Assembly (NCBI GenBank): GCA_000701625.1
Contig: JNJK01000012.1
Span: forward strand, 1 to 64,000
Source: Lachnospiraceae bacterium MC2017
GTDB lineage: Bacteria > Bacillota > Clostridia > Lachnospirales > Lachnospiraceae
Direction of reading: 5' to 3'
DNA length: 64,000 bases
The position numbers were made by a program, and so were the translations under genes. Positions 1 to 64,000 of this stretch are shown here, piece after piece (position 1 is the first letter of the stretch; every line of letters begins with the position of its first letter). The notes under the pieces were generated by a model that was not told where the DNA came from, did not search any database, and saw nothing but the letters and a program-made list of their open reading frames with translations.

Positions 1-132
1 CTGATTGTCAATAATATTGAACCAATCAGACCCGACAGAACCTATCGCCGCCAAGCAAGGTTCAAATTACCCATGAGCTTCTGCTATAGAAATTAAGCAT
101 TGCTCATAACTAACTATACCTCTTTTATCCAT
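1..132 (-). pseudogene. Left-edge gene fragment interrupted by a stop
   Basis: Reading on the minus strand from an ATG at 132-130 gives 21 codons (MDKRGIVSYEQCLISIAEAH plus G), a TAA at 69-67, and then 22 more open codons in the same frame to the window edge. The continued reading looks protein-like (it contains SVGSDWFNII). I do not recognise the family. It is either a gene broken by a nonsense change or a chance open frame; the part outside the window would decide. Nothing else protein-like is seen between 133 and 618 apart from a dispersed repeat near 340-420 and the promoter at 557-605. Confidence 0.25.
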
Positions 133-336
133 CTACGAGAAGTCAAAAAAGAACTTCTTATAGGTTTGTTAAAGTTACCCTTTTTCATGAATACTACGCT
201 TCTTGAACAGGTTTATACTATAATTATTCTCATTTTGAACAGTTCCATTTATGTAATCTCTTAGATCAACGCCTAAGTGTACAGTTTTTCAAAGTACAAT
301 TACCTATTTGCTATGATTGTCCCCTAAAGTAAATGA

Positions 337-424
337 CATTGGTTCACTCGCTTCCAGCTCGCTCACGTAACGGATTTTGCCAATTAAATCCAATGGCTTT
401 TCAGCGTTCTTGGTCGTAAACAAC
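337..424 (+). repeat. Dispersed repeat family 1, copy A
   Basis: This stretch shares a 26-base identical run (355-380) with the reverse complement of 43031-43056, and further matches follow on both sides (GTTCACTCGCTT before it; AATGGCT, TTCTT and GTCGTAAAC after it). Compared with the copy at 42936-43072 it lacks the inner hairpin of about 20 bases. A shorter, more diverged copy is at 13622-13668. The element is non-coding here and lies upstream of the toxin-antitoxin promoter. Confidence 0.7.
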
Positions 425-556
425 TAAAGCATACACTCTCACTAAGCTCACAATCGTTCGCTAAGTGTTCCACATAGACTTTCATGGCAAGCTTAAATCA
501 TGCTTTTTATCGAATTTATGCTCAACTCAACAAGAAAATAGTTCACAAATTTTTAA

Positions 557-605
557 TTGACATAGACATATATAATGCCTATGATAAAAGTATCAATTGA
601 TACTT
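557..605 (+). promoter_or_regulatory. Promoter and palindromic operator of the toxin-antitoxin-like operon
   Basis: A -35 TTGACA (557-562) and a -10 TATGAT (580-585) are separated by 17 bases. An 18-base perfect palindrome, AAGTATCAATTGATACTT (588-605), begins two bases after the -10 box, so the expected start point near 592 falls inside it. The Shine-Dalgarno CGGAG (606-610) follows directly. This is the arrangement expected of an autorepressed operon; the second gene encodes an HTH protein that could bind here. Binding is inferred. Confidence 0.75.
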
Positions 606-618
606 CGGAGATAATAAT

Positions 619-1059
619 TTGAGAGAAGACATCAAAGCTCGTATAGAAACCGAGTTAGAAGTAAAAGCATACATACAAGATTTACAGTATGCACTTAACA
701 ACGGAGCACAAATAAATTTTCAGATAAGAAGACGCGTTGATGAAGAACGAGATGAAAGATATACAAATCAGTATACCGTCAATACATTGTTTCCTAATGA
801 GAACCCTGTAGTTGCATTAAAACGTGAACTGTTGACACTTAATGTTTCAGATTATATGCGGACTGTACGGGATTTAAGATTTCCTAAAAGAAGCGAAATG
901 CGAGAGTTTGGAAAAGTATATAATGGACAGGATGATGTGTATATAAAAATTCGTGTAGAGTTATTGGGGCAATACGGAAACACAACAACATTTGTAATGT
1001 CATTTCACTTTGCAGAAAAGGCCTTTACTTCAAATATGTTTCCGTATTGTAAAAAATAA
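619..1059 (+). CDS. MqsR-like toxin candidate (first gene of a TA-like operon)
   Basis: The 146-residue protein starts at TTG 619, eight bases after CGGAG. Its C-terminal half reads like the MqsR/RelE fold: a segment LNVSDYMRTVRDLRFP, then YNGQDDVYIKIRVELL and the strand FVMSFHFAEKAF. These align by eye with the E. coli MqsR segments around SDFYKSM, GQVYLKITV and LIVSFKE. MqsR is a ribosome-dependent or free mRNA endonuclease that cuts at GCU; activity here is inferred only. The protein is longer than E. coli MqsR (98 residues), with an extra charged N-terminal region. The gene comes first in the operon, as mqsR does, 11 bases before the antitoxin-like gene. An alternative is an unrelated toxin partnered by a Panacea antitoxin. 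Confidence 0.6.
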   Translation: MREDIKARIETELEVKAYIQDLQYALNNGAQINFQIRRRVDEERDERYTNQYTVNTLFPNENPVVALKRELLTLNVSDYMRTVRDLRFPKRSEMREFGKVYNGQDDVYIKIRVELLGQYGNTTTFVMSFHFAEKAFTSNMFPYCKK

Positions 1060-1070
1060 GGGGGGCTTAC

Positions 1071-2099
1071 ATGGATATGAGAATCCTTAAGAGTGAAAAG
1101 AAATTATGTGTATCCTGCATGGAGGAACATGAGGTAAAAACCGTCCTTGTAAAAGAAAAAAATAGTTTTAAGAATAAAAAAATAGAGTATGACGCTGTTT
1201 ATACATACTGTGATATATCTGACGAACTTTATGCTGATGAAATTCAGATGCATGAAAATGATATCAAACTGAAAAATTCTTATCGTAGATCTGAGGGTCT
1301 GCTGACATCTGAGGATATAATAAATATCCGCAGAAAATATGGAATTACACAAAGTGATCTGTGCACTTTGCTTGGATGGGGCGCCAAGACGATAACGCGG
1401 TATGAAAGCCATCAAATTCAAGATAAAGCACATGATACGATATTAAAAAAAATCGATAGAGATCCGGAATGGTTTATATCATTGCTAAACGAAGTTAAAG
1501 ATGATCTGCCTGAAGCGGTCTATCGAAAGTATTTAGAAAATGCAACGATTTTGTATGAAGAAAACCGTGATAGTTATTTGAGAAAAGCAATCGAAGCAAA
1601 TTATGCAAGATTTCAAGGAAATGCACTTTTCCATGGTAATACAGAATTATCACTGGATAAGGTTGTTGATGTCATTCGTTATTTTTCTGCTTCCCAAAAA
1701 ATAATAAGTCTTTATAAAGTTAAGTTAATGAAACTTTTGTGGTATGCAGATGCATTATCATACAAAAAACGGGGCTTCGCTATAACTGGTCTGGTTTATC
1801 AGTCTCTTCCTATGGGGGCGGTTCCGGTTGGGCATAACTCGATCATCAATCTCAAGAATGTTCCATGTGAGGAAGTTGATATGGGCGAAACAAATGCCTA
1901 CCATTTCTCTCTAAAAGAAGCGGCGAGATTCTTGTTTTTATCTGACGATGACAAAAAAATTCTTGATATCGTCATCAAAAAGTTGGGAAAGATGACAAAA
2001 AATGAGATTGTAGAGTTTATGCATAATGAACAGGCATATCTTAAAACTCCATCAAGAGATATGATTCAGTTTAAATATACGAAGAGCTTGCAAATATAA
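1071..2099 (+). CDS. MqsA-like zinc-motif, HTH and Panacea (SocA-like) antitoxin
   Basis: The 342-residue protein has three parts. Residues 1-75 hold a CVSC pair and a later Cys (YTYCDISDELY), like a reduced MqsA/YgiT zinc module. Residues about 78-130 are an XRE/MqsA-type helix-turn-helix (LTSEDIINIRRKYGITQSDL, LLGWGAKTITRYE). Residues about 195-330 match the Panacea/SocA (DUF4065) domain, with KLMKLLWYADALSYKKRG and GLVYQSLPMGAVPVGH. Panacea domains are known as promiscuous antitoxin modules that neutralise different toxins. The predicted role is to neutralise the upstream product and to repress the promoter through the HTH. The fusion of an MqsA-like head to Panacea, next to an MqsR-like toxin, links two TA families. 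Confidence 0.75.
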   Translation: MDMRILKSEKKLCVSCMEEHEVKTVLVKEKNSFKNKKIEYDAVYTYCDISDELYADEIQMHENDIKLKNSYRRSEGLLTSEDIINIRRKYGITQSDLCTLLGWGAKTITRYESHQIQDKAHDTILKKIDRDPEWFISLLNEVKDDLPEAVYRKYLENATILYEENRDSYLRKAIEANYARFQGNALFHGNTELSLDKVVDVIRYFSASQKIISLYKVKLMKLLWYADALSYKKRGFAITGLVYQSLPMGAVPVGHNSIINLKNVPCEEVDMGETNAYHFSLKEAARFLFLSDDDKKILDIVIKKLGKMTKNEIVEFMHNEQAYLKTPSRDMIQFKYTKSLQI

Positions 2100-2132
2100 A
2101 TTCGGACAAAATGAGACACCAAAAGTATGTTG

Positions 2133-2176
2133 ATAGTCAGCCACGAAAGGAATTTTTACGTTTCGTGGCTGACTAT
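2133..2176. terminator. Perfect 16-bp stem-loop between convergent genes
   Basis: Arms 2133-2148 and 2161-2176 (ATAGTCAGCCACGAAA and its exact complement) enclose a 12-base loop. It lies between the stop of the antitoxin gene and the stop of the convergent lipoprotein gene, so it can serve both. No strong T-run follows on either strand, so Rho-independent termination is probable but not certain. Confidence 0.6.
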
Positions 2177-2180
2177 AACA

Positions 2181-3287
2181 TCAGATTTTCACTTCCGTGT
2201 ATTCCGGTATCTCGGCATTTCTTATTTCGTCGGTGACACCTATGGATTCCATCTTTTCTTTTTCAATCTTCTTCATCTCATCCATGGAGATAAAACTGAT
2301 ATCTTTGAAACTGTCCATGATATCCTTATACTTGCTGTCAGTATAGAGGTTCGGAACGTCTACTTCCTCATATGTGTTGCTGTCATAAACGTTGTAGGAA
2401 TAATACTCATTCTGCGGGTTTGCAGCATCATATTGATCGAGCCTCAGCGTGTAAACTGCCAGCATATTATCTAAGCCTTCTGCATCAAAATCATCATGGT
2501 CTCTGAGCATACCGAAAGCGTTTACATCGTATTCCTCTTCTTCGTAAAATCCATACAGGTACTTACCATCGGCATTGATATAGGCCTCGTCATAACCGTG
2601 ATTTGATGCGCTGTTACTTCCGCCTCCGGAGATAAATCCATACTTATTGATAGATGTCTCACTTCGTGACCACTGAGAAAATGCGTATACAAGTTCCGAC
2701 TTTCCATCGAGCTCTTTAATGATAAGGGTCATTGTACTCTCAGTCGGATCTGCAAAAGGACCTACCATCTCGAGAGCAAGTTCCTTTACTCCATCATTTC
2801 CGCAATCAATATATGCGTACGAGATCGATTGAACTTCTCCTTCGTATAAATAGTTATCCTCTGAATTAAAGATTTCATTGAGCTTATCGCGAAACTCCGC
2901 AAGCGTATAGTCCTTACCTGAATTTATGATATCCTGAAGGATCTCATCTTCGTTAGACAGATACTCCTGATTACTCTTAAATACATTTTTACCATAGTAA
3001 TCAAAGCTCAGCTTACCCGCACCGGAAATAAATGCCTCAAGAGAACCAGCATCTGCCGGTTCAGAAGCTCCTGTATCTGTCTGACCAGAAACTCCTGCAT
3101 CAGTACTATCCGTTTCTGTGTTCTCCATCACAGTTTCTTCCTCAGTTTTCGCGGAAGCCTCTGCACTCTCGCCGCCAACCTTTTCTTCGACAGATGACGC
3201 TACCTCTGAAAGTGCCTTGACACCGTCATTACTGCACCCTGCAAGCAGTGTGCAAACTCCTATAATTGCGATCATTCTCTTAAACAA
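2181..3287 (-). CDS. Uncharacterised secreted lipoprotein
   Basis: The 368-residue product begins with a lipoprotein signal: MFKRM, a short hydrophobic stretch, and lipobox LLAGC with Cys at about residue 18. A Ser/Thr/Glu-rich linker runs to about residue 90, then a globular domain. A segment YIDCGNDGVKELALEMVG resembles the DxDxDG-like motif of FG-GAP-type lipoproteins common in Lachnospiraceae. The start used is TTG 3287; an ATG at 3275 is also possible. I cannot assign a function. It is probably anchored on the outer face of the membrane. It stands alone, convergent with the TA operon. Confidence 0.75.
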   Translation of the reverse strand: MFKRMIAIIGVCTLLAGCSNDGVKALSEVASSVEEKVGGESAEASAKTEEETVMENTETDSTDAGVSGQTDTGASEPADAGSLEAFISGAGKLSFDYYGKNVFKSNQEYLSNEDEILQDIINSGKDYTLAEFRDKLNEIFNSEDNYLYEGEVQSISYAYIDCGNDGVKELALEMVGPFADPTESTMTLIIKELDGKSELVYAFSQWSRSETSINKYGFISGGGSNSASNHGYDEAYINADGKYLYGFYEEEEYDVNAFGMLRDHDDFDAEGLDNMLAVYTLRLDQYDAANPQNEYYSYNVYDSNTYEEVDVPNLYTDSKYKDIMDSFKDISFISMDEMKKIEKEKMESIGVTDEIRNAEIPEYTEVKI

Positions 3288-3481
3288 ACCCTCATAACCT
3301 CCATAAATATTTTTTTGGTTCTATAGGTAATTTTGAACCAATTGCGAAACATTATATCTCATTTCTTTTAACAAAACAATTTTTTGTCAAAACTAAAATG
3401 TACAAAAAAAACAACATATTTATGATTCTGTACATGATAAAATAAAACAAACATAATGCATCACATAGGCGGAGGGGAAAA

Positions 3482-4009
3482 ATGGAATCAGAACACGTAG
3501 TTATAAGTAACCTTACAAATACAATAGACCGGTGTTATGAATTGATCGAGACTTTCATGTTTGATGTCCGGTTTGAAAAACAGAACGAAACCAAGCTTCG
3601 TCTCTTGGCCGAAGAAACGTTGACTTTCTTAAAAGATATCGTAGACGGCAACGAAAACATCTTTTGGATACAGGGGGATAAAAAAAATTGTGACCTGGAA
3701 TTTCTCTGCAAAAAACAGCTGACTCCGGAAAAGAAGGCAGACCTGCTCTCCATGTCATCCACCGGAAAGAACACGAGTTACCGCGGATTTAAGGGAATCA
3801 TAAAGGGTCTCTTTGCTAACCCGGATGAGCTCTCATCCAAATGGACATTGACCGACTATCAGTTTAAGGTAGCTCGGGAGCGAGGCACAAAAAATGGCGA
3901 TGAAATCGCCGATGAACTCGAAAAAACCATCATTGCCTCTCTGGCAGACGAGATTGAAGTAAGCATCGAAAACGATCACATCCGCATGGTCGTTTCCAAA
4001 AGATTTTGA
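3482..4009 (+). CDS. Unknown protein, 175 aa
   Basis: ATG 3482 has a strong GGAGGGG site seven bases upstream. The protein is charged, without signal peptide or membrane segments. A segment near residue 40 (KLRLLAEETLTFLKDIVDG) and the C-terminal strand (NDHIRMVVSKRF) faintly recall the N-box helix and final strand of GHKL/anti-sigma ATP-binding domains, but the glycine-rich G-boxes are not evident. I do not recognise the family. The gene is monocistronic and ends before a bidirectional terminator. Confidence 0.65.
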   Translation: MESEHVVISNLTNTIDRCYELIETFMFDVRFEKQNETKLRLLAEETLTFLKDIVDGNENIFWIQGDKKNCDLEFLCKKQLTPEKKADLLSMSSTGKNTSYRGFKGIIKGLFANPDELSSKWTLTDYQFKVARERGTKNGDEIADELEKTIIASLADEIEVSIENDHIRMVVSKRF

Positions 4010-4050
4010 ACATAACAGACAGCTTCAAAGATATTTGATAATTCGGAAAT

Positions 4051-4094
4051 AAAAACCCGAGAACATCTTTTTCACGGATGCTCTCGGGTTTTCT
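4051..4094. terminator. Bidirectional intrinsic terminator
   Basis: Arms AAAACCCGAGA-CATC (from 4052) and GATG-TCTCGGGTTTT (to 4092) form a long stem with one mismatch. A-run on one side and T-run on the other allow it to end both the orphan gene at 3482-4009 and the convergent feoAB transcript. Confidence 0.85.
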
Positions 4095-4097
4095 CTA

Positions 4098-6443
4098 TTA
4101 TATTCCTATCGCAAGCCCGATAATTCTGATCAAAAGTGCGGCGATCCATGCAACGGCGCACTGCCAGAACACTACGAATATCGCCCATTTAGAGCCAAGC
4201 TCTCTCTTTACTGCAGCGATCGCTGCTACACACGGTGTATAAAGGAGACTGAATACCAGGATCGACAGTGCTGTCAGATTTGTCATGACTGCATTTACGC
4301 CGCCTTCTGCACCAAAGAGTACCTCAAGCACAGAAACCACGCTCTCCTTTGCCATGAATCCGCTGATAAGGGATGTAATTATCCTCCAGTCACCAAGCCC
4401 CAAAGGAGCAAATATAGGAACAAATACGCCTGATACAGCTGCAAGTATACTCTCATGCGAATCAGTAACGATATTAAATCTAAAGTCAAAGCTCTGCAGG
4501 AACCACACAACTATCGTTGCGATAAGGATTACCGAAAATGCCCTCTGCAGGAAGTCCTTTGACTTTTCCCAAAGAAGCTGCAGGGTATTACGCGCACTTG
4601 GCATACGGTAATTCGGAAGCTCCATTATGAACGGTACAGCTTCACCCTTAAACAACACTTTCTTGTACAGAAATGCTATTCCGATTCCGGATAAAATGCC
4701 GATCACATACAGTCCGACCATTATGATTCCCTTATGACTCGGGAAAAACGCGTCAACAAAGAACGCATAGATCGGGAGCTTTGCGGTACAGCTCATAAAA
4801 GGCGTGAGAAGGATCGTCATCTTTCTGTCTCTCTCACTGGAAAGGGTTCTGGTCGACATAACTGCCGGAACCGTACATCCAAATCCGATAAGGAGCGGTA
4901 CAATACTGCGGCCCGAAAGTCCAAGTTTACGAAGGAGTCTGTCCATTACAAACGCAACTCTCGCTATGTATCCGCTATCCTCTAATAGAGAAAGGAAAAA
5001 GAACATCGTAACGATTATCGGAAGGAAGCTTAAGACACTTCCGACACCTTCAAATATTCCCTTTATCACAAGGTCATGCAATACTTCATTGACGTTATAC
5101 ACTGTAAGCGCATTGTCCACGACACCTGTAAGAACCTCTATTCCTGCGGCGAGCATATCCTGCAGCCATGCTCCGATCACATTAAATGTCAGGAAACATA
5201 CCAGTCCCATGACACCGATAAAGATCGGTATTGCCGTGTATTTACCCGTAAGCAGGCGGTCTATTTTCTGACTCCTCATTCGCTCACGGCTCTCCTGCGG
5301 CTTTGTGACACAGGTATCACAGACCTTCATGATAAAGTCAAATCTCATGTCTGCGATGGCTGCACTTCTGTCAAGGCCTCTTTCTTTCTCCATCTGCAGG
5401 GCAATATGTTCCAGTGTTTCTCTCTCATTTTCATCGAGTCCGAGTTTTCCGATTATAAGCTCATCACCCTCTATCGCCTTGCTGGCAGCGAATCTTACCG
5501 GTATTCCAGCTGCTACAGCATGATCCTCGATCAAATGGATCACCGCATGGATGCACCTGTGAACAGCTCCGCCATGATTGTTTTCTTCACAGAAATCCTG
5601 TATAGTCGGCTTTTCCTGATATTTAGCAATATGGACTGCATGTTCTACGAGCTCGCGTACGCCCTCATTTTTTGCCGCAGAAATAGGGACTACAGGCACA
5701 CCGAGCATTGCCTCCATAGCATTCACATCTACTGCTCCGCCGTTTCCGTTCATCTCGTCCATCATATTCAGCGCAACAACTACCGGAATGTCCATTTCCA
5801 GGAGCTGCATAGTGAGATACAGATTACGCTCGATATTTGTGGCATCGACGATATTTATGATTCCTTTCGGCTTCTCTTTCAGCACAAAGTCGCGGGAAAC
5901 CAGCTCCTCACTGGAATACGGAGACATGGAATAAATACCCGGAAGGTCAGTGATCGCCGTGTTTGCCTTCCCGATTATCGCCCCATCTTTCCGGTCTACT
6001 GTAACTCCCGGGAAATTTCCCACGTGCTGTCTTGAACCTGTAAGCTGATTAAAAAGTGTTGTCTTTCCGCTATTCTGATTTCCGACAAGCGCAAAAGTAA
6101 GTGTCACGCCCTCAGGCAGTGGATCTCCGCTGCCCTTCAGATGATACTTGCCGCCCTCTCCGAGTCCAGGATGTTCGTTTACCGCTTTTTTCTTTTTCTT
6201 GTCTTCCTTAACACGTCCTGTCGCAGGTTCTACCGCTATCTGCGCCGCATCATCCAGCCTCAGTGTCAGCTCATAGCCGTGAAGACATATTTCCACGGGA
6301 TCACCCATGGGTGCAAATTTTACGATCTCCACTTCTGTTCCCGGGATGATACCCATATCCAGAAAGTGCTGACGAAGAGCACCGCTTCCTCCAACGGAAA
6401 CAACTCTCGCTGATTCACCTATGTTTAAGTCTCTAAGTGTCAT
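4098..6443 (-). CDS. feoB: FeoA-FeoB fusion, ferrous iron transporter
   Basis: The 781-residue protein imports Fe2+ across the membrane. Residues 1-74 are a FeoA (SH3-like) domain. After a lysine-rich linker comes the FeoB G domain: G1 GNQNSGKT (121-128), the switch region VGNFPGVTVD, G3 DLPG and G4 NMMD. The C-terminal part has the Gate regions and about ten membrane helices (for example VPLLIGFGCTVPAVMSTRTL). Fused FeoAB is found in several Clostridia; most bacteria encode FeoA separately. It lies 32 bases downstream of the macro-domain gene and is probably cotranscribed with it. No Fur or DtxR box was identified. Confidence 0.97.
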   Translation of the reverse strand: MTLRDLNIGESARVVSVGGSGALRQHFLDMGIIPGTEVEIVKFAPMGDPVEICLHGYELTLRLDDAAQIAVEPATGRVKEDKKKKKAVNEHPGLGEGGKYHLKGSGDPLPEGVTLTFALVGNQNSGKTTLFNQLTGSRQHVGNFPGVTVDRKDGAIIGKANTAITDLPGIYSMSPYSSEELVSRDFVLKEKPKGIINIVDATNIERNLYLTMQLLEMDIPVVVALNMMDEMNGNGGAVDVNAMEAMLGVPVVPISAAKNEGVRELVEHAVHIAKYQEKPTIQDFCEENNHGGAVHRCIHAVIHLIEDHAVAAGIPVRFAASKAIEGDELIIGKLGLDENERETLEHIALQMEKERGLDRSAAIADMRFDFIMKVCDTCVTKPQESRERMRSQKIDRLLTGKYTAIPIFIGVMGLVCFLTFNVIGAWLQDMLAAGIEVLTGVVDNALTVYNVNEVLHDLVIKGIFEGVGSVLSFLPIIVTMFFFLSLLEDSGYIARVAFVMDRLLRKLGLSGRSIVPLLIGFGCTVPAVMSTRTLSSERDRKMTILLTPFMSCTAKLPIYAFFVDAFFPSHKGIIMVGLYVIGILSGIGIAFLYKKVLFKGEAVPFIMELPNYRMPSARNTLQLLWEKSKDFLQRAFSVILIATIVVWFLQSFDFRFNIVTDSHESILAAVSGVFVPIFAPLGLGDWRIITSLISGFMAKESVVSVLEVLFGAEGGVNAVMTNLTALSILVFSLLYTPCVAAIAAVKRELGSKWAIFVVFWQCAVAWIAALLIRIIGLAIGI

Positions 6444-6475
6444 TCTCTTACTCTTTCTTTTTCCTATTTATTCAC

Positions 6476-6991
6476 TCAGCCGGCAGAGCTAATTGCATTC
6501 TCATAAGCCTTCAAAGTAGCTTTATCAAAGCATACCCATTCGATAAGGTCAAATGATTGCTGATCCTTCTCTGTATATTCCTTCACCGCAGCTACCGCAA
6601 CTGCTGCCGCTTTTTCTACCGGATAGCCGTATATTCCGGTGGATATTGAAGGAAATGCGATTTTCCTTATTCCTCTTTCCTTTGCAATCGAAAGAGAGTT
6701 TATATAGCAATTCTTAAGCAAATCCGATTCGCCTCTTTCTCCACCGTGCCACACAGGGCCAACTGTATGTATCACGTATTCACAGGGAAGCTCGTATGCT
6801 CCGGTGATCTTTGCTTCTCCTGTTCGGCATCCGTTTAAGGTCCTACACTCCTCCAAAAGCTTCGGTCCCGCAGCCCGGTGGATAGCACCATCAACACCTC
6901 CACCGCCAAGCAGCGACTGATTCGCTGCATTAACGATTGCTTCCACATCATCCTGCTTCGTAATATCACCAAGGATTGCCTTTATAACCAT
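6476..6991 (-). CDS. Macro-domain ADP-ribose hydrolase (YmdB-like)
   Basis: The 171 residues make up a single macro domain: GDITKQ at the start, IVNAANQSLLGGGGVDGAIH as the signature loop, and a late ISTGIYGYP loop that binds the distal ribose/phosphate. Family members bind ADP-ribose and remove O-acetyl or mono-ADP-ribose groups. ATG 6991 has GGAGG upstream. It is the first gene of an apparent two-gene transcript with feoAB; the pairing does not suggest an obvious shared pathway. Confidence 0.93.
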   Translation of the reverse strand: MVIKAILGDITKQDDVEAIVNAANQSLLGGGGVDGAIHRAAGPKLLEECRTLNGCRTGEAKITGAYELPCEYVIHTVGPVWHGGERGESDLLKNCYINSLSIAKERGIRKIAFPSISTGIYGYPVEKAAAVAVAAVKEYTEKDQQSFDLIEWVCFDKATLKAYENAISSAG

Positions 6992-7104
6992 AAAAACACC
7001 TCCTATTTATCCACTCTTTCTTTATATATCGTACCATATTACCAAAATATACTCATCTGATCTATTCCGACATTCTCAAAAATACTCTAGTTCGCCTAAA
7101 TATT

Positions 7105-7147
7105 AAAGCGTCAAAAGCTTCATTTTAAACTCAGCTTTTGACGCTTT
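7105..7147 (-). terminator. Terminator of the repeat lipoprotein gene
   Basis: Arms AAAGCGTCAAAAGCT (7105-7119) and its complement (7133-7147) enclose a 13-base loop, 30 bases after the stop of the gene at 7178-9076 on the minus strand. Confidence 0.75.
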
Positions 7148-7177
7148 GATCGTATTATGACATGTATAAAGAACCAA

Positions 7178-9076
7178 TCAGATTACTTTAACTTTGAATC
7201 TATACTTCTTCTTTGTTCCATTCTTATCTTTTATGCTGCTTCCACGATATACAGCATAAATGGTTGCTGTACCTTTTCCCTTTACATCCATTTTTCCGCT
7301 GCTGCTATCGATCGTGACGACAGATGGCTTAGATGATATCCATGTAGGGGTAATATCATCACATGTAATGTATTCACAGCCATTATGACTGATGCTCGTA
7401 CTTTCCTCTAATTCGATTTTTTTGCTCAATACATTTGGAACTTTTACATGCATTGTGACACTTCCGAGCTTATTTTTGGATTTCTTATCAAATGCGGAAA
7501 TTGTAACATCGCCGGATTCTTTAGTAAATTTAACAATTCCCTTACCATTGACCTTGGCGATCTTTTTATTGTCTGTTTTGTATGTAACACGCTCTTGATT
7601 AATATCGAGATATTTTTTTATGTTCACAGAAGAACCAGCGATAAAATCATCAGACACGGTAACATTAAAATCTTGAACTAACAAAGCATAATTATGTTCT
7701 GCTTCAGTTTGATTATCAAAATAATTATAAAGATGAAGATAATAAGTACCGGTTTTTTTAGCTACAAAATCAAAATAATTTATACCATATTTCTCCATGT
7801 ACCAGCTCATTCTATAGCCGTTGGTTTTAACCTCGTTATCATTCGGATCAAAAAAATTCAAAAGCATCGTTGTCGGTTCAAATTCGCCATTATAATCATC
7901 CATCCAGAATCTGTATCTTTCATTTTTTTGTAAATCAACAGAGTACCAGTCTACATCTTCACCGTCTTTTTTATATTTTTTGTAAGAGCCTAATTCACCG
8001 ATACATTCCTCGTTAACTGTCAGCTTGGTTGCAGTAGCTTTAGAACTATTTGGTTCTACCTCATATCTAACCCCTGGTTGTCTTTTTTCTTCTTCTTTTT
8101 CTTCTTGTTCAGAAGTGATGTCAGTTACCAGCCATGTGTAATAATGCTCTACCCCGTATCTAAGACCTAAATAATTATAAAGTTTGATGTAGTAAGAGCC
8201 AGAATATTTAGCAGTATAATCATAATCATTAGATCCGTTTCTCTGCATGATATAGCTGATTGGCGATAACAAATTTCCGTTTTCATCATACATTTCAATA
8301 ATCAGATAAGTAGATGAGAAATCATTGATATAATCATCCATGTTAAATCTATATTTACGTCCTGCAGATAGGTTTATGTGATACCAATCGATATCCATTT
8401 TATCGTCCCGGTTATATTTATCAAAGGAACCTATTTCTCCCCTACATCTTTGGTCTAATGTGAGATCAGTAGCCGCTATTATAATGTCATTAGGTTCTGA
8501 TTCAAATATATCGACATGATAACCATCTGTGATATCATCAACCTGAAGGAAATAATAATGATCATTTCTCGTATTTCTGTAATCAATATAATTACTTATT
8601 TTTATATAATATGTTCCTGTATTTTCTGGCTCGAATTCATAGTAATTGATTCCGTATTTTCTAAAGCTATAATCCAGGGTATCGATATTATTATTGCTGT
8701 TATCAAACAACTCTACATACAAAAACGTGGATGCAAAATCCCGATTGTAATCATCGAAATTAATCTTGTATTTTTTACCTTCTTTAAGTTTTACTGAATA
8801 CCAATCAACATCTTCTCCATCAGTCTTATATTTTTCATAAGATCCAATTTCACCCTTGCAAGGCTCGTTTATGGATAATTGAGTGGCAGCACTTTTCCAG
8901 TTATTCGGTTCTATTTCTTCGTCCGGCAACTCATTTTCACTATTACTTTGAATACCGGAATCACTTTCTACAGAAATATTATTCTCTGCGCCATACGAAA
9001 AATGACATGGCGATAAACAACCAGTCAACAAGGCGAAGGAAAGCACAACTGCAATACGACCCTTAATTCTTCTCAT
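7178..9076 (-). CDS. Secreted lipoprotein with three PPC-like repeats and Ig-like C-terminus
   Basis: I place the start at ATG 9076 because GGAG sits nine bases before it, while ATG 9094 has no ribosome-binding site. The protein (632 aa) has a signal peptide with lipobox LLTGC. Three repeats of about 130 residues follow, each with an EPN..(K/N)..AT.L..(N/D) opening, a (C.)GE(I/L)GS(Y/F) turn and a VDWY or IDWY strand. This is the pattern of bacterial pre-peptidase C-terminal (PPC) domains. The last 150 residues contain Big2-like strands (KKIAKVNGKGIVKFTKESGD, then KPSVVTIDSSSGKMDVKGKG). No catalytic domain is seen, so an adhesive or substrate-binding surface role is likely. A second Cys (PC, shortly after the lipobox) is odd. 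Confidence 0.85.
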   Translation of the reverse strand: MRRIKGRIAVVLSFALLTGCLSPCHFSYGAENNISVESDSGIQSNSENELPDEEIEPNNWKSAATQLSINEPCKGEIGSYEKYKTDGEDVDWYSVKLKEGKKYKINFDDYNRDFASTFLYVELFDNSNNNIDTLDYSFRKYGINYYEFEPENTGTYYIKISNYIDYRNTRNDHYYFLQVDDITDGYHVDIFESEPNDIIIAATDLTLDQRCRGEIGSFDKYNRDDKMDIDWYHINLSAGRKYRFNMDDYINDFSSTYLIIEMYDENGNLLSPISYIMQRNGSNDYDYTAKYSGSYYIKLYNYLGLRYGVEHYYTWLVTDITSEQEEKEEEKRQPGVRYEVEPNSSKATATKLTVNEECIGELGSYKKYKKDGEDVDWYSVDLQKNERYRFWMDDYNGEFEPTTMLLNFFDPNDNEVKTNGYRMSWYMEKYGINYFDFVAKKTGTYYLHLYNYFDNQTEAEHNYALLVQDFNVTVSDDFIAGSSVNIKKYLDINQERVTYKTDNKKIAKVNGKGIVKFTKESGDVTISAFDKKSKNKLGSVTMHVKVPNVLSKKIELEESTSISHNGCEYITCDDITPTWISSKPSVVTIDSSSGKMDVKGKGTATIYAVYRGSSIKDKNGTKKKYRFKVKVI

Positions 9077-9135
9077 TCTCTTTTTCTCTCCCATAACAAA
9101 AATTAATTTTTATTTAATATAAAATTAAATTTTTA

Positions 9136-9729
9136 TTAAGTATAGCATTTTTTTCTGGAACAGGAAATTGAGGACGAGGTTTGTGGACCTTTTTTGGTCC
9201 TACACCCCCGTCTAGTGTCCCTGGCTTTCTGCTTACGTCCTTCCATAGTCTGTACAAGAATATTCTCACGTTCAAGCTCTGCAACAGCAGATAGGATTGA
9301 GATCATCAATTTTCCGGACTCTTTGGAGCTGTCAATCCCATCCTCAACACATATAAGTTTTACTCCAAAATCCTGCATAAGCTGAAGTGAATTTAAAACA
9401 TCCGCAGCATTTCTCCCGAAACGTGATAATTTGAACACAAGAACAAAACTAACATCATCCTTGCCTTCCTCTATGTCTTCTAACATTTTCATAAATTCAG
9501 GTCTTCCTGCTATATTTTTTCCCGAATGACCTTCATCTGAATATTCCCCTACAACATCCATTTCTTCATATTCTGCATATCTCTTTAGTTTATCTCGTTG
9601 AGCATCTAAACTAAATCCATCGACCTGCATCGCAGTTGAAACACGAGTATAAATATAACAGCTTGTTTTCTTCTTTTTTGCCATATACATCGCCCCCTTT
9701 TGATTGAAAACCCCCGTTGACAATGACAT
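9136..9729 (-). pseudogene. Serine recombinase, truncated after the catalytic domain
   Basis: The reading frame has the resolvase N-terminal fold: YTRVSTAMQVDGFSLDAQ with the catalytic Ser, YSDEGHSGKN, and KLSRFGRNAADVLN followed by LERENI. Large serine recombinases of this kind (normally about 500 residues) continue with a recombinase domain and zinc ribbon. Here the frame leaves the family sequence after about residue 165 and ends in a Ser/Lys-rich tail at 197. It is therefore probably a dead remnant of an integrase. SD GGGGGCG lies near the internal ATG (MAKKKKT). The position near the rlmD 3' end fits integrases that use that gene as a target. Confidence 0.75.
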
Positions 9730-9766
9730 TTATCTGATTTATTATAATTAATAAGAAATGGGTTTT

Positions 9767-10321
9767 TTACTGAGTAAGGTTCTCGGACTGGAAAAGGTTA
9801 CTCGTTTCTTTTTTTATGTTCATAATGTCATATAAGTATTTCTTTCCGTCCTTAGCATGTCTAAAAATCATTGCAACATGAAATACGTTATATCTTTCGA
9901 CATCCCCATTATCTCCATATACCGGAAGGGCAAATCTTGATTCGTACTTATACCATCCATACATCGCATCCTTCTGATGTTTTGTTTTGGTATTTTCTGT
10001 ATATTCCATATTTGTAGCTGTAATAACAAGCTCCGGAATACCTTGTGCAGCATTAGCCTTAGCTTTTTCATTTGCACCTCGAAGGATATTCGTGTAATTT
10101 GAATGAGCATACTCATCAGGAAGATCCGAGCCGATATATACAACATCATTTGTTTCCGCTATTGTATATAGTTCTCCGACATAACGTTTCAGATATGCCT
10201 CAACCTCGATCCAATTTATACCGCGTTTTCCTCTGAATATGATGTCATTAATGATAACTATATTGTTTCCTACTGTGTCCTTTATCACAGATATATTTCT
10301 ATTATTATTCAGACTCTCCAT
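9767..10321 (-). CDS. Uncharacterised mobile-element protein, 184 aa
   Basis: The protein is soluble, with recognisable conserved-looking blocks: VEAYLKRYVGELYTIAETND, YIGSDLPDEYAHSNYT, KAKANAAQGIPELV, ALPVYGDNGDVERYNVF and YLYDIMNIKKETSN. From memory this matches a widespread Lachnospiraceae module found alone or as the last domain of very large mobile-element proteins, with no characterised function; a nuclease-toxin role is one possibility, not shown here. It starts inside the last 17 bases of the upstream HTH gene, so the two are translationally linked. ATG 10321. Confidence 0.7.
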   Translation of the reverse strand: MESLNNNRNISVIKDTVGNNIVIINDIIFRGKRGINWIEVEAYLKRYVGELYTIAETNDVVYIGSDLPDEYAHSNYTNILRGANEKAKANAAQGIPELVITATNMEYTENTKTKHQKDAMYGWYKYESRFALPVYGDNGDVERYNVFHVAMIFRHAKDGKKYLYDIMNIKKETSNLFQSENLTQ

Positions 10322-10637
10322 TTTTGCTTTTTATAAGACTCTCCTGTCTTGTATTAAATCCTTTCTCTCTCATATTTTTTTGCAGCTCATCGTAGTATGC
10401 TTTATACCGATAGGCTGTTCTCCGGCTTATCCTTCCCTCTGATACAATCTCAACAATTGTCATTCCGCTCTCGTACTTGATTACAAAATCATTATATGAT
10501 TCTGTCCATTTTGAATTATGCTTCTTCCTTCCTGCATTCTTACGTTGTTTATAATCTTCTAATTCCGCACGCAGTTCAGCATTTTCTTCTTCAAGTTCCT
10601 TTATTCTTTCCAGTGTATCTTCCAATGTTTCGATCAT
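10305..10637 (-). CDS. Small coiled-coil plus helix-turn-helix DNA-binding protein
   Basis: Of 110 residues, 1-35 form a leucine-zipper-like coiled coil (LEDTLERIKELEEENAELRA) and about 48-90 a resolvase/Hin-type HTH (GMTIVEIVSEGRISRRTAYR). There is no recombinase domain. It resembles small DNA-binding accessory proteins of mobile elements. SD GGGG is upstream of ATG 10637. Its promoter at 10678-10706 matches the sigma-A consensus exactly and an inverted repeat overlaps the -35 box, so self-regulation is plausible. Forms an operon with the 184-aa gene. Confidence 0.75.
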   Translation of the reverse strand: MIETLEDTLERIKELEEENAELRAELEDYKQRKNAGRKKHNSKWTESYNDFVIKYESGMTIVEIVSEGRISRRTAYRYKAYYDELQKNMREKGFNTRQESLIKSKNGESE

Positions 10638-10677
10638 AAAAATCCCCCTTCACAAATGCTAATATATTTATGGCACA

Positions 10678-10721
10678 ATTATAGTTTTATCATCTTGCTG
10701 TGTCAATTTATTCCTGACACA
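10678..10721 (-). promoter_or_regulatory. Consensus promoter with inverted-repeat operator
   Basis: On the minus strand TTGACA (10706-10701), a 17-base spacer and TATAAT (10683-10678) are a perfect sigma-A promoter. TGTGTCA-N9-TGACACA (10699-10721) covers the -35 box. The HTH product of the first gene is the obvious candidate ligand. Confidence 0.8.
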
Positions 10722-10723
10722 AA

Positions 10724-10889
10724 TTATGCAGCCAGCCCAGAAGTACTGTTGTCATTCTTACATATCTCGTCATAATATAACCGGAATAATTCTTCCCTAT
10801 AAGGTGCAGACGTTACATCAATAATGCACTCTATCCCATTTACCTGCACCACATAATCCAATACTTCCGTAGAAATAATCAAAACCCAT
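10724..10889 (-). pseudogene. Small ORF, apparently frameshifted at its start
   Basis: A perfect GGAGG lies seven bases before ATG 10889, but that frame ends after 23 codons. Reading one base on (as if GGG at 10885-10887 were GG) gives a 54-residue frame to TAA 10726-10724 with segments such as EVLDYVVQVNGIECIIDV and YREELFRLYYDEI, which look like real protein. A one-base insertion in the second codon would explain this. The family is unknown. The stretch 10638-10988 otherwise holds only the promoter above and the terminator at 10922-10968. Confidence 0.35.
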
Positions 10890-10921
10890 TGGCGTACCTC
10901 CTTTCTTTTGTTTTGCAGAAA

Positions 10922-10968
10922 TAAAAAAGACGCTTAACTCACAGGAAATGCTGTAAGCTAAGCGTCTT
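10922..10968 (-). terminator. Intrinsic terminator after rlmD and its downstream ORF
   Basis: Arms AAGACGCTTA (10927-10936) and TAAGCGTCTT (10959-10968) pair exactly. On the minus strand the stem is followed by a T-run (A-run 10922-10928 on the plus strand). Confidence 0.8.
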
Positions 10969-10988
10969 CCGACGATTCTTATTTTGTT

Positions 10989-11192
10989 TTATCTAACAGG
11001 TTCAGGCTTTGCACCTACTGTGTCGAGTTCAACAGCTACAATTACCCGAATATACTTTTTCAGATGCTTTCCACGCTCTGACCAATCGGTCTTTTCAAAC
11101 GTGAAATGCTCGTAAAAGTGCGTAAATTCAAGGACTTCTACTAATTCACCTTTTGCAGTAACACAACAGTCTCCACATGACTTGTTCTGCAA
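10989..11192 (-). CDS. Small ORF overlapping the rlmD end (possible att-junction product)
   Basis: This 67-codon frame begins inside rlmD in another frame and continues 150 bases past its stop. The part beyond rlmD looks like genuine protein (VLEFTHFYEHFTFEKTDW, KYIRVIVAVELDTVG), while the part inside rlmD is just the out-of-frame methyltransferase end. One explanation is that an integrated element or decayed gene has been joined to the end of rlmD. No dedicated ribosome-binding site is clear at 11192. The function is unknown. Confidence 0.35.
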   Translation of the reverse strand: MQNKSCGDCCVTAKGELVEVLEFTHFYEHFTFEKTDWSERGKHLKKYIRVIVAVELDTVGAKPEPVR

Positions 11193-12601
11193 AACTGATC
11201 ACAGGCCTGGAATTTCGTGAGTTTATATCCGGCTGCCAACATGATCTTAAGATCACGGGCAAGGGTCGCAGGATCACAGGATACGTATACGAAGCGTTCA
11301 GGCTGCATTTCAACTGCGGCACGCAGCACTTCGGGATCAAGTCCCTTTCTCGGCGGATCAACAATGATCACATCCGCTCTTGCATCCGGGTGCTCCTGCA
11401 GGTATTTCGGCATATATTCCTCTGCCGCTGCCGCCACAAAATCAACATTTTCAATACCATTAAGTGACGCATTGACCTTTGCATCCTCAATAGCCTCAGG
11501 AACGATCTCAAGGCCATGTATCCTCACCTCCGGAAGCACAGCTTTTTCTTCATCCGAAAGCTTCTCACGCGTCTTATTTATGGTATTTGCAGCAAAAAGT
11601 GTAATGGTTCCTATGCCGCAGCAGATGTCCCATACATTACGTACCTGTCGTCCGTCCGCAGGAAGCGCGGTTCCCTCTGTAAGACCTGCATACTCCATTG
11701 CTTTCATATAAAGACGCTCTGCCTGTACAGGATTCACCTGATAGAAAGACAGCGGAGAAATCTGAAACTTCAGACCACCGAGGATATCCGTGATATACCC
11801 TTCACCATAGAGAACCTCTGTCTTTTTCCCAAGAATAACATTCGTTTTTTCAGAATTCACATTTATGCATACCGAAGTCATTCCGGGGATTCCCTTCATT
11901 TCCTGCACAAACTCTTCACTATGCGGGAACTTCGCTGAGGTACACACAAGACACACCATGATCTCGCCTGTCGCAAAACCTTTTCTTAGCAGGACATGAC
12001 GCACAAGCCCCTTGCCTGTCTTTTCATCATAAGGACGTATATGATGACCCTCAATAAAGTTCAGTATTACTCTCAGGATCTTTTGAAATTCAGGCGGAGT
12101 AAGTGCACAGTCTTCACTCTCGATAATAGAGTGAGTCCTTCCTGCATAAAAGCCGGCAACAATCCTTCCCTCGGCATTGACCCCGATCGGATACTGCGCC
12201 TTGTTTCTGTATCTCCAGGGCTTTTCCATCCCCATTATAGGATCTTCCGCAGGTCCCAATATCTTTTCCGGTATACCGCCGATACGGAGCAGGCAGTCAT
12301 GCACCTTTTTTTGCTTAAATCTTAGTTCTGCCTCATAAGACATATGCTGCAAACGACATCCACCGCAAGGTCTAGCAACAGGGCAAACCGCATCCTCTCT
12401 GTCCGGAGACGGTTTCTCCACGGATATAAGCCGGGCAAATCCAAAGTTTTTCCTGACCTTCATCACACCGGCAGTTATAACATCTCCGACTACAGCATCT
12501 TTAACGAAGAAAGGAAAGCCATCGATCTTTCCGATGCCTTCCCCTTCATTTCCCAAGTCTGTAATTTCCAGTCGGATCGTTTGATTTTTCTGAAAATCCA
12601 T
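11141..12601 (-). CDS. rlmD: 23S rRNA (uracil-C5) methyltransferase, RlmD/RumA family
   Basis: The enzyme transfers a methyl group from SAM to a uracil C5 in 23S rRNA. The 486-residue protein opens with a TRAM domain, then a 4Fe-4S binding CPVARPCGGCRLQHM, the SAM-binding DICCGIGTITLFA, IVDPPRKGLDP, and the catalytic-Cys segment YVSCDPATLARDL. The conserved SHVETVVLL is next to the stop. I chose ATG 12601, preceded by GGAGGA; the gene is 15 bases after yhaM and cotranscribed with it. The C-terminus may have been rewritten by the adjacent element, because a different frame continues beyond the stop. Confidence 0.95.
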   Translation of the reverse strand: MDFQKNQTIRLEITDLGNEGEGIGKIDGFPFFVKDAVVGDVITAGVMKVRKNFGFARLISVEKPSPDREDAVCPVARPCGGCRLQHMSYEAELRFKQKKVHDCLLRIGGIPEKILGPAEDPIMGMEKPWRYRNKAQYPIGVNAEGRIVAGFYAGRTHSIIESEDCALTPPEFQKILRVILNFIEGHHIRPYDEKTGKGLVRHVLLRKGFATGEIMVCLVCTSAKFPHSEEFVQEMKGIPGMTSVCINVNSEKTNVILGKKTEVLYGEGYITDILGGLKFQISPLSFYQVNPVQAERLYMKAMEYAGLTEGTALPADGRQVRNVWDICCGIGTITLFAANTINKTREKLSDEEKAVLPEVRIHGLEIVPEAIEDAKVNASLNGIENVDFVAAAAEEYMPKYLQEHPDARADVIIVDPPRKGLDPEVLRAAVEMQPERFVYVSCDPATLARDLKIMLAAGYKLTKFQACDQFCRTSHVETVVLLQKVN

Positions 12602-12616
12602 AAAATCCTCCAACAA

Positions 12617-13573
12617 TTACTGCCAGTCTCCGGCACGACGGATGTTGGATTCAAAGATCCGATTATATCCCATCCAGTCGTTCTGATTTTCCGTCTGCTG
12701 GCCCTCAAGGAGCTCTGTCATTGTTTCCATTCTGGCATCTGTGTTATCTGCGAGATTCAGTGCCATTGCTTCCATCAAAGCCGGTTTCTTCGGAGAACCA
12801 TACTCAAGCTCACCGTGATGTGCCAATATACAGTGCTGAAGTTCACGAAGAAGCTTTTCCGAAAATCCGGGTATCGTCTTTGCGATCTCTCCGATCATCT
12901 CCGCACCGATCATTATATGTCCTAAGAGCTGACCTGCATCTGTATAATCATTCTGCGGGAAAGCAGAAATTTCCCTCACCTTACCAATATCATGAAGAAG
13001 TGCTGCAGAGATGAGCAGATCATGATTTAACAGAGGGTATGCTTTTGTATAAATCTTGCAAAGACGGGTAACTGCAAGTGTATGCTGCAGAAGTCCGCCC
13101 ACGAATCCATGATGAATAGACTTGGCTGCAGAATTTTCACAAAATCTCTTAACAAAAACCTTATCTTCGATAAACAGTTTTGTGAGGAGTGTATTAAGAT
13201 AAGTATTCTTTACTGTACCGATAACAGCTGTGAGATCTTTGTACATCTCATCAATGTTGAATTTGCTGACAGGTACATAATCTGACGGAACATATTCACC
13301 GTCCTGCGCGACCTTAACTCTCTTAAGAGAAGCCTGAAGAGCTCCCTGATAACGCGAAACCTCACCATATACATAAATATAGTCAAGTGTATCAAAATCA
13401 GCGATTCCTACTGAATTCGGCTCCCAGATCTTTGCATCCAGCGTTCCTGTACGATCCTGAAGGATAACGTTAAGATACGCCTTTCCGTTACGTGTTACTG
13501 CCTGTTGTTTAAACTTACACAGATAAACATCTGACAGATTGTCGCCTTCATTCAGTTCGTTGATGTACTTCAT
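12617..13573 (-). CDS. yhaM: 3'-5' exoribonuclease YhaM family
   Basis: The 318-residue protein has an N-terminal OB fold (KAYLNVILQDRTGTLDAKIW) and a central HD domain (HHGFVGGLLQHTLAV, then ALLHDIGK, then LAHHGELEYGSPKKPALMEA). This is the YhaM architecture: a metal-dependent 3' exonuclease that degrades RNA and single-stranded DNA in Firmicutes. It ends 15 bases before rlmD and forms an operon with it. Confidence 0.93.
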   Translation of the reverse strand: MKYINELNEGDNLSDVYLCKFKQQAVTRNGKAYLNVILQDRTGTLDAKIWEPNSVGIADFDTLDYIYVYGEVSRYQGALQASLKRVKVAQDGEYVPSDYVPVSKFNIDEMYKDLTAVIGTVKNTYLNTLLTKLFIEDKVFVKRFCENSAAKSIHHGFVGGLLQHTLAVTRLCKIYTKAYPLLNHDLLISAALLHDIGKVREISAFPQNDYTDAGQLLGHIMIGAEMIGEIAKTIPGFSEKLLRELQHCILAHHGELEYGSPKKPALMEAMALNLADNTDARMETMTELLEGQQTENQNDWMGYNRIFESNIRRAGDWQ

Positions 13574-13621
13574 TTCTTACTTAAATCCTTCCTGGTACTA
13601 CTCTTATGTCATGATCATTAT

Positions 13622-13668
13622 GTTACTGTTCACTCGCTTTCAGCTCGCGACCGTAACCGGTTTTGCCA
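13622..13668 (+). repeat. Dispersed repeat family 1, copy C (short)
   Basis: The segment GTTACTGTTCACTCGCTT, CAGCTCGC and GTAAC-GGTTTTGC matches the start of the copies at 337-424 and 42936-43072 with a few changes. Only the first 45 bases or so are kept. It lies in the gap between the HtrA-like gene and yhaM. Confidence 0.6.
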
Positions 13669-13680
13669 ACTAACTTTGCA

Positions 13681-14997
13681 TCAACCCGCCTGATCAAGCG
13701 TTACCTCAAATGTCATTTCGATATATTCCTTATGGGCATACCTTTTAACAGTTACAACTGTTTCATCTTCCGGCTGAAGCTTCATAAGCGCGTTTGTAAG
13801 ATCATCAAAGGTCTCTATGCTCTGTGTTCCGATCTTTGTGATCACATCTCCGCCCTGTATTCCTGCATTCATCGCAGGAGAATCCATATCGATGCTCTTT
13901 ACATAAGCCCCTATAGGTATACCATTCTCTTTATTTATCTCTTTTGTAACATCGGTTCCTCTCACTCCGAGTCTCGCCGGCTGTTTTCCATTAGAGAGCT
14001 TTTCAATGAGCTCCTTCAGGTCTGATATAGAGTAAGCGGTCATGAGATTCGGCATATCTTCAGAAGCCACCTTCTGATTAATGATACCAAGGATCTCACC
14101 ATCATAATCCGCAATAACCCCCGTTGCCTGTGTGCTTCCGTAGATATCAGTACAAAGAAGCCCGATGTTTCTATCCGTCAGAGCAACATTTCGTTCTTTG
14201 GTAGAGATAAATCCGTATGCAAGGCTTCCTCCCGCACCGTATGGTGTTCCGACTACGATAACAGGCTTTCCGGAGACTCCCGATGAAGCAGAATTTCCAA
14301 GTGTTGCTTCCCGAATATGATTCATGGTGTCTGCATCGATCTGATTCATGTTTACACCAAGGATCTCGAGTCCTGTATTGCTGTCAGTTTCTTTGACCGT
14401 AGCCTCTGCCGTACTTCCATCATGGAAAGTCACGCTTAGCTTATCCGCACTCTTTGACTGCAGATTAACCGCCAGTATCAGTAATTCTCTATTGTTATTT
14501 GCCACTATCAGACCGGAGGTCTGATTTGTATCCTCAAAGGTATTATCGAACCAGTCCTGATCCGACTTTACCCCTGTCACTGTCACGATCGACTGATCTA
14601 CGACCTGTGCCTTTGTATAAAGCGCACGATACAGATCTTTGTAGTCATCCGTAGTAAGTGAGACATGCTCTGTGACGCGTCGTATCACGACTTTTGCCTC
14701 ATCCTCATCATTATTAAGATCTACAGAATTATCGGACACCTCAGTCGTTCCCGACTCTGTCGGTTTATTCTCGTCTCCCGTATTTTCTTCATCAGACGGA
14801 ATGCTCACAACCGTTGTACGCATGGAAGCAGTCATTCTGTTTAAGACAAATGCAAAAGCAAGCGCTGCCACGGCACCAAAAATAGCGGCAGCTATTATGC
14901 CTATCAACAGCCTTTCTGCCACCCTTTTTCTGTTTATTGGTTTATCCTTGATTTTTTCTTTTATGAATTGAAATTCTGAAGGATTCTGTTCATCCAT
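13681..14997 (-). CDS. HtrA-like membrane protein without catalytic triad (pseudoprotease) with PDZ domain
   Basis: The 438 residues show a cytoplasmic N-terminus, one membrane helix (about 31-52), an acidic linker, a trypsin-like domain (about 130-330) and a PDZ domain (about 337-430, GAYVKSIDMDSPAMNAGIQG). The fold follows HtrA/DegP closely, but all three catalytic sites are changed. The His site (normally TNYHVV) reads LILAVNL near 175, the Asp site reads SNTGLEILGV near 208, and the Ser site (normally GNSGG) reads YGSTQATGV near 288. It should therefore bind rather than cleave. A regulatory or scaffolding role at the envelope is inferred. Confidence 0.88.
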   Translation of the reverse strand: MDEQNPSEFQFIKEKIKDKPINRKRVAERLLIGIIAAAIFGAVAALAFAFVLNRMTASMRTTVVSIPSDEENTGDENKPTESGTTEVSDNSVDLNNDEDEAKVVIRRVTEHVSLTTDDYKDLYRALYTKAQVVDQSIVTVTGVKSDQDWFDNTFEDTNQTSGLIVANNNRELLILAVNLQSKSADKLSVTFHDGSTAEATVKETDSNTGLEILGVNMNQIDADTMNHIREATLGNSASSGVSGKPVIVVGTPYGAGGSLAYGFISTKERNVALTDRNIGLLCTDIYGSTQATGVIADYDGEILGIINQKVASEDMPNLMTAYSISDLKELIEKLSNGKQPARLGVRGTDVTKEINKENGIPIGAYVKSIDMDSPAMNAGIQGGDVITKIGTQSIETFDDLTNALMKLQPEDETVVTVKRYAHKEYIEMTFEVTLDQAG

Positions 14998-15100
14998 GAT
15001 ATGATTCGCTTTTCTTTACTAGTAGTCGTTATGAAACCGGTAACTGATATGTTTTATATTTTATCATCATATGATGTAGGGGTCAAAAACAAGTTACAGT

Positions 15101-15130
15101 TTGCCTACAAAGTGTATCACATAGTATAAT
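15101..15130 (+). promoter_or_regulatory. Promoter of mutS2
   Basis: TTGCCT (15101-15106), an 18-base spacer and TATAAT (15125-15130) precede mutS2 by 45 bases. The Shine-Dalgarno is GAAAGG at 15164-15169. Confidence 0.65.
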
Positions 15131-15174
15131 TATAAGTAATTATGCGAATTGGAACTAACGAATGAAAGGCTATC

Positions 15175-17568
15175 ATGAACGAAAAAGTACTTCATAAACT
15201 TGAATTTGATAATATCAGAGAGCAGCTCGCGTCCCATGCTTCATCCTCTAAGGCAAAGGAACTCTGTCTGAATCTTGCCCCCATGGACAATATATCCGAA
15301 ATAGAACACGCCCAGTCCGAGACCGCTGATGCTCTGTCCCGGATCTTTGCAAACGGTTCTGTTTCATTTTCCGGTATCCACGATATAAATATGCAGCTAC
15401 ATACGGCGTCCGCAGGCGGTATCCTCAGTACCCGTGAGCTCATGAACATCGCTTCTCTCCTGGAGACTACCGCACGCGTAAAGACCTACGGCGAAAAAGG
15501 CGGCGAAGACGGCGAGGCTCAGACTGATTCCCTAACTGATCGTTTTACCTGCCTGGAACCTGACAGTGGTATCTCCCGCGAAATACGCCGATGCATCATT
15601 GATGCCGATACCATTGCCGATGATGCAAGCCCCGAACTCCGGCACATCCGTAAGAGTATGATCTCCGCACAGGAAAAGGTTCATTCCACACTGCAGGGAC
15701 TCGTAAACGGCGCTCTTAAAAACTACCTCATGGACAGCATTATAACCATGCGTGATAACCGCTACTGCGTGCCTGTCCGAGCCGAGTATAAATCACAGGT
15801 TCCCGGTATGGTTCACGACCAGTCAGCAACGGGTTCCACTTTATTTATCGAGCCTCAATCCGTAGTTAACCTGAATAATGCTATCCGCGAGCTTGAGCTT
15901 CAGGAAAAAGCAGAGATACAGGAGCTCCTTAAGGAGCTTAGTTTCCGCGTTGGTTCTCACGAGGAAGTTATACGTGCCGATTATAAAATCCTCGTCGAGC
16001 TCGACTTTATCTTTGCACGCGCAGAACTCGCCCTCGATCACAACGCCACACGCCCGATATTTAATACAGGCGAGATCATAAAGCTCAGAAGCGCCCGCCA
16101 TCCGCTTATCGATAAAAAGAAAGTCGTTCCGATCGACATTCATCTCGGAGATGAATTTGATCTCCTTGTTGTCACCGGTCCGAATACAGGTGGTAAGACC
16201 GTATCTCTTAAAACTGTGGGACTACTTGAGATCATGGGTATGTCAGGTCTGCACATTCCAGCAGCTGACCGCTCAGAGCTCTCTGTTTTTAAGGAAGTAT
16301 TCGCAGATATAGGTGACGAGCAGAGTATCGAGCAGAGTCTTTCGACCTTCTCTTCTCACATGAAGACAATCGTTTCTATACTCAAAGAGGCAAATATCAC
16401 CTCTCTCTGCCTTTTTGATGAGCTTGGCGCCGGTACTGACCCTACAGAAGGTGCAGCGCTCGCAATGGCTGTACTCGACCATCTGCATCAGCGCTCCATC
16501 CGCACTATGGCAACTACTCACTATGCAGAGCTTAAAGAATACGCCCTTACGACTTCATGGGTAGAAAATGCCTGCTGTGAATTTGACGTGGAGACTCTCA
16601 GTCCAACCTATCGGATCCTCGTCGGAGTTCCCGGTAAGAGTAATGCTTTTGCCATCAGTAAGCGTCTCGGACTTCCTGAAAAGATCATTGAAGACGCTAA
16701 AAAACGTGTAAGCGAAGAAGACGAGAAGTTTGAAAACCTCCTCGCAAGCCTTGAGAAAAACCGTATAACTCTCGAGAAAAAGCAGAGAGAAATTGCAGAT
16801 ACTCAGGCTCAGATCGAGAAAATGCAGAAGGAACTCGACTCCGGTAAGCAAAAACTCGAAGAGTCCAGAAATAAAATCCTTGCATCAGCAAAGGAAGAAG
16901 CTCGTAAACTCCTTGCAGACGCAAAGGAAACTGCAGATGCTACCATCAAGCATATGCAAAAATATGCCGATACCGATGCTATACGCGCTGCCGAAAAAGA
17001 CAGAGCAAAGCTCCGTGAGTCACTTAATAAGACCAAATCTTCCTCAGGAATGCCATCACCTTCACTCAGTGCTATTCCGGAGAAAGACCGTCCGCACGGC
17101 AATCTTGACCGCAAAAAGATCAAGATTGGTATGAACGTAAGGATCATCTCCCTGAATCTCAAGGGAAATGTACAGACTCTTCCGGATTCCAAGGGAAATC
17201 TGTCCGTTCAGTGCGGTATCATTAAATACAAAGTTAATCTGTCCGACCTCGCAGATGACAACGCAGGACGTCAGGGCTACGGCATCAGCAGTATCGGAAA
17301 AGGACTTTCAAAAGCTGCGACCATCCATCCCGAATTAAAACTCATTGGTATGAAGGGTGATGATGCCCGCGAAGCTCTTGCATCCTACCTCGATGATGCC
17401 TACGTATCACATCTTTCTACAGTCCGTATCGTACACGGTAAAGGTAGCGGAATCCTTAGAGAAGTTGTTCATTCATATCTCAAGAACTGCAAGTATGTTA
17501 AGAATTACCGCCTCGGAGCCTACGGCGAAGGTGATTCCGGTGTTACAATAGTGACATTTAAGGGATAA
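15175..17568 (+). CDS. mutS2: MutS2 / RqcU-type ATPase with Smr domain
   Basis: The 797-residue protein has the MutS core and clamp, Walker A GPNTGGKT (335-342), a Walker B-like LFDELGAGTDPTEG, a long coiled coil (about 520-640) and a C-terminal Smr domain (LIGMKGDDAREAL, RIVHGKGSG). In Firmicutes MutS2 splits or rescues collided ribosomes; an anti-recombination role has also been described. The Smr HGKG motif is present (nuclease-type Smr domains often carry H-G-x-G). Single gene with its own promoter, followed 47 bases later by a response-regulator gene. Confidence 0.96.
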   Translation: MNEKVLHKLEFDNIREQLASHASSSKAKELCLNLAPMDNISEIEHAQSETADALSRIFANGSVSFSGIHDINMQLHTASAGGILSTRELMNIASLLETTARVKTYGEKGGEDGEAQTDSLTDRFTCLEPDSGISREIRRCIIDADTIADDASPELRHIRKSMISAQEKVHSTLQGLVNGALKNYLMDSIITMRDNRYCVPVRAEYKSQVPGMVHDQSATGSTLFIEPQSVVNLNNAIRELELQEKAEIQELLKELSFRVGSHEEVIRADYKILVELDFIFARAELALDHNATRPIFNTGEIIKLRSARHPLIDKKKVVPIDIHLGDEFDLLVVTGPNTGGKTVSLKTVGLLEIMGMSGLHIPAADRSELSVFKEVFADIGDEQSIEQSLSTFSSHMKTIVSILKEANITSLCLFDELGAGTDPTEGAALAMAVLDHLHQRSIRTMATTHYAELKEYALTTSWVENACCEFDVETLSPTYRILVGVPGKSNAFAISKRLGLPEKIIEDAKKRVSEEDEKFENLLASLEKNRITLEKKQREIADTQAQIEKMQKELDSGKQKLEESRNKILASAKEEARKLLADAKETADATIKHMQKYADTDAIRAAEKDRAKLRESLNKTKSSSGMPSPSLSAIPEKDRPHGNLDRKKIKIGMNVRIISLNLKGNVQTLPDSKGNLSVQCGIIKYKVNLSDLADDNAGRQGYGISSIGKGLSKAATIHPELKLIGMKGDDAREALASYLDDAYVSHLSTVRIVHGKGSGILREVVHSYLKNCKYVKNYRLGAYGEGDSGVTIVTFKG

Positions 17569-17615
17569 AGTGTAAAATAGATTTAGGAATTTTTCAAAAA
17601 AGAGAGGTATTTCCT

Positions 17616-18314
17616 TTGGTTGAAAAACAGAAAGTTCTGATCGTCGATGACGACAATAATATAGCAGAGCTTATATCGCTCTACTTTACAAAAGAATGTT
17701 TTGATACAAAGATCGTGAATGATGGAGAAAGTGCTCTCCGTGAATACGATTCCTATCATCCCGATCTGATACTGCTCGATCTGATGCTTCCCGGCATGGA
17801 CGGCTATCAGGTGTGCCGCGAGATCCGTTCCAAAGCACAGACTCCCATCATCATGCTTTCAGCCAAGGGAGAAGTATTTGATAAAGTTCTCGGACTTGAG
17901 CTCGGAGCTGATGACTACATGGAAAAGCCCTTTGATTCAAAAGAGCTTATCGCCCGTGCAAAGGCCGTTCTCCGTCGATGCCAGCAGGCACCGAAAGAAG
18001 AACCGAAAAATGACGTAAAGAGTGTTCAGTATGATGATCTCGAAATCAATCTTACGAACTATTCCGTAGTTTATTGCGGTAAATCTCTTGATATGCCGCC
18101 GAAGGAACTGGAACTCCTGTATTTCCTTGCTTCATCACCGAATCAGGTATTTACCAGAGAACAGCTCCTCGACCACATCTGGGGATATGAATATATCGGA
18201 GACACACGAACCGTGGATGTACATATCAAGCGTCTCCGTGAGAAACTTAAAGATCACAAGACCTGGCGCATTTCGACGGTGTGGGGGATAGGCTATAAAT
18301 TCGAAGTCTCCTGA
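17616..18314 (+). CDS. OmpR/PhoB-family response regulator
   Basis: The start is TTG 17616 with AGAGAGG eight bases upstream. The 232 residues comprise a receiver domain (acidic pocket DDDNN, phosphoacceptor in LILLDLMLPGMDG, Lys in KPFDSKEL) and a winged-helix DNA-binding domain (RTVDVHIKRLREKL). The only histidine kinase nearby is encoded convergently at 18531-19964 rather than in tandem; the two could be partners but the arrangement is unusual. A structured repeat element lies just after the stop. Confidence 0.94.
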   Translation: MVEKQKVLIVDDDNNIAELISLYFTKECFDTKIVNDGESALREYDSYHPDLILLDLMLPGMDGYQVCREIRSKAQTPIIMLSAKGEVFDKVLGLELGADDYMEKPFDSKELIARAKAVLRRCQQAPKEEPKNDVKSVQYDDLEINLTNYSVVYCGKSLDMPPKELELLYFLASSPNQVFTREQLLDHIWGYEYIGDTRTVDVHIKRLREKLKDHKTWRISTVWGIGYKFEVS

Positions 18315-18321
18315 CAAATGC

Positions 18322-18420
18322 TTGTCTATTTGCTCGATAATACAAATGGAGAAAACTTGACGTAGTACCTCTACGCCTTCGTTTTCTCCATTTGCATTCT
18401 CAACCAAATATCCTGTGCAT
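18322..18420 (+). repeat. Structured element family 2, copy 1 (after a response-regulator gene)
   Basis: A 14-bp exact stem (CAAATGGAGAAAAC, 18343-18356, with 18381-18394) encloses an inner CGTAG/CTACG pair (18361-18365, 18371-18375). The core GACGTAG-loop-CTACGCCTTCG and flanking bases are repeated at 44070-43970 on the minus strand. Both copies begin shortly after the stop of an OmpR-type response-regulator gene and point the same way as that gene. Possible roles are terminator, RNA-stability element or regulatory 3' UTR. Confidence 0.7.
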
Positions 18421-18514
18421 TTTGAGTTTTCTCCCTTTGCACTCTCAAACAAGCTTCCTGCGTGCTTAAGTTTTCTCCATTTGCATTCTCAACCAAATAT
18501 TCTGTGCATTTTGA
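18381..18514 (+). repeat. Three tandem repeats of about 45 bp
   Basis: Units start at 18381, 18426 and 18470 with GTTTTCTCC(A/C)TTTGCA(T/C)TCTCAA and run 44-45 bases each. Units 1 and 3 are almost identical; unit 2 is more diverged and is closest to the second copy of the element near 43980. A partial fourth unit (GTTTTCACTC) follows at 18515. The array fills the convergent gap between the response regulator and the histidine kinase. Confidence 0.85.
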
Positions 18515-18530
18515 GTTTTCACTCATAATT

Positions 18531-19964
18531 TCAGTTTTCTCTTGTCTTACTTTTTGAGAGCGTGAATATAAACTCTGTTCCTACGCCTTCTGTTGAGATC
18601 ACGTTGATGTTTTCGTTGTGCGCCTGAACGATTTCTTTTACTATCGACAAGCCAAGGCCTGTGCCTTTCTTGTCCTTTCCACGCGAAAGGTCAGTCTTGT
18701 AAAAGCGATCAAATACCCGGTCAACAGAATCTTTGGGGATTCCGATTCCCTGATCCTTTACGGACACAAATATCTTCTCATTCTTCTCCGTAGTCTCGAT
18801 CTTTATGATCGAGTTATTATGTGAAAACTTGATCGCATTATCCAGCAGGTTATATAGTACCTGCTGGATTTTACTCATATCTGCACGTACAAATAGTGTC
18901 TTTCCGGTAAGTATCAGCTCAATACTTATCTTTTTTTCTGTACAGATACCACCAAAGGTTTCTGCCGTTCGCTTTATCACACCGTTTACGTCAAAATCAG
19001 CCATCTCCAGGATCAGGCCGCCCCTGCTGTTAAAAGCATTGAGCTCCAGCAGTCCATTCGTAAGTTTCGTCAATCTTTCAGTCTCATTCACAACTATCTT
19101 CAGATATTTCTCATAGAGTTCCTGCGGGATAGTTCCGTCTATCATTGCGACGAGATATCCCCGTATAGAAGTTAGAGGTGAACGGAAGTCATGGGACACA
19201 TTTGCTATAAACTTCTTCTGATTGTCTTCAGATCTCGCAATTTCTGATGCCATATAGTTAAGAGTACCTGCAAGATATCCCATTTCATCGTGACGTTCTC
19301 CCGTCTGTGCATCATAGGTGAGATTTCCCTTTGCGTACTCCTCTGCGGCTTTTGTAATGCGATTCAGCGGATGATATACAATAAACGTGAATGTTGCGAG
19401 AATTATCAAAGATAAAAGCAAAATCATGCCCATCGTAATATAAGAAATATTCAAAATCTCATTTCTCGAATCATGAATGTTTCTCATAGGTGTATGGATA
19501 ACAACATATCCGATAACCTTAAAATTAGATGTGATCGGAGAAAAAACGCTCAAAGTTTCCTCATGAAATGCGCCAAAGAAATCACCCGTTATATAATAGC
19601 TTCCGGATGCCGTTGGATCAAAGTCCTCATAAACAGGTGGATTTTCAGAATTAATCTCTTCTCTGGAATTAAACAGGACTTTTCCGCTGTTATTTATGAT
19701 CCAAACCGGAGCGGATATATATGTATCTATAGCCTTAAGCTGATATACCGCGGCTTTTTTTGTCTCGTCCTTATTATCATATATCTGCACCGCATAATTT
19801 GATGCGATGAGCTGAGCCTCCCGATAAAGTGAACTCGCCTCATCACGCGTTAAGCGACGCAGTATCATATTTGACGTAAATGTAGAGACCATGATCACAC
19901 TCAGGCATCCAAACAGCAGATATGCTGCCAGAAATTTTAAATATAGCGTCCTTCGCATTTTCAT
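18531..19964 (-). CDS. Membrane sensor histidine kinase
   Basis: The 477-residue protein has two membrane helices (about 9-30 and 175-195) around an extracytoplasmic sensor (about 145 residues), then a HAMP domain, a HisKA box (ANVSHDFRSPLTSIRGY) and an HATPase domain with N box (NLLDNAIKFS), G1 (DQGIGIP) and G2 (GTGLGLSIV). It autophosphorylates and passes the phosphate to a response regulator, most likely the convergent one at 17616-18314. It follows the aminotransferase gene by 32 bases on the same strand and may be cotranscribed with it. Confidence 0.94.
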   Translation of the reverse strand: MKMRRTLYLKFLAAYLLFGCLSVIMVSTFTSNMILRRLTRDEASSLYREAQLIASNYAVQIYDNKDETKKAAVYQLKAIDTYISAPVWIINNSGKVLFNSREEINSENPPVYEDFDPTASGSYYITGDFFGAFHEETLSVFSPITSNFKVIGYVVIHTPMRNIHDSRNEILNISYITMGMILLLSLIILATFTFIVYHPLNRITKAAEEYAKGNLTYDAQTGERHDEMGYLAGTLNYMASEIARSEDNQKKFIANVSHDFRSPLTSIRGYLVAMIDGTIPQELYEKYLKIVVNETERLTKLTNGLLELNAFNSRGGLILEMADFDVNGVIKRTAETFGGICTEKKISIELILTGKTLFVRADMSKIQQVLYNLLDNAIKFSHNNSIIKIETTEKNEKIFVSVKDQGIGIPKDSVDRVFDRFYKTDLSRGKDKKGTGLGLSIVKEIVQAHNENINVISTEGVGTEFIFTLSKSKTREN

Positions 19965-19996
19965 GGTCTCGTCCTCTCATCTATAAACTTATTTTT

Positions 19997-21166
19997 TTAT
20001 TTTCTGCTCCTAAGGTCAACCAGAAACTCATTTATGCGTTCCAATGCGACTTTTAGGTTTTCTATCGAATACGCATAGGAGATACGTACAAATCCCTCTC
20101 CACACGCGCCAAATGCTGTTCCGGGCACGACTGCTACCTTCTTTTCCTTAAGAAGTGTCGTACAGAATTCATCACTTGTCATTCCAAACTCGGAAATATC
20201 AGGGAATACATAGAATGCACCATATGGTTCAAAGCACGGCAGCCCCATCTTTCTGAATTCGTGCATCAGAAACCGTCTGCGCTGGTTATATGCTTCTCTC
20301 ATCTCTGCCACGTCCTGATCACCGTGTTTCAATGCCTCAACTGCCGCATACTGGCTCGTTGTAGGAGCACACATAATGCAGTACTGATGAAGCTTTGTCA
20401 TCTGCTTGCAGATATTTTCCGGTGCGCACGCATAACCCAGTCTCCATCCGGTCATTGCAAATGCCTTGGAAAATCCGTTTATCACAACGGTTCTCTCACG
20501 CATACCTGGTAGAGATGCGATACTTTCGTGCTTTTCCTTGTATGATAGCTCTGAGTAGATCTCATCGCTTACTACGATGAGGTCATGCTTTATTACAACC
20601 TCTGCTATCTTTTCAAGATCTTCTTTTTCCATAATAGCGCCTGTAGGGTTATTAGGAAAAGGCATGATGAGGATCTTTGTCTTCGGAGTGATCGCAGCTT
20701 CCAGATCATCAGGTTTTAAGCGAAATTCATCTTCCGCTTTGAGATTAAGTATAACCGGCTTTCCGCCTGCCATTACAACGCAGGGCACATAGGAAACATA
20801 ACTCGGTTCCGGAACGATCACTTCTTCACCGGGATTAAGCATCGCACGGCAAGCGAGATCGATGGCCTCAGAACCTCCGACAGTTACCAAAACCTCCTTT
20901 ATCGGATCATAGGATGTATTTATTGTTCTTTCCAGATACTTTGATATCTCTGTCCTGAGTTCCTTTAATCCGGCATTTGATGTATAGAAAGTGCGTCCCT
21001 TTTCCAACGAATAAATACCCTCATCTCGAATATGCCAGGGTGTATCAAAATCAGGCTCACCTACGCCCAGGGAGATCGCATCCTTCATCTCGCTGACGAT
21101 ATCAAAAAACTTACGGATGCCGGAGGATTGCATTTCATTAACTTTTGTTGCTATCGGATCTCTCAT
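19997..21166 (-). CDS. PLP-dependent class I/II aminotransferase
   Basis: The 389 residues give the fold-type I pattern: GVGEPDFDTPWHIRD near the N-terminus, PFPNNPTGA, SDEIYSEL, and the Schiff-base lysine in INGFSKAFAMTGWRLGYA. This resembles the PatA/AspC-like aromatic or broad-specificity aminotransferases of Firmicutes; the exact substrate cannot be read. Its ATG overlaps the stop of the Lrp-type regulator gene (ATGA), so the two are translationally coupled and the regulator probably senses an amino acid handled by this enzyme. Confidence 0.94.
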   Translation of the reverse strand: MRDPIATKVNEMQSSGIRKFFDIVSEMKDAISLGVGEPDFDTPWHIRDEGIYSLEKGRTFYTSNAGLKELRTEISKYLERTINTSYDPIKEVLVTVGGSEAIDLACRAMLNPGEEVIVPEPSYVSYVPCVVMAGGKPVILNLKAEDEFRLKPDDLEAAITPKTKILIMPFPNNPTGAIMEKEDLEKIAEVVIKHDLIVVSDEIYSELSYKEKHESIASLPGMRERTVVINGFSKAFAMTGWRLGYACAPENICKQMTKLHQYCIMCAPTTSQYAAVEALKHGDQDVAEMREAYNQRRRFLMHEFRKMGLPCFEPYGAFYVFPDISEFGMTSDEFCTTLLKEKKVAVVPGTAFGACGEGFVRISYAYSIENLKVALERINEFLVDLRSRK

Positions 21167-21660
21167 GGTGTGATCAGCTGCCTTTCGTCTTCATATTTTT
21201 TTGCAAGAATCGTTCCGTGATCTTTATATCGTCTAAGGATAAAGTGTGTCGCACAGCTAAGGATCGATTCCTGTGTGGAAAGCTTATCTGTAACAAAGGT
21301 AGCGATCTCCTTAAGTGTTTTTCCCTCAAGAGTCACCATAAGGTCAAAACCACCTGAGATAAGGTACACGGAATTTACTTCCGGATACTTATAGATCCTC
21401 TCCGCGATAGTATCAAAACCCTGACCTCTCTGAGGCGTACAACGAACCTCGATAAGCGCTGTAACGGTCTGTGAATCTGTCCTGTCCCAGTCAACAAGAG
21501 TAAGGTAGCCGCAGATTATGCCTTCTTTTTCCATCTCAGACATTTCATTTGCCACTTCCGCTTCTGATAAACCAAGTCGTATCGCCAGTTCTCCAAGGTC
21601 TACACGTGCCTCATGCTCAATGGCCTTGAGGATTTTCTTTCTTGTTTCAATTTTGTCCAT
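21163..21660 (-). CDS. Lrp/AsnC-family transcriptional regulator
   Basis: The 165 residues consist of an N-terminal HTH (RVDLGELAIRLGLSEAEVAN) and a C-terminal RAM/ligand-binding domain (ALIEVRCTPQRGQGFDTIAE, then YLISGGFDLMVTLEG). Lrp-type proteins form amino-acid responsive oligomers. SD GGAGG precedes ATG 21660. Coupled to the aminotransferase gene by a 4-base overlap. Confidence 0.94.
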   Translation of the reverse strand: MDKIETRKKILKAIEHEARVDLGELAIRLGLSEAEVANEMSEMEKEGIICGYLTLVDWDRTDSQTVTALIEVRCTPQRGQGFDTIAERIYKYPEVNSVYLISGGFDLMVTLEGKTLKEIATFVTDKLSTQESILSCATHFILRRYKDHGTILAKKYEDERQLITP

Positions 21661-21713
21661 AGTCCCTCCTGTTACAAACGTATGTATATGCTGTCGGATA
21701 TCCGTTATCTTTG

Positions 21714-22697
21714 TTACCTGATCCTATGTATCTCATCCGGTTCCGGTTTTGTAAGGAACCTTCTCTCTTCTCCATTTAATACTGTCCGGTCATTTCCGTC
21801 AGTGGCGCACCCTATTACTGCCGCAGAAATGCCCTCTCGTTCAAGTGCTCTGACCATGTCATAACCATGGTCTGCCGCTATGATCAGCGATCCACATGAC
21901 ATCATCTGATAAGGATTTACATCAAAATAGTTGCAGATTTCGACTGTTTCCTGCCTTATTGGTATCTCTTTCAGATTAATGTCGAGACCAACACCATTTG
22001 CTTCCGCAAATTCCCATAGAGCTCCAAAAATCCCTCCCTCGGAAACATCATGCATCGCCTGCGCACCATTCTCAACAGCTGTCCGAGCATCTTTAAGAAC
22101 AGAAAAATACTTATCAAAACCCTGTGCTGTTCTTATAAAAGGTACAGCAAAATTTTTCTTTAACTCATCCTCTTTCTCATGAGCCAGTATGCTTGTACCT
22201 TCCAACCCGATCCATTTGGTTACGACTATATCAGCTCCGGCCTTCGCTTTACTCCTTATATAACACTCGTTACCAGAGACTTTTCCGACTCCTGTCGCTG
22301 TAACTACCGGCTCTTTTACAGCTTTTGTGATCATGGTATGTCCTCCCATGAGCTGCACACCAAGCATTTTACATTCCTCATTAGTCGTCTGCATAAATTC
22401 GCGAAGTTCCTGCTCTTCTGTACTTTCCGGTATTAAAACAGAGAGCAGAACCCCAAAAGGCTCTGCTCCCGCAGAGACAACGTTATTCACGGTTCTGTGA
22501 ATGGCACGTTGCCCAACTTCTGATATTTTTCCCGTAACCGGATCCGTTGAAAAAGCAATACACTCTCCACAAGAAAGCTCTGCAACAGCGCAGTCTGCCC
22601 CTACTGAAGCGCCCTTAACCATCTCAGGACGATTTGCGGTGATCTGCTTTAATACAGATCGCTTCAATATGCTTTCACTTATTTTTCCGATCTTCAT
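21714..22697 (-). CDS. AIR synthase-family protein (HypE/ThiL-like)
   Basis: I start the gene at ATG 22697 (MKIGKISESILKR) because AGAGGA lies before it and the longer frame has none. The 327-residue product has the AIR-synthase layout: VGADCAVAEL, AFSTDPVTG, the N-domain VSAGAEPFGVLLS and C-domain MHDVSEGGIFGALWEFAEA. Such enzymes use ATP to activate an amide or formyl-type carbonyl (PurM, HypE, ThiL, SelD). HypE would need a C-terminal Cys, which is absent, and no hyp genes are near, so the substrate is unknown. It lies 42 bases downstream of the VanW-type gene. Confidence 0.85.
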   Translation of the reverse strand: MKIGKISESILKRSVLKQITANRPEMVKGASVGADCAVAELSCGECIAFSTDPVTGKISEVGQRAIHRTVNNVVSAGAEPFGVLLSVLIPESTEEQELREFMQTTNEECKMLGVQLMGGHTMITKAVKEPVVTATGVGKVSGNECYIRSKAKAGADIVVTKWIGLEGTSILAHEKEDELKKNFAVPFIRTAQGFDKYFSVLKDARTAVENGAQAMHDVSEGGIFGALWEFAEANGVGLDINLKEIPIRQETVEICNYFDVNPYQMMSCGSLIIAADHGYDMVRALEREGISAAVIGCATDGNDRTVLNGEERRFLTKPEPDEIHRIR

Positions 22698-22739
22698 ATG
22701 GGTCCTCTGTGACCGGCAACCCGTACCGGCCATATTTCT

Positions 22740-24359
22740 TTACTGTGTATTTTCTGCTTCGCCGCCTTCGGCCTGTGCCTGCTGAGCTTCTGCTTCCGCC
22801 GCTGCCTGAGCCGCCTGCGCTGCAGCCTGATCGACTGTTGTTCCTCCTGCGGCTGCCACAGCTGCAAGTGCCGCCTGGGCCTGCTGCTCTGCCAGTGCTG
22901 ATGCTCCGCCGTCAAGCGCTACTGATGCTGCCACCGCTTTTGCGTAATCACCATTCTGACTCGCAACAGCTCCCTGAAGTGCAGCCTTTGTTACTTCATT
23001 GCTTGTAGCTGTACCGATGGTGATCGTTCTCGGTACTGCCTGATAGGTGCTGGAATTAACCTTTTCTCTGGAAACCTCTACACCATCTTCCTTTACTATC
23101 TTCCAGAATTCGGAAACATATCCGATATGAGCTGACTGTGTATGGACATAACCAGCTGCAGAACCGGAATCGGCAATAACCTTATCTCCAACAGGCTCTG
23201 TGGTAGAGATGTCCTTGCTCTCAAACTCAAGTGTGCGATTTGAAGGTCTTGTCTCTACTCCGTATATAGTAAATGTAATAGTTTTTCCTGCAGTAGATCC
23301 CGCAATATAGATTGGGTAATCAGTACTATTTGTAAACTTAAAGTCTTTTGCTGTTCCTGCAATAGCAGCATCTCCTGAATGCGGTACATAATCAACTACC
23401 ATTGAATGGTTTGATCTCTGATCCACTTGCAGCTCTGCCCGAAGAACTGCCTGATAAAGTGTAGTCGATACCTGGCAGATACCACCACCAAGAGACTCAA
23501 CAACGAGACCATTCAGATATGATCCTGCCAGATGATATCCATTTTCTTCTGTGAAAGGACTTACCGCGCCATAAACCGAGAACTGTTCTCCGGGATAAAG
23601 GATCGTTCCATTCACGTGCTTACAGCCTGATGCAATATTTGCGCATCTGTCTGAACCGGATCTCTCATACTTTGTAGTAAAAGTTCCAAGTACATCAGTG
23701 ATTTTTGACAGGGTCTCTGTATCGCCCTTAGGCGCTTTTTTATCAATAACGAGATCGATCGAACTGTCGGAACCATCAAATCCGTTGTTTACATAATCTG
23801 TTATAGCACTTACAGATTTATCTACGTTCAGCTCCTCTCCGTCTCTGCCTTCATGGATCGTAAAGCTGCCTGTGGTATTTGGCTCAAGAGTCGCATTTAC
23901 AGCCTCTATATCATATACGGAACAGTCGTTATTTAAGACATCTTTTACTGCACCTTCATCCAGCGCAATGTTTATATCATAGACTTTATTCTGATTTTTG
24001 AGATCGGAAAGTTCCTTGAACCTGCGGATAAGACTTCCACTCTTTCCCAGTTCAACCGCTTCCTGTACAATCTCTTCATTGCCCCAGTGAAGTCCCAGTT
24101 CACCTGCCGAAACAGTTACAGAATTTCCGCTGGCACAGTTAAGTGTAAGCTGTGCGCTCTTCATATTGTCCACATAGGACTCTATAGCTTTAGACGCCTG
24201 ATCTGCAGTCATTCCCGATAAATCGATGGAATCTGCATAAACTCCGTCATGAATTTTACCACTTGCCTTTGCACCCTCTGCTCCAAATGCAGGAAGCGCA
24301 AAAAAAGTACCAACAGCGACCAGAACCGCTGCTGCCAGTATCGCCACTGATTTTTTCAT
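22740..24359 (-). CDS. VanW-family surface protein with YoaR-like domains
   Basis: The 539-residue protein has a signal peptide, a YoaR-type putative peptidoglycan-binding domain (SIDLSGMTADQASKAIESYV onward), and a VanW domain (about 245-375: LYPGEQFSVYGAVSPFTEEN, LGGGICQVSTTLYQAVL, RSNHSMVVDYVP). The C-terminal 80 residues are low-complexity Ala/Gln (QAAAQAAQAAAEAE). VanW proteins occur at the cell wall of Gram-positive bacteria; their biochemical role is unclear. It is first in a long minus-strand run that leads to the histidine kinase. Confidence 0.9.
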   Translation of the reverse strand: MKKSVAILAAAVLVAVGTFFALPAFGAEGAKASGKIHDGVYADSIDLSGMTADQASKAIESYVDNMKSAQLTLNCASGNSVTVSAGELGLHWGNEEIVQEAVELGKSGSLIRRFKELSDLKNQNKVYDINIALDEGAVKDVLNNDCSVYDIEAVNATLEPNTTGSFTIHEGRDGEELNVDKSVSAITDYVNNGFDGSDSSIDLVIDKKAPKGDTETLSKITDVLGTFTTKYERSGSDRCANIASGCKHVNGTILYPGEQFSVYGAVSPFTEENGYHLAGSYLNGLVVESLGGGICQVSTTLYQAVLRAELQVDQRSNHSMVVDYVPHSGDAAIAGTAKDFKFTNSTDYPIYIAGSTAGKTITFTIYGVETRPSNRTLEFESKDISTTEPVGDKVIADSGSAAGYVHTQSAHIGYVSEFWKIVKEDGVEVSREKVNSSTYQAVPRTITIGTATSNEVTKAALQGAVASQNGDYAKAVAASVALDGGASALAEQQAQAALAAVAAAGGTTVDQAAAQAAQAAAEAEAQQAQAEGGEAENTQ

Positions 24360-24531
24360 AACTATCCTCTCTCCTGAGCGTTATTTTAACTGTGTGCTCC
24401 ACCACAGTATGATGATATGATATGATAACAGGGTTAAGTAAAAAATCCGACTGTGCTTGCACAAAAAAGATTTTTAGAGCTTCATATGAATGAAGCGTAG
24501 CAATTTGTGTTATCAGTAGTATAAAGACGAA

Positions 24532-24639
24532 TCAGTTACCCGGTATGAACATCAGGACCATTGCGAGTATCAATACAAAAACGATAACTGTTGCGATCGT
24601 CCGACGGTTCTTTCCATTAAAGAAACGAAAGAAATTCAA
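24532..24639 (-). CDS. Small single-helix membrane protein, 35 aa
   Basis: TTG 24639 has a perfect GGAGG seven bases upstream. The product is 35 residues: a basic amphipathic head (NFFRFFNGKNRRTIAT) and one hydrophobic helix (VIVFVLILAMVLMFI). It resembles in design the Prli42-type stressosome miniprotein of Firmicutes, but identity is not shown. It is too short for ordinary gene finding. The following 170 bases to the VanW gene hold nothing that I recognise. Confidence 0.65.
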   Translation of the reverse strand: MNFFRFFNGKNRRTIATVIVFVLILAMVLMFIPGN

Positions 24640-24735
24640 AGTAACGCCTCCTTTTCAGTAACTGTCAATGCTTGCCGAAAAAACTCGGAAAGCGGCATAA
24701 ACACAGGCATTTTGACCTGTAAATGATAATTATAG

Positions 24736-25359
24736 ATGAATTTACTTCCTTTGACAAGCATACTGCTTTTCTGTGTAATACTGAATTACGCCATCCGTAA
24801 GAGCAACATCCGTGACAGAGATGATTCGCTTCATTCTTCCGGCAAAAACAGGCATAAAACAAGTACGCCCCCAAAGCCAATTTCCGAAATTCATTTTATC
24901 AGTTTTCCGGAAGATCTGCTCACAGAAATTACAACAGAAAATCCTAAAATTATAGACAATCTTACTACATTAAGACGTCTTTCAAAAACGCAGGTGATCA
25001 ATCTGGACGGAATGACCAACGATGAGATCCGCGACACATACGGAGAGCAAAACTTTGAAACACTTTCCATGGCGGATCAGCGTTACATGACTCTGTGCCG
25101 TGTCCTAAAGACTCTCGCAGATGAATGCTTCCGGAACGGACTTTCTTTTGAAGCTGAAAAATTCCTGCAATTTGCAGTCGATACCAACACCGATTTCCTG
25201 CCGATATGGCAGTCTCTTGGTGAATACTATCTTAATACCGGCAGGTCAGATTCATTAAAAGCACTGTACGATAAAGCATTTTCTCTTCCGGAAGAACGAT
25301 TCGAAAAGATCCGGGATCTTATAGAAAATCTTTACGATCTGTGCGGATTGTTTCAATAG
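24736..25359 (+). CDS. Membrane-anchored TPR-like protein
   Basis: The 207-residue protein has an N-terminal membrane segment (LLPLTSILLFCVILNYAI), a Pro/Thr linker and a helical domain with TPR-like repeats (FEAEKFLQFAVDTN.. then WQSLGEYYLNTGRSD..LKALYDKAF). It ends with the TAG that overlaps the ribosome-binding site of nth, so the two are coupled. No function can be assigned. Confidence 0.78.
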   Translation: MNLLPLTSILLFCVILNYAIRKSNIRDRDDSLHSSGKNRHKTSTPPKPISEIHFISFPEDLLTEITTENPKIIDNLTTLRRLSKTQVINLDGMTNDEIRDTYGEQNFETLSMADQRYMTLCRVLKTLADECFRNGLSFEAEKFLQFAVDTNTDFLPIWQSLGEYYLNTGRSDSLKALYDKAFSLPEERFEKIRDLIENLYDLCGLFQ

Positions 25360-25368
25360 GTGAATACC

Positions 25369-26016
25369 ATGACAAAACATGTTAAAGAAGTCATCGAATT
25401 ACTAGACCATGAATACGGTCTCTTCACTGAGCCAACTCTTGACTATACACAGCCTCATGAGCTCCTTATTGCTACTATACTATCTGCTCAGTGCACAGAT
25501 GCACGTGTAAATATAGTCACAAAGGATCTTTTTATAACCTACCCCGATATAAAATCTTTTGCAGATGCTGATCTTTCCGAACTCGAGGAAGCCATCCGTA
25601 CCTGCGGTTTTTATCATGCAAAAGCCGTGCACATCATCGAATGCTGCACACGGCTCCACGAAAACTATCACGATGTAGTTCCATCCTCTATTGAGGATCT
25701 CACAAGCCTCTCAGGTGTCGGCCGCAAAACTGCAAACGTTGTACGAACCCACGTATTTCATATCCCCTCTATAGTCGTAGACACTCACGTTAAAAGGATA
25801 AGTAACAAACTCGGTCTCACCAAAGAGACTGAGCCTGTAAAAATCGAATTTGACCTCATGAAAAAGCTGCCGGAAGATCACTGGTCAGCGATCAACCTGC
25901 AGCTTATCACTCTTGGTCGTACTATTTGCACTGCCCGAAATCCAAAATGCAGTGACTGCTTTTTACAAAATGTTTGTCCTACGGGTAAAAAGGTCATATC
26001 AAAAGTCTCAAAGTGA
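25369..26016 (+). CDS. nth: Endonuclease III
   Basis: This 215-residue DNA glycosylase/AP lyase removes oxidised pyrimidines. The helix-hairpin-helix LSGVGRKTANVV carries the catalytic Lys, the catalytic Asp is in VVDTHVKRI, and the 4Fe-4S loop C-x6-C-x2-C-x5-C is complete near the C-terminus (CTARNPKCSDCFLQNVC). I use ATG 25369 with AGGTGA five bases upstream; a GTG at 25360 is in frame. Confidence 0.97.
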   Translation: MTKHVKEVIELLDHEYGLFTEPTLDYTQPHELLIATILSAQCTDARVNIVTKDLFITYPDIKSFADADLSELEEAIRTCGFYHAKAVHIIECCTRLHENYHDVVPSSIEDLTSLSGVGRKTANVVRTHVFHIPSIVVDTHVKRISNKLGLTKETEPVKIEFDLMKKLPEDHWSAINLQLITLGRTICTARNPKCSDCFLQNVCPTGKKVISKVSK

Positions 26017-26033
26017 CCCGTTCCCCATTCTTC

Positions 26034-28184
26034 CTAACGTCTCTCCGGTGTTGCGGCAAAGAAGATCCTTACAGATCTCTGATGCACGAGTACTCCTCCG
26101 TAAACCGCGCCTCTGCCTTTGATAATGGAATTTTCTTCCCATGTATCAACTGCGCAGAACCACTGAAGTCCCTGATTCTGCGGAAGATCGGGAAGCCTTA
26201 TCACTACATCATTCCACCAGGTATTGATAGCAACATAAACAATATCATCACCCCTGCCGCCTATCTTTCTGCCTGCAAACATAATGCCTATATAATGAGC
26301 ATCATGTCCATAGTCAGCCTTCCACGGTTCTATTCCATGTTCGGAGAACTCCGGAAAACCTGCAAGGCTCGGTGGGCAACGCTTTCTAACCGCAATGTGC
26401 TTCTTACGGAAATGGATCATGTACTTTACAAAGTCATGAAGCGTCTTTCTACTCTTACTCTTAAGATTATCCCAATTGAGCCAGGAAATATTATTATCCT
26501 GACAATATGCATTATTATTTCCGCCCTGCGAATTTCCAAACTCATCACCCATGTAGAACATCGGTGTCCCGCGGCTCATCATAAGCACCGCAAAGGCATT
26601 CTTTCTCATTCTGTGGCGAAGCCTCCTGATCTCAGGATCTGTCGTCTCGCCCTCTATTCCACAGTTCCATGAGAGATTATCATTGGTACCGTCTGTATTA
26701 TCCCAGTTATTTTCTTCGTTATGTTTTTCATTATAAGTATAAAGATCATGCAGCGTAAAACCATCATGGCACACAAGGAAATTTACGCTCGCATTATATC
26801 CTCTGCCGTCATTTTTATACAGATCCGGCGATCCCTCGATCCTCTGCACGGCTGCGCCGACCTTTCCCGAATCACCCTTAAGGAAGGATCGCATATCATC
26901 ACGATATCTGCCGTTCCACTCCGCCCATCTGTTCCATGACGGGAATGATCCTACCTGATATAAACCTCCGGCATCCCACGCTTCTGCAATGAGTTTTACT
27001 TTTCCTAGTATCGGGTCAAATGCCAGACTCTGAAGAAGCGGCGGCTCGGACATCGGTGAACCATCTTCATTTCGTCCAAGTATAGTCGCAAGGTCGAATC
27101 TGAAGCCATCTATATGATAATTTGTTACCCAATACCTAAGGCAGTCACGGATCATCTTCTGTACAATTGGATGATTGCAGTTAAGCGTATTTCCGCATCC
27201 GGAGAAATTGTAATAATATCCATCGGTAGTGAGCATGTAGTATATATTATTGTCTATCCCCTTAAAGCTGATATACGGTCCATGCTCATTTCCTTCTGCT
27301 GTATGGTTAAATACAACATCGAGAAATACTTCTATCCCGTTATCATGAAGCTCTTTTATAAGGTTTTTCAGCTCTGTACCTTCTCTATTATGCTCTTCAT
27401 GTGAAGCATAAGATGTATTAGGCGCAAAGAAGCAGACCGTATTGTATCCCCAATAATCCATCAGCTCACGGCCGTAAAAGTCTCGCTGTCCCAAAAGCTC
27501 ATCAAATTCAAAGATAGGCATCATCTCTATCGCCGTGATACCTAAATCTTTCAGGTACGGTATCTTTTCCCGGATTCCTTCAAAAGTCCCGTTACTGGTT
27601 TCTTTTACTCCTGCAGTAACGTCCTTTGTGAAACCACGGACATGCATTTCGTATATGACCAGATCTTCCATAGGCGTCAGAAGCTGTCCTGCTTTGCCCC
27701 AGTCAAAATTATTCTTTACAACTCTTGCCTTATATATATTGTTATCAGCCTTGCCCCACTCATGCTGTCCTGTAACAGCCTTTGCGTACGGATCCAGCAG
27801 TATTTTATCCTTATCAAACCTAAGTCCCTTTTCCGGATCAAAGGGGCCATCCATCCTGTATGCATACTCAAAGTCATCGATATCTATGTTAAAGACGATC
27901 ATTGAATATACGTTTCCTATCCTGTAATTAGACGGAAACTTCAGAACTGCACATGGTTCATTTTCCATCCTGTGGAAAAGCAGTAGCTCTACAGATGTTG
28001 CTCCGCAGGACGTTATTGTGAAGTTAACGCCGCAAGGAATCACGGTCGCACCGTTCATATCATAAAATCCCGGACGTACATCGTATCCTGCAATATTATC
28101 CAATGGAATCAGATGAATCTCATTGCTGTGAGACGGCGCATCCATATTCACATCATATCCATTTCCCCTTAAATCATTATCCAT
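26034..28184 (-). CDS. glgX: Glycogen debranching enzyme (isoamylase/GlgX type)
   Basis: The GH13 enzyme hydrolyses alpha-1,6 branch points of glycogen-like polymers. The 716 residues have a CBM48 N-domain, then the barrel motifs DVVFNHTAEGN, GFRFDLATIL (nucleophile Asp), LIAEAWDAGG (acid Glu) and CHDGFTLHD. I start at ATG 28184 (MDNDLRGNG) with GGGG six bases upstream; the 180 bases of open frame before it include the terminator of the preceding gene at 28276-28319, so they cannot be coding. Convergent with nth, 17 bases apart. Confidence 0.93.
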   Translation of the reverse strand: MDNDLRGNGYDVNMDAPSHSNEIHLIPLDNIAGYDVRPGFYDMNGATVIPCGVNFTITSCGATSVELLLFHRMENEPCAVLKFPSNYRIGNVYSMIVFNIDIDDFEYAYRMDGPFDPEKGLRFDKDKILLDPYAKAVTGQHEWGKADNNIYKARVVKNNFDWGKAGQLLTPMEDLVIYEMHVRGFTKDVTAGVKETSNGTFEGIREKIPYLKDLGITAIEMMPIFEFDELLGQRDFYGRELMDYWGYNTVCFFAPNTSYASHEEHNREGTELKNLIKELHDNGIEVFLDVVFNHTAEGNEHGPYISFKGIDNNIYYMLTTDGYYYNFSGCGNTLNCNHPIVQKMIRDCLRYWVTNYHIDGFRFDLATILGRNEDGSPMSEPPLLQSLAFDPILGKVKLIAEAWDAGGLYQVGSFPSWNRWAEWNGRYRDDMRSFLKGDSGKVGAAVQRIEGSPDLYKNDGRGYNASVNFLVCHDGFTLHDLYTYNEKHNEENNWDNTDGTNDNLSWNCGIEGETTDPEIRRLRHRMRKNAFAVLMMSRGTPMFYMGDEFGNSQGGNNNAYCQDNNISWLNWDNLKSKSRKTLHDFVKYMIHFRKKHIAVRKRCPPSLAGFPEFSEHGIEPWKADYGHDAHYIGIMFAGRKIGGRGDDIVYVAINTWWNDVVIRLPDLPQNQGLQWFCAVDTWEENSIIKGRGAVYGGVLVHQRSVRIFFAATPERR

Positions 28185-28275
28185 TTCATTCCCCTTTTCT
28201 GCCTGCATAATAGTTATTGCACAAGCGATAACCTCTTTATTTATTTCGGCAAATGAGAACATTAATTTAATCAGA

Positions 28276-28319
28276 AAAAGCAGTTCTGCCGAAAATACAT
28301 TTCGAACAAAACTGCTTTT
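28276..28319 (-). terminator. Intrinsic terminator of the asnS-to-peptidase run
   Basis: Arms AAAAGCAGTT (28276-28285) and AACTGCTTTT (28310-28319), with an inner CGAAA/TTTCG pair. It follows the M28-like gene and gives a U-run on the minus strand. Confidence 0.75.
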
Positions 28320-28363
28320 AATCCAATATAAATAGTTGAAATTAATGTAAATTTTAACAAACA

Positions 28364-29656
28364 TTAATCGTGGGCAACTTCGCGGAAAAGCCTACACCCC
28401 ATCAACTGATCAACCAAAGGAATAAGGATATCTACCGGTGCTCCGATAAGATTACTTATGTCAACCAGATCATTTCTGCCGTCTGCATATGCTATCAGAT
28501 CCTTCAGTGCCAGAGTGGATTTATAGGTTTCCTTACTGGACATAGTCGGAACGAGCCCGCGCTTTCCAAGCTGCGGTTCACATAATGTCTGAGTTTTATA
28601 ATAACGGTTATATTCTAACGCATGAATTGCCTTTTTCATCACGTCAAAGGACCCTTGGAGTCCTGCCGGAGAAATAAGATCCATATTATCAGCACTTGTG
28701 TGATATTCCGGATATACATGATACTTTGATCTGCAGAAACATACCATCGGTACATCGACCCCCGGAGCCTGATACTGTCTCTCGTCTGATCCCCGCGCTG
28801 TGTAAGGATAGTCACAATATTCCGGATCATGATACTTTAAGATATTCGTAAGTATCTTATCCGCAAGGGTGTTGCCGTAGCGCGAATGAACGATGGAATA
28901 TGTTCTGTCATCACCAACACAGGTCAAGTTAAATGCCGCACGTACATGGCTCTTTAAGTGATCTATGTTTCTGCTGATATAGGTTATGGCACCTATGGTT
29001 TCAGGCGCAAGCACCAACCTGTAAGTGTACCTGCGTTCCGGCATATCCTTTATATAACGCGCAAGAGCTGTTATAAGGCTCGGACCGGAGCACTCATTAT
29101 TTGCCATGGAAGGGTGACAGGTGTAACTGGAAAACAGGATCTCTTCATCAAACTTTCCCGGTATTAGTATCTGTCCATAGGTCAGAGAACCATCTTTTAG
29201 TTCTGAATCGATATATACGTGATAGTCACCTTCAGGTAAACTCTTGAGCTCGTTATACGCCATACAGAAGCCCCATCGCTCCTTATAATAGCTGGATGCG
29301 TAGGGAATTAGATCCGGCTGATCCTCAAGCGTTGTAATGTGCTCTTTTAATTCCGCAAGACTCACCATTTCATCAATCGGTACCGAGTAATGCAGGATAT
29401 TAAGATTATTTTTCTTAAATTCGCATATTTTACGACCGTCAGGTGTCTCTATATATGCGTCTCTTATATTCCACTCTTTTGGAACAGTCCAGTCAAAAAC
29501 CTGTGTCCCGGTCGGCACTTCATGGAGTTCTATGGGAATATCAGGTATCTCCGCCTGTATTATACGAAATGTTTCACGAACACCATTTCCCGTAATACTT
29601 CTGCAGATCGGAAAAAGTCTTCCGCAGAGGTCATACATTTTTTCGCCTTCTGTCAT
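28364..29656 (-). CDS. DUF4910 / M28-like zinc aminopeptidase
   Basis: I use ATG 29656 (MTEGEKMYDL), which has GAGGGG four bases upstream. The 430-residue product has the DUF4910 architecture. Probable metal-ligand segments are FSSYTCHPSMANNECSG, then GSDERQYQAPGVDVP and PEYHTSADNMDLIS, and a winged-helix-like tail. Relatives are predicted cytosolic peptidases, often encoded with polysaccharide or antibiotic genes; the substrate is unknown. It lies 14 bases after the NlpC/P60 gene. Confidence 0.85.
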   Translation of the reverse strand: MTEGEKMYDLCGRLFPICRSITGNGVRETFRIIQAEIPDIPIELHEVPTGTQVFDWTVPKEWNIRDAYIETPDGRKICEFKKNNLNILHYSVPIDEMVSLAELKEHITTLEDQPDLIPYASSYYKERWGFCMAYNELKSLPEGDYHVYIDSELKDGSLTYGQILIPGKFDEEILFSSYTCHPSMANNECSGPSLITALARYIKDMPERRYTYRLVLAPETIGAITYISRNIDHLKSHVRAAFNLTCVGDDRTYSIVHSRYGNTLADKILTNILKYHDPEYCDYPYTARGSDERQYQAPGVDVPMVCFCRSKYHVYPEYHTSADNMDLISPAGLQGSFDVMKKAIHALEYNRYYKTQTLCEPQLGKRGLVPTMSSKETYKSTLALKDLIAYADGRNDLVDISNLIGAPVDILIPLVDQLMGCRLFREVAHD

Positions 29657-29670
29657 TTGTCCCCTCTTTC

Positions 29671-31065
29671 CTATACTACACGTCTTATAGTTACGATCTG
29701 CCGGTATGTCGCTGTCGTGAGCTTGATTCCCGTTGCCGGAGTCGATGCATGGCATATCGTACCGTTTCCGACATAGATTCCCACATGTCCTGCATAGCAC
29801 ACTATATCACCGGGCTGTGCCTCAGAATAAGATACTGCCCGTCCTATTGTCTGCTGTGCATAACTTGTACGAGGAATGCTGTAACCAAAATGAGCATATA
29901 CGGACATTGTAAATCCAGAACAGTCTGTTCCGCTCGTAAGGCTTGTTCCTCCTGAAACATACGGATTACCGAGGAATTTCTGCGCATACGCCGCTATTTC
30001 ATTTCCTGTGGCTGAACCGGATGAACTCCCTCCTCCGGACCCAGAACCACCTCCGGAACCGGATCCGCCTCCGTTATCGGAATCGCCACTATTTGATCCG
30101 CCGTCGTCATCATCTTCACCGGCTTCATCAGAGTCTCCATCGTCATGCTGTTCTGCCTCTGATGCAGCCTTTGATGCCTCTTTCGCCGCTTCTTCGTCAG
30201 CCTTTTTCTTAGCCTCTTCGGAAGCTTTTTTCTGAGCCGCTTCTGCAGCTTTCTTGGCAGCTTCTGCTTCTGCTTTCTTCTTTGCGAGGGCTTCCGCTTC
30301 TTTCTTCTTCTTTTCAGCAATAGCCTTTGCTTCTGCCTCAGCTATCTTGCGTATCTCCTCATTCTGCTTAGCAATCTCGTCACGATAACTCTTGGCTTCT
30401 GCCTGAGCACTCGCCAGTTTCTCACTGAAGTTTTCTACTGTGGCTTTCTGCTCTTCAATAGTCCTTTTTAATTCTTCCGACTGTTCTTCATAGGTATCTT
30501 TTACTTCAGTCAGTTCATCAAGCTCAGTCTGGAGTTTCTCCTGACTTTCTTTAACATTTTGCTTTTTTTCCTGATAAGTTGAAAGGAGCTTCTGATCATA
30601 TTCATAAAGCTCCTCTGCATATCCGGCCCGGTTCAGTGCATCAGCAAAACTTGATGACTCAAGAAACAGCTGCAGATACTGGCTTTGCGCTCCTCCATGT
30701 TCATACATGTACCGGATGCGCTTTTTCATAGCTTCATACTGTGCTTTTTCTTCTCCAACAGCCTTATCATACTGTTCTTTGGCTTCATCGGCAGCTTTTG
30801 ACTTGCTTTCAATTTCGCTTTCCACTATGTCCACATTAGCAAGTATCTGAACCAGCTGCCTTTGCGATTCGTCCACTTCTGCCTGTGCAGCATCTCTTTC
30901 CCCCTTGATATCGGAGGCCTTGTTCTCAGCCTCCTCAAGGTTTTTCTGGGATTGCTGCTGTTCTTTCTTGATCTGGCTTGTGGATTTCGCAGCCGTTGCA
31001 TTTACTGTGAGTCCGACCGTTAACAGTCCGGTCAGCATAACGCATAGTATTCTTCTGAATTTCAT
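29671..31065 (-). CDS. Secreted coiled-coil NlpC/P60 peptidoglycan hydrolase (CwlO/PcsB type)
   Basis: A signal peptide (VMLTGLLTVGLTVNATAA) is followed by a long coiled coil (about 30-290, ending in an Ala/Lys/Glu run), a Ser/Gly/Asp-rich low-complexity linker and a C-terminal NlpC/P60 domain with catalytic Cys in GTDCSGF and His in GHVGIYVGNG. Enzymes of this layout cut the stem peptide at D-Glu-mDAP or similar bonds during growth and division, often under FtsEX control. I use ATG 31065, with AGGGTG upstream; GTG 31071 is possible. Downstream of asnS by 38 bases. Confidence 0.93.
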   Translation of the reverse strand: MKFRRILCVMLTGLLTVGLTVNATAAKSTSQIKKEQQQSQKNLEEAENKASDIKGERDAAQAEVDESQRQLVQILANVDIVESEIESKSKAADEAKEQYDKAVGEEKAQYEAMKKRIRYMYEHGGAQSQYLQLFLESSSFADALNRAGYAEELYEYDQKLLSTYQEKKQNVKESQEKLQTELDELTEVKDTYEEQSEELKRTIEEQKATVENFSEKLASAQAEAKSYRDEIAKQNEEIRKIAEAEAKAIAEKKKKEAEALAKKKAEAEAAKKAAEAAQKKASEEAKKKADEEAAKEASKAASEAEQHDDGDSDEAGEDDDDGGSNSGDSDNGGGSGSGGGSGSGGGSSSGSATGNEIAAYAQKFLGNPYVSGGTSLTSGTDCSGFTMSVYAHFGYSIPRTSYAQQTIGRAVSYSEAQPGDIVCYAGHVGIYVGNGTICHASTPATGIKLTTATYRQIVTIRRVV

Positions 31066-31103
31066 CTCCACAGCACCCTTTACTCGTTTATACCCCCAAA
31101 AAA

Positions 31104-32498
31104 TTACAGCTCGCAGGTTCCTACTGTTCTAGGGAAAGGAAGGACGTCACGGATATTTTCCATTCCTGTGATATACATTACAGCTCTTTCAAAGCCAAGT
31201 CCGAAACCGGCATGACGGGTTGAACCATACTTTCTGAGATCCATATAGAATCCATACTGGCTCTCGTCCATCCCCAGTTCTTCGATCCTCTGCTTAAGCT
31301 TTGCATAGTCATCCTCTCTCTGAGAACCGCCGATGATCTCACCGATACCCGGAACGAGGCAGTCCATAGCGGCAACTGTCTTTCCGTCAGGATTAAGCTT
31401 CATATAGAACGCTTTTATCTCCTTCGGATAATCTGTTACAAATACCGGTCTCTTAAAGATCTGCTCTGTAAGGTATCTCTCATGCTCTGTCTGGAGATCT
31501 ACTCCCCATGATACCTTGTATTCAAACTTATCATTATGCTTCTCAAGAAGTTCGATAGCCTCTGTATAAGTTACACGGCCGAAATCAGAGTTAAGTACAT
31601 GGTTCAGACGCTCGATAAGTCCCTTATCGATAAACTTGTTAAAGAACTCCATTTCTTCCGGCGCATTGTCCATTACATATTTGATAACGTACTTCAGCAT
31701 GTCCTCAGCAAGCTGCATATCGTCCTCAAGATCTGCAAATGCGATCTCAGGCTCGATCATCCAGAACTCTGCAGCATGTCTGGTTGTATTGGAATTCTCC
31801 GCACGGAATGTAGGTCCGAAAGTATAAATATTTCTGAATGCCTGAGCAAAAGTCTCACCGTTCAGCTGACCTGATACTGTAAGGCTTGTGTGCTTTCCAA
31901 AGAAATCCTCGGAGTAATCGATGTTTCCGTCCTCTGTCTTAGGCGCATTCTCAAGCGGAAGAGTTGTTACCTGGAACATTTCTCCTGCTCCCTCAGCATC
32001 AGATGCAGTGATAAGGGGAGTGTGTACGTATACAAAATCTCTCTCCTGGAAGAATCTGTGAATGGCATACGCAATGAGAGAACGTACTCTAAATGTTGCC
32101 TGGAAAGTATTTGTTCTGGGTCTCAGATGAGAAACAGTACGGAGATACTCCAGTGTATGACGCTTATTCTGAATAGGATAATCCGGTGTTGACGGACCCT
32201 CAACAAGAATCTCGTCTGCCTGGATCTCGAACGGCTGCTTTGCATCCGGAGTAGCTACGAGCTTACCCTTTGCGATTATTGCTGCACCGATATTGAGCTT
32301 GGCAATTTCCTGAAAGTTTGCGAGTTTATCATGGTAAACGATCTGCAGTGTGTTAAAGAATGTACCATCGCTGATAACTGCAAATCCAAAAGTCTTGGAA
32401 TCACGGTTTGAACGGATCCATCCGCCTACTGTAATAACCTGATCGATATACTTCTCTGTGTTGCGGAATAACTCCCGAACCTCTACCAGTTTTTCCAT
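31104..32498 (-). CDS. asnS: Asparaginyl-tRNA synthetase
   Basis: The 464-residue class II synthetase charges tRNA-Asn. The OB anticodon-binding domain is at the N-terminus ([20 protein letters not shown]); motif 2 reads [20 protein letters not shown] and motif 3 [16 protein letters not shown] start at ATG 32498, preceded by GGAG. No T-box leader is present; only 106 bases separate it from the previous gene. Confidence 0.97.
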
Positions 32499-32604
32499 TG
32501 TAATTAATCTCCTTAGTATTCTATCCTGTGCTATGTTTATCTCACAGCATAATAAAGGTAATTTTGCCTTTATATTCCTATTCAGCATTTGCTGCGTGAA
32601 ACAG

Positions 32605-33702
32605 TTACTGCCAGTTCACCATTTCCGGATTAGTGACCTTTGCATTTTTTAACAGCATATCTTCAACAAGTTCAGAAAGAAGCGAAATTCTATATGAATC
32701 TGCTGCGCCCTGGCTTGAAAGCAGCTTTTCGAAGTCATCTACGTTCTCATAGCCATACTTGTCGGCATCTTCTTTTAGTTTTGTTTTAACATAGTCAGCA
32801 TCGAGCTTTATATTTTCTGCCTGAGCAAGCGCTTCTACAAGAAGCTGCTGCTGAGCTTCTGTTGCTGCATATTCCTTTACCTGGGCATCAAACTCATCTT
32901 CGGACATACCGTACTGCTTCAGATATGTCTCCATATCGAGACCATACATCGCGAGACTTGCCTCAAATCCCTTCTTTTCAGTCTCTGTGTTCTTTTCTAC
33001 AAGCCACTTCGGGATCTCATCGCCGGACACAATGGTTGATGCCTGCTGAACCTGCGTAAGCAGATCTTTGAAAGCAGCTGATTTTGCAGCATCACTCTTT
33101 GACTTTTCAAGACTCTCACGCTTCTTCTGTACATACTCTTCTGCGGAGCTTACTGTACTGTCAAGTTCCTTAGCTACAGCATCGTTAAGTTCCGGAACTA
33201 CATTTGCACTAATATAATTAACAGTCACATCAAAGGTAACATCTTTTCCCGCAAGTTCCTCCGATGAATAATTCTCAGGAAATGTAAGATTCAGTGTCCT
33301 TTTCTCTCCGGTCTTTGCACCAATGAGTCCATCTTCAAAACCATCGATAAACGTATGACTTCCGATAGTCAGGTCATAGCCGCTCGCTGTACCACCATCA
33401 AATGCTACGCCATCCTTTTTTCCAACATAGTCGATATTTACTGTATCCGTGTCCTGAACCGCACGGTCAGTAACCGGTTCTTTTGTCGCTTTTGCGGAAA
33501 GTGCACTATTAACTGCTTCGTCAACTTCTCCATCGGAAACAGTTGTATCATTGATAGTTACTTCCAACCCCTTGTATTCGCCAAGTGTCACGTACTTTTT
33601 TGCATCAATCTTACTCAGTTTATCCTCTCCGGATTTCTCACAACCGGCCAGAAAAACTGTCGCAAGTAATGCAGCACCGAAATAAACAGCTGCTCGCTTC
33701 AT
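32605..33702 (-). CDS. Trigger factor-like peptidyl-prolyl isomerase lipoprotein
   Basis: The 365-residue protein carries lipobox FLAGC, a trigger-factor N-like segment, an FKBP domain ([54 protein letters not shown]) and a helical trigger-factor C-like tail. Cytosolic trigger factor has no signal peptide, so this is an extracytoplasmic variant that probably helps exported proteins fold. SD AGGAG precedes ATG 33702. Confidence 0.92.
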
Positions 33703-33834
33703 AATAATTGACTCCTTTTGTTTTTTTAAACAAACTTAATAATATTTATAACACAATTCTGTGCTTCTATAAAGCATTAAGCGGTTTTTGAATTGATTCC
33801 ATAGCAAATTAATGGTATATTCTTATATGGTATA

Positions 33835-33868
33835 CAGACGGTCTTTGTATAATGTTTTGTATCGTCTG
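33835..33868 (+). promoter_or_regulatory. Inverted repeat around a -10 box
   Basis: CAGACG (33835-33840) and CGTCTG (33863-33868) flank TATAAT (33848-33853) upstream of the 160-aa membrane-protein gene. No good -35 is visible. The repeat could be an operator or a 5' UTR hairpin. Confidence 0.4.
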
Positions 33869-33897
33869 TTATTTTTAGTTTTCAGGAGGAAGTGAAA

Positions 33898-34380
33898 TTG
33901 CAGTTACATCCCGTCACCATCGTATTACTCGTAATCCTTGCAATTCTCATCATTGCACTGATTGTTCTCTATATCCTTGGCCGTAAAGCCCAGAAAAAGC
34001 AGGAAGAGCAGCAGGCCGCAATCGATGCAGCAAAGCAGAACGTCACAATGCTGATCATTGATAAGAAGCGTATGAAGCTTAAAGATGCCGGTCTTCCGGA
34101 TATCGTAGTTCAGCAGACACCGAAACTTCTCCGTGGTTCAAAGGTTCCCATCGTCAAGGGAAAGGTCGGACCGCAGATCATGAGCTTTATCTGTGATGAC
34201 AAGATTTTCGATTCCATCCCGGTAAAGAAAGAAGTTAAGGCAACTGTAAGCGGACTTTACATCACAAGCGTAAAGGGTCTCCGCGGAAACAGCATTTCCA
34301 GCGAACCTGCAAAGAAAAAGTCAAAGTTCGCTCAGTGGAAAGAAGAACTTCAGAAAAAGGCCGGCGCAAAGCCATTATAA
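33898..34380 (+). CDS. Single-pass membrane protein with cytoplasmic domain
   Basis: I choose TTG 33898, seven bases after GGAGGA; an in-frame GTG at 33892 is too close to that site. The 160 residues start with a hydrophobic helix (TIVLLVILAILIIALIVLYI), a coiled linker and a small domain with KLLRGSKVPIVKGKVGPQ. The Lys-rich tail suggests a cytoplasmic or nucleic-acid-adjacent location. I do not recognise a characterised family; it looks like a conserved Lachnospiraceae protein. Confidence 0.78.
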   Translation: MQLHPVTIVLLVILAILIIALIVLYILGRKAQKKQEEQQAAIDAAKQNVTMLIIDKKRMKLKDAGLPDIVVQQTPKLLRGSKVPIVKGKVGPQIMSFICDDKIFDSIPVKKEVKATVSGLYITSVKGLRGNSISSEPAKKKSKFAQWKEELQKKAGAKPL

Positions 34381-34410
34381 AAAAGGCACCCCTTATGGGG
34401 TGCTTTTTTT
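34381..34410. terminator. Bidirectional intrinsic terminator
   Basis: GCACCCC-TTAT-GGGGTGC (34386-34403) lies between an A-run and a T-run and separates the convergent genes at 33898-34380 and 34417-34839. Confidence 0.9.
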
Positions 34411-34416
34411 GCGCTT

Positions 34417-34839
34417 TTACACTCTCGGAGTTATCAAAACTGTCAACTCGCAGTCTGTGAGATATTCATAGTTCATATCCATGGCATAGTTAATAACGAC
34501 CCGTATCTCATTTTCCGACTCTTCAATACGGATCTTCTTTGTGTCCAGTCCCATCACAATTTCCCCGAAAGGAGTTCCATAACTGGTAAGGGTTTTCTTG
34601 CCTGTAAGAAAACTCATATGCAGCTGGGAAGCCCCCCGTCGGGTCAATGAAACAGTTCCCTCTTCAAATGACAGGATATTCTTTGTCATACCTTCATCTT
34701 CTTCAAACTGCTCAAAACGAAGATATCCCTTTGTACCCTTCTTTTTGTACTTGCCGTTAGTGACGATCTCAACCGAGTCCTCGCCATTATCTCCGCCAAA
34801 CTGGAATCCACGGATGCTGACCAGCACTTCTTCTGTCAT
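34417..34839 (-). CDS. DUF1934 (YwiB-like) beta-barrel protein
   Basis: The 140-residue product has the calycin-like DUF1934 pattern of alternating strands: IVTNGKYKKKGTKGYLRFEQ, VSLTRRGASQLHMSF, then TPFGEIVMGLDTKKIRI. I start at ATG 34839 behind GGAGGA. The family is cytoplasmic with no known activity, often next to argS or rpoE in Firmicutes. Last gene of the ispE-gntR-DUF1934 run. Confidence 0.88.
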   Translation of the reverse strand: MTEEVLVSIRGFQFGGDNGEDSVEIVTNGKYKKKGTKGYLRFEQFEEDEGMTKNILSFEEGTVSLTRRGASQLHMSFLTGKKTLTSYGTPFGEIVMGLDTKKIRIEESENEIRVVINYAMDMNYEYLTDCELTVLITPRV

Positions 34840-34871
34840 ATATTCCTCCGGCACCGGATGCCGGACGGCAT

Positions 34872-35579
34872 TCAGCGCTTTTTCTTCTGCTTTTCTTTTT
34901 CTTCCTGTTCGAGATGATAATAAATACCGAGTTCCTGATTGTCAATGTGCATCTTGATGATCTCAACAGCAGTATTATTTTCACCTATTTCAAATGCATC
35001 ACAGATAGCTTCGTGTTCATCGATCAGATGTCTATGATCCTTTGTATCTTTAAGATACTCATAATTATAACGGAAAAGCTGCTCCTTAAGATGCTGAAGG
35101 ATTTCTGTGATACGCTCGTTTCCGGAATCCTTAGCGATAGCTTCATGGAAAATAAAGTCTGTATCAGCGATCGCAACAACATCCTTGCTCTCTACAGCTT
35201 CTCTGAACTTTGCATTGAGCTGACGAAGTTCTGCGAGCTGTGCCTTTGTAATATGGCTGCAAGCTGCGTTGACTGTAAATGTCTCAAGAGTACGTCTTGC
35301 CTCGAGCATATCCTCAAGCTGCTTATTATCGATACTTGCTACATGAGCACCACGACGCGGCAGAAGAACTGCAAGACCTTCCTGCTCAAGCATACGGATT
35401 GCTTCACGTACCGGTGTACGGGAAACACCAAGTCTCTCAGCCAGTGCCACTTCCATCAGTCTCTCACCCGGCTTCAGCTCACCATGAAGGATCTGAAGTC
35501 TGAGCTGATTGAACACGGTATCTCTTAACGGAAGAAATGCCTCATTCTGTTTGTCCTGATACGTTGAATAATTACTCAT
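34872..35579 (-). CDS. GntR-family (FadR subgroup) transcriptional regulator
   Basis: The 235 residues have a GntR winged HTH (LKPGERLMEVALAERLGVSR, then TPVREAIRMLEQEGLAVLL) and an all-helical FCD ligand-binding domain (DFIFHEAIAKDSGNERI, plus His residues further on). Such proteins sense carboxylates or sugar acids. GGGGAG precedes ATG 35579. The Lys-rich C-terminus (KEKQKKKR) is unusual. Targets cannot be inferred from the ispE and DUF1934 neighbours. Confidence 0.93.
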   Translation of the reverse strand: MSNYSTYQDKQNEAFLPLRDTVFNQLRLQILHGELKPGERLMEVALAERLGVSRTPVREAIRMLEQEGLAVLLPRRGAHVASIDNKQLEDMLEARRTLETFTVNAACSHITKAQLAELRQLNAKFREAVESKDVVAIADTDFIFHEAIAKDSGNERITEILQHLKEQLFRYNYEYLKDTKDHRHLIDEHEAICDAFEIGENNTAVEIIKMHIDNQELGIYYHLEQEEKEKQKKKR

Positions 35580-35636
35580 TTCTGTAGCTCCCCTTTTCTG
35601 TATTGTTTTCCCGGTTCACACCGGACTCCGATGGTT

Positions 35637-36506
35637 TCAGATATTGCTTATTGTCTCCGTCTGTATAACCGCTGCATCCGGAAATTCGGCCTTTGCTGCC
35701 TTTGCAGCCTCTGCCAATCTATCTTTATTTCCAAAGAGCGCAAATACGGTCGATCCGCTTCCGCTCATCAGAACACCATCCGCTCCTTCTCTCTGAAGAA
35801 ATTTCTTTATCTCACCGATTACCGGCACCTTTGGGATAGTAACATCCTCAAGCACATTGCCAAGCAGGCGGCAAACGCTGTCATAGTCGTCTGTCCTGAT
35901 AGCTGTCAGGATGCCATCAATGTCAGGATGATAAATATGATCGCTTCTATCATAGTCGCGATATACTTCCTGCGTAGATGCGCCTTCCGGAGGCTTAACC
36001 AGCAGCACACCACATTCTCTGAACGGCGGATCCACCTCTGTAAGTCTCTCTCCGATACCTTCAGCAAGTTTTGTGCCTCCGACAATGCAGTACGGAACAT
36101 CGGCTCCGAGACGCACGCCTCTTTCCATAAGTTCTTCTGAAGTAAGTCCAAGACCAAATATTTCATTTACCGCTCTGAGAACGGCAGCCGCATCTGTGCT
36201 TCCACCCGCAAGCCCCGCCTCTGCCGGGATATCCTTTTCAATGGTTATATCAATACCATCTTCAATATGAAATTCTTCAGCCAGCAATGCTGCCGCACGA
36301 TATGCGAGATTATGTTTATCGTCCGGAATATCCGCATTGTCTGTATGCGTTTGTATGCCGGATCTCCCGGGTACCGTCTCTACTGTCACAATATCGCAGA
36401 GCTTTAATGTCTGCATGACCATACGAAGCAGATGATAACCGTCTCCTTCGCGCAAGCCGACAATATCAAGTCCCAGATTGATCTTGGCGTATGCTCTCTG
36501 TTTCAA
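35637..36506 (-). CDS. ispE: 4-diphosphocytidyl-2-C-methyl-D-erythritol kinase
   Basis: The GHMP kinase phosphorylates CDP-methylerythritol in the MEP isoprenoid pathway. Motifs: AYAKINLGLDIVG, the phosphate loop IPAEAGLAGGSTDAAAVL, and GVLMSGSGSTVFAL. I place the start at TTG 36506 (MKQRAYAKIN), six bases after GGAG; the ATG at 36512 would overlap that site. First gene of a run with gntR and the DUF1934 gene. Confidence 0.96.
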   Translation of the reverse strand: MKQRAYAKINLGLDIVGLREGDGYHLLRMVMQTLKLCDIVTVETVPGRSGIQTHTDNADIPDDKHNLAYRAAALLAEEFHIEDGIDITIEKDIPAEAGLAGGSTDAAAVLRAVNEIFGLGLTSEELMERGVRLGADVPYCIVGGTKLAEGIGERLTEVDPPFRECGVLLVKPPEGASTQEVYRDYDRSDHIYHPDIDGILTAIRTDDYDSVCRLLGNVLEDVTIPKVPVIGEIKKFLQREGADGVLMSGSGSTVFALFGNKDRLAEAAKAAKAEFPDAAVIQTETISNI

Positions 36507-36704
36507 TACCATCTCCTATATAATCATCTATCCGCATTTTCCCTTACTAATGACACGAATCTCTCACTTCTTGCGAAGCTTACGCAATTCTATCATCGCG
36601 CAAAGTCTTGTATACATTTTGGAGCATTCTTGTATAAAAGTCAATACAATAATCGTTTTTTTTCGTTTAATATTCTCTTAATTTATGGTAGAATCATCCA
36701 AAGC

Positions 36705-36731
36705 AGGGGACAAAAAATGGTGACTATATGA
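36705..36731 (+). promoter_or_regulatory. Four-codon leader ORF coupled to the DHH gene
   Basis: AGGGGA (36705-36710) is six bases from ATG 36717, which opens the frame ATG GTG ACT ATA TGA. Its stop overlaps the DHH gene start (TATGA, ATG 36728). The main ATG is 17 bases from the site, too far for direct use, so termination-reinitiation is likely. An extended -10 (TGGTAGAAT, 36686-36694) lies upstream. Confidence 0.5.
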
Positions 36732-37696
36732 TTCTTGACCAGATAGCAGATAACCTGAGTATAACAATACAGTGTCATGACAATCCAGATGCCGATACTA
36801 TTGCATCTGGATTTGCTCTATATAAGTATTTCATGACACGTGGAAAATACCGTCTAAAGCTTATTTACTCCGGACACGAACAGATAAAAAAGAAAAATCT
36901 TCAGATCATGGTGGAGGAACTGAATATTCCAATAGAATATGTTCCGTCTCCCTACCGTATATCAGGTGTTCTCGTAAATGTAGACTGCCAGTACGGTTCA
37001 GGAAACGTGACTCGTTTCCCGTCTGATAATATCGTGATAATCGATCATCATCAGCCCGGACGACTTCCAAATGGATGCCTTAGAGATATCCGTCCGGAAT
37101 ACGGAAGCTGCTCCACTATCATCTGGAAGCTGCTTTCCGATGCAGGTTTTGACATAAATGCTCATCCGGATCTGTCCACAGCCCTCTATTATGGGCTATA
37201 TACTGATACCGGTGCTTTTGCCGAAATTTACAATCCTCTCGACCGTGAAATGCAGGACACTCTAAACGCCGATTATGATCTGATAAAGCTCATGAATAAC
37301 TCCAACCTCTCCCTTAGAGAGCTGGAGATAGCCGGTCTTGCCATGATACGGGCTATCGTAAATGAAAAATGGCATTTTGCCATCTTAAAAGCCGACGACT
37401 GTGATTCAAATATCCTTGGACTCATAAGCGATATCTGCCTTCAGGTCGATACTATTCATTCGTGTATCGTCTATGCAGAGCATCCTGATTATGTGAAATT
37501 TTCTGTACGTAGCTGCATTAAAGAAGTACTTGCTAATGAACTTGCCGCCTATATCGCAAAGGATATAGGAAACGGCGGCGGTCATACTGATAAAGCCGGT
37601 GGTCTGATAAACCTCACAAAATACAAAGAAATTTTTCCGGATCTTCATTTTGAAGCATTCTTTTCAGAGCGCTACCAAAACTTTTTTTCTGACTAA
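36728..37696 (+). CDS. DHH/DHHA1 phosphoesterase (nanoRNase/pAp-phosphatase-like)
   Basis: The 322 residues hold the DHH motifs QCHDNPDADTIASG, VNVDCQYGSGN, VIIDHHQPG, a short YYGLYTDTGAF and a DHHA1 tail with NGGGHTDKAGG. Members degrade short RNA, pAp or cyclic dinucleotide products with Mn2+. The exact substrate is not readable. The stop codon overlaps that of the convergent PEGA gene (stops at 37694-37696 and 37693-37695). Confidence 0.9.
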   Translation: MILDQIADNLSITIQCHDNPDADTIASGFALYKYFMTRGKYRLKLIYSGHEQIKKKNLQIMVEELNIPIEYVPSPYRISGVLVNVDCQYGSGNVTRFPSDNIVIIDHHQPGRLPNGCLRDIRPEYGSCSTIIWKLLSDAGFDINAHPDLSTALYYGLYTDTGAFAEIYNPLDREMQDTLNADYDLIKLMNNSNLSLRELEIAGLAMIRAIVNEKWHFAILKADDCDSNILGLISDICLQVDTIHSCIVYAEHPDYVKFSVRSCIKEVLANELAAYIAKDIGNGGGHTDKAGGLINLTKYKEIFPDLHFEAFFSERYQNFFSD

Positions 37697-39225
37697 TCGA
37701 TGACAGTCTGTACATCATCGTCATCCTTCTTCTTTTCCTCTTTTAATTCGTTAAAAGAGTAGGATTCATTATCAGTGGTAGTACTTAACGTGATCGTATA
37801 ATTCTTTGTCACATATCCGGTTTTCATAAGGGTCACAACATGAGTTCCCGCACTCTTTACAAAATGGCAGGGCGCAATACCCTTATAAGAACCGTCAAAA
37901 TACACTTCCACACCTTCCGGGCTGTCTATATAGAGCTGGTTGGTAGTGGAGCTTACGGAAGTCGGATCTTCCGGCGTATTTGCCGGAGTATTTGTGTTTC
38001 CCGTCTGTGTATTTCCTGTATTGCTGTTACTTGTCTCAGTTTTTTCTTCCTTCTTCTCCTCTTCTTCCTTTTCGTCGTTCTTTGTGAATTTATCGGGTAA
38101 AGTGGTCGAATCGGGCTTTGCTTCGTGAGCCTCTTTCGTACTTTCCGTTTCTTCTGATGATGCTTCCGACTCCTTTACTTCCTCCAACTGTACATCCAGA
38201 TTTGCCATGGGCGATCCTACACTGATGTATTTGCGGATCGTTACATATCCCTCAGCAAAGATATCCAGTGAATGTATTCCATATTCCAGTTCAACCGGTA
38301 TTGCCGTTGACACCTTTTCTCCGTCTATCCGCACAGTAGGCGCTGCCCCTTGTGGTGTAAATGTAAAGGTGATCTTTCCATACTTTAACAATTCCCCTTT
38401 CAGATCACTTACATCCACGGATACTTCTTTTCCTCTTTGTACGATAACGCTCTTTGTTCCGCCGTATTTATGATATGAAACCATCATTTCATAGCTTCCT
38501 TCCGGCACTTCCACAAGCATATTGTTCTCAACAGGAAGGATTTTTTCTCCAAGCTCTATCCATCCCCCCTGGAATGATTCTGCCCCGCGGATACGTACAT
38601 AACCTACTCCACCATTCTCAATTATGGAATATATGTCGTGATCTATTCCCCGTATCGTCAGGCGGTCACCCTTTTTTATGTCAGAAAACTTTCCGGGATC
38701 ACCGTTTTCAACCACTACCGTCTTGTCCGTTATCCTGTAATTTTTACCATCTGCGGAAAAAACTCCCCGATTCAGATTTATCTCGTAATCTGTAAGATCC
38801 TGTACACAGAAAGTGCCTTTTGTCCCGTTTATTTCCGTCAGTACGCCGGAATGAATGGAAACCACTATATCTACTATATCTCCGGATCTGAGTTCTGCAG
38901 GAACCTGTGCTGCTCCGTACTCATCAAACATCAGAGTTTTTCCATCATATGAAAGCTCGTACTGCTCCGCTGTATCTATTGCTTCAAATACAATTTTTTG
39001 ACGGTTTTCATCAATCTGAAGTATCACTGCCGTGCCACCGGCTTTCAGATCTTCATCCCCCGCTGCCGTAAGTACGCTATTTTCAGAAGCCGCCTCAACC
39101 TGGGTAGTGCCGCCTTTTTTGCAAGCAACAAAAATAAGCGCAGTACAAAGGAGCAGGAAAAGAAGCTGTGCCCTTTTCCGACCCTGAGTAAACTGCGCCC
39201 GGCGTGTTTTTGTCCTTCTCCCCAT
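37693..39225 (-). CDS. PEGA-domain surface lipoprotein
   Basis: The 510-residue protein has a basic head, a hydrophobic stretch and a lipobox-like LIFVAC (Cys near 35). Mixed beta domains follow (residues 60-240), then one or two PEGA-like domains (GAAPTVRIDGEKVSTAIPVE, and near the C-terminus PEGVEVYFDGSYKGIAPCHF), separated by a Ser/Thr/Glu/Asn-rich linker. The C-terminus is acidic and Lys-rich. PEGA domains are found in S-layer and cell-surface proteins; the ligand is unknown. It follows cca by 127 bases. Confidence 0.88.
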   Translation of the reverse strand: MGRRTKTRRAQFTQGRKRAQLLFLLLCTALIFVACKKGGTTQVEAASENSVLTAAGDEDLKAGGTAVILQIDENRQKIVFEAIDTAEQYELSYDGKTLMFDEYGAAQVPAELRSGDIVDIVVSIHSGVLTEINGTKGTFCVQDLTDYEINLNRGVFSADGKNYRITDKTVVVENGDPGKFSDIKKGDRLTIRGIDHDIYSIIENGGVGYVRIRGAESFQGGWIELGEKILPVENNMLVEVPEGSYEMMVSYHKYGGTKSVIVQRGKEVSVDVSDLKGELLKYGKITFTFTPQGAAPTVRIDGEKVSTAIPVELEYGIHSLDIFAEGYVTIRKYISVGSPMANLDVQLEEVKESEASSEETESTKEAHEAKPDSTTLPDKFTKNDEKEEEEKKEEKTETSNSNTGNTQTGNTNTPANTPEDPTSVSSTTNQLYIDSPEGVEVYFDGSYKGIAPCHFVKSAGTHVVTLMKTGYVTKNYTITLSTTTDNESYSFNELKEEKKKDDDDVQTVID

Positions 39226-39352
39226 ATGATCCCCTCTTTTACAGATTCCTCATTCACTTCCCCAAATGAATGAGCATCAATAGCCTGTCCGGCATGACAG
39301 ACTATACCCGAATGTATGCAATAACCATTTATTTTATATTATTGTCTTATTG

Positions 39353-40741
39353 TCATCTAATCAAGTCTTTTGCGAGTGAAATCAGCTTTTGTTTCTCATT
39401 CAATACAGGATCATCTATTACCTTTTCAAGAAGCGAACTAAGAACCTGTCCCATTTCCGGCCCCGGCTTCATTCCGACTTCTTTTATCAGATCTCCACCA
39501 TTAATATCCAGTTCCTTTAGAGATAGACATTCCCCATTTGCTCTGCTCTCCAGGAACATCTCCAGCACCTGCTTTTCATGCTCAAGCTTTTCTTCCTTTA
39601 AGTAATCACTTTGGGCAAGAACGTCACAGTGGTGAACCGCCAGATAAAGAGGAAAGATATCGCTTCCTATCCTGGATGCAGCCTTGCGGACCGCCTTTGC
39701 CTTTGGATCCGGACGATCATCATGAAAACGTACCAGTCTCCGTACGAGATCAATTGTGTGATTATCTTCCTTTAATCTCCGTAAGATATTTTTTGCAATG
39801 CGTTCACCCTTTTCAGCATGCGTATAAAAATGATCCACACCATCTTCATCCGTAACTCGGCAGTCCGGCTTACCTATGTCATGAAGCATCATGGCAAATC
39901 TCAGTATCCTGAAAGTATTTTCATCTTCTTCATATCCGGTTTTCTTAAGAAAAGCGCTAAGCCCCCCATGATCAAGCTCCATCATGGAGCGCACGATATG
40001 ATCACCTACGTTATACAGATGATGAGGATTATTTTGAGGAGTTTCCATGCACTTATCAAATTCAGGCAGAACTATTGCTGTAATACCTGCTTCATACAAT
40101 TCTTTCAGATATTCCGGATGATCTGAAACGATAAGCTTTGTCAACTCATCACGGATACGTTCCTCCGAAATATTTTTAAGAGTGGGCGCAAGCTTTTCCG
40201 CTGCGTTACGTGTGACTTTGTCTATCGAAAAGTCAAGCTGCGCAGCAAAACGAAAAGCCCGCATGATACGAAGAGCGTCTTCTGTAAATCGTTCTTCAGG
40301 ATCTCCTACTGCCCTTATCACCTTTTTTTCCAGATCCTCTGCGCCGTTGAACAGATCTACTAGTCCGGTCCTGTCATTATATGCCATGGCATTGATCGTA
40401 AAATCACGCCGTCTCAGATCTTCCGACAGGTCAGGTGTAAAAGTCACTTCCTTGGGATGACGTGAATCCTCATATTCGCCATCAATACGATATGTAGTGA
40501 CCTCAAACCCCTCTTTTTTTATCATGACAGTAACTGTACCATGCTGGATCCCGGTATCTATAGTCCTGTGAAAGAGAGCTTTTACCTCCTGCGGCTTTGC
40601 ACTGGTAGTTATATCCCAGTCGTTAGGTTTTCTATTCATCATAGAATCACGAACGCAGCCTCCGACGGCAAATGCCTCGAAGCCTGCGTTCTCAATAGTC
40701 TCTATGATAAATCTCACTTTTTCGGGAAGTTCGATCTTCAT
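39353..40741 (-). CDS. cca: CCA tRNA nucleotidyltransferase with HD domain
   Basis: The 462-residue enzyme adds or repairs the 3' CCA of tRNA. The head domain shows VGGCVRDSMM and DWDITTSAKP, then RRDFTINAMAYN; an HD domain (MLHDIGKPDC, then HAEKG) follows in the second half. The length and HD domain fit the long class II form. It begins one base inside the stop of ackA (TAATG), indicating translational coupling. Confidence 0.95.
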   Translation of the reverse strand: MKIELPEKVRFIIETIENAGFEAFAVGGCVRDSMMNRKPNDWDITTSAKPQEVKALFHRTIDTGIQHGTVTVMIKKEGFEVTTYRIDGEYEDSRHPKEVTFTPDLSEDLRRRDFTINAMAYNDRTGLVDLFNGAEDLEKKVIRAVGDPEERFTEDALRIMRAFRFAAQLDFSIDKVTRNAAEKLAPTLKNISEERIRDELTKLIVSDHPEYLKELYEAGITAIVLPEFDKCMETPQNNPHHLYNVGDHIVRSMMELDHGGLSAFLKKTGYEEDENTFRILRFAMMLHDIGKPDCRVTDEDGVDHFYTHAEKGERIAKNILRRLKEDNHTIDLVRRLVRFHDDRPDPKAKAVRKAASRIGSDIFPLYLAVHHCDVLAQSDYLKEEKLEHEKQVLEMFLESRANGECLSLKELDINGGDLIKEVGMKPGPEMGQVLSSLLEKVIDDPVLNEKQKLISLAKDLIR

Positions 40742-41940
40742 TAGCCTCTTACTACTCCTACTGTCTGACGTGCAATTGCAAGTTCCTCGTTTGTCGGTAC
40801 GACCATGAGCTGCACCTTGTCCTCAGGCTTGCTTAAGAAGAACTCCTCACCACGGATCTTATTCATCTCAGGATCAAAGCTTGTTCCGAGCCATCCGAGA
40901 TAACTGCAAATCTTCTCACGAATGGTTGAGTTATTCTCACCGGCACCTGCTGTCATAACTATAGCATCTACTCCCTGCATCTCTGTAGCATAGGCACCGA
41001 TGTACTTTGCAACTCTCAAAGCATATGCGTCGAGAGTAACCTCAGCCTGCTCATTTCCGGATGCTGCTGCCTCAGAAATATCACGGAAATCTGAAGAAAT
41101 ACCGTCTGAAAGACCAAGAACACCTGATTTTTTATTGAGTACATTAAGTACCTCAGGAGCAGACATATTTTCCTTTTCCATAAGATATGTGATAACTGCA
41201 GGATCAAGATCTCCGGAACGTGTACCCATGATAAGACCTTCAAGCGGAGTAAGACCCATTGATGTATCTACACATTTACCATTCTGAACAGCACTTACTG
41301 ATGCACCGTTTCCAAGGTGGCAGATGATGAGCTTAAGATCTGTTATATCCTTTGCAAGCATCTCTGCTGCGCGCTTTGATACATAATCATGACTTGTGCC
41401 GTGGAAACCGTAACGGCGAACCTTATATTTCTTATAGTACTCATAAGGAACCGCATAAAGGTATGACTTTGGCTCCATTGTCTGATGGAATGCTGTATCA
41501 AACACAGCAACCTGCGGTACTCCCGGCATAAGTGCCTGACATGCACGAATACCGATGATATTTGCAGGATTATGAAGAGGTGCCAGATCATTGCACTCTT
41601 CGATTCCCTTGATAACTTCCTCTGTAATGAGTACAGACTTTGTAAATTTCTCACCGCCATGAACTACGCGGTGTCCTACTGCCTCGATCTCGGAAAGAGA
41701 AGATACAACGCCCTCTTCTGGATCGCTTAATTTCTCAAGAACCAGATTAACTGCATCTGTATGATCATTCATCTCAACCCGAGTGCTTGTCTTCGGGCTC
41801 TCACCTCTCTTATACTCAAGGTTGCTGCCATCAATACCGATTCTCTCGCAGAGACCCTTTGCCATTACGAGTTCAGTCTCGGAATCGATAAGCTGATACT
41901 TCAGTGATGAACTTCCACAGTTTATTACAAGAACTTTCAT
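40741..41940 (-). CDS. ackA: Acetate kinase
   Basis: The 399-residue enzyme interconverts acetyl phosphate and acetate with ATP formation, the energy-yielding step of acetate fermentation. The signature VLVINCGSSSLKYQ is at the start, and VFDTAFHQTM and RRYGFHGTSHDYV follow. I use ATG 41940 with GGAGGAG upstream. The usual partner pta is not adjacent; cca is directly downstream. Confidence 0.97.
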   Translation of the reverse strand: MKVLVINCGSSSLKYQLIDSETELVMAKGLCERIGIDGSNLEYKRGESPKTSTRVEMNDHTDAVNLVLEKLSDPEEGVVSSLSEIEAVGHRVVHGGEKFTKSVLITEEVIKGIEECNDLAPLHNPANIIGIRACQALMPGVPQVAVFDTAFHQTMEPKSYLYAVPYEYYKKYKVRRYGFHGTSHDYVSKRAAEMLAKDITDLKLIICHLGNGASVSAVQNGKCVDTSMGLTPLEGLIMGTRSGDLDPAVITYLMEKENMSAPEVLNVLNKKSGVLGLSDGISSDFRDISEAAASGNEQAEVTLDAYALRVAKYIGAYATEMQGVDAIVMTAGAGENNSTIREKICSYLGWLGTSFDPEMNKIRGEEFFLSKPEDKVQLMVVPTNEELAIARQTVGVVRG

Positions 41941-41960
41941 TTCCTTCTCCTCCAATCACT

Positions 41961-41976
41961 AACAACGTTTGTTGTT
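41961..41976 (-). promoter_or_regulatory. Short inverted repeat in the ackA leader
   Basis: AACAAC-GTTT-GTTGTT lies 20 bases upstream of the ackA start. It may be an operator or small hairpin. No further evidence. Confidence 0.3.
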
Positions 41977-42068
41977 ATCTTACTAAATCTTTCTAGACAC
42001 ACTGCTTTGATTTTATCCGTGCGCTACCTTATTGTCAACCTGAAGAAGTCCTTATTTTATGCGACAAA

Positions 42069-42106
42069 AACGGAGATCGTATGTTAATTTTTCAACGATC
42101 TCCGTT
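42069..42106 (-). terminator. Terminator of the pseudouridine synthase gene
   Basis: AACGGAGATCGT (42069-42080) and its exact complement (42095-42106) follow the stop at 42141 on the minus strand; the A-run at 42066-42070 gives U residues. Confidence 0.8.
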
Positions 42107-42140
42107 CCATTTTATGATCTTACTTTTGACTGCAGCATCA

Positions 42141-42875
42141 TTATTTTTGCATGAAATCTATCTCTGATGTATCCAGCACAAATGACATTTCTTTTCCCGA
42201 CACCGGATGACGAAATACCAGTTTTCTTGCTGCCAGACAAAGAGCTCCTCTGTATCCGTCCGGCATCGCTCCGTATTTTCTGTCTCCGATAACCGGAAGT
42301 TCCGCGTGCGAAAGCTGCACCCGTATTTGGTGATGACGCCCGGTCAGTAGATGTATCTTAAGAAGCCTTGCGCCCTTTTCAGAAAAAGGACTATCCGTAT
42401 CAATGACTTCATATTCCAGCTCCGCTTTTTTTGCGTCAGGCGTACCTTCATCTGCCACGCTGCTGGTATTTGTCTTTGCGTCCTTAAGCAAAAAATCCGT
42501 AAGGCGTACGCTTTTTCCTATTGTAAAACTGTTACTTCTTTTTTCTTCCGGAAGCACTAGTGCCATATATTCTTTATACATGTCACCCTTCTTCATTTGT
42601 TCCGAAAGAGCCGCTGCGGACTTACTGTTTTTTGCCAATACCAGTATTCCCTCTACCGGCTGATCAAGCCTGTGCACCAATGCTATCCACGGTGCTTTTC
42701 CTTGCTTTCCGGAATTTTCTGCGCGCTGCTTCTCCGCGAGATAATTCTTTGCGAGACTTACACAATCCTGTTCTCCGATCCGTCTCGTCTCGGATGCCAC
42801 ACCTGCATTCTTATGAATCACGAGGATATCCTTATCCTCAAATATTACTCTTAATTTGTTTCTATTAAATCTCAT
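42141..42875 (-). CDS. RluA-family pseudouridine synthase
   Basis: The 244 residues comprise only the catalytic domain: DILVIHKNAGV, the catalytic VHRLDQPVEGILVLAKN and GRHHQIRVQLSHAELPVIGD. There is no S4 domain. The family isomerises uridines in rRNA or tRNA; the site cannot be predicted. The family usually has HRLDxxTSG, and here it is HRLDQPVEG, a variation seen in some Lachnospiraceae. No good ribosome-binding site precedes ATG 42875. Confidence 0.92.
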   Translation of the reverse strand: MRFNRNKLRVIFEDKDILVIHKNAGVASETRRIGEQDCVSLAKNYLAEKQRAENSGKQGKAPWIALVHRLDQPVEGILVLAKNSKSAAALSEQMKKGDMYKEYMALVLPEEKRSNSFTIGKSVRLTDFLLKDAKTNTSSVADEGTPDAKKAELEYEVIDTDSPFSEKGARLLKIHLLTGRHHQIRVQLSHAELPVIGDRKYGAMPDGYRGALCLAARKLVFRHPVSGKEMSFVLDTSEIDFMQK

Positions 42876-42935
42876 TTTTACTTAATATTGCAACTACTCA
42901 GCCTCAAGCACTCAGAGATGTTCTCAAAAATCGTA

Positions 42936-43072
42936 ACTGTTCACACGTAAACGGAGCATTTACTGCGGAGTTTACGACAAAGAAAGATGAATAGCCATTG
43001 GATTTTGCCATCGACGAAGTCGATTTTATTGCAAAATCCGTTACGTGAGCGAGCTGTAAGCGAGTGAACAGT
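42936..43072 (-). repeat. Dispersed repeat family 1, copy B (complete, with terminal inverted repeats)
   Basis: The ends ACTGTTCAC (42936-42944) and GTGAACAGT (43064-43072) are exact complements. Inside are two more paired segments: GTAAAC/GTTTAC (42947, 42970) and GGATTTTGC/GCAAAATCC (43000-43008, 43031-43039) with an inner ATCGAC/GTCGAT. A 26-base run (43031-43056) recurs at 355-380 on the other strand. Size (137 bp), terminal repeats and lack of coding suggest a MITE-like or REP-like element. Confidence 0.75.
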
Positions 43073-43081
43073 AACCAAAAA

Positions 43082-43930
43082 TCACTTAATGTTTACATAA
43101 GTCGAGTTTCCAATTTTTGTAAGTTCCAGTGAATTGAACTGAACCAGGAATTTACTGAGTTTAGGAGAGCCATAATTACGGGTATCAAAATCCGGATATC
43201 TGCGCTGCAGACTGTTTCCAAGACTTGAAATATTCATACCGTTTTCATCATCATTTGCAGTGATGATCTGACGGATAGCCTTCTCGATCGTAGATAGCTT
43301 TGTAAGATTACTCTGCGGCTTTTCTACATCCTTTTCCGCAGCAGCTTCTGCCTTCCCTGACTCAGGCACTTTCTGAGCGTTTTTCCTGACAGTTGTACGG
43401 GTTGATACCCTTTTTGTCGTCTTTCCCTTACCGGTCTTAGCGCTATCCTTTTCCTGTGTCTTCGATATTTCCTTTTCTTTTTCCTGATTCTGCTCTCTGT
43501 ACAGCACATCCAGCATCTTGAAGGAGTCACACGCCTTTATCAATGCTGAAGGAGTCTTACTTTCTCCCATTCCGACTACGGTCTTGCCCTCTTCCTTTAG
43601 GGCCGCCGCAAGCCGGGTAAAGTCAGAGTCGCTGGACACAAGACAAAATCCATCAACATTATTGTTATATAATATCTTCATTGCGTCGATTATGAGAGCC
43701 GAATCGGATGAATTTTTACCAAATGTATTATTGAACTGCTGCATCGGAATGATCGAATTCTCAAGTAACAGCTTTCTCCAGGATGCACTCGCAGGCTGCG
43801 TCCAGTCCCCATAGGCTCGCTTTATCGTGAGATCCCCATAGTTACTCGCCTCATCCATAATAAGTCCCACATATTTCTGTGAGACATTCTCTATATCAAT
43901 CAAAACAGCAAATCTCTTTACCTCAGACAC
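43082..43930 (-). CDS. NYN/PIN-like ribonuclease with OST-HTH domain
   Basis: The start is GTG 43930 with GGGGAGA upstream. Residues about 5-145 are a NYN (LabA-like) PIN-fold domain with Asp residues in AVLIDIENVS, SSDSALIIDAMKIL and LVSSDSDFTRLA. A Lys/Thr-rich linker leads to a C-terminal OST-HTH/LOTUS domain (about 205-280: TIEKAIRQIITANDDENGM). NYN domains are Mg2+-dependent RNases and OST-HTH domains bind RNA or partner proteins, so an RNA-processing role is inferred. Such NYN-plus-OST-HTH proteins are known in bacteria, but mostly uncharacterised. Confidence 0.9.
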   Translation of the reverse strand: MSEVKRFAVLIDIENVSQKYVGLIMDEASNYGDLTIKRAYGDWTQPASASWRKLLLENSIIPMQQFNNTFGKNSSDSALIIDAMKILYNNNVDGFCLVSSDSDFTRLAAALKEEGKTVVGMGESKTPSALIKACDSFKMLDVLYREQNQEKEKEISKTQEKDSAKTGKGKTTKRVSTRTTVRKNAQKVPESGKAEAAAEKDVEKPQSNLTKLSTIEKAIRQIITANDDENGMNISSLGNSLQRRYPDFDTRNYGSPKLSKFLVQFNSLELTKIGNSTYVNIK

Positions 43931-43969
43931 GGATTCTCCCCTTTTTTATATAATGACAACTTAATGATG

Positions 43970-44070
43970 TCACGTTGTAAATACGCAGGATTCTTGTTCG
44001 AGAGTGCGTATCTCAAAGTCGAAGGCGTAGTGGGCTACGTCGAGACTTTTAGATACGTGCTCTCGGACAA
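43970..44070 (-). repeat. Structured element family 2, copy 2 (after a response-regulator gene)
   Basis: A 77-nt imperfect hairpin (43994-44070; arms include CGAGAG/CTCTCG, CGTATCT/AGATACG and AAAGTC/GACTTT) surrounds the core CGTAG-CCCA-CTACG on the minus strand. It begins 16 bases after the stop of the response regulator at 44086. Core and downstream bases (CTACGCCTTCG, then GCACTCTC.AACAAG..TCCTG) match the copy at 18359-18466. Confidence 0.7.
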
Positions 44071-44085
44071 AAAGACCAGTATTTA

Positions 44086-44778
44086 TTAGATTCTAAATCT
44101 ATAACCCACACCCCATATCGTCTCTATATACTGAGGATTCGATGAGTCGATCTCGATCTTTTCGCGAATCTTTTTGATGTGGACAGTTACCGTTGCTATA
44201 TCTCCTATAGAGTCCATATCCCAGATATTCCTAAACAATTCTTCTTTAGAATATACATGATTCGGATGGGATGCAAGGAATGTAAGCAGATCAAATTCCT
44301 TTGTGGTAAAGGGTTTTTCTTCACCGTTTACCCATACACGGCGAGCCGTCTTATCAATTTTGAGACCACGTATCTCAACCATATCATTTTCCGGCATACC
44401 ACTCTTTATCAGACGTTCATACCTTGCAAGATGCGCCTTTACTCTGGCTACAAGCTCACTTGGTGAAAATGGTTTTGTCATATAGTCATCTGCGCCAAGC
44501 CCGAGACCATGTATCTTATCTACATCATCTTTCTTTGCTGACACAATGATCACAGGTGTGTTTTTTGCGGCTCTGATCTGCTCACAGATTTTAAAACCAT
44601 CTACATCCGGAAGCATCAGATCAAGAATGACCAGATTCCACTCTTCTTTAAGCGCCCGGTCAAGGCCTGTTCTGCCGTTATTTTCTGTTTCGACTTCAAA
44701 ATCCGAAAGCTCAAGATAATCCTTTTCAAGCTCTGCAATAGATTCTTCATCTTCAATGATAAGAATTCTGCTGCTCAT
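44086..44778 (-). CDS. OmpR/PhoB-family response regulator (partner of the kinase at 44775)
   Basis: The 230 residues have a receiver domain (IIEDEESIAELEKDY, phosphoacceptor in LVILDLMLPDVDG, Lys in KPFSPSEL) and a winged helix (IATVTVHIKKIREKI). GGAGGA precedes ATG 44778, which overlaps the end of the kinase gene (ATGA), so kinase and regulator are made in a coupled way. The likely target is an envelope or nutrient response, unspecified. Confidence 0.95.
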   Translation of the reverse strand: MSSRILIIEDEESIAELEKDYLELSDFEVETENNGRTGLDRALKEEWNLVILDLMLPDVDGFKICEQIRAAKNTPVIIVSAKKDDVDKIHGLGLGADDYMTKPFSPSELVARVKAHLARYERLIKSGMPENDMVEIRGLKIDKTARRVWVNGEEKPFTTKEFDLLTFLASHPNHVYSKEELFRNIWDMDSIGDIATVTVHIKKIREKIEIDSSNPQYIETIWGVGYRFRI

Positions 44779-46397
44779 ATTTCCTCCGTTCTATGCCCAT
44801 TAATGTCTCCGCCGAAAATACCCATGATCCTCTTACCGGATTTCCGGTTATTCTTCCTGTTACCGTTTCTGTCATGCTCATTTTCATAGTCTGCGGCATC
44901 TTCAGTTTCTTTAACTTCTATATATTTACGAAATTCTATAAGTATAGTTGTTCCTGTTCCGGGATGGCTCGTCGCCCATACACGTCCGCCATGATCTTCC
45001 ACGATTTTCTTTACGATGGACAATCCTATTCCGGAACCGCCTCTTGCGGAATTTCTGGATGCATCGCTTCGATAAAAACGGTCAAAAATATATGGTATAT
45101 CTTTAACGTCTATTCCCTTACCGTTATCCTCTATCTCTACAACTACGGATGACTCCTGATCCTTAAGCCTTATAGAAATGACTCCTTTAGGCTTATCCAT
45201 ATACTTTACGGAATTTCCGATGATATTATTTATTACTTTTTTAAGCTGCTCCGGATCAGCGATTATCTGCGTTCCCCGATCCAGATAATTCATGTAGTTA
45301 AGCTCTATATTCTGACTGTCCAGATCCATTCCTATTTCATCTACACAATCGTCAAAATAATCACTGATATTTATACGGGCAAAATTATACGGGATGCGGT
45401 TTGTATCTATTCCAGAATAAAAAGTCAGCTCATTAATAAGCCTGTTCATATCATTGGCTTTATTAAGGATTGTTCGTACATATCTTTCCTGCTTTTCAGG
45501 TGTATCCGCTACTCCATCAAGTATACCCTCGGCGTACCCTTTTATGGAAGTCACCGGAGTCTTCAGATCGTGCGTGATATTACTGATCAGAGTGCGATTC
45601 TCACTTTCGCTCTCAACACTCTTATCTGCAGAACGTTTCAGACGTATCCGCATCTCATCAAAGTTTCTGCAAAGCGTCGCTATCTCATCATTGCCGCGCG
45701 GTATGCTGATTTCGAAATCAAGTTCTCCATCCGCAACTTTCTGCGTCGCATCCGTAATCTGTCGAAGAGGAGCAACCATAGTCCGGTAGATCCATGACAC
45801 CAGCATGAGTCCCGTGATCACCAATATTATTATAAATGCTATGCAAAGCTGTACAGCCGTTGATTTCATCTGGGGAACGAGATCATTTACATGAGTTATG
45901 ATAAATGCACTTCCGTCCGCCCCGTCTGAAAAATTAAAACATACCTGCTTTATTAAATATCCGCTGTCTCTTAAGTATACTTCTCCGTTTGTATTATCCT
46001 CTTTACTGTTTCCTGACGGGAGCATACCAAGCACCTCAAGAGTATCTTTCTCATCTCCCGTATAATATATTTCCTTGTCCTTACGTACGATCAAAAAGGA
46101 CGATTTTGCGCGTAATTCATTATTTATCTCGCGAAGGATCATCTTATCCTCAAGCTTCTCTGACGACAATTCTGAATATTGCACCAATGTATTAAATATA
46201 TCATCCGTTACACTGGAAAACAAACCGACACTATTGGTCAGCAGCCCATAAGCATCTGATTCAATTCCAAAATTTTTAAGTACCAGACTTCTTTGGTAAT
46301 TTGTAAGACACATGATCGATATCGAAAACAACATTATCGGTATCAGGACCACTGCAAGAAATGTTCCGAAAAGTCTCGCTTTTAGATTAGTTTTCAT
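44775..46397 (-). CDS. Membrane sensor histidine kinase
   Basis: I use ATG 46397 (MKTNLKARLFGTFL). The 540-residue protein has two membrane helices (about 8-30 and 185-210), an extracytoplasmic sensor, a HAMP domain, HisKA (LISNITHDLKTPVTSIKGY) and HATPase with NNIIGNSVKYMDKP, DNGKGID and GSGIGLSIV. The last 35 residues are basic and Asn-rich, with RNGNRKNNRKSGKR, an unusual tail. Overlaps its response regulator. Confidence 0.94.
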   Translation of the reverse strand: MKTNLKARLFGTFLAVVLIPIMLFSISIMCLTNYQRSLVLKNFGIESDAYGLLTNSVGLFSSVTDDIFNTLVQYSELSSEKLEDKMILREINNELRAKSSFLIVRKDKEIYYTGDEKDTLEVLGMLPSGNSKEDNTNGEVYLRDSGYLIKQVCFNFSDGADGSAFIITHVNDLVPQMKSTAVQLCIAFIIILVITGLMLVSWIYRTMVAPLRQITDATQKVADGELDFEISIPRGNDEIATLCRNFDEMRIRLKRSADKSVESESENRTLISNITHDLKTPVTSIKGYAEGILDGVADTPEKQERYVRTILNKANDMNRLINELTFYSGIDTNRIPYNFARINISDYFDDCVDEIGMDLDSQNIELNYMNYLDRGTQIIADPEQLKKVINNIIGNSVKYMDKPKGVISIRLKDQESSVVVEIEDNGKGIDVKDIPYIFDRFYRSDASRNSARGGSGIGLSIVKKIVEDHGGRVWATSHPGTGTTILIEFRKYIEVKETEDAADYENEHDRNGNRKNNRKSGKRIMGIFGGDINGHRTEEI

Positions 46398-46531
46398 TAT
46401 TATCACTCACCATTATCAGTCATCCCTGTAAACTCTTTTACAGTATATCAGACTAAAAACCTCTCTTAATAAAAAGCTTTATAAAAACTTCTAAACTTTT
46501 TGTAAAGACTTTAACTATTTTCAGACAAGCA

Positions 46532-46559
46532 AAAGGACAGGCTGTCAAACCTGTCCTTT
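46532..46559 (-). terminator. Intrinsic terminator with a short upstream unit
   Basis: AAAGGACAGG (46532-46541) and CCTGTCCTTT (46550-46559) form a strong stem with a U-rich minus-strand tail. On the same strand AAAGG sits seven bases before a 14-codon frame (46635-46591, GTG start, VIVIFLAYKILSPI). The gap 46398-46790 thus holds this possible tiny unit and the rubrerythrin terminator; no larger gene is seen. Confidence 0.55.
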
Positions 46560-46738
46560 GCCGGAACCAACAGTGCCTGCCATTGGCTCCTTATATGGGG
46601 GAGAGTATCTTGTAAGCGAGAAAAATAACTATCACCGCTCCACCTTTTATATCGTCCTTCTCCGTGTTTTTATTAACCCCTTTTCGAAAATTGAATATAT
46701 GCAATCCTTTGTGTATAAAAGACGTTGAACATATATAA

Positions 46739-46772
46739 AAAGGCCGGAGAAACCTGTCTTTCTCCGACCTTA
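46739..46772 (-). terminator. Terminator of the rubrerythrin gene
   Basis: AAGGCCGGAGAAA and TTTCTCCGACCTT pair with one mismatch 20 bases after the rubrerythrin stop. Confidence 0.75.
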
Positions 46773-46790
46773 TAATGCATTTTTTCTATA

Positions 46791-47330
46791 TTATCCAAAG
46801 TATCTGTCAAGAAGTCCCTTGAAGGCCTTGCCGTGTCTAGCCTCGTCGCGTGCCATCTCATGAACTGTATCATGGATCGCGTCAAGGTTAAGAGCTTTTG
46901 CTCTCTTAGCAAGATCGGTCTTTCCTGCTGTAGCGCCGTTCTCAGCATCAACTCTGAGTTCCAGATTCTTCTTTGTAGAATCAGTAACAACTTCACCGAG
47001 AAGTTCTGCAAATCTTGCAGCATGATCTGCTTCCTCAAAAGCAGCCTGGCGATAATACATACCGATTTCCGGATAACCTTCTCTCATGGCAACTCTGCTC
47101 ATTGCGAGATACATACCAACCTCGGAGCACTCGCCGGTAAAGTTAGAACGAAGATCCTCTATGATGTCATCCGGAACGCCCTGTGCTACGCCAACAACAT
47201 GTTCAGCTGCCCATACCATATCTTCGCCCTGAACAGTGAACTTTGATGCCGGTGCATTACAAACCGGACATTTCTCCGGAGCTGCATCGCCTTCATGAAC
47301 ATAACCGCAAACCTGACAAACAAACTTCAT
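46791..47330 (-). CDS. Reverse rubrerythrin
   Basis: I start at ATG 47330 ([10 protein letters not shown]) with GGAG seven bases upstream. The rubredoxin-like centre is at the N-terminus (CQVCGY, then CPVCNAP), followed by a four-helix di-iron domain ([20 protein letters not shown], then [15 protein letters not shown]), the order that defines reverse rubrerythrins. These reduce hydrogen peroxide and oxygen using NADH-derived electrons in clostridia. The gene is monocistronic. Confidence 0.95.
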
Positions 47331-47464
47331 AAAAATTCTCCTTTCAGCCTCTATACTTTGACCTTTAGAATCTGTACCCCAGCCATATTGGTTCTTATCA
47401 TCATGTTGCACGAAATCCAGAGGATTTTCAATAGTTTTTCAGCACTTTAGCTAATGCAAACACA

Positions 47465-47499
47465 AAAACCGCTAACAGATCCAGTCTGTCGGCGGTTTT
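47465..47499 (-). terminator. Terminator of ahcY
   Basis: AAAACCGC and GCGGTTTT flank an inner ACAGA/TCTGT pair, after the ahcY stop at 47584 on the minus strand. Confidence 0.75.
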
Positions 47500-47583
47500 C
47501 AAGGAATGTACTAAATTTTGTACTTCAGCAAAATAATCCCAGGAACAAATATCCTTTATTCTTTTGCCTCTGTCATCATATAA

Positions 47584-48831
47584 TTATACGCTTGCGCTGT
47601 TGAGATACTTTTCCTGCTCAGGTGTAAGAACATCGATCTCTTTACCCATAAATGCCAGCTTCTTCTTTGCTACATCGATATCAACTTCATTTGGAACATC
47701 GATAAGCTTCTCTTTAAGCTCAGATGCATGCTCAACGAGATATTTTGCAGAAAGAGCCTGAATAGCGAAAGACATATCCATGATCTCAGCCGGATGTCCA
47801 TCACCACATGCAAGGTTAACGAGACGACCCTCTCCAAGTACATAGATCCACTGTCCTGTAGGAAGCTTGTAACCCATGATGTTCTCTCTCATCTCTGCCT
47901 TTTCAACAGCGATCTCACGAAGTCCTGCCATATCGATCTCGCAATCAAAGTGACCTGCATTTGAAAGAATAGCTCCATCCTTCATTACTGCAAAGTCTTC
48001 AGCATCGATTACCTTATCGCATCCTGTAACTGTTACGAAGAAGTCACCAAGCTTTGCAGCTTCCTTCATCGGCATTACATCAAAACCATCCATTACAGCC
48101 TCGATAGCCTTAACCGGATCGATCTCTGTAACGATAACACGTGCGCCAAGACCCTTTGCACGCATTGCAGTACCCTTACCGCACCAGCCATAACCTGCAA
48201 CTACTACGATCTTGCCTGCTACGATCAGGTTTGTAGTACGGTTGATGCCGTCCCATACAGACTGGCCTGTACCATAACGGTTATCAAAGAAGTGCTTCAT
48301 CATAGCATTGTTTACACGTACCATCGGGAACAAAAGCTCATTAGCACGATTCATAGCCTCCAGACGAAGGATACCTGTTGTTGTCTCCTCACATCCGCCG
48401 ATAACCTTTGCAGCAAGATCACGATACTCTGTATGCATCATGTGCACCAGATCTCCACCATCATCAATGATGATGTCAGGACCAACTTCCAGTACGGCGC
48501 GGATATGCTTCTCATACTCTTCCGGAGTAGTTCCGTGCCATGCGTGTACCTCAAGACCTGCATGTACCAGAGCTGCAGCAACATCATCCTGTGTAGAAAG
48601 CGGATTTGAACCTGTTACATACATCTCAGCGCCACCTGCTGCCAATGTAAGGCAAAGGTACGCTGTTTTTGCTTCAAGGTGTACAGAAAGAGCTACTTTC
48701 TTTCCTGCAAAGGGCTTTGTTTTTTCAAACTCATCATGAAGCATTGAAAGAAGCGGGCAGTTTTTTCTAACCCACTGAATTTTACGCTCGCCGGACTCCC
48801 AGAGATTAATATCCTTAATTTCGCTAGACAT
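47584..48831 (-). CDS. ahcY: Adenosylhomocysteinase
   Basis: The 415-residue enzyme hydrolyses S-adenosylhomocysteine to adenosine and homocysteine with bound NAD. The NAD-binding loop VVAGYGWCGKGTAMRAKGLG and substrate motifs (GSNPLSTQDDVAAAL, then DDGGDLVHMMH) are clear. I start at ATG 48831, four bases after GAGGAGG. A structured GC-rich leader lies upstream (48838-48945). An S-adenosylhomocysteine/methylthioadenosine-type deaminase at 49926-51224 probably acts on the same metabolite. Confidence 0.96.
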   Translation of the reverse strand: MSSEIKDINLWESGERKIQWVRKNCPLLSMLHDEFEKTKPFAGKKVALSVHLEAKTAYLCLTLAAGGAEMYVTGSNPLSTQDDVAAALVHAGLEVHAWHGTTPEEYEKHIRAVLEVGPDIIIDDGGDLVHMMHTEYRDLAAKVIGGCEETTTGILRLEAMNRANELLFPMVRVNNAMMKHFFDNRYGTGQSVWDGINRTTNLIVAGKIVVVAGYGWCGKGTAMRAKGLGARVIVTEIDPVKAIEAVMDGFDVMPMKEAAKLGDFFVTVTGCDKVIDAEDFAVMKDGAILSNAGHFDCEIDMAGLREIAVEKAEMRENIMGYKLPTGQWIYVLGEGRLVNLACGDGHPAEIMDMSFAIQALSAKYLVEHASELKEKLIDVPNEVDIDVAKKKLAFMGKEIDVLTPEQEKYLNSASV

Positions 48832-48837
48832 TTTTCC

Positions 48838-48945
48838 TCCTCTAAAACGCATGTATAGACCTGTCTAAGTTATTAACTTATCTCGCCTTCAGCTTGAGCA
48901 GCTGACCGAAACCGATCACCCGGCTCACCACCGACGACGCCTGTA
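48838..48945 (-). promoter_or_regulatory. Structured GC-rich 5' leader of ahcY
   Basis: Two TATGAT -10 candidates (48945-48950, 48953-48958 as ATCATA on the plus strand) sit at the edge of an unusually GC-rich leader. It can form consecutive hairpins: CGGC/ACCG (48921-48933), TGACCG-AAAC-CGATCA (48903-48918), CAGCT/AGCTG (48890-48904, overlapping the last by two bases) and AAGTT/AACTT (48867-48879). It does not match the SAM or SAH riboswitch consensus known to me. A cis-regulatory RNA is possible. Confidence 0.4.
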
Positions 48946-49055
48946 TCATATTATCATAAATGTATGCTTACACACAGTTTTTTCTATAAACATATTTATA
49001 AAAAGATTGTAAAAACTTATAGGAATTCCAACGGAATTTCCTAATAAGTAAAAAA

Positions 49056-49077
49056 GAGCGGGGCATCTGCCCCGCTC
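49056..49077 (-). terminator. Terminator of the alanine-rich repeat gene
   Basis: GAGCGGGGCA-TC-TGCCCCGCTC followed on the minus strand by a U-run (A-run 49050-49055). Confidence 0.9.
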
Positions 49078-49103
49078 CGGTATTACTTAATTATCTGAAA
49101 TTA

Positions 49104-49775
49104 TTACTTCAGCAATGCTGCTGCAGCTGCTCTCTTTGCATTAAAATCAGCCTGAGCTGCAAGGTTTGATGCATAGAATGCTGCAAGTTTTGTCTGATAC
49201 TCAGCATAAGCTGCCTGGCCTGCTGCTGTCTGAGCTGCGCCAGTTGCAAGCTGCTGTGCATAGAATGCTGCAAGATTCTGCTGGTAAGCTGCGAATGCTG
49301 CCTGACCTGCTGCTGTCTGAGCTACTCCAGTTGCGATCTGCTGTGCATAAAATGCTGCAAGATTCTGCTGGTAAGTAGCAAATGCTGCCTGGCCTGCTGC
49401 TGTCTGAGCTGCGCCATTTGCGAGCTGCTGTGCATAGAATGCTGCAAGATTCTGCTGATAAGCTGCGAATGCTGCCTGACCCTCTGCTGTCTCAGCGATT
49501 CCCTTAGCAACCTGAAGAGCTCTGAACTGCTCAAGAGCTGTCTGGTAAGCAGTGTAAGCTGCCTGACCTGCTGCTGTGTTAGCTACTCCCTGTGCTACCT
49601 GAGCGGCTCTGAATGACTCAAGTGCGCTCTGGTAGGAAACATAAGCTGCTGTGCGCTCTGCCTGAGCTGCGTTTGCTGCTGCTGCTACCTCTGCGTAATT
49701 AGCTGCCGAAACAGGTATTACAGACATAACTGCAACTGTGAGGCATACAAATAATGCTGCGATCTTTTTCTTCAT
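49104..49775 (-). CDS. Secreted alanine/glutamine-rich tandem-repeat protein
   Basis: A clean signal peptide (MKKKIAALFVCLTVAVMSVI, cleavage after VSA) is followed by five repeats of 29 residues. The repeat unit is close to TAAGQAAFAAYQQNLAAFYA plus QQ.A.G.AQ, and the last one degenerates. The mature protein is almost entirely Ala, Gln, Tyr and Phe and would be helical; there is no anchor, so it is released or held non-covalently. I know no characterised homologue. A strong promoter (49819-49847) and terminator suggest high expression as a single gene. Confidence 0.88.
   Translation of the reverse strand: MKKKIAALFVCLTVAVMSVIPVSAANYAEVAAAANAAQAERTAAYVSYQSALESFRAAQVAQGVANTAAGQAAYTAYQTALEQFRALQVAKGIAETAEGQAAFAAYQQNLAAFYAQQLANGAAQTAAGQAAFATYQQNLAAFYAQQIATGVAQTAAGQAAFAAYQQNLAAFYAQQLATGAAQTAAGQAAYAEYQTKLAAFYASNLAAQADFNAKRAAAAALLK
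49213..49648 (-). repeat. Five 87-bp tandem repeats within the gene
   Basis: The marker GCCTG(A/G)CC recurs at about 49213, 49300, 49387, 49474 and 49561, a fixed 87-bp step equal to 29 codons. Copies differ mainly at third positions and at a few codons. Confidence 0.9.
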
Positions 49776-49818
49776 TGATAACGCCCTCCTGATTAGGAAA
49801 AATATTTATTACAGCGTC

Positions 49819-49847
49819 ATCATAGCACCGCATTTTTTAAAATTCAA
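49819..49847 (-). promoter_or_regulatory. Promoter of the repeat-protein gene
   Basis: TTGAAT (49847-49842), 17 bases, then TATGAT (49824-49819) with TGC just before it, an extended -10. The Shine-Dalgarno is GGAGG 10 bases before the ATG. Confidence 0.75.
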
Positions 49848-49925
49848 TACATCAGGAGCAATGCTCTTAAAACAGTACAGAAATTAAGTAGTTTTTAATA
49901 ATTTGACAATGTTTTTTTAACTTTC

Positions 49926-51224
49926 TTAATAATTTCTTCCGCTCAATCCGAGGCGATCACACATCTTTCGTATCTCAAAATATACACGCTCAGAATCGAT
50001 AGTCTTAACCTCTCGTTTTTCCATTACGATCTGTCCGTTGATAATAACTGTATCAACCTCAGAACCATTTGCAGAATATGTAAGAGCCGCGATAAGGTTG
50101 TTATTCGGCATCATTGACGGTACATCGAGTCTGAGGATCGCAAGATCAGCCTTCTTTCCAACCTCTATTGAACCTGTTACCTCTCCGAGCTGCAGAGCCT
50201 TTGCACCATTAATAGTAGCCATCCGGAATACTTCCTTTGCACCTACGCACTGCGGAGTATTATTAACAGCCTTATGGATCAGTGCTTCGATAGCCATCTC
50301 ACGGAACATATTCTGTCCGTTATTGGAAGCTGCCCCATCTGTTCCGAGACACACATTAATGCCCTTTTCAAACATCTTCGGAACCGGTGCCACACCGTTT
50401 CCAAGCTTTGCATTAGATGCCGGGTTAGTAACGATGCTGACATTATGTGCTTTAAGTATATTCATATCACTGTCACTCAGATGGATACCGTGTGCCGCAA
50501 TAGTCGGAACCTCAAACACACCTGCATCACGGACATATTCTGTAGGGGTACAGTTATGATCCTTTAACATATTGTCACTTTCCGTCTGTCCCTCTGCGAG
50601 ATGGATATGAATGCCGAAGTGTTTTTCCTTTGCAATATCAGCAACCATTCTTAAATACTCCGGACCACAGGAATAAGGCGCATGAGGATTAAGGAAAAAT
50701 GAGAGACGATCACATTTTTCGCCGTCCTTCATTTCCTCAAAAGCTTCCTTAAGGCGAAAATCATTTTTATCATACTCGCCACCAACAAGACCTCTTCCAA
50801 TGACAGCCCTCATACCACTGTCAATAACAGCCTGTGTTGTCTGATGGATATGCATCTGCTGATCATTAAATGTAGTCGTTCCTGACTGGATCATCTCCAG
50901 CTGGCCAAGCATGGATCCCCAATATGCGTCTTCCGGTGTGAGCTTATCTTCAATAGGGCTAATAGTATTAAAAAGCCAGTCTGTAAACGAAAGATCATCC
51001 GCACAGTTTCTCATCATGGACATATATGTATGTGTATGCGCATTTATGAGACCCGGTATTACCAGGCGGTTCTTTCCATCAATTACAGTATCTTCCTTAA
51101 ATCCCTCCGGAGCTGTATCGATACCAACGATATTCTCTCCTTCAATATAAATAGAATGAGTTCCAATTACGTCTTTTTCATTTTCCGGCAGTACAACAAG
51201 CGCGTCTTTTATCTTAATTCCCAT
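49926..51224 (-). CDS. Amidohydrolase: S-adenosylhomocysteine/methylthioadenosine deaminase family
   Basis: The 432-residue protein has the metal-binding HxH in LINAHTHTYMSMMRN, later His residues in IHIHLAEG and AAHGIHLSD and the Asp in CLGTDGAASNNGQNMF. This is the MtaD/SsnA/TrzN branch of amidohydrolases; MtaD members deaminate SAH, MTA or adenosine. Closeness to ahcY supports SAH/adenosine metabolism, but guanine or chlorohydrolase-type activity is not excluded. I use ATG 51224 with GGAGA upstream. An 8-bp hairpin lies in its leader at 51247-51268. Confidence 0.88.
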   Translation of the reverse strand: MGIKIKDALVVLPENEKDVIGTHSIYIEGENIVGIDTAPEGFKEDTVIDGKNRLVIPGLINAHTHTYMSMMRNCADDLSFTDWLFNTISPIEDKLTPEDAYWGSMLGQLEMIQSGTTTFNDQQMHIHQTTQAVIDSGMRAVIGRGLVGGEYDKNDFRLKEAFEEMKDGEKCDRLSFFLNPHAPYSCGPEYLRMVADIAKEKHFGIHIHLAEGQTESDNMLKDHNCTPTEYVRDAGVFEVPTIAAHGIHLSDSDMNILKAHNVSIVTNPASNAKLGNGVAPVPKMFEKGINVCLGTDGAASNNGQNMFREMAIEALIHKAVNNTPQCVGAKEVFRMATINGAKALQLGEVTGSIEVGKKADLAILRLDVPSMMPNNNLIAALTYSANGSEVDTVIINGQIVMEKREVKTIDSERVYFEIRKMCDRLGLSGRNY

Positions 51225-51246
51225 ATTGATCTCCTTGAAAAGAATA

Positions 51247-51268
51247 GCGGAACATTCTTCTGTTCCGC
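51247..51268 (-). promoter_or_regulatory. Perfect hairpin in the deaminase leader
   Basis: GCGGAACA-TTCTTC-TGTTCCGC lies 22 bases before the start of the deaminase gene. It may be an operator, an attenuator stem or a transcript-end element from the other strand. Confidence 0.45.
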
Positions 51269-51340
51269 AAATCAACTTCTTTACCTATCACAAATTTTAA
51301 CAAAGGGATTTTTTATTTGCAAATCGCATGCCCATGATTG

Positions 51341-51359
51341 TGGTATAATTTTTCTCATG
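51341..51359 (+). promoter_or_regulatory. Extended -10 promoter immediately before murG
   Basis: TGG-TATAAT (51341-51349) is an extended -10 box. The murG ATG is at 51357, seven bases after the hexamer, so the expected start point coincides with the A of ATG. There is no Shine-Dalgarno. Confidence 0.6.
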
Positions 51360-52436
51360 AAAAAGATTATATTAACCGGCGGAGGGACAGCCGGTCACTG
51401 TGTTCCAAACCTCGCTCTGGTCCCTATTTTGAGAGAGCTTGATTTTGAGGTCGCATATATCGGTTCCTATAACGGAATAGAAAAGAAGCTGGTAGAATCT
51501 GCCAATATCCCTTATTTCGGCATTTCTACCGGAAAACTCCGCCGTTACTTTGATCTCAAAAATTTCACGGATCCTTTCCGAGTGATCAAGGGCTTTGCAG
51601 AAGCTTACAGCATCTTAAAAAAAGAAAAACCGGACATCGTTTTTTCAAAGGGAGGATTTGTATCTGTTCCGGTCGTTAAAGCTGCTGCCATGTTGAAGAT
51701 CCCCGTAGTGATCCATGAATCCGATATGACACCGGGACTCGCAAATAAGCTTTGCTACAACTCTGCAGAAAAGATCTGCTGCTCTTTCCGAAAGACACTC
51801 GATCTGCTTCCCGCTGACAAAGCTGTTTTCACCGGCTCTCCTATTCGCGCGAGCCTCCTTAAAGGAGACAGAGCCAAGGCCAGATCCTTTACCGGTATTA
51901 GAAGTGGTGACTATCCTACGATCCTCGTTATCGGCGGTTCACTCGGTGCCCAAAACGTAAACGAACAGGTTCGTCGTATACTTCCGAAGATACTGCCGCA
52001 TTACAACGTAATACACCTTTGCGGTAAGGGAAAACTTGATCCTACGCTTAATTCCACTGACGGATATGTTCAATATGATTATATCCAGAAAGAACTGCCT
52101 GACCTCTTTGCCATGTCCGACCTGGTAATTTCCAGAGCAGGATCCAACGCGATCTTTGAGCTTCTGGCACTTAAAAAGCCTAATATCCTTATTCCTCTGC
52201 CAAAAGAAGTCTCCAGAGGCGATCAGGTTCTAAATGCAGAGGCATTTGAAAAAGCAGGTTATTCCTATGTTCTTCAGGAAGCAAACATGAACGATGAGTC
52301 CCTGTTAAAGGCTGTCGAATTCGTGGCAGAGCATCGTTTTGACTATATACAGACCATGGAGGAATCAGTAGAAAGCGGTGCGGTAAAGATTATCTGCGGT
52401 CTCCTTAATGACATCGCAGACGAGCATCGTAAATAA
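51357..52436 (+). CDS. murG: MurG, lipid II synthase
   Basis: The 359-residue membrane-associated GT28 transferase adds GlcNAc to lipid I. The start ATG 51357 gives the canonical MKKIILTGGGTAGHCVPNLA; the Gly-rich loop is intact, and VIHESDMTPGLANKL, VIGGSLGAQNVNE and SRAGSNAIFELLALKKPNIL complete the family pattern. It is not in a mur cluster here; the next gene is a HIT protein 23 bases downstream. No ribosome-binding site is seen and the promoter suggests a leaderless message. Confidence 0.96.
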   Translation: MKKIILTGGGTAGHCVPNLALVPILRELDFEVAYIGSYNGIEKKLVESANIPYFGISTGKLRRYFDLKNFTDPFRVIKGFAEAYSILKKEKPDIVFSKGGFVSVPVVKAAAMLKIPVVIHESDMTPGLANKLCYNSAEKICCSFRKTLDLLPADKAVFTGSPIRASLLKGDRAKARSFTGIRSGDYPTILVIGGSLGAQNVNEQVRRILPKILPHYNVIHLCGKGKLDPTLNSTDGYVQYDYIQKELPDLFAMSDLVISRAGSNAIFELLALKKPNILIPLPKEVSRGDQVLNAEAFEKAGYSYVLQEANMNDESLLKAVEFVAEHRFDYIQTMEESVESGAVKIICGLLNDIADEHRK

Positions 52437-52459
52437 TAAAACCAGAAAGGATTTTACTA

Positions 52460-52867
52460 ATGAAAGACGATTGTATTTTCTGCAAACTTGCAAACGGTAT
52501 CATCCCTACAAATTCCATCTATGAAGATGATGAATTTAACGTAATCCTGGATGCGGGTCCGGCAACACGCGGTCACGCGCTTATCATTCCGAAAGAGCAT
52601 TATGCCAATATCTATGAGCTCCCGGATGAAACCGCTGCTCATGCACTTGTTCTCGCAAAGAAAATGGCGACCCACATGACAGATACTCTTCACGCAGAAG
52701 GCTTCAACATTGTTCAGAATAACGGCGAACTTGCAGGTCAGACAGTATTCCATTTCCATATGCATCTTATCCCCAGATATTCCGACGATGGACAGAAGAT
52801 CGGCTGGAAGCCCGGAAGTCCCTCCGATGAAGATCAGAAGAAACTTGCAGAGGAGCTGCGTAAATAA
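52460..52867 (+). CDS. HIT-family nucleotide-binding protein (HinT-like)
   Basis: The 135-residue protein begins DDCIFCKLANG, a zinc-like CxxC, and ends with the histidine triad in FHFHMHLIPR. HinT-like enzymes hydrolyse nucleoside phosphoramidates and acyl-AMPs. GAAAGGA precedes ATG 52460. It follows murG by 23 bases and is likely to share its transcript. Confidence 0.95.
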   Translation: MKDDCIFCKLANGIIPTNSIYEDDEFNVILDAGPATRGHALIIPKEHYANIYELPDETAAHALVLAKKMATHMTDTLHAEGFNIVQNNGELAGQTVFHFHMHLIPRYSDDGQKIGWKPGSPSDEDQKKLAEELRK

Positions 52868-52891
52868 ACATTAAATTCGTAAATGAACGTT

Positions 52892-52932
52892 AAAAAGGTT
52901 GTGAAGAAAAATCGCTTCTTCACAACCTTTTT
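52892..52932. terminator. Bidirectional intrinsic terminator
   Basis: AAAAAGGTTGTGAAG and CTTCACAACCTTTTT form a 15-bp stem between the HIT gene and the convergent oxidoreductase. Confidence 0.9.
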
Positions 52933-53607
52933 TCACTTTTTTGCCAATTCTATCTGAACCAGATTTGTGTGCTGAGGATTGCCTTTACAAAGCGGAGTCG
53001 GATATGCCGTAGATGTAAGTACATTTATACATCCTCTCGTATCAACTCCTTCTTTATCCGGTGTATACCATGCGCCCTGCGCCATCGCTGCTGCGCCCTG
53101 ACAGATTCTTCCGGTTACTACCGCCGGTATCCTCACTCTGCCGCGTTCATTAAATACTTCTACCTTATCTCCGTTTTTAATGCCGCGCGCCTTTGCATCC
53201 ACCGGATGTATCCATACACCCGGCTTTTCCACCTCATCCTGCCACTCATTATTGTCATGAATTGAGTGTGCTCGACGTCTCGTATGCCACCCGATAAGCT
53301 GCAAAGGATATTTTCTACGCATAGGGTCTTCCGGTCCCTCCGGGCATGGGATATATTTCGGTATCGCAGATACTCCCGGTCTATCCATGTCATAAAGCCT
53401 TTTTGAAAAGATCTCGATTTTTCCGGAAGGTGTCGGGAACGGATGATTTACCGGATCTGCTATTTCCTTCTCGTATGCGACACACCTTATCTGTTTCTTA
53501 TACTGCCATCCACCTTCTCTACAAAATGTCTCATACTCGGGCAGTTCCGGTTCCATACCTCGAATATGTTCATAGTTTTCTTTTAACCAGACATTAAGCT
53601 CCGGTCG
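52933..53607 (-). pseudogene. C-terminal part of the molybdopterin oxidoreductase, after an in-frame TGA
   Basis: These codons continue, with no frame change, from the TGA at 53610-53608 that ends the upstream reading. They encode the last part of the large subunit, including the molybdopterin-dinucleotide-binding domain (FPTPSGKIEIFSKRLYDMD, GDKVEVFNERGRVRIPAVVT, and the ending CKGNPQHTNLVQIELAKK). An internal ATG at 53556 with GAGG could start a separate 207-residue product, but that would lack any active site. Most simply the gene is broken by a single nonsense change; readthrough is not excluded. Confidence 0.8.
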
Positions 53608-55737
53608 TCAATCGGTAAATGCTTCATATACTCCGAGCTTCCGTGCAACCTCTTTCATCCACTCCCACTCAAACCGGCATCCAAAGAAAGGGCGCAGCAC
53701 CTGATTATGCTTTAGATAATAATTTGTGCCCGCCCATGAACCGATTACATTTTCCCCTTCAAGGAAAGACGTGGCAGGAAGTACCAGATCCGAACATCTT
53801 GCGCTTGGTGTCATAAAGACATCTGAGCATATGATCATTTCACACTTAGAGTCATCACTAAGGATCCTCCGTGTATCATTGACATTACTATGCTGATTTA
53901 TGAGGATGTCGCTGGCCATGCTGAACAATACTTTTATATTACTATTCAGTTTCTTGACCCCACGCAGCCCATCCTCTTCAGGCATCATGTCGGTTCCCTT
54001 CTCTATTGCTTTTGTCCATAAAAATGTAGGTATCTTTCCGGGATACGGGTTTTTGACAGTATCCAGATAGTTCATCATCTTTTTATGCTCAGTTATCCTG
54101 CTGGTATTTCCGCAGCTGCTTCCTCCGCTGATACCCACATTTCCTGTGAGGCAGGAAAGCATCATCATGGCTCTTGCAGACTGTTCACCATTTCCATGTC
54201 GCTGAGCTCCAAATCCGGCATCTATGCAGGCAGGTTTTGTTGTGGCATATTCCCGTGCAAGCATTCTTATCCGATCTGCCTCAATACCTGTGATAGCTTC
54301 TGCCCATTCAGGTGTCTTCTTAATACCATCTTTTTTACCAAAAAGATATGCATGGTAGCTCTCCTCTGAGGGAACTCCCTCCGGCATATGATCCTCATCA
54401 AAGCCTATGCAGTAAGTGTCCATAAACTTCTGATCCTGCAGTCCCTCTTCAAAAATAACATATGCCATTGCATCCGCCAGTGCAGCATCAGTTGAAGGCC
54501 GCAGCGCAAACCATTCGTCCGCATAAGCAGCACCGGTCTGGCTGAGTCTCGGATCTATGACTATGATCTTTACGCCTTTCCTTTTTAGCTGTGACAGGTA
54601 GTAGTTTTTTTCCGATCCAAAAATAGTTTCTGCCGGATTACTTGACCATAGGATCATAAGCTTTGTGTCAAGCTGACATATCGCACTGTCACCTCCCAAA
54701 GCATTGCCGTACACGTAGTTGGATATAGCCGTAACACAGGCAGAACTGTAGGAATTGTACGCATCAAGATAACCACCTGTGAGACTCAGAAGCCGGCTCA
54801 TCATCTGACCCGGGTTCATAATGCCGCATACCCCCGTTCCGTACAGCAAAAATCGGCTTTCCGGACCATAAAGTTTCTGTGTGCGAGAGATACTTTCCGC
54901 GATCAGGTCAGTTGCCTCGCTCCAGCTTATCCTCTCAAATTTGCCGCTCCCTCTTTCTCCCATTCTTCTCATAGGATAACGGAGTCTGTCTGGATTTAAG
55001 TATGTCTTTCTATAACCTCTTCCACGGACACAGGCACGGATCTGCGGAGAATGATCTTCGCAGCAGTCTGATTCGATCTGAAGAATGCAGTTATCCTTAA
55101 CATGTGGACGGATAACACAAATACCTCCACAGTTATTCATTCCCCCTGTAGGAACGATCTTTTCGTTTTCAGTTTCAATTTTCGGATTCAGCTTAAAACT
55201 TCCACTACAAAAATCATCTTCTGCCGGCTCCCATTCACTTAATGTCTTTAAGAGATCTTCAAAATATGCCGTAATCCCGGAAAAAGCGTCCGTATAATCC
55301 AAAAGACTCCTGTATACTGCACGAAGTCCGATAAGCAGATAATTGTCCAAAAAATCGACAACTTCCTCTACACGAAGCGAAGTTGCTTCATCCGATGCGC
55401 CTATAAGATATCCTAGAAAGCGTAGCTGCTCACCGAGATAATCAGGAGGATTTCCCTCTATCCACTGAGGTTCATATCCCCATCTATGATAAATCTCAAT
55501 GATCTCAAGAGTTGTCCGATTCAACAGAACCTTTTCACCCATATATACAGATGCCCACAAAGGGGCATGGAAATCAGCATCCATTCCCCGAAAGCAGAAA
55601 TCGTAATTCAATTCCCACTCTCTTTGGCTATGAGATGACCAATCAGAGAACCCTCGACATATCTCTATGGCTTTTTCACGGCTTTCTAAAAAATCCGCGC
55701 CTCGTTTTATCCTATTTAGTATTGTTTTTCTATTCAT
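53608..55737 (-). CDS. TorD-like chaperone domain fused to a molybdopterin oxidoreductase (truncated by TGA)
   Basis: The 709-residue reading has two parts. Residues about 20-165 match the TorD/DmsD chaperone family (APLWASVYMGEK, EIYHRWGYEP, NPPDYLGEQLRFLGYLI). From about 200 it follows the DMSO-reductase family: NNCGGICVIRPHVKDN and RACVRGRGYRK (Cys 203, 207 and 236; the first cluster Cys seen in many relatives is not at the expected place), GKFERISWSEATDLIAE, the Mo-ligand region YNSYSSACVT (Ser 331 or 332) and VIDPRLSQTGAAYADEW. No Tat signal is present, so the enzyme is cytoplasmic. The position of the TGA (codon 710) suits a Gly in relatives. Electrons should come from the adjacent ferredoxin and FAD subunits. 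Substrate unknown. Confidence 0.88.
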   Translation of the reverse strand: MNRKTILNRIKRGADFLESREKAIEICRGFSDWSSHSQREWELNYDFCFRGMDADFHAPLWASVYMGEKVLLNRTTLEIIEIYHRWGYEPQWIEGNPPDYLGEQLRFLGYLIGASDEATSLRVEEVVDFLDNYLLIGLRAVYRSLLDYTDAFSGITAYFEDLLKTLSEWEPAEDDFCSGSFKLNPKIETENEKIVPTGGMNNCGGICVIRPHVKDNCILQIESDCCEDHSPQIRACVRGRGYRKTYLNPDRLRYPMRRMGERGSGKFERISWSEATDLIAESISRTQKLYGPESRFLLYGTGVCGIMNPGQMMSRLLSLTGGYLDAYNSYSSACVTAISNYVYGNALGGDSAICQLDTKLMILWSSNPAETIFGSEKNYYLSQLKRKGVKIIVIDPRLSQTGAAYADEWFALRPSTDAALADAMAYVIFEEGLQDQKFMDTYCIGFDEDHMPEGVPSEESYHAYLFGKKDGIKKTPEWAEAITGIEADRIRMLAREYATTKPACIDAGFGAQRHGNGEQSARAMMMLSCLTGNVGISGGSSCGNTSRITEHKKMMNYLDTVKNPYPGKIPTFLWTKAIEKGTDMMPEEDGLRGVKKLNSNIKVLFSMASDILINQHSNVNDTRRILSDDSKCEMIICSDVFMTPSARCSDLVLPATSFLEGENVIGSWAGTNYYLKHNQVLRPFFGCRFEWEWMKEVARKLGVYEAFTD

Positions 55738-55748
55738 GGCATCCCTCT

Positions 55749-56939
55749 TTAAAATGTCACAGGCACATTTCTCATTTCACTGATATCCCCCATTAGTACG
55801 ATGCCGCAAAGCTTTCCATCACGATAGAAGCTTTTACGATATGTCTGCATACCGCACTCATTGTGATTTACTCGAAACATGTGGTTCTGATCTTCTGAAT
55901 GACTGAAACACGATACTTCAGCGATAATCCCATCTTCTTCCTGTGTGCTTCCCGATGCAAAAAGTCCTATACCCATTGCTGTCAGTATCACCGGAAAATT
56001 TCCCACCCGGAATAAACGCATATCGTCAGTATGGACAGCATTATATCCTGCTGTATCACCGGATACTTTAGCAAATTTCCATAGACCGGGGTTTGGTATG
56101 CTGCACTGAACGCAGTCACCGGCAGTGAGGATATCCGGATCGCTTGTAACCAGATACTCATCGGCCAGCACCCCACGATCACATTGAATTCCGGATTCCT
56201 TTGCAGGAATGATCACAGGACGTACACCTGTAGAAAGCACTACGATTTCAGCTGGAAAAGTTCTTCCATCTAAAAGACGAACTCCTGTAACCGCCTCCTC
56301 TCCTGTAAGCTCAGATATCTGCACTCCTGTATGACATTCGATATCTATTCCTTCAATATGGCTTCTAAGCCGCTCTGATGCTTCTTCATCCAGTTGACGT
56401 GCCATGAGCCTGGGCGCCGCTTCCAAAATGGTACAATGAATCCCCATCTTGTGCAGTTCCCATGCCATTTCCATTCCGATGATCCCTCCGCCTATAAATA
56501 CTGCACGTTCAGCAGTCATGGCCTTTCGGCGTAAATTATGAAAATCACGGACTGTACGAAGTGTAAGAACACTCTTTTTATCTTTCCCCGGAATAGGCGG
56601 AACAAAGCAGGACGCACCAAGGGCATAGATACATTTCTTATATGGGCGCACTGTGCCGTCATCCAGTTTTACGATGTGTTTATCGCGATCTATCTCTGTC
56701 ACGCATCTGCCCTTTATAAGGTTGATCCTGTTTTCTTCGTACCAGTTGTCTTTTGCGGCATATATATTATTTTTTCTGAATCTCGCAAAATCCGTTTTAC
56801 TAAGGAGCGGTCTTAGATAAGTCTTTTCATTTTCTGCTCCGACCATTGTGATATCAGCAGAAGGATCTTCACGACGGATAGCAGATGCAGCAGAGAAACC
56901 AGCTATACCACTGCCCAGGATTAAATACTTATCACTCAT
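55749..56939 (-). CDS. FAD-dependent NAD(P)H oxidoreductase subunit
   Basis: The 396-residue protein has the pyridine-nucleotide disulphide oxidoreductase fold: FAD motif LILGSGIAGFSAASAIRRED, NAD(P) motif AVFIGGGIIGMEMAWELHKM and the late ILTAGDCVQCS. It resembles the NirB N-terminal or rubredoxin-reductase class, without redox-active Cys pair or thioredoxin motif. GGAGGAG precedes ATG 56939 inside the ferredoxin gene end (8-base overlap). It probably passes electrons from NAD(P)H to the ferredoxin and on to the molybdenum subunit, replacing the quinol-oxidising membrane anchor of Dms-type enzymes. Confidence 0.92.
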   Translation of the reverse strand: MSDKYLILGSGIAGFSAASAIRREDPSADITMVGAENEKTYLRPLLSKTDFARFRKNNIYAAKDNWYEENRINLIKGRCVTEIDRDKHIVKLDDGTVRPYKKCIYALGASCFVPPIPGKDKKSVLTLRTVRDFHNLRRKAMTAERAVFIGGGIIGMEMAWELHKMGIHCTILEAAPRLMARQLDEEASERLRSHIEGIDIECHTGVQISELTGEEAVTGVRLLDGRTFPAEIVVLSTGVRPVIIPAKESGIQCDRGVLADEYLVTSDPDILTAGDCVQCSIPNPGLWKFAKVSGDTAGYNAVHTDDMRLFRVGNFPVILTAMGIGLFASGSTQEEDGIIAEVSCFSHSEDQNHMFRVNHNECGMQTYRKSFYRDGKLCGIVLMGDISEMRNVPVTF

Positions 56940-57489
56940 TTTTCTCCTCCTTTTTCAAAACCAGGAGATTAGGTTTTGTGAGCTTAGGATCCGGCAAAAA
57001 AGGAAGTGCACTGGTGTACTTACTTTTTTCTTCTTCTGTCAGCGTATCCAGATCACCAAATCTCAGACAATGGGTTATGCACGCCTCCACACATAACGGC
57101 TGCTTTCCCTCCTGTCTTCTGTCAAAGCAGGCATCACATTTCATGGAACGCCCTGTCACATGGCTCAGTTTTGGAGCCCCATAAGGGCAGACCCACGTAC
57201 AGGTTCCGCATCCTATGCACATATTTTGGTCCGGAGCGATAGTTCCATCGCTCTGTTTATGCATAGCACCTGTAGGACAGTTTGCAGCACAAAGCGCAGC
57301 CGAACAATGATTGCAGGCGCCGGAATAGTGAACGGTCTGAAACTTTCCATTTTCGTCTGTGATCTCAAATGACTCTGCACGTCTGAAAAACAACCCCAAT
57401 TCCAGATCATGCCCATCCTTGCATGCCATCTGACAGGCATTGCAGCCAATGCACCGGGTTTGATCATATATAAATCCATAGGTCGCCAT
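56932..57489 (-). CDS. Four-cluster ferredoxin subunit (DmsB/HycB-like)
   Basis: The 185-residue protein has four Cys groups: CIGCNACQMACKDG, CNHCSAALCAANCPTGAM, CIGCGTCTWVCPYGAP and CDACFDRRQEGKQPLCVEAC. This suits a DmsB/NrfC-type electron-transfer subunit carrying up to four 4Fe-4S clusters. AGGAG precedes ATG 57489. It sits between the flavodoxin/SCP2 gene and the FAD gene, and its stop overlaps the FAD gene start. Confidence 0.95.
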   Translation of the reverse strand: MATYGFIYDQTRCIGCNACQMACKDGHDLELGLFFRRAESFEITDENGKFQTVHYSGACNHCSAALCAANCPTGAMHKQSDGTIAPDQNMCIGCGTCTWVCPYGAPKLSHVTGRSMKCDACFDRRQEGKQPLCVEACITHCLRFGDLDTLTEEEKSKYTSALPFLPDPKLTKPNLLVLKKEEKNE

Positions 57490-57523
57490 AATTCTAAACT
57501 CCTGACATCATTTTTAGCCTCAA

Positions 57524-57551
57524 AGGGCACCTGCAAATATGCAGATGCCCT
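57524..57551 (-). terminator. Stem-loop after the flavodoxin/SCP2 gene
   Basis: AGGGCAcCTGCA and TGCAGaTGCCCT (lower-case bases mismatched) form a strong stem. It lies between that gene and the ferredoxin gene, so it may reduce but not block read-through; the following minus-strand bases (CTTTGAGG) are only weakly U-rich. Confidence 0.5.
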
Positions 57552-57615
57552 GATATTCAACAACTCATTTCATTCAAATGTGTATAAGTTCAAACTGTTT
57601 TTGGAGCAGTCTTTT

Positions 57616-58638
57616 TTATACTAATTGCGGTTCCGGCTTTGCCGCTCCCTGAAAATTAAATACCGTATCCAGCATACGAAGCATGCGGAAATCTCCCTTT
57701 ACCTGCATCTCACCTGACATAAAAGCATTCTGGAAAGTAAGTTCTCCCTTTGTGATCTGATCAAGTTTTTCCTGCGTGAGCTTGCAAAGAACAGTCTGCT
57801 CATCACGCTTTTCATATGTTATATTCAGTACTTCATCATGTACTTCTATGATCATCGGCTTTCCCATTCCCTTGATCACAAACTGGTAAACTGCCTCAAA
57901 ACTACTCTGCGGTACGAAATGACTTCTAAAGGAAGCACTTATTACCTCATCCTCTGACTTACCATCATTCTTTAGAAGTGTTCGGAAGTGATCCGTCAGC
58001 TCACGGATATCCTCTTTCTGCTTCTGTACATAATTATCATCCGATGCATATCTGGAAAGCTGCTCTGTTTCCTGAGGGGTAAGGTCGATCGGCTCTCTGG
58101 TATTTACCATCTGTGTCATAGCCTGATTACTTGCAGGCAATGTAACAGTTCTCCTGGAAACCACTCTGTACAGATTTTCTGCTGCCTTTTCTATAAGCTT
58201 TATATATTCCTGATTGAGTTCAAATGCTACAGGATCACGCACATACGCCGAAAGACCATTGCATAATTTTCCTCCCAGAAGATCCCATGCTGACTGCAAT
58301 GTAAGAAGCCCCTGTCTCTCTCCAAAAGAAGTTGACATAACAACAGGCATCATATATATACCTGTCATTTTTTCCTTATTTCCGTAAAACCAGCAGGCAT
58401 CCAGAAATTCCGTCATATATCCGCCGATACCAAACCATTCGACCGTAGTCGCAAGTATCGCGCCGTCTGCGTCATTCAACGTACTTGGCAATGCTGTGAT
58501 CTTTCTCTTTTCATCATAAAGATTGATACGTTCAACCTGTACATTCAGTTCCTCCAAAACTGACTGCATCCTTGTCAGGACAAATAACGTGGGGTCCCCT
58601 ACAATTCCACGTCCTCCGTAATAAATATTTATTTTCAT
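57616..58638 (-). CDS. Flavodoxin-fold NAD(P)H oxidoreductase fused to an SCP2 domain
   Basis: The first 160 residues look like an NAD(P)H-dependent FMN reductase/flavodoxin-type fold: INIYYGGRGIVGDP, GAILATTVEWFGIGGYMTEF, PVVMSTSFGERQG. A middle linker follows (about 165-220). The C-terminal 110 residues match SCP2 sterol-binding domains (QFVIKGMGKPMIIEV, then FMSGEMQVKGDFRMLRMLDT). SCP2 domains bind hydrophobic ligands, so a substrate-delivery or lipid-linked role is possible. GGAGGAG precedes ATG 58638. First gene of the redox operon. Confidence 0.87.
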   Translation of the reverse strand: MKINIYYGGRGIVGDPTLFVLTRMQSVLEELNVQVERINLYDEKRKITALPSTLNDADGAILATTVEWFGIGGYMTEFLDACWFYGNKEKMTGIYMMPVVMSTSFGERQGLLTLQSAWDLLGGKLCNGLSAYVRDPVAFELNQEYIKLIEKAAENLYRVVSRRTVTLPASNQAMTQMVNTREPIDLTPQETEQLSRYASDDNYVQKQKEDIRELTDHFRTLLKNDGKSEDEVISASFRSHFVPQSSFEAVYQFVIKGMGKPMIIEVHDEVLNITYEKRDEQTVLCKLTQEKLDQITKGELTFQNAFMSGEMQVKGDFRMLRMLDTVFNFQGAAKPEPQLV

Positions 58639-58691
58639 TCCCTCTCCTCCATAAACATTGTCGGATGTCCGTTTTTAGCGAAATCAAAGAC

Positions 58692-59750
58692 CTAAATGTT
58701 GTCTGATGTCTGTTCTTCTCTCGTCTCTCCTTCAGGTTTTTTATAAAGAATAAATCCAAGCAAAAGACCCATGATCAGTCCACCGATATGTGCTGCATTG
58801 TCAATTCCATGAGCCATAAATCCGGAAAAAACACTATATGCTATGAGAAATCCTGCTCTGCCGACAGTCATATTTCCAAGTCTGCCTCGGTTTCGGATAA
58901 GTATAACGAACATCGCGCCAATAACCCCAAAGATCGCACCGCTCGCTCCGGCAGATACACTTGTATTATGGAGCAAAACCCCTGCTCCTATCGAAACCAT
59001 TGATGCTGAAAGGCCGCTAAGAATATATAAAAGCAAATATTTGCCGTGGCCTATCAGTTTTTCCACCCTTGAACCAAAGACTGCAAGTGACAACATATTT
59101 GCCCCAAGATGCTCTGCTCCAAAGTGAAGGAACATACAGGTAAAAAGCCTGTAAAACTGTGATTTTTCAAATACGTAGGGCGCATATAACGCACCAACCG
59201 ATACCATATATTCCAAGTTTGACACGGAACCGTACATGATAACTGCCAAAAACACGAGAATATTCAGCAATATAATGCACACCGTTACCGGTGCAGGATT
59301 TCGGAGCGTATGATTTATGATCCACTGTCCAACAGTCTGATATCCAACCTTTCGGTCAGCTGCCACATTAATAGCTTCTGCCAGTCCTTCCCTCAGACCA
59401 TCAAAATCACACATTCCATTATCAAAAATACACAGTCTCCTGCCTCTAAGATCGATCGCCCAGAAAAACTCATCGTTTCTGGCTATTTCCTGTACATTTG
59501 CAAGATTTTGCGTAAGAAAAAGCGAAAATACACTTATATTTGCGTATCCCTTTGCCTCAAACATTCTTCCTATCTGATTTTTTAACTGCTGATAAGTCGG
59601 AACATCTACTATGAACTGACGTCCATCGATAACAAGAATAGCCATCGCGAGATTATCTGCCACCCGGAAGAAAACATTGACCTGCGGCAACGATGACTGG
59701 AGGCGAGAGTATCCACGCTGTGTAAGAAATTCAGCAACTACTGCTTCCAA
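58692..59750 (-). CDS. Rhomboid intramembrane serine protease
   Basis: The start is TTG 59750 with AAAGGG six bases upstream. The 352-residue protein has an N-terminal soluble domain (about 1-150) and a six-helix rhomboid core: FLHFGAEHLGANMLSLAVFG, catalytic Ser in SAGASGAIFG and catalytic His in DNAAHIGGLIMGLLLGF. It lies 86 bases downstream of the FHA gene; rhomboids are sometimes found with pilus genes, but a functional link is not shown. Confidence 0.93.
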   Translation of the reverse strand: MEAVVAEFLTQRGYSRLQSSLPQVNVFFRVADNLAMAILVIDGRQFIVDVPTYQQLKNQIGRMFEAKGYANISVFSLFLTQNLANVQEIARNDEFFWAIDLRGRRLCIFDNGMCDFDGLREGLAEAINVAADRKVGYQTVGQWIINHTLRNPAPVTVCIILLNILVFLAVIMYGSVSNLEYMVSVGALYAPYVFEKSQFYRLFTCMFLHFGAEHLGANMLSLAVFGSRVEKLIGHGKYLLLYILSGLSASMVSIGAGVLLHNTSVSAGASGAIFGVIGAMFVILIRNRGRLGNMTVGRAGFLIAYSVFSGFMAHGIDNAAHIGGLIMGLLLGFILYKKPEGETREEQTSDNI

Positions 59751-59836
59751 TAGAAACCCTTTCCGGTTACTGTTTTTTATAAACAGCGGCCCTGTAAAAT
59801 ATCTATATAGATTTAATTCTACACTGATGATTTTTT

Positions 59837-61207
59837 TTATGCAAGGCGGAAGGTCATAGTAATATCAGCAAATGAAACTCTGTCTCCATCGCATATTTCT
59901 GCGATTTCTCCGGCTTTAAGCCTCCTGTCATTAAGAGTAGTGCCATTAGTAGAATGAAGATCTGACAGATAGTACTTTCCTCTGTCTTCTCTGATGCAGG
60001 CATGAATCCGGCTGACACCCCGGCTTTCTATTAGTCCGTCTGCTTTACCCCGCATCTTACCTATCGTATAAGTACTGCGGTTTATGCGAAAGTTTCTTTC
60101 CTCTCCATTTATTATCCCACTGAGTATCGGCCACATCTGCCGCTCGACGCATATATCAGAAAGCAGCACTGTTTCATTATTATCATCGATATCTGATTCT
60201 GCATCAGGTCTAAATGCAGGTTCCTCATATTCATCCAATAAAAATTCCGGAACTTCTTCCTTTTGACTTTTCTTATCAATAAAGTGAACTGCACCAAGTA
60301 TCGCCGCCGAAAAAAATACTGCTATACAAATCCCGGCGATCACATAGTCCCGGTCTGAAAGATTAAAATATTCAGTAATTCCGGGATTAAACAACAAAAA
60401 TGCATAAATTCCTGCAGCCGCTGCAGTCAGTAATAAGCACACGATTATCCCGCTCTCTGCCCTTTTTTTCCCGGCTTCCGGATCTTTTTCGACCTTTTCT
60501 TCCTCCTTCATGTAATAGTTTTCCCGTTCCTGTCTGAAATCCCATTCATCCTGTTTGGAAAATACCGGTTCTTCATGAAGTGTTTTCTCTACCCGCTTTA
60601 TATTGGCGATATCCAGATATGGCTGATCCATGTGAGGCAGGTCAATGTTCGATAGATTAGTGTTATACGATTCATCTTTTTCCGTGTCCTCCAATAGTTC
60701 ACCGGGATTACAAACACCATCACACACCCGATCAAACCACTGATATGCCATTTCAACCGCTTTCTCATCTTTTTGATCAACATGTTCCATAAGAAACTCT
60801 GCAAGCATTTCCGCACACTTACTTTCATACAAAGTAAGATCCGGATAATAACAAAAAACCGGTTCTCCCCGCTCCATATCCCACAGTATCCCCCTGGGAT
60901 TGAGCAGCAGGTCATCCGTACGCAAGAGATATCGTTCCAGTTCTTTCATCACCCCCGAAAGACAGCGAAAGATTTTGAGCAATTCTACATGCGAAATCAC
61001 ATTTCCTGAAAAAAAATCCTCCAGAGTCTGTCTGTTTCTCGCATCATAACTGTACCATGCCTGACCGTTAAGATACTTTACAGACATCTTTGCAAGACCC
61101 TGTATTGTATTTTTTATAACCATCTTTTCCTGAAATCCCGTCTGGTCATTTTCCTTCTTTACAGATAAAAATCTGCGTTCTGAATCCCGCCTGAACTCAA
61201 TTTCCAT
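59837..61207 (-). CDS. FHA-domain membrane protein of the Tad locus
   Basis: I use ATG 61207 with GGAGG seven bases upstream. The 456-residue protein has an N-terminal domain (about 1-190, DUF6382-like), two membrane helices near the middle (IVCLLLTAAAAGIYAFLLF, then YVIAGICIAVFFSAAILGAV) and a C-terminal FHA domain (about 370-450: TIGKMRGKADGLIESRGVSR, then LSDLHSTNGTTLNDR). FHA domains bind phosphothreonine, so the locus may respond to a Ser/Thr kinase. It overlaps the TadE-like gene by 11 bases. Confidence 0.9.
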   Translation of the reverse strand: MEIEFRRDSERRFLSVKKENDQTGFQEKMVIKNTIQGLAKMSVKYLNGQAWYSYDARNRQTLEDFFSGNVISHVELLKIFRCLSGVMKELERYLLRTDDLLLNPRGILWDMERGEPVFCYYPDLTLYESKCAEMLAEFLMEHVDQKDEKAVEMAYQWFDRVCDGVCNPGELLEDTEKDESYNTNLSNIDLPHMDQPYLDIANIKRVEKTLHEEPVFSKQDEWDFRQERENYYMKEEEKVEKDPEAGKKRAESGIIVCLLLTAAAAGIYAFLLFNPGITEYFNLSDRDYVIAGICIAVFFSAAILGAVHFIDKKSQKEEVPEFLLDEYEEPAFRPDAESDIDDNNETVLLSDICVERQMWPILSGIINGEERNFRINRSTYTIGKMRGKADGLIESRGVSRIHACIREDRGKYYLSDLHSTNGTTLNDRRLKAGEIAEICDGDRVSFADITMTFRLA

Positions 61208-61682
61208 CGCCTTGCCTCCTGTCGCTTCTCTTGCCAAGATCTTCCGCAGCATTTATCACTGTTCTGAATTCTTTTACATAACTTACAGGTTCTCTCCTGC
61301 TACAATGGCCCTCAGCTCTTATTTCTAACTCCTTAAATCCGGCCTCAGGTACGAGATTAACGCCTCCCGGAACTACAAATTCTCCTGTATACTTCACTTT
61401 TATGTCATGACCTGTAATTTCAACGTCTGTTTTGACATTTTTTGTTGATAGGAGTCTGCCTTCCAACGTTTCCTCACTTGTTGCTCTGACCTTTGACATA
61501 ACATCTCCATGTTCTGATGTAATCTCACAACCTCTTAGCGCTGCCTCATATGCCGATTCATCAAGCACTGTTCTGTCATGCAAAAAAAACATAGCATATA
61601 TACATATGACTATGACCATCATGATCAGTGGAAATAACAATGATGCTTCTATCGTTAGCGACCCTTTGTATTCTTTCTTCAT
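61197..61682 (-). CDS. TadE-like pseudopilin/assembly protein
   Basis: I use ATG 61682 with GAGGA upstream. The 161-residue protein starts with a short basic head and the TadE motif G-SLTIEASLLFPLIMMVIV, one hydrophobic helix, then a soluble domain. TadE-type proteins are processed minor pilins of Flp/Tad pili, made by the adjacent prepilin peptidase. It has an 8-base gap from the peptidase gene. Confidence 0.9.
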   Translation of the reverse strand: MKKEYKGSLTIEASLLFPLIMMVIVICIYAMFFLHDRTVLDESAYEAALRGCEITSEHGDVMSKVRATSEETLEGRLLSTKNVKTDVEITGHDIKVKYTGEFVVPGGVNLVPEAGFKELEIRAEGHCSRREPVSYVKEFRTVINAAEDLGKRSDRRQGDGN

Positions 61683-61689
61683 ATATTCC

Positions 61690-62106
61690 TCAAAATACAA
61701 CACCTATTATGAACGCAGCCAAAATAAATGGAGCAAACGGAAGTTCCGCATTTCGCCCACACCTGCGGGTCAATATCAAAACTATCGAAAATACAGCGGA
61801 CAGCACAGATGCCACCGTTAATAGTCTTATATTTTCAAACGTTCCCAGCAAAACCCCCGTGACAATAAACATAAGTCCATCTCCTGCTCCTATCTTCCCT
61901 CTCGTAAGATGACTTATAACAAGTAATGCAATTCCAGTAAAAACTCCTCCTGCGATATCCATCACGCCTCTGCTAAGACTCATACTCTGCCATAGGATCC
62001 CTAATATAAAAAACGGAAGGAGCAAGACAGGATATATCATCCTCTTTCGTATATCTGTTACTGAACAGATCAAAAGACACATTCCAACTAAGATATTTAC
62101 GATCAT
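61690..62106 (-). CDS. Prepilin peptidase (A24, TadV-like)
   Basis: I use ATG 62106 with AGG upstream; a longer open frame runs back into the TadE/G-like gene. The 138-residue membrane enzyme has the paired Asp sites of A24 peptidases (CSVTDIRKRMIYP and IGAGDGLMFIV) and about five helices. It is the short form without an N-methylating domain, as in Tad systems. Confidence 0.92.
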   Translation of the reverse strand: MIVNILVGMCLLICSVTDIRKRMIYPVLLLPFFILGILWQSMSLSRGVMDIAGGVFTGIALLVISHLTRGKIGAGDGLMFIVTGVLLGTFENIRLLTVASVLSAVFSIVLILTRRCGRNAELPFAPFILAAFIIGVVF

Positions 62107-62120
62107 TTCTGCCTCTTTTT

Positions 62121-63065
62121 CTACATTCCGCAATCCGAACACGGCGGAAGTCCTGTCTCTGACAACGGTACCACTCTTATCGTCCTTTTTAGTCCCGGAC
62201 AGGTCACTGATGAATGCCATCTATCGCCATCCTCGGTTATGTAAAGATCATCTCCATCAGACACCTTTCCCTTTCCGCAGTGTTCACACGGATAATACTT
62301 ACCACCTCCGGCATTGCGTTCTGTTCCTACGCTTGCCGGAGTAGTCTCCCGTATAGTGAGATCCAGATGTCTGCATCTTCGGTTCCTGTGGTATACAGTC
62401 CCATGTTCCGTGACATATACCATCTCTTCATCCGTCCCGATGTCCTGACTACTTGTGTTGTCATAACCTGTATATGCCCGTATCCTCGCTCTGTCTGCAA
62501 CCTTAAAACTCGGAGACCCCAAAAATGGAATATCTGTGCGTATCTTGTAGACAGCCGACAGATCTATCATCTGATCGCTACCCATAAGCGATGAATGTAT
62601 AAAGCTTATCCCGTCACTTCCGTTTTCAACAGGTGACTCATCTGCATAATCCCTTCCCAGATCGTCGAGCGTCATACTCTTTCCGGCTGTCACCGAGATG
62701 ATCCTGCCGGCGGTTTCCCCTATTGCTCCTCCGTTGCCCGGCATATAAAAATACGCATAGGAATAATTTGTCATATTGCGAGCAGCCTGATGTAAAGATG
62801 CCTGCATATTTCCGGAAAAGCGTATAGCTTCTATAAGCATCATGAGTCCGACCACGGCAAAAAGAAATAACGGCAAAGCAATTGCCGTTTCAAGCGTCAA
62901 ACTTCCCTTAAAGAAAGCGGATACAGATGGTATTTCACCCGTGTTTAAGTTTTGTTTCGGGTTATGTTTATTTATTTCTTCGGGGGATTTACTTGTAAAT
63001 ACAGACTTGTTTTTTAGTTTACATAATGTATCATGCCATACATTAATTTTTTGGTGAAATACCAC
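62121..63065 (-). CDS. TadE/G-like membrane protein with duplicated Cys/His module
   Basis: The start is GTG 63065 with GGAGG upstream. The 314-residue protein has an unusually long basic head, a TadE-type helix (G-SLTLETAIALPLFLFAVV), a soluble domain, and two similar C-terminal modules. Each has a strand (YVTEHGTVYHRNRRC or YITEDGDRWHSSVTC), an L-x-T-I-R turn and an ending CEHCG or CSDCG. The spacing His-x3-4-Cys and C-x2-C suggests a zinc or metal site. I know of no described function for it in pilus assembly. Confidence 0.85.
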   Translation of the reverse strand: MVFHQKINVWHDTLCKLKNKSVFTSKSPEEINKHNPKQNLNTGEIPSVSAFFKGSLTLETAIALPLFLFAVVGLMMLIEAIRFSGNMQASLHQAARNMTNYSYAYFYMPGNGGAIGETAGRIISVTAGKSMTLDDLGRDYADESPVENGSDGISFIHSSLMGSDQMIDLSAVYKIRTDIPFLGSPSFKVADRARIRAYTGYDNTSSQDIGTDEEMVYVTEHGTVYHRNRRCRHLDLTIRETTPASVGTERNAGGGKYYPCEHCGKGKVSDGDDLYITEDGDRWHSSVTCPGLKRTIRVVPLSETGLPPCSDCGM

Positions 63066-63132
63066 CTGTATCCGCCTCCTTTCTATTCACACGTCACTGT
63101 TCGCTCGTTTATATCCCATTCCAGTAGGACAT

Positions 63133-64000
63133 TTACTCTATGATCGGTTCATATGCATAGTCCCGTCTTATGGATATATCTTTCCCGCTCTTAGTCTTGA
63201 AAAAGACTTCGGCTTCCAGGTATTCCGCACACCCATCCATTCGAAATCTCTTATTCCCCGGTGTTTCCCTTACATTCATCTCAATTACATCCATAGCACG
63301 TTTGACCTTATCAGTTTTATTAGTCATCATCAGAAAGATCTTCAGATAATCTTCATACCCCACTCCTTCATTCTGTGTTTTTGCAGAAACGCTCTTATAA
63401 AGAGGTATCTGAAGTACCGTTGCTATACCAAACTCCTCCCCTTTTTTTATTAACGGAATTTTTCCACCATTAAGCAGTGTTTTTACGTCAACAAAGCTTT
63501 CGGCTGTTCCCCACGCCATGAGGATCATATTTGTGAGTGGTTTCTCAAGCTCGGGGGACGCAAGGAGTAGTGCCGCACCAGCTGCCAGGAGTTTTGCCTG
63601 ATTTTTCTTTCCCGCATCCTGAAATACAGCTATCGTATTCACCAGTTCTCTTGACACAAAAATCCTCTCGGATACGGATCTTAGATTTGCTATATCCGTG
63701 TTTTTCCCACAAATAACATATTCCATTTCACACTGCTGAGGACCGGCTTTCTCGCCATCCGTATAATTATGCATTTTCCAGCCGATATACTCTGTGAAAA
63801 GCAATTCGTTAACTGTTGAATCAGGATCATTGTCTGGTCTTACGATTCCGATTCCTTCCGAATTGTTCCTATATGAAACCGTATTTTCTAAAGGAAGCCC
63901 TGTGTCCGGTGCATTCTCCAAATTGTCCTGCAAGTACCTGAGAATACCTTTCCTCTTATCAAAGACCTTTGATATCTTTTTTACATCATCATCAAGATCC
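63133..64000 (-). CDS. Large Tad-locus protein, N-terminus beyond the window
   Basis: The frame is open from the window edge to the stop at 63133, so only the last 288 codons are seen. It has a mostly soluble sequence with one possible hydrophobic segment (AKLLAAGAALLLASPELEKP). The C-terminal region (VEEY-like, ISIRRDYAYEP) fits the DUF5702-type proteins that follow TadE/TadG genes in Lachnospiraceae, a recollection of moderate strength. It may be an extracytoplasmic pilus component. Confidence 0.75.
   Translation of the reverse strand, partial: DLDDDVKKISKVFDKRKGILRYLQDNLENAPDTGLPLENTVSYRNNSEGIGIVRPDNDPDSTVNELLFTEYIGWKMHNYTDGEKAGPQQCEMEYVICGKNTDIANLRSVSERIFVSRELVNTIAVFQDAGKKNQAKLLAAGAALLLASPELEKPLTNMILMAWGTAESFVDVKTLLNGGKIPLIKKGEEFGIATVLQIPLYKSVSAKTQNEGVGYEDYLKIFLMMTNKTDKVKRAMDVIEMNVRETPGNKRFRMDGCAEYLEAEVFFKTKSGKDISIRRDYAYEPIIE

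Follow-up and report, generated by a model that had tools for sequence, protein, structure and literature searches.

A candidate soluble, NADH-fed DmsA/YnfE-type molybdenum reductase encoded by a three-gene unit in Lachnospiraceae bacterium MC2017

The DMSO and selenate reductases of E. coli, DmsABC and YnfEFGH, share with the B-F-A module described here a catalytic subunit of the TIGR02166 family, a DmsB-like four-cluster subunit, a chaperone of the TorD/DmsD family and, by alignment, a serine. B-F-A, which lies in a 64,000-nucleotide window (the whole stretch of DNA that was analysed) of Lachnospiraceae bacterium MC2017, differs from these systems in that it has no detected DmsC anchor and no Tat export, in that the chaperone is fused to A, and in that an FAD/NAD(P)H subunit stands in place of quinol oxidation. 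The NADH-dependent assimilatory nitrate reductase NasB/NasC of Bacillus is a cytoplasmic molybdenum enzyme that receives its electrons from a NirB-like FAD protein, a layout that B-F-A resembles and that recurs in an FAD plus molybdenum gene pair on contig C8 of the source genome. In contrast to NasB/NasC, B-F-A has a separate DmsB-type ferredoxin, a catalytic subunit of the DmsA rather than the Nas type, and the TorD fusion. PadH/PadI of the NADH-dependent phenylglyoxylate dehydrogenase are also an FAD and iron-sulfur pair that exchanges electrons with NAD(H), but F and B match these models below their cut-offs and the catalytic partner is a different one. Finally, Ucdh of the gut Clostridial species Enterocloster bolteae is a cytoplasmic NADH-fed molybdenum reductase with a suggested role in NAD+ regeneration (PMC12771579); it belongs to the xanthine oxidase family, whereas A belongs to the DMSO reductase family. 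No described system with the exact set of B-F-A was found in the literature surveyed, mostly titles and abstract openings, in agreement with what the earlier note on this DNA had stated.

The open reading frames place four genes on the minus strand in the order S, B, F, A. S (57616..58638) encodes a flavodoxin-like/SCP2 protein, B (56932..57489) a 185-aa DmsB-type electron-transfer ferredoxin with 4Fe-4S dicluster domains (Pfam Fer4_11 and others), and F (55749..56939) a 396-aa FAD/NAD(P)H oxidoreductase (Pyr_redox_2, 194.5 bits). The first part of A (53608..55737) carries a TorD-family domain and a DmsA/YnfE-type molybdenum subunit (Molybdopterin domain in Pfam, 168.7 bits), and its remainder, in the same frame after a TGA (52933..53607), the dinucleotide-binding domain (Molydop_binding, 97.1 bits). 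By coordinates B and F overlap by 8 bp and F and A are 11 bp apart, whereas the gap between S and B measures 126 bp and contains a 12-pair hairpin; we therefore read the set as three genes plus a neighbour. The earlier note had all four genes and their order right, but its four-gene set does not hold, since it resolves into the module B-F-A, with A split by a stop, and S outside it. B, F and A are spaced like an operon, are presumably co-transcribed, and their products would form a complex.

S had previously been taken for a lipid-binding flavoprotein belonging to the enzyme. Its SCP2 domain scores 32.7 bits against a Pfam cut-off of 21.3, its flavodoxin-like N-terminal part gives a sub-threshold FMN_red match (20.4 versus 24 bits), and the predicted structure of S alone is too poor for use (mean pLDDT 35.4). 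S is matched in 31 of 36 same-genus genomes, in one only by fragments, and no B, F or A gene was found beside it in any stretch retrieved from 38 genomes; in relatives it keeps synteny with HIT and rhomboid genes without the module. S is thus an old resident of the genus. Conversely, B-F-A stands without S in four other loci (L072, L073, L074 and L105), and none of the three genomes tested gives a match to S. That S delivers a hydrophobic substrate to a four-component enzyme, perhaps a dehydroxylase, is extremely improbable on these grounds, and the hairpin between S and B, which sits at the same place in two Oribacterium modules, speaks against it as well. The points in its favour are that S lies upstream of B on the same strand with no rule-based terminator between, so that read-through transcription is possible in this strain, and that a different flavodoxin-fold gene, which lacks SCP2 (189 aa, PF02525), lies 314 bp after A in Oribacterium sp. 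C9. With S unlinked from the module, the one argument offered for a hydrophobic, perhaps plant- or host-derived, substrate falls away and that proposal is left unsupported; a lipid or sterol substrate acting through S was rejected on the same synteny.

In two relatives whose S is 99% identical, HIT directly follows S and no module is present, so that B-F-A is a local insertion. Of 61 genomes, the source genome alone has a match to A at E <= 1e-40. Elsewhere B-F-A occurs in Oribacterium sp. C9 (L072), Oribacterium sp. WCC10 (L074), a Lachnospiraceae MAG (L073) and G739 (L105); the neighbouring genes differ between these loci, and B is 85-88% identical to its counterparts in the two Oribacterium loci. 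Judged from sequence comparison, B-F-A is a locally inserted, portable and probably horizontally acquired three-gene unit. GC content is similar in the insert (0.449) and in its left (0.441) and right (0.422) flanks, so that base composition is not diagnostic. The flanks at 52868-52960 and 57480-57640 share no direct or inverted word of 8-16 bases that could mark mobile-element ends, and, by reading of the frame list, none of the insert's frames encodes a transposase. In a plasmid collection, 1159 records match A, all at less than 60% identity. An inserted operon can thus borrow a neighbouring gene and mislead guesses of function that start from the operon.

The contig scan for relatives of A used one protein, not an alignment, as query and missed distant named ones; among 21 loci with a related A, tblastn places F beside A in four. 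F was not found in the fetched stretches of seven TorD-fused relatives (L103, L104, L107, L109, L110, L066 and L067), and some related loci encode ferredoxin, TorD and molybdenum subunit as a single frame. As F was not found beside most related A genes, it is not a universal partner.

In A, the TorD-family domain (PF02613, Nitrate_red_del) covers residues 34-131 with 44.4 bits against a gathering cut-off of 22.2. TIGR02166 gives 620.4 and 244.9 bits on the two pieces of A in the window, each alone below the curated cut-off of 777.7, and 862-901 bits, above that cut-off, in all five intact relatives scored (four with B-F-A and one B-TorD-Mo fusion, L103). On these profile matches, A is a DmsA/YnfE-type catalytic subunit (DMSO/selenate reductase A subunit) with TorD fused in front. 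The exception models for YnfE/YnfF (637.5-681.3 bits) and DmsA (662.0-674.4 bits) overlap in the five relatives and therefore do not separate the two, and all lie far under their own cut-offs of 1600-1675 bits. The overlapping scores would be compatible with an A that acts on an inorganic oxyanion such as selenate, tellurate or chlorate, in a detoxification like that by YnfE/YnfF; we consider this unlikely, given how far the YnfE/YnfF scores fall beneath the cut-offs and that the neighbourhoods, by reading, contain nothing pointing to metals.

A serine in the SYSS/DYST stretch of A aligns with the DYS of solved DMSO reductases and is conserved in all 15 rows covering that position; we take it to be the molybdenum ligand. 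In the PDB, A matches DMSO and TMAO reductases (to 1e-77) and, far more weakly, pyrogallol hydroxytransferase (7.8e-38). The predicted structure of the WCC10 A protein, built from three sequences, is too poor for use (mean pLDDT 35.3). These PDB matches and the intact relatives above the DmsA/YnfE cut-off make it very unlikely that A, without S, works on plant or host compounds in the manner of a phenol or catechol dehydroxylase; those relatives and their conserved serine offer the dehydroxylase of the earlier note no hint in the sequence. Such a reaction has a precedent in the NADH-fed dehydroxylation carried out in the gut Clostridial species E. bolteae by a xanthine-oxidase-family enzyme; against it, the same report puts the identity of the two DMSO-reductase-family enzymes of this species to characterised catechol dehydroxylases at under 22% (PMC12771579).

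The cysteine spacing of B, read from its sequence, fits four clusters. The best NCBIfam match of B is DMSO_dmsB (TIGR02951) with 167.3 bits, below the cut-off of 214.1, and B stays under the cut-offs of the best 25 of 43 matched models. Likewise, F stays under those of the best 25 of 57, and its resemblance to the N-terminal part of NirB, to PadH and to NorW rests on matches that are all below cut-off. The family of F points to NAD(P)H as the electron donor. F has an acidic residue where its second nucleotide-binding strand ends, a feature that favours NADH over NADPH and so suggests NADH here. In all 15 rows the front iron-sulfur motif of A shows two Cys places before and one after, in 10 of 15 there is a further Cys ten residues past the second, and the usual first place, that of the E. 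coli layout, is without Cys; PF04879 does not match the A proteins of the window and of WCC10. Because of this pattern and mismatch, the electron path from B to molybdenum may differ from that in DmsAB.

DmsC (PF04976) has no match in the source genome or in any of the 11 genomes searched of the 21 with a related A, although the model is positive in only one of 14 control genomes (E. coli) and NrfD/PsrC-type anchors are outside its scope. TatC, for which 11 of 14 controls including E. coli are positive, has no match in the source genome; among 11 of the 21 genomes it has no match in eight and is present in three (C9, WCC10 and G739). In five A proteins, residues 1-45 contain no RR that could belong to a twin-arginine signal. 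These results, with the donor suggested by the family of F, bear out the idea of a soluble cytoplasmic molybdenum reductase fed by pyridine nucleotides, in which an FAD subunit replaces the anchor. The source genome also encodes moaA for cofactor supply (329.5 bits, over cut-off) and two further Mo/W enzymes.

We favour, with a probability of about 0.62, the reading that the B-F-A operon arrived by horizontal transfer and encodes a soluble cytoplasmic NADH-fed DmsA/YnfE-type reductase of S- or N-oxides (or oxyanions), of which substrate class and physiological role are inferred. Electrons would pass from NADH to the FAD of F, the four iron-sulfur clusters of B and the bis-MGD molybdenum of A, which would remove an oxygen atom from an S-oxide, N-oxide or related oxyanion. 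The TorD domain in front of A would replace the Tat signal and help cofactor loading in cis, without export, and S would play no part. The benefit to the cell would lie not in quinol respiration but in NADH reoxidation during fermentation, as an electron sink, or in the repair of oxidised metabolites. If this is true, B-F-A shows in soluble, NADH-linked form an enzyme class known chiefly from membrane respiration; in fermenting carriers (Oribacterium, a rabbit-labelled Lachnospiraceae MAG) it could draw electrons away from hydrogen or could use sulfoxides and N-oxides from diet and drugs as substrates. More tentatively, and at slightly less than even odds, a lineage of DmsA-type enzymes in the family and class of the source bacterium would have left respiration altogether: anchor and export lost, chaperone and in places ferredoxin fused, yielding a soluble enzyme that matures itself and takes electrons from NADH or other soluble donors, whose fused TorD, where TatC is missing, would be a cofactor-insertion domain only. 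The TorD fusion in Tat-less hosts would then be a natural separation of the two proposed TorD jobs, signal-peptide guarding and cofactor insertion.

In this strain, an in-frame TGA at 53608-53610 splits A into a 709-aa part and the remainder, whose first ATG lies at 53556, the 207 aa from there (52933-53556) carrying Molydop_binding. In relatives A is one intact frame, and the stop is probably recent or an assembly error. The interruption probably leaves the enzyme inactive here, barring an assembly error, read-through of the stop, or assembly of the two pieces. We compared B, F and both parts of A with their counterparts in C9 and WCC10; six of these eight comparisons yielded a dN/dS ratio, of 0.034-0.103, values that are rough owing to near-saturated synonymous sites. 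The first part of A gave 0.045 and 0.034 and the second 0.042, its other comparison not being computable. The low ratios indicate that the B, F and A genes were under constraint until recently. Constraint on both sides of the stop, the same lengths of B and F as in relatives, and a GAGGT-like stretch abutting the first ATG past the stop would suit an A that the TGA does not silence, through any of the three routes named. We hold this to be somewhat unlikely, since that stretch directly touches the ATG and would initiate poorly, and since the stop falls at a distance from the aligned active-site serine, where relatives have an ordinary residue, which makes selenocysteine unlikely.

The window has no match to known RNA families at gathering thresholds and no tRNA was found in it. 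A terminator-like hairpin (52892..52932, given without strand) separates the end of A from the converging HIT gene, with a 17-pair stem and a T run on the plus strand; terminator-like sites are not enriched in the region (4 versus a shuffle mean of 5.0), and this one is judged by its stem length. A palindromic leader hairpin (57525..57550, minus strand), identified by folding z-scores and alignment, directly precedes the ribosome-binding site of B. The 71-nt stretches upstream of B fold with z-scores of -3.5 in the window, -4.0 in C9 and -3.6 in WCC10, and of 1.0 in L073, -1.1 in L105, -0.5 in L103 and 0.5 in L104. By alignment, the hairpin is similar in C9 and differently spelled at the same place in WCC10, and its motif occurs in two of 114 loci, those of the source genome (L001) and of C9 (L072).

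Four genes lie on the minus strand of the window in the order S, B, F, A, as the earlier note had it. S (57616-58638) has an SCP2 domain (Pfam, 32.7 bits, cut-off 21.3) and an N-terminal part whose flavodoxin-like match is sub-threshold only. B (56932-57489) is a DmsB-type ferredoxin with 4Fe-4S dicluster domains (Pfam), and F (55749-56939) an FAD/NAD(P)H oxidoreductase with a Pyr_redox_2 domain (Pfam). A, a TorD-molybdenum protein, is encoded by a frame that spans 55737 to 52933 and is interrupted by a single in-frame TGA (53608-53610). According to Pfam, the part before the TGA (A1) carries Nitrate_red_del (TorD family) and Molybdopterin domains and the part after it (A2) a Molydop_binding domain. 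B shares 8 bp with F, 11 bp separate F from A, and the gap between S and B is 126 bp.

S, used as a query, matched 45 of the 61 genomes searched (E <= 0.001), counting that of this strain. Among same-genus genomes 31 of 36 have a match, one of them (G022) by two short fragments only. S loci were fetched from 38 of the 44 other matching genomes, some on short contigs down to 4.7 kb; G022, G037, G038, G040, G045 and G058, with short or weak matches, were omitted. By tblastn (1e-8) S was found in 37 of these 38 loci, lying less than 400 bp from a HIT gene in 27 of the 37, from a rhomboid gene in 17 and from either in 31. None of the 38 contains a B, F or A gene. In two genomes (G009 and G014), whose S is 99% identical, the HIT gene directly follows S, and alignment of both junctions against them places B-F-A in the S-HIT intergenic stretch. 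A search of these 61 genomes with A1 (E <= 1e-40) matched one, namely that of this strain. Moreover, S has no match at 1e-3 in 21 loci with a related A, nor at E <= 0.01 in the genomes of L072, L073 and L074, described below, using the query that matched 45 of 61 genomes elsewhere. Thus, since S is widespread in the genus without B, F or A, and B-F-A occurs elsewhere without S, S is not part of the reductase module. The four-gene set of the first reading, which counted the SCP2/flavodoxin protein as a member, falsely joined the module to its neighbour; the 21 loci yielded B-F-A in four and S in none.

A scan of genome contigs with A identified three loci, in Oribacterium sp. C9 (L072), Oribacterium sp. 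WCC10 (L074) and an uncultured Lachnospiraceae MAG (L073). A1 is 84% identical in the first two and 54% in the third, and all three have the order B-F-A with A as a single open frame of 935-960 aa. A is present in seven of 393 sampled genomes from the class (E <= 1e-60) and in 13 of 397 sampled from the family (E <= 1e-80), this strain included in both. The fourth B-F-A among the 21 related-A loci is L105, from genome G739. Ferredoxin, TorD and molybdenum parts are fused in one frame in L103 (5980-9498, 1172 aa) and L104 (6340-9714, 1124 aa), and a TorD-molybdenum fusion with no F in the stretch is seen in L107 and L109 (tblastn), L066 (Pfam), and L067 and L110 (alignment only). L069 has a stand-alone TorD gene, and its A begins with a twin-arginine-like stretch. 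Judged by reading of the loci, the surroundings differ between carriers. C9 has phosphotransferase-like genes before B, and after A a flavodoxin-fold gene (L072:11144-11713, PF02525, 76.3 bits) that by tblastn is unrelated to S. In WCC10, B is preceded by ATPase and von Willebrand-type frames, and A is followed by a frame whose ECF transporter match is below cut-off (26.7 vs 30.7 bits). In L073 a MobA-like frame follows A. B-F-A is a real operon and a portable one; its kind is known, but the arrangement is unusual.

Among the literature matches listed (titles and abstract openings, subscription journals being mostly outside), none reports TorD fused to DmsA together with an FAD/NADH subunit. 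The words 'fusion' and 'fused' are absent from the text of PMC4464133, and 'fused' from that of PMC3306737, which reports 53 molybdenum oxidoreductase genes in Desulfitobacterium strain DCB-2. A rumen genome survey took DmsA as a marker (PMC6776011).

A 26-base palindrome (57525-57550) occupies part of the S-B gap, and the 71 nt upstream of B fold with a z of -3.5. C9 has a near copy of the palindrome (z -4.0), and WCC10 a differently spelled hairpin in the same place (z -3.6); the same folding test gave none in L073, L105, L103 or L104, and no Rfam family matched in the window at gathering level. Candidate roles for the hairpin are attenuation, stabilisation and operator function. Being common to C9, it suggests an arrival together with B-F-A, which again separates the module from S.

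Five intact relatives of A, four from B-F-A loci and one fusion, score 862-901 bits against TIGR02166 (cut-off 777.7), and the top PDB matches of A are DMSO and TMAO reductases, with the SYSS stretch of A placed under DYS of DMSO reductase. We aligned 14 of the 21 relatives with the two A pieces of the window. The serine of that stretch, which we take to be the molybdenum ligand, is kept in 15 of 15 covering rows, as is a tyrosine that pairs with the YGW of DMSO reductase. In the front iron-sulfur motif (residues ~197-236) three cysteines are present in 15 of 15 rows, and the first one of the usual E. coli layout is absent from all 15, with L110 having one a residue off. A different cysteine ten residues past the second, found in 10 of 15 rows including all five B-F-A proteins, might be a stand-in ligand.

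Against C9 and WCC10, dN/dS for B, F, A1 and A2 is 0.034-0.103 in six of eight pairs, and two give no ratio because synonymous sites are saturated. The lengths of B and F exactly equal those in the relatives. The module genes were thus constrained until recently. A is intact in relatives, and the TGA is probably either recent or an assembly error. That it encodes selenocysteine is unlikely, because the position is an ordinary one, removed from the active-site serine. A is broken, or apparently broken, in this strain.

The B-F-A product is probably a soluble reductase lacking a Dms-type anchor, as first proposed: no RR occurs in the first 45 residues of five A proteins, and this genome (99.98% complete) has no match for DmsC or TatC, which match in 1 and 11 of 14 control genomes, respectively. 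Of the 21 other genomes with a related A, 11 were searched: none has a DmsC match and eight have no TatC match, TatC being present in C9, WCC10 and G739. The genome seems able to make molybdenum cofactor: contig C38 carries a moaA that scores over cut-off, next to frames that on inspection resemble further molybdenum genes, and contigs C2 and C8 encode two additional Mo/W enzymes. A review states that TorA has two binding sites for TorD, which aids cofactor insertion even without the signal peptide (PMC10609526); this agrees with TorD being fused to A where the host lacks Tat.

We propose that NADH would reduce the FAD of F, from which electrons would pass through the four clusters of B to the molybdenum of A, where an oxygen atom may be removed from an S-oxide, N-oxide or oxyanion. 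The idea of a hydrophobic substrate loses its ground because it rested on S, which lies outside the module, and the sequence gives no support for dehydroxylation. A PNAS paper on urolithins describes an NADH-fed xanthine-oxidase-type enzyme of E. bolteae and finds that the DMSO-family enzymes of this species have low identity to catechol dehydroxylases (PMC12771579).

Elsewhere in this genome (L101, C8:21000-39000), a second NirB-like FAD protein lies near a Nas-like molybdenum enzyme (6728-10490), together with frames that read like MoeA and MobB. In the window, inspection by eye shows a 223-aa alanine/glutamine-rich protein with a signal-like start and repeats of ~29 residues (49104-49775), and frames resembling parts of a tight-adherence system, namely a prepilin peptidase and a pilin-like protein (61690-63065).
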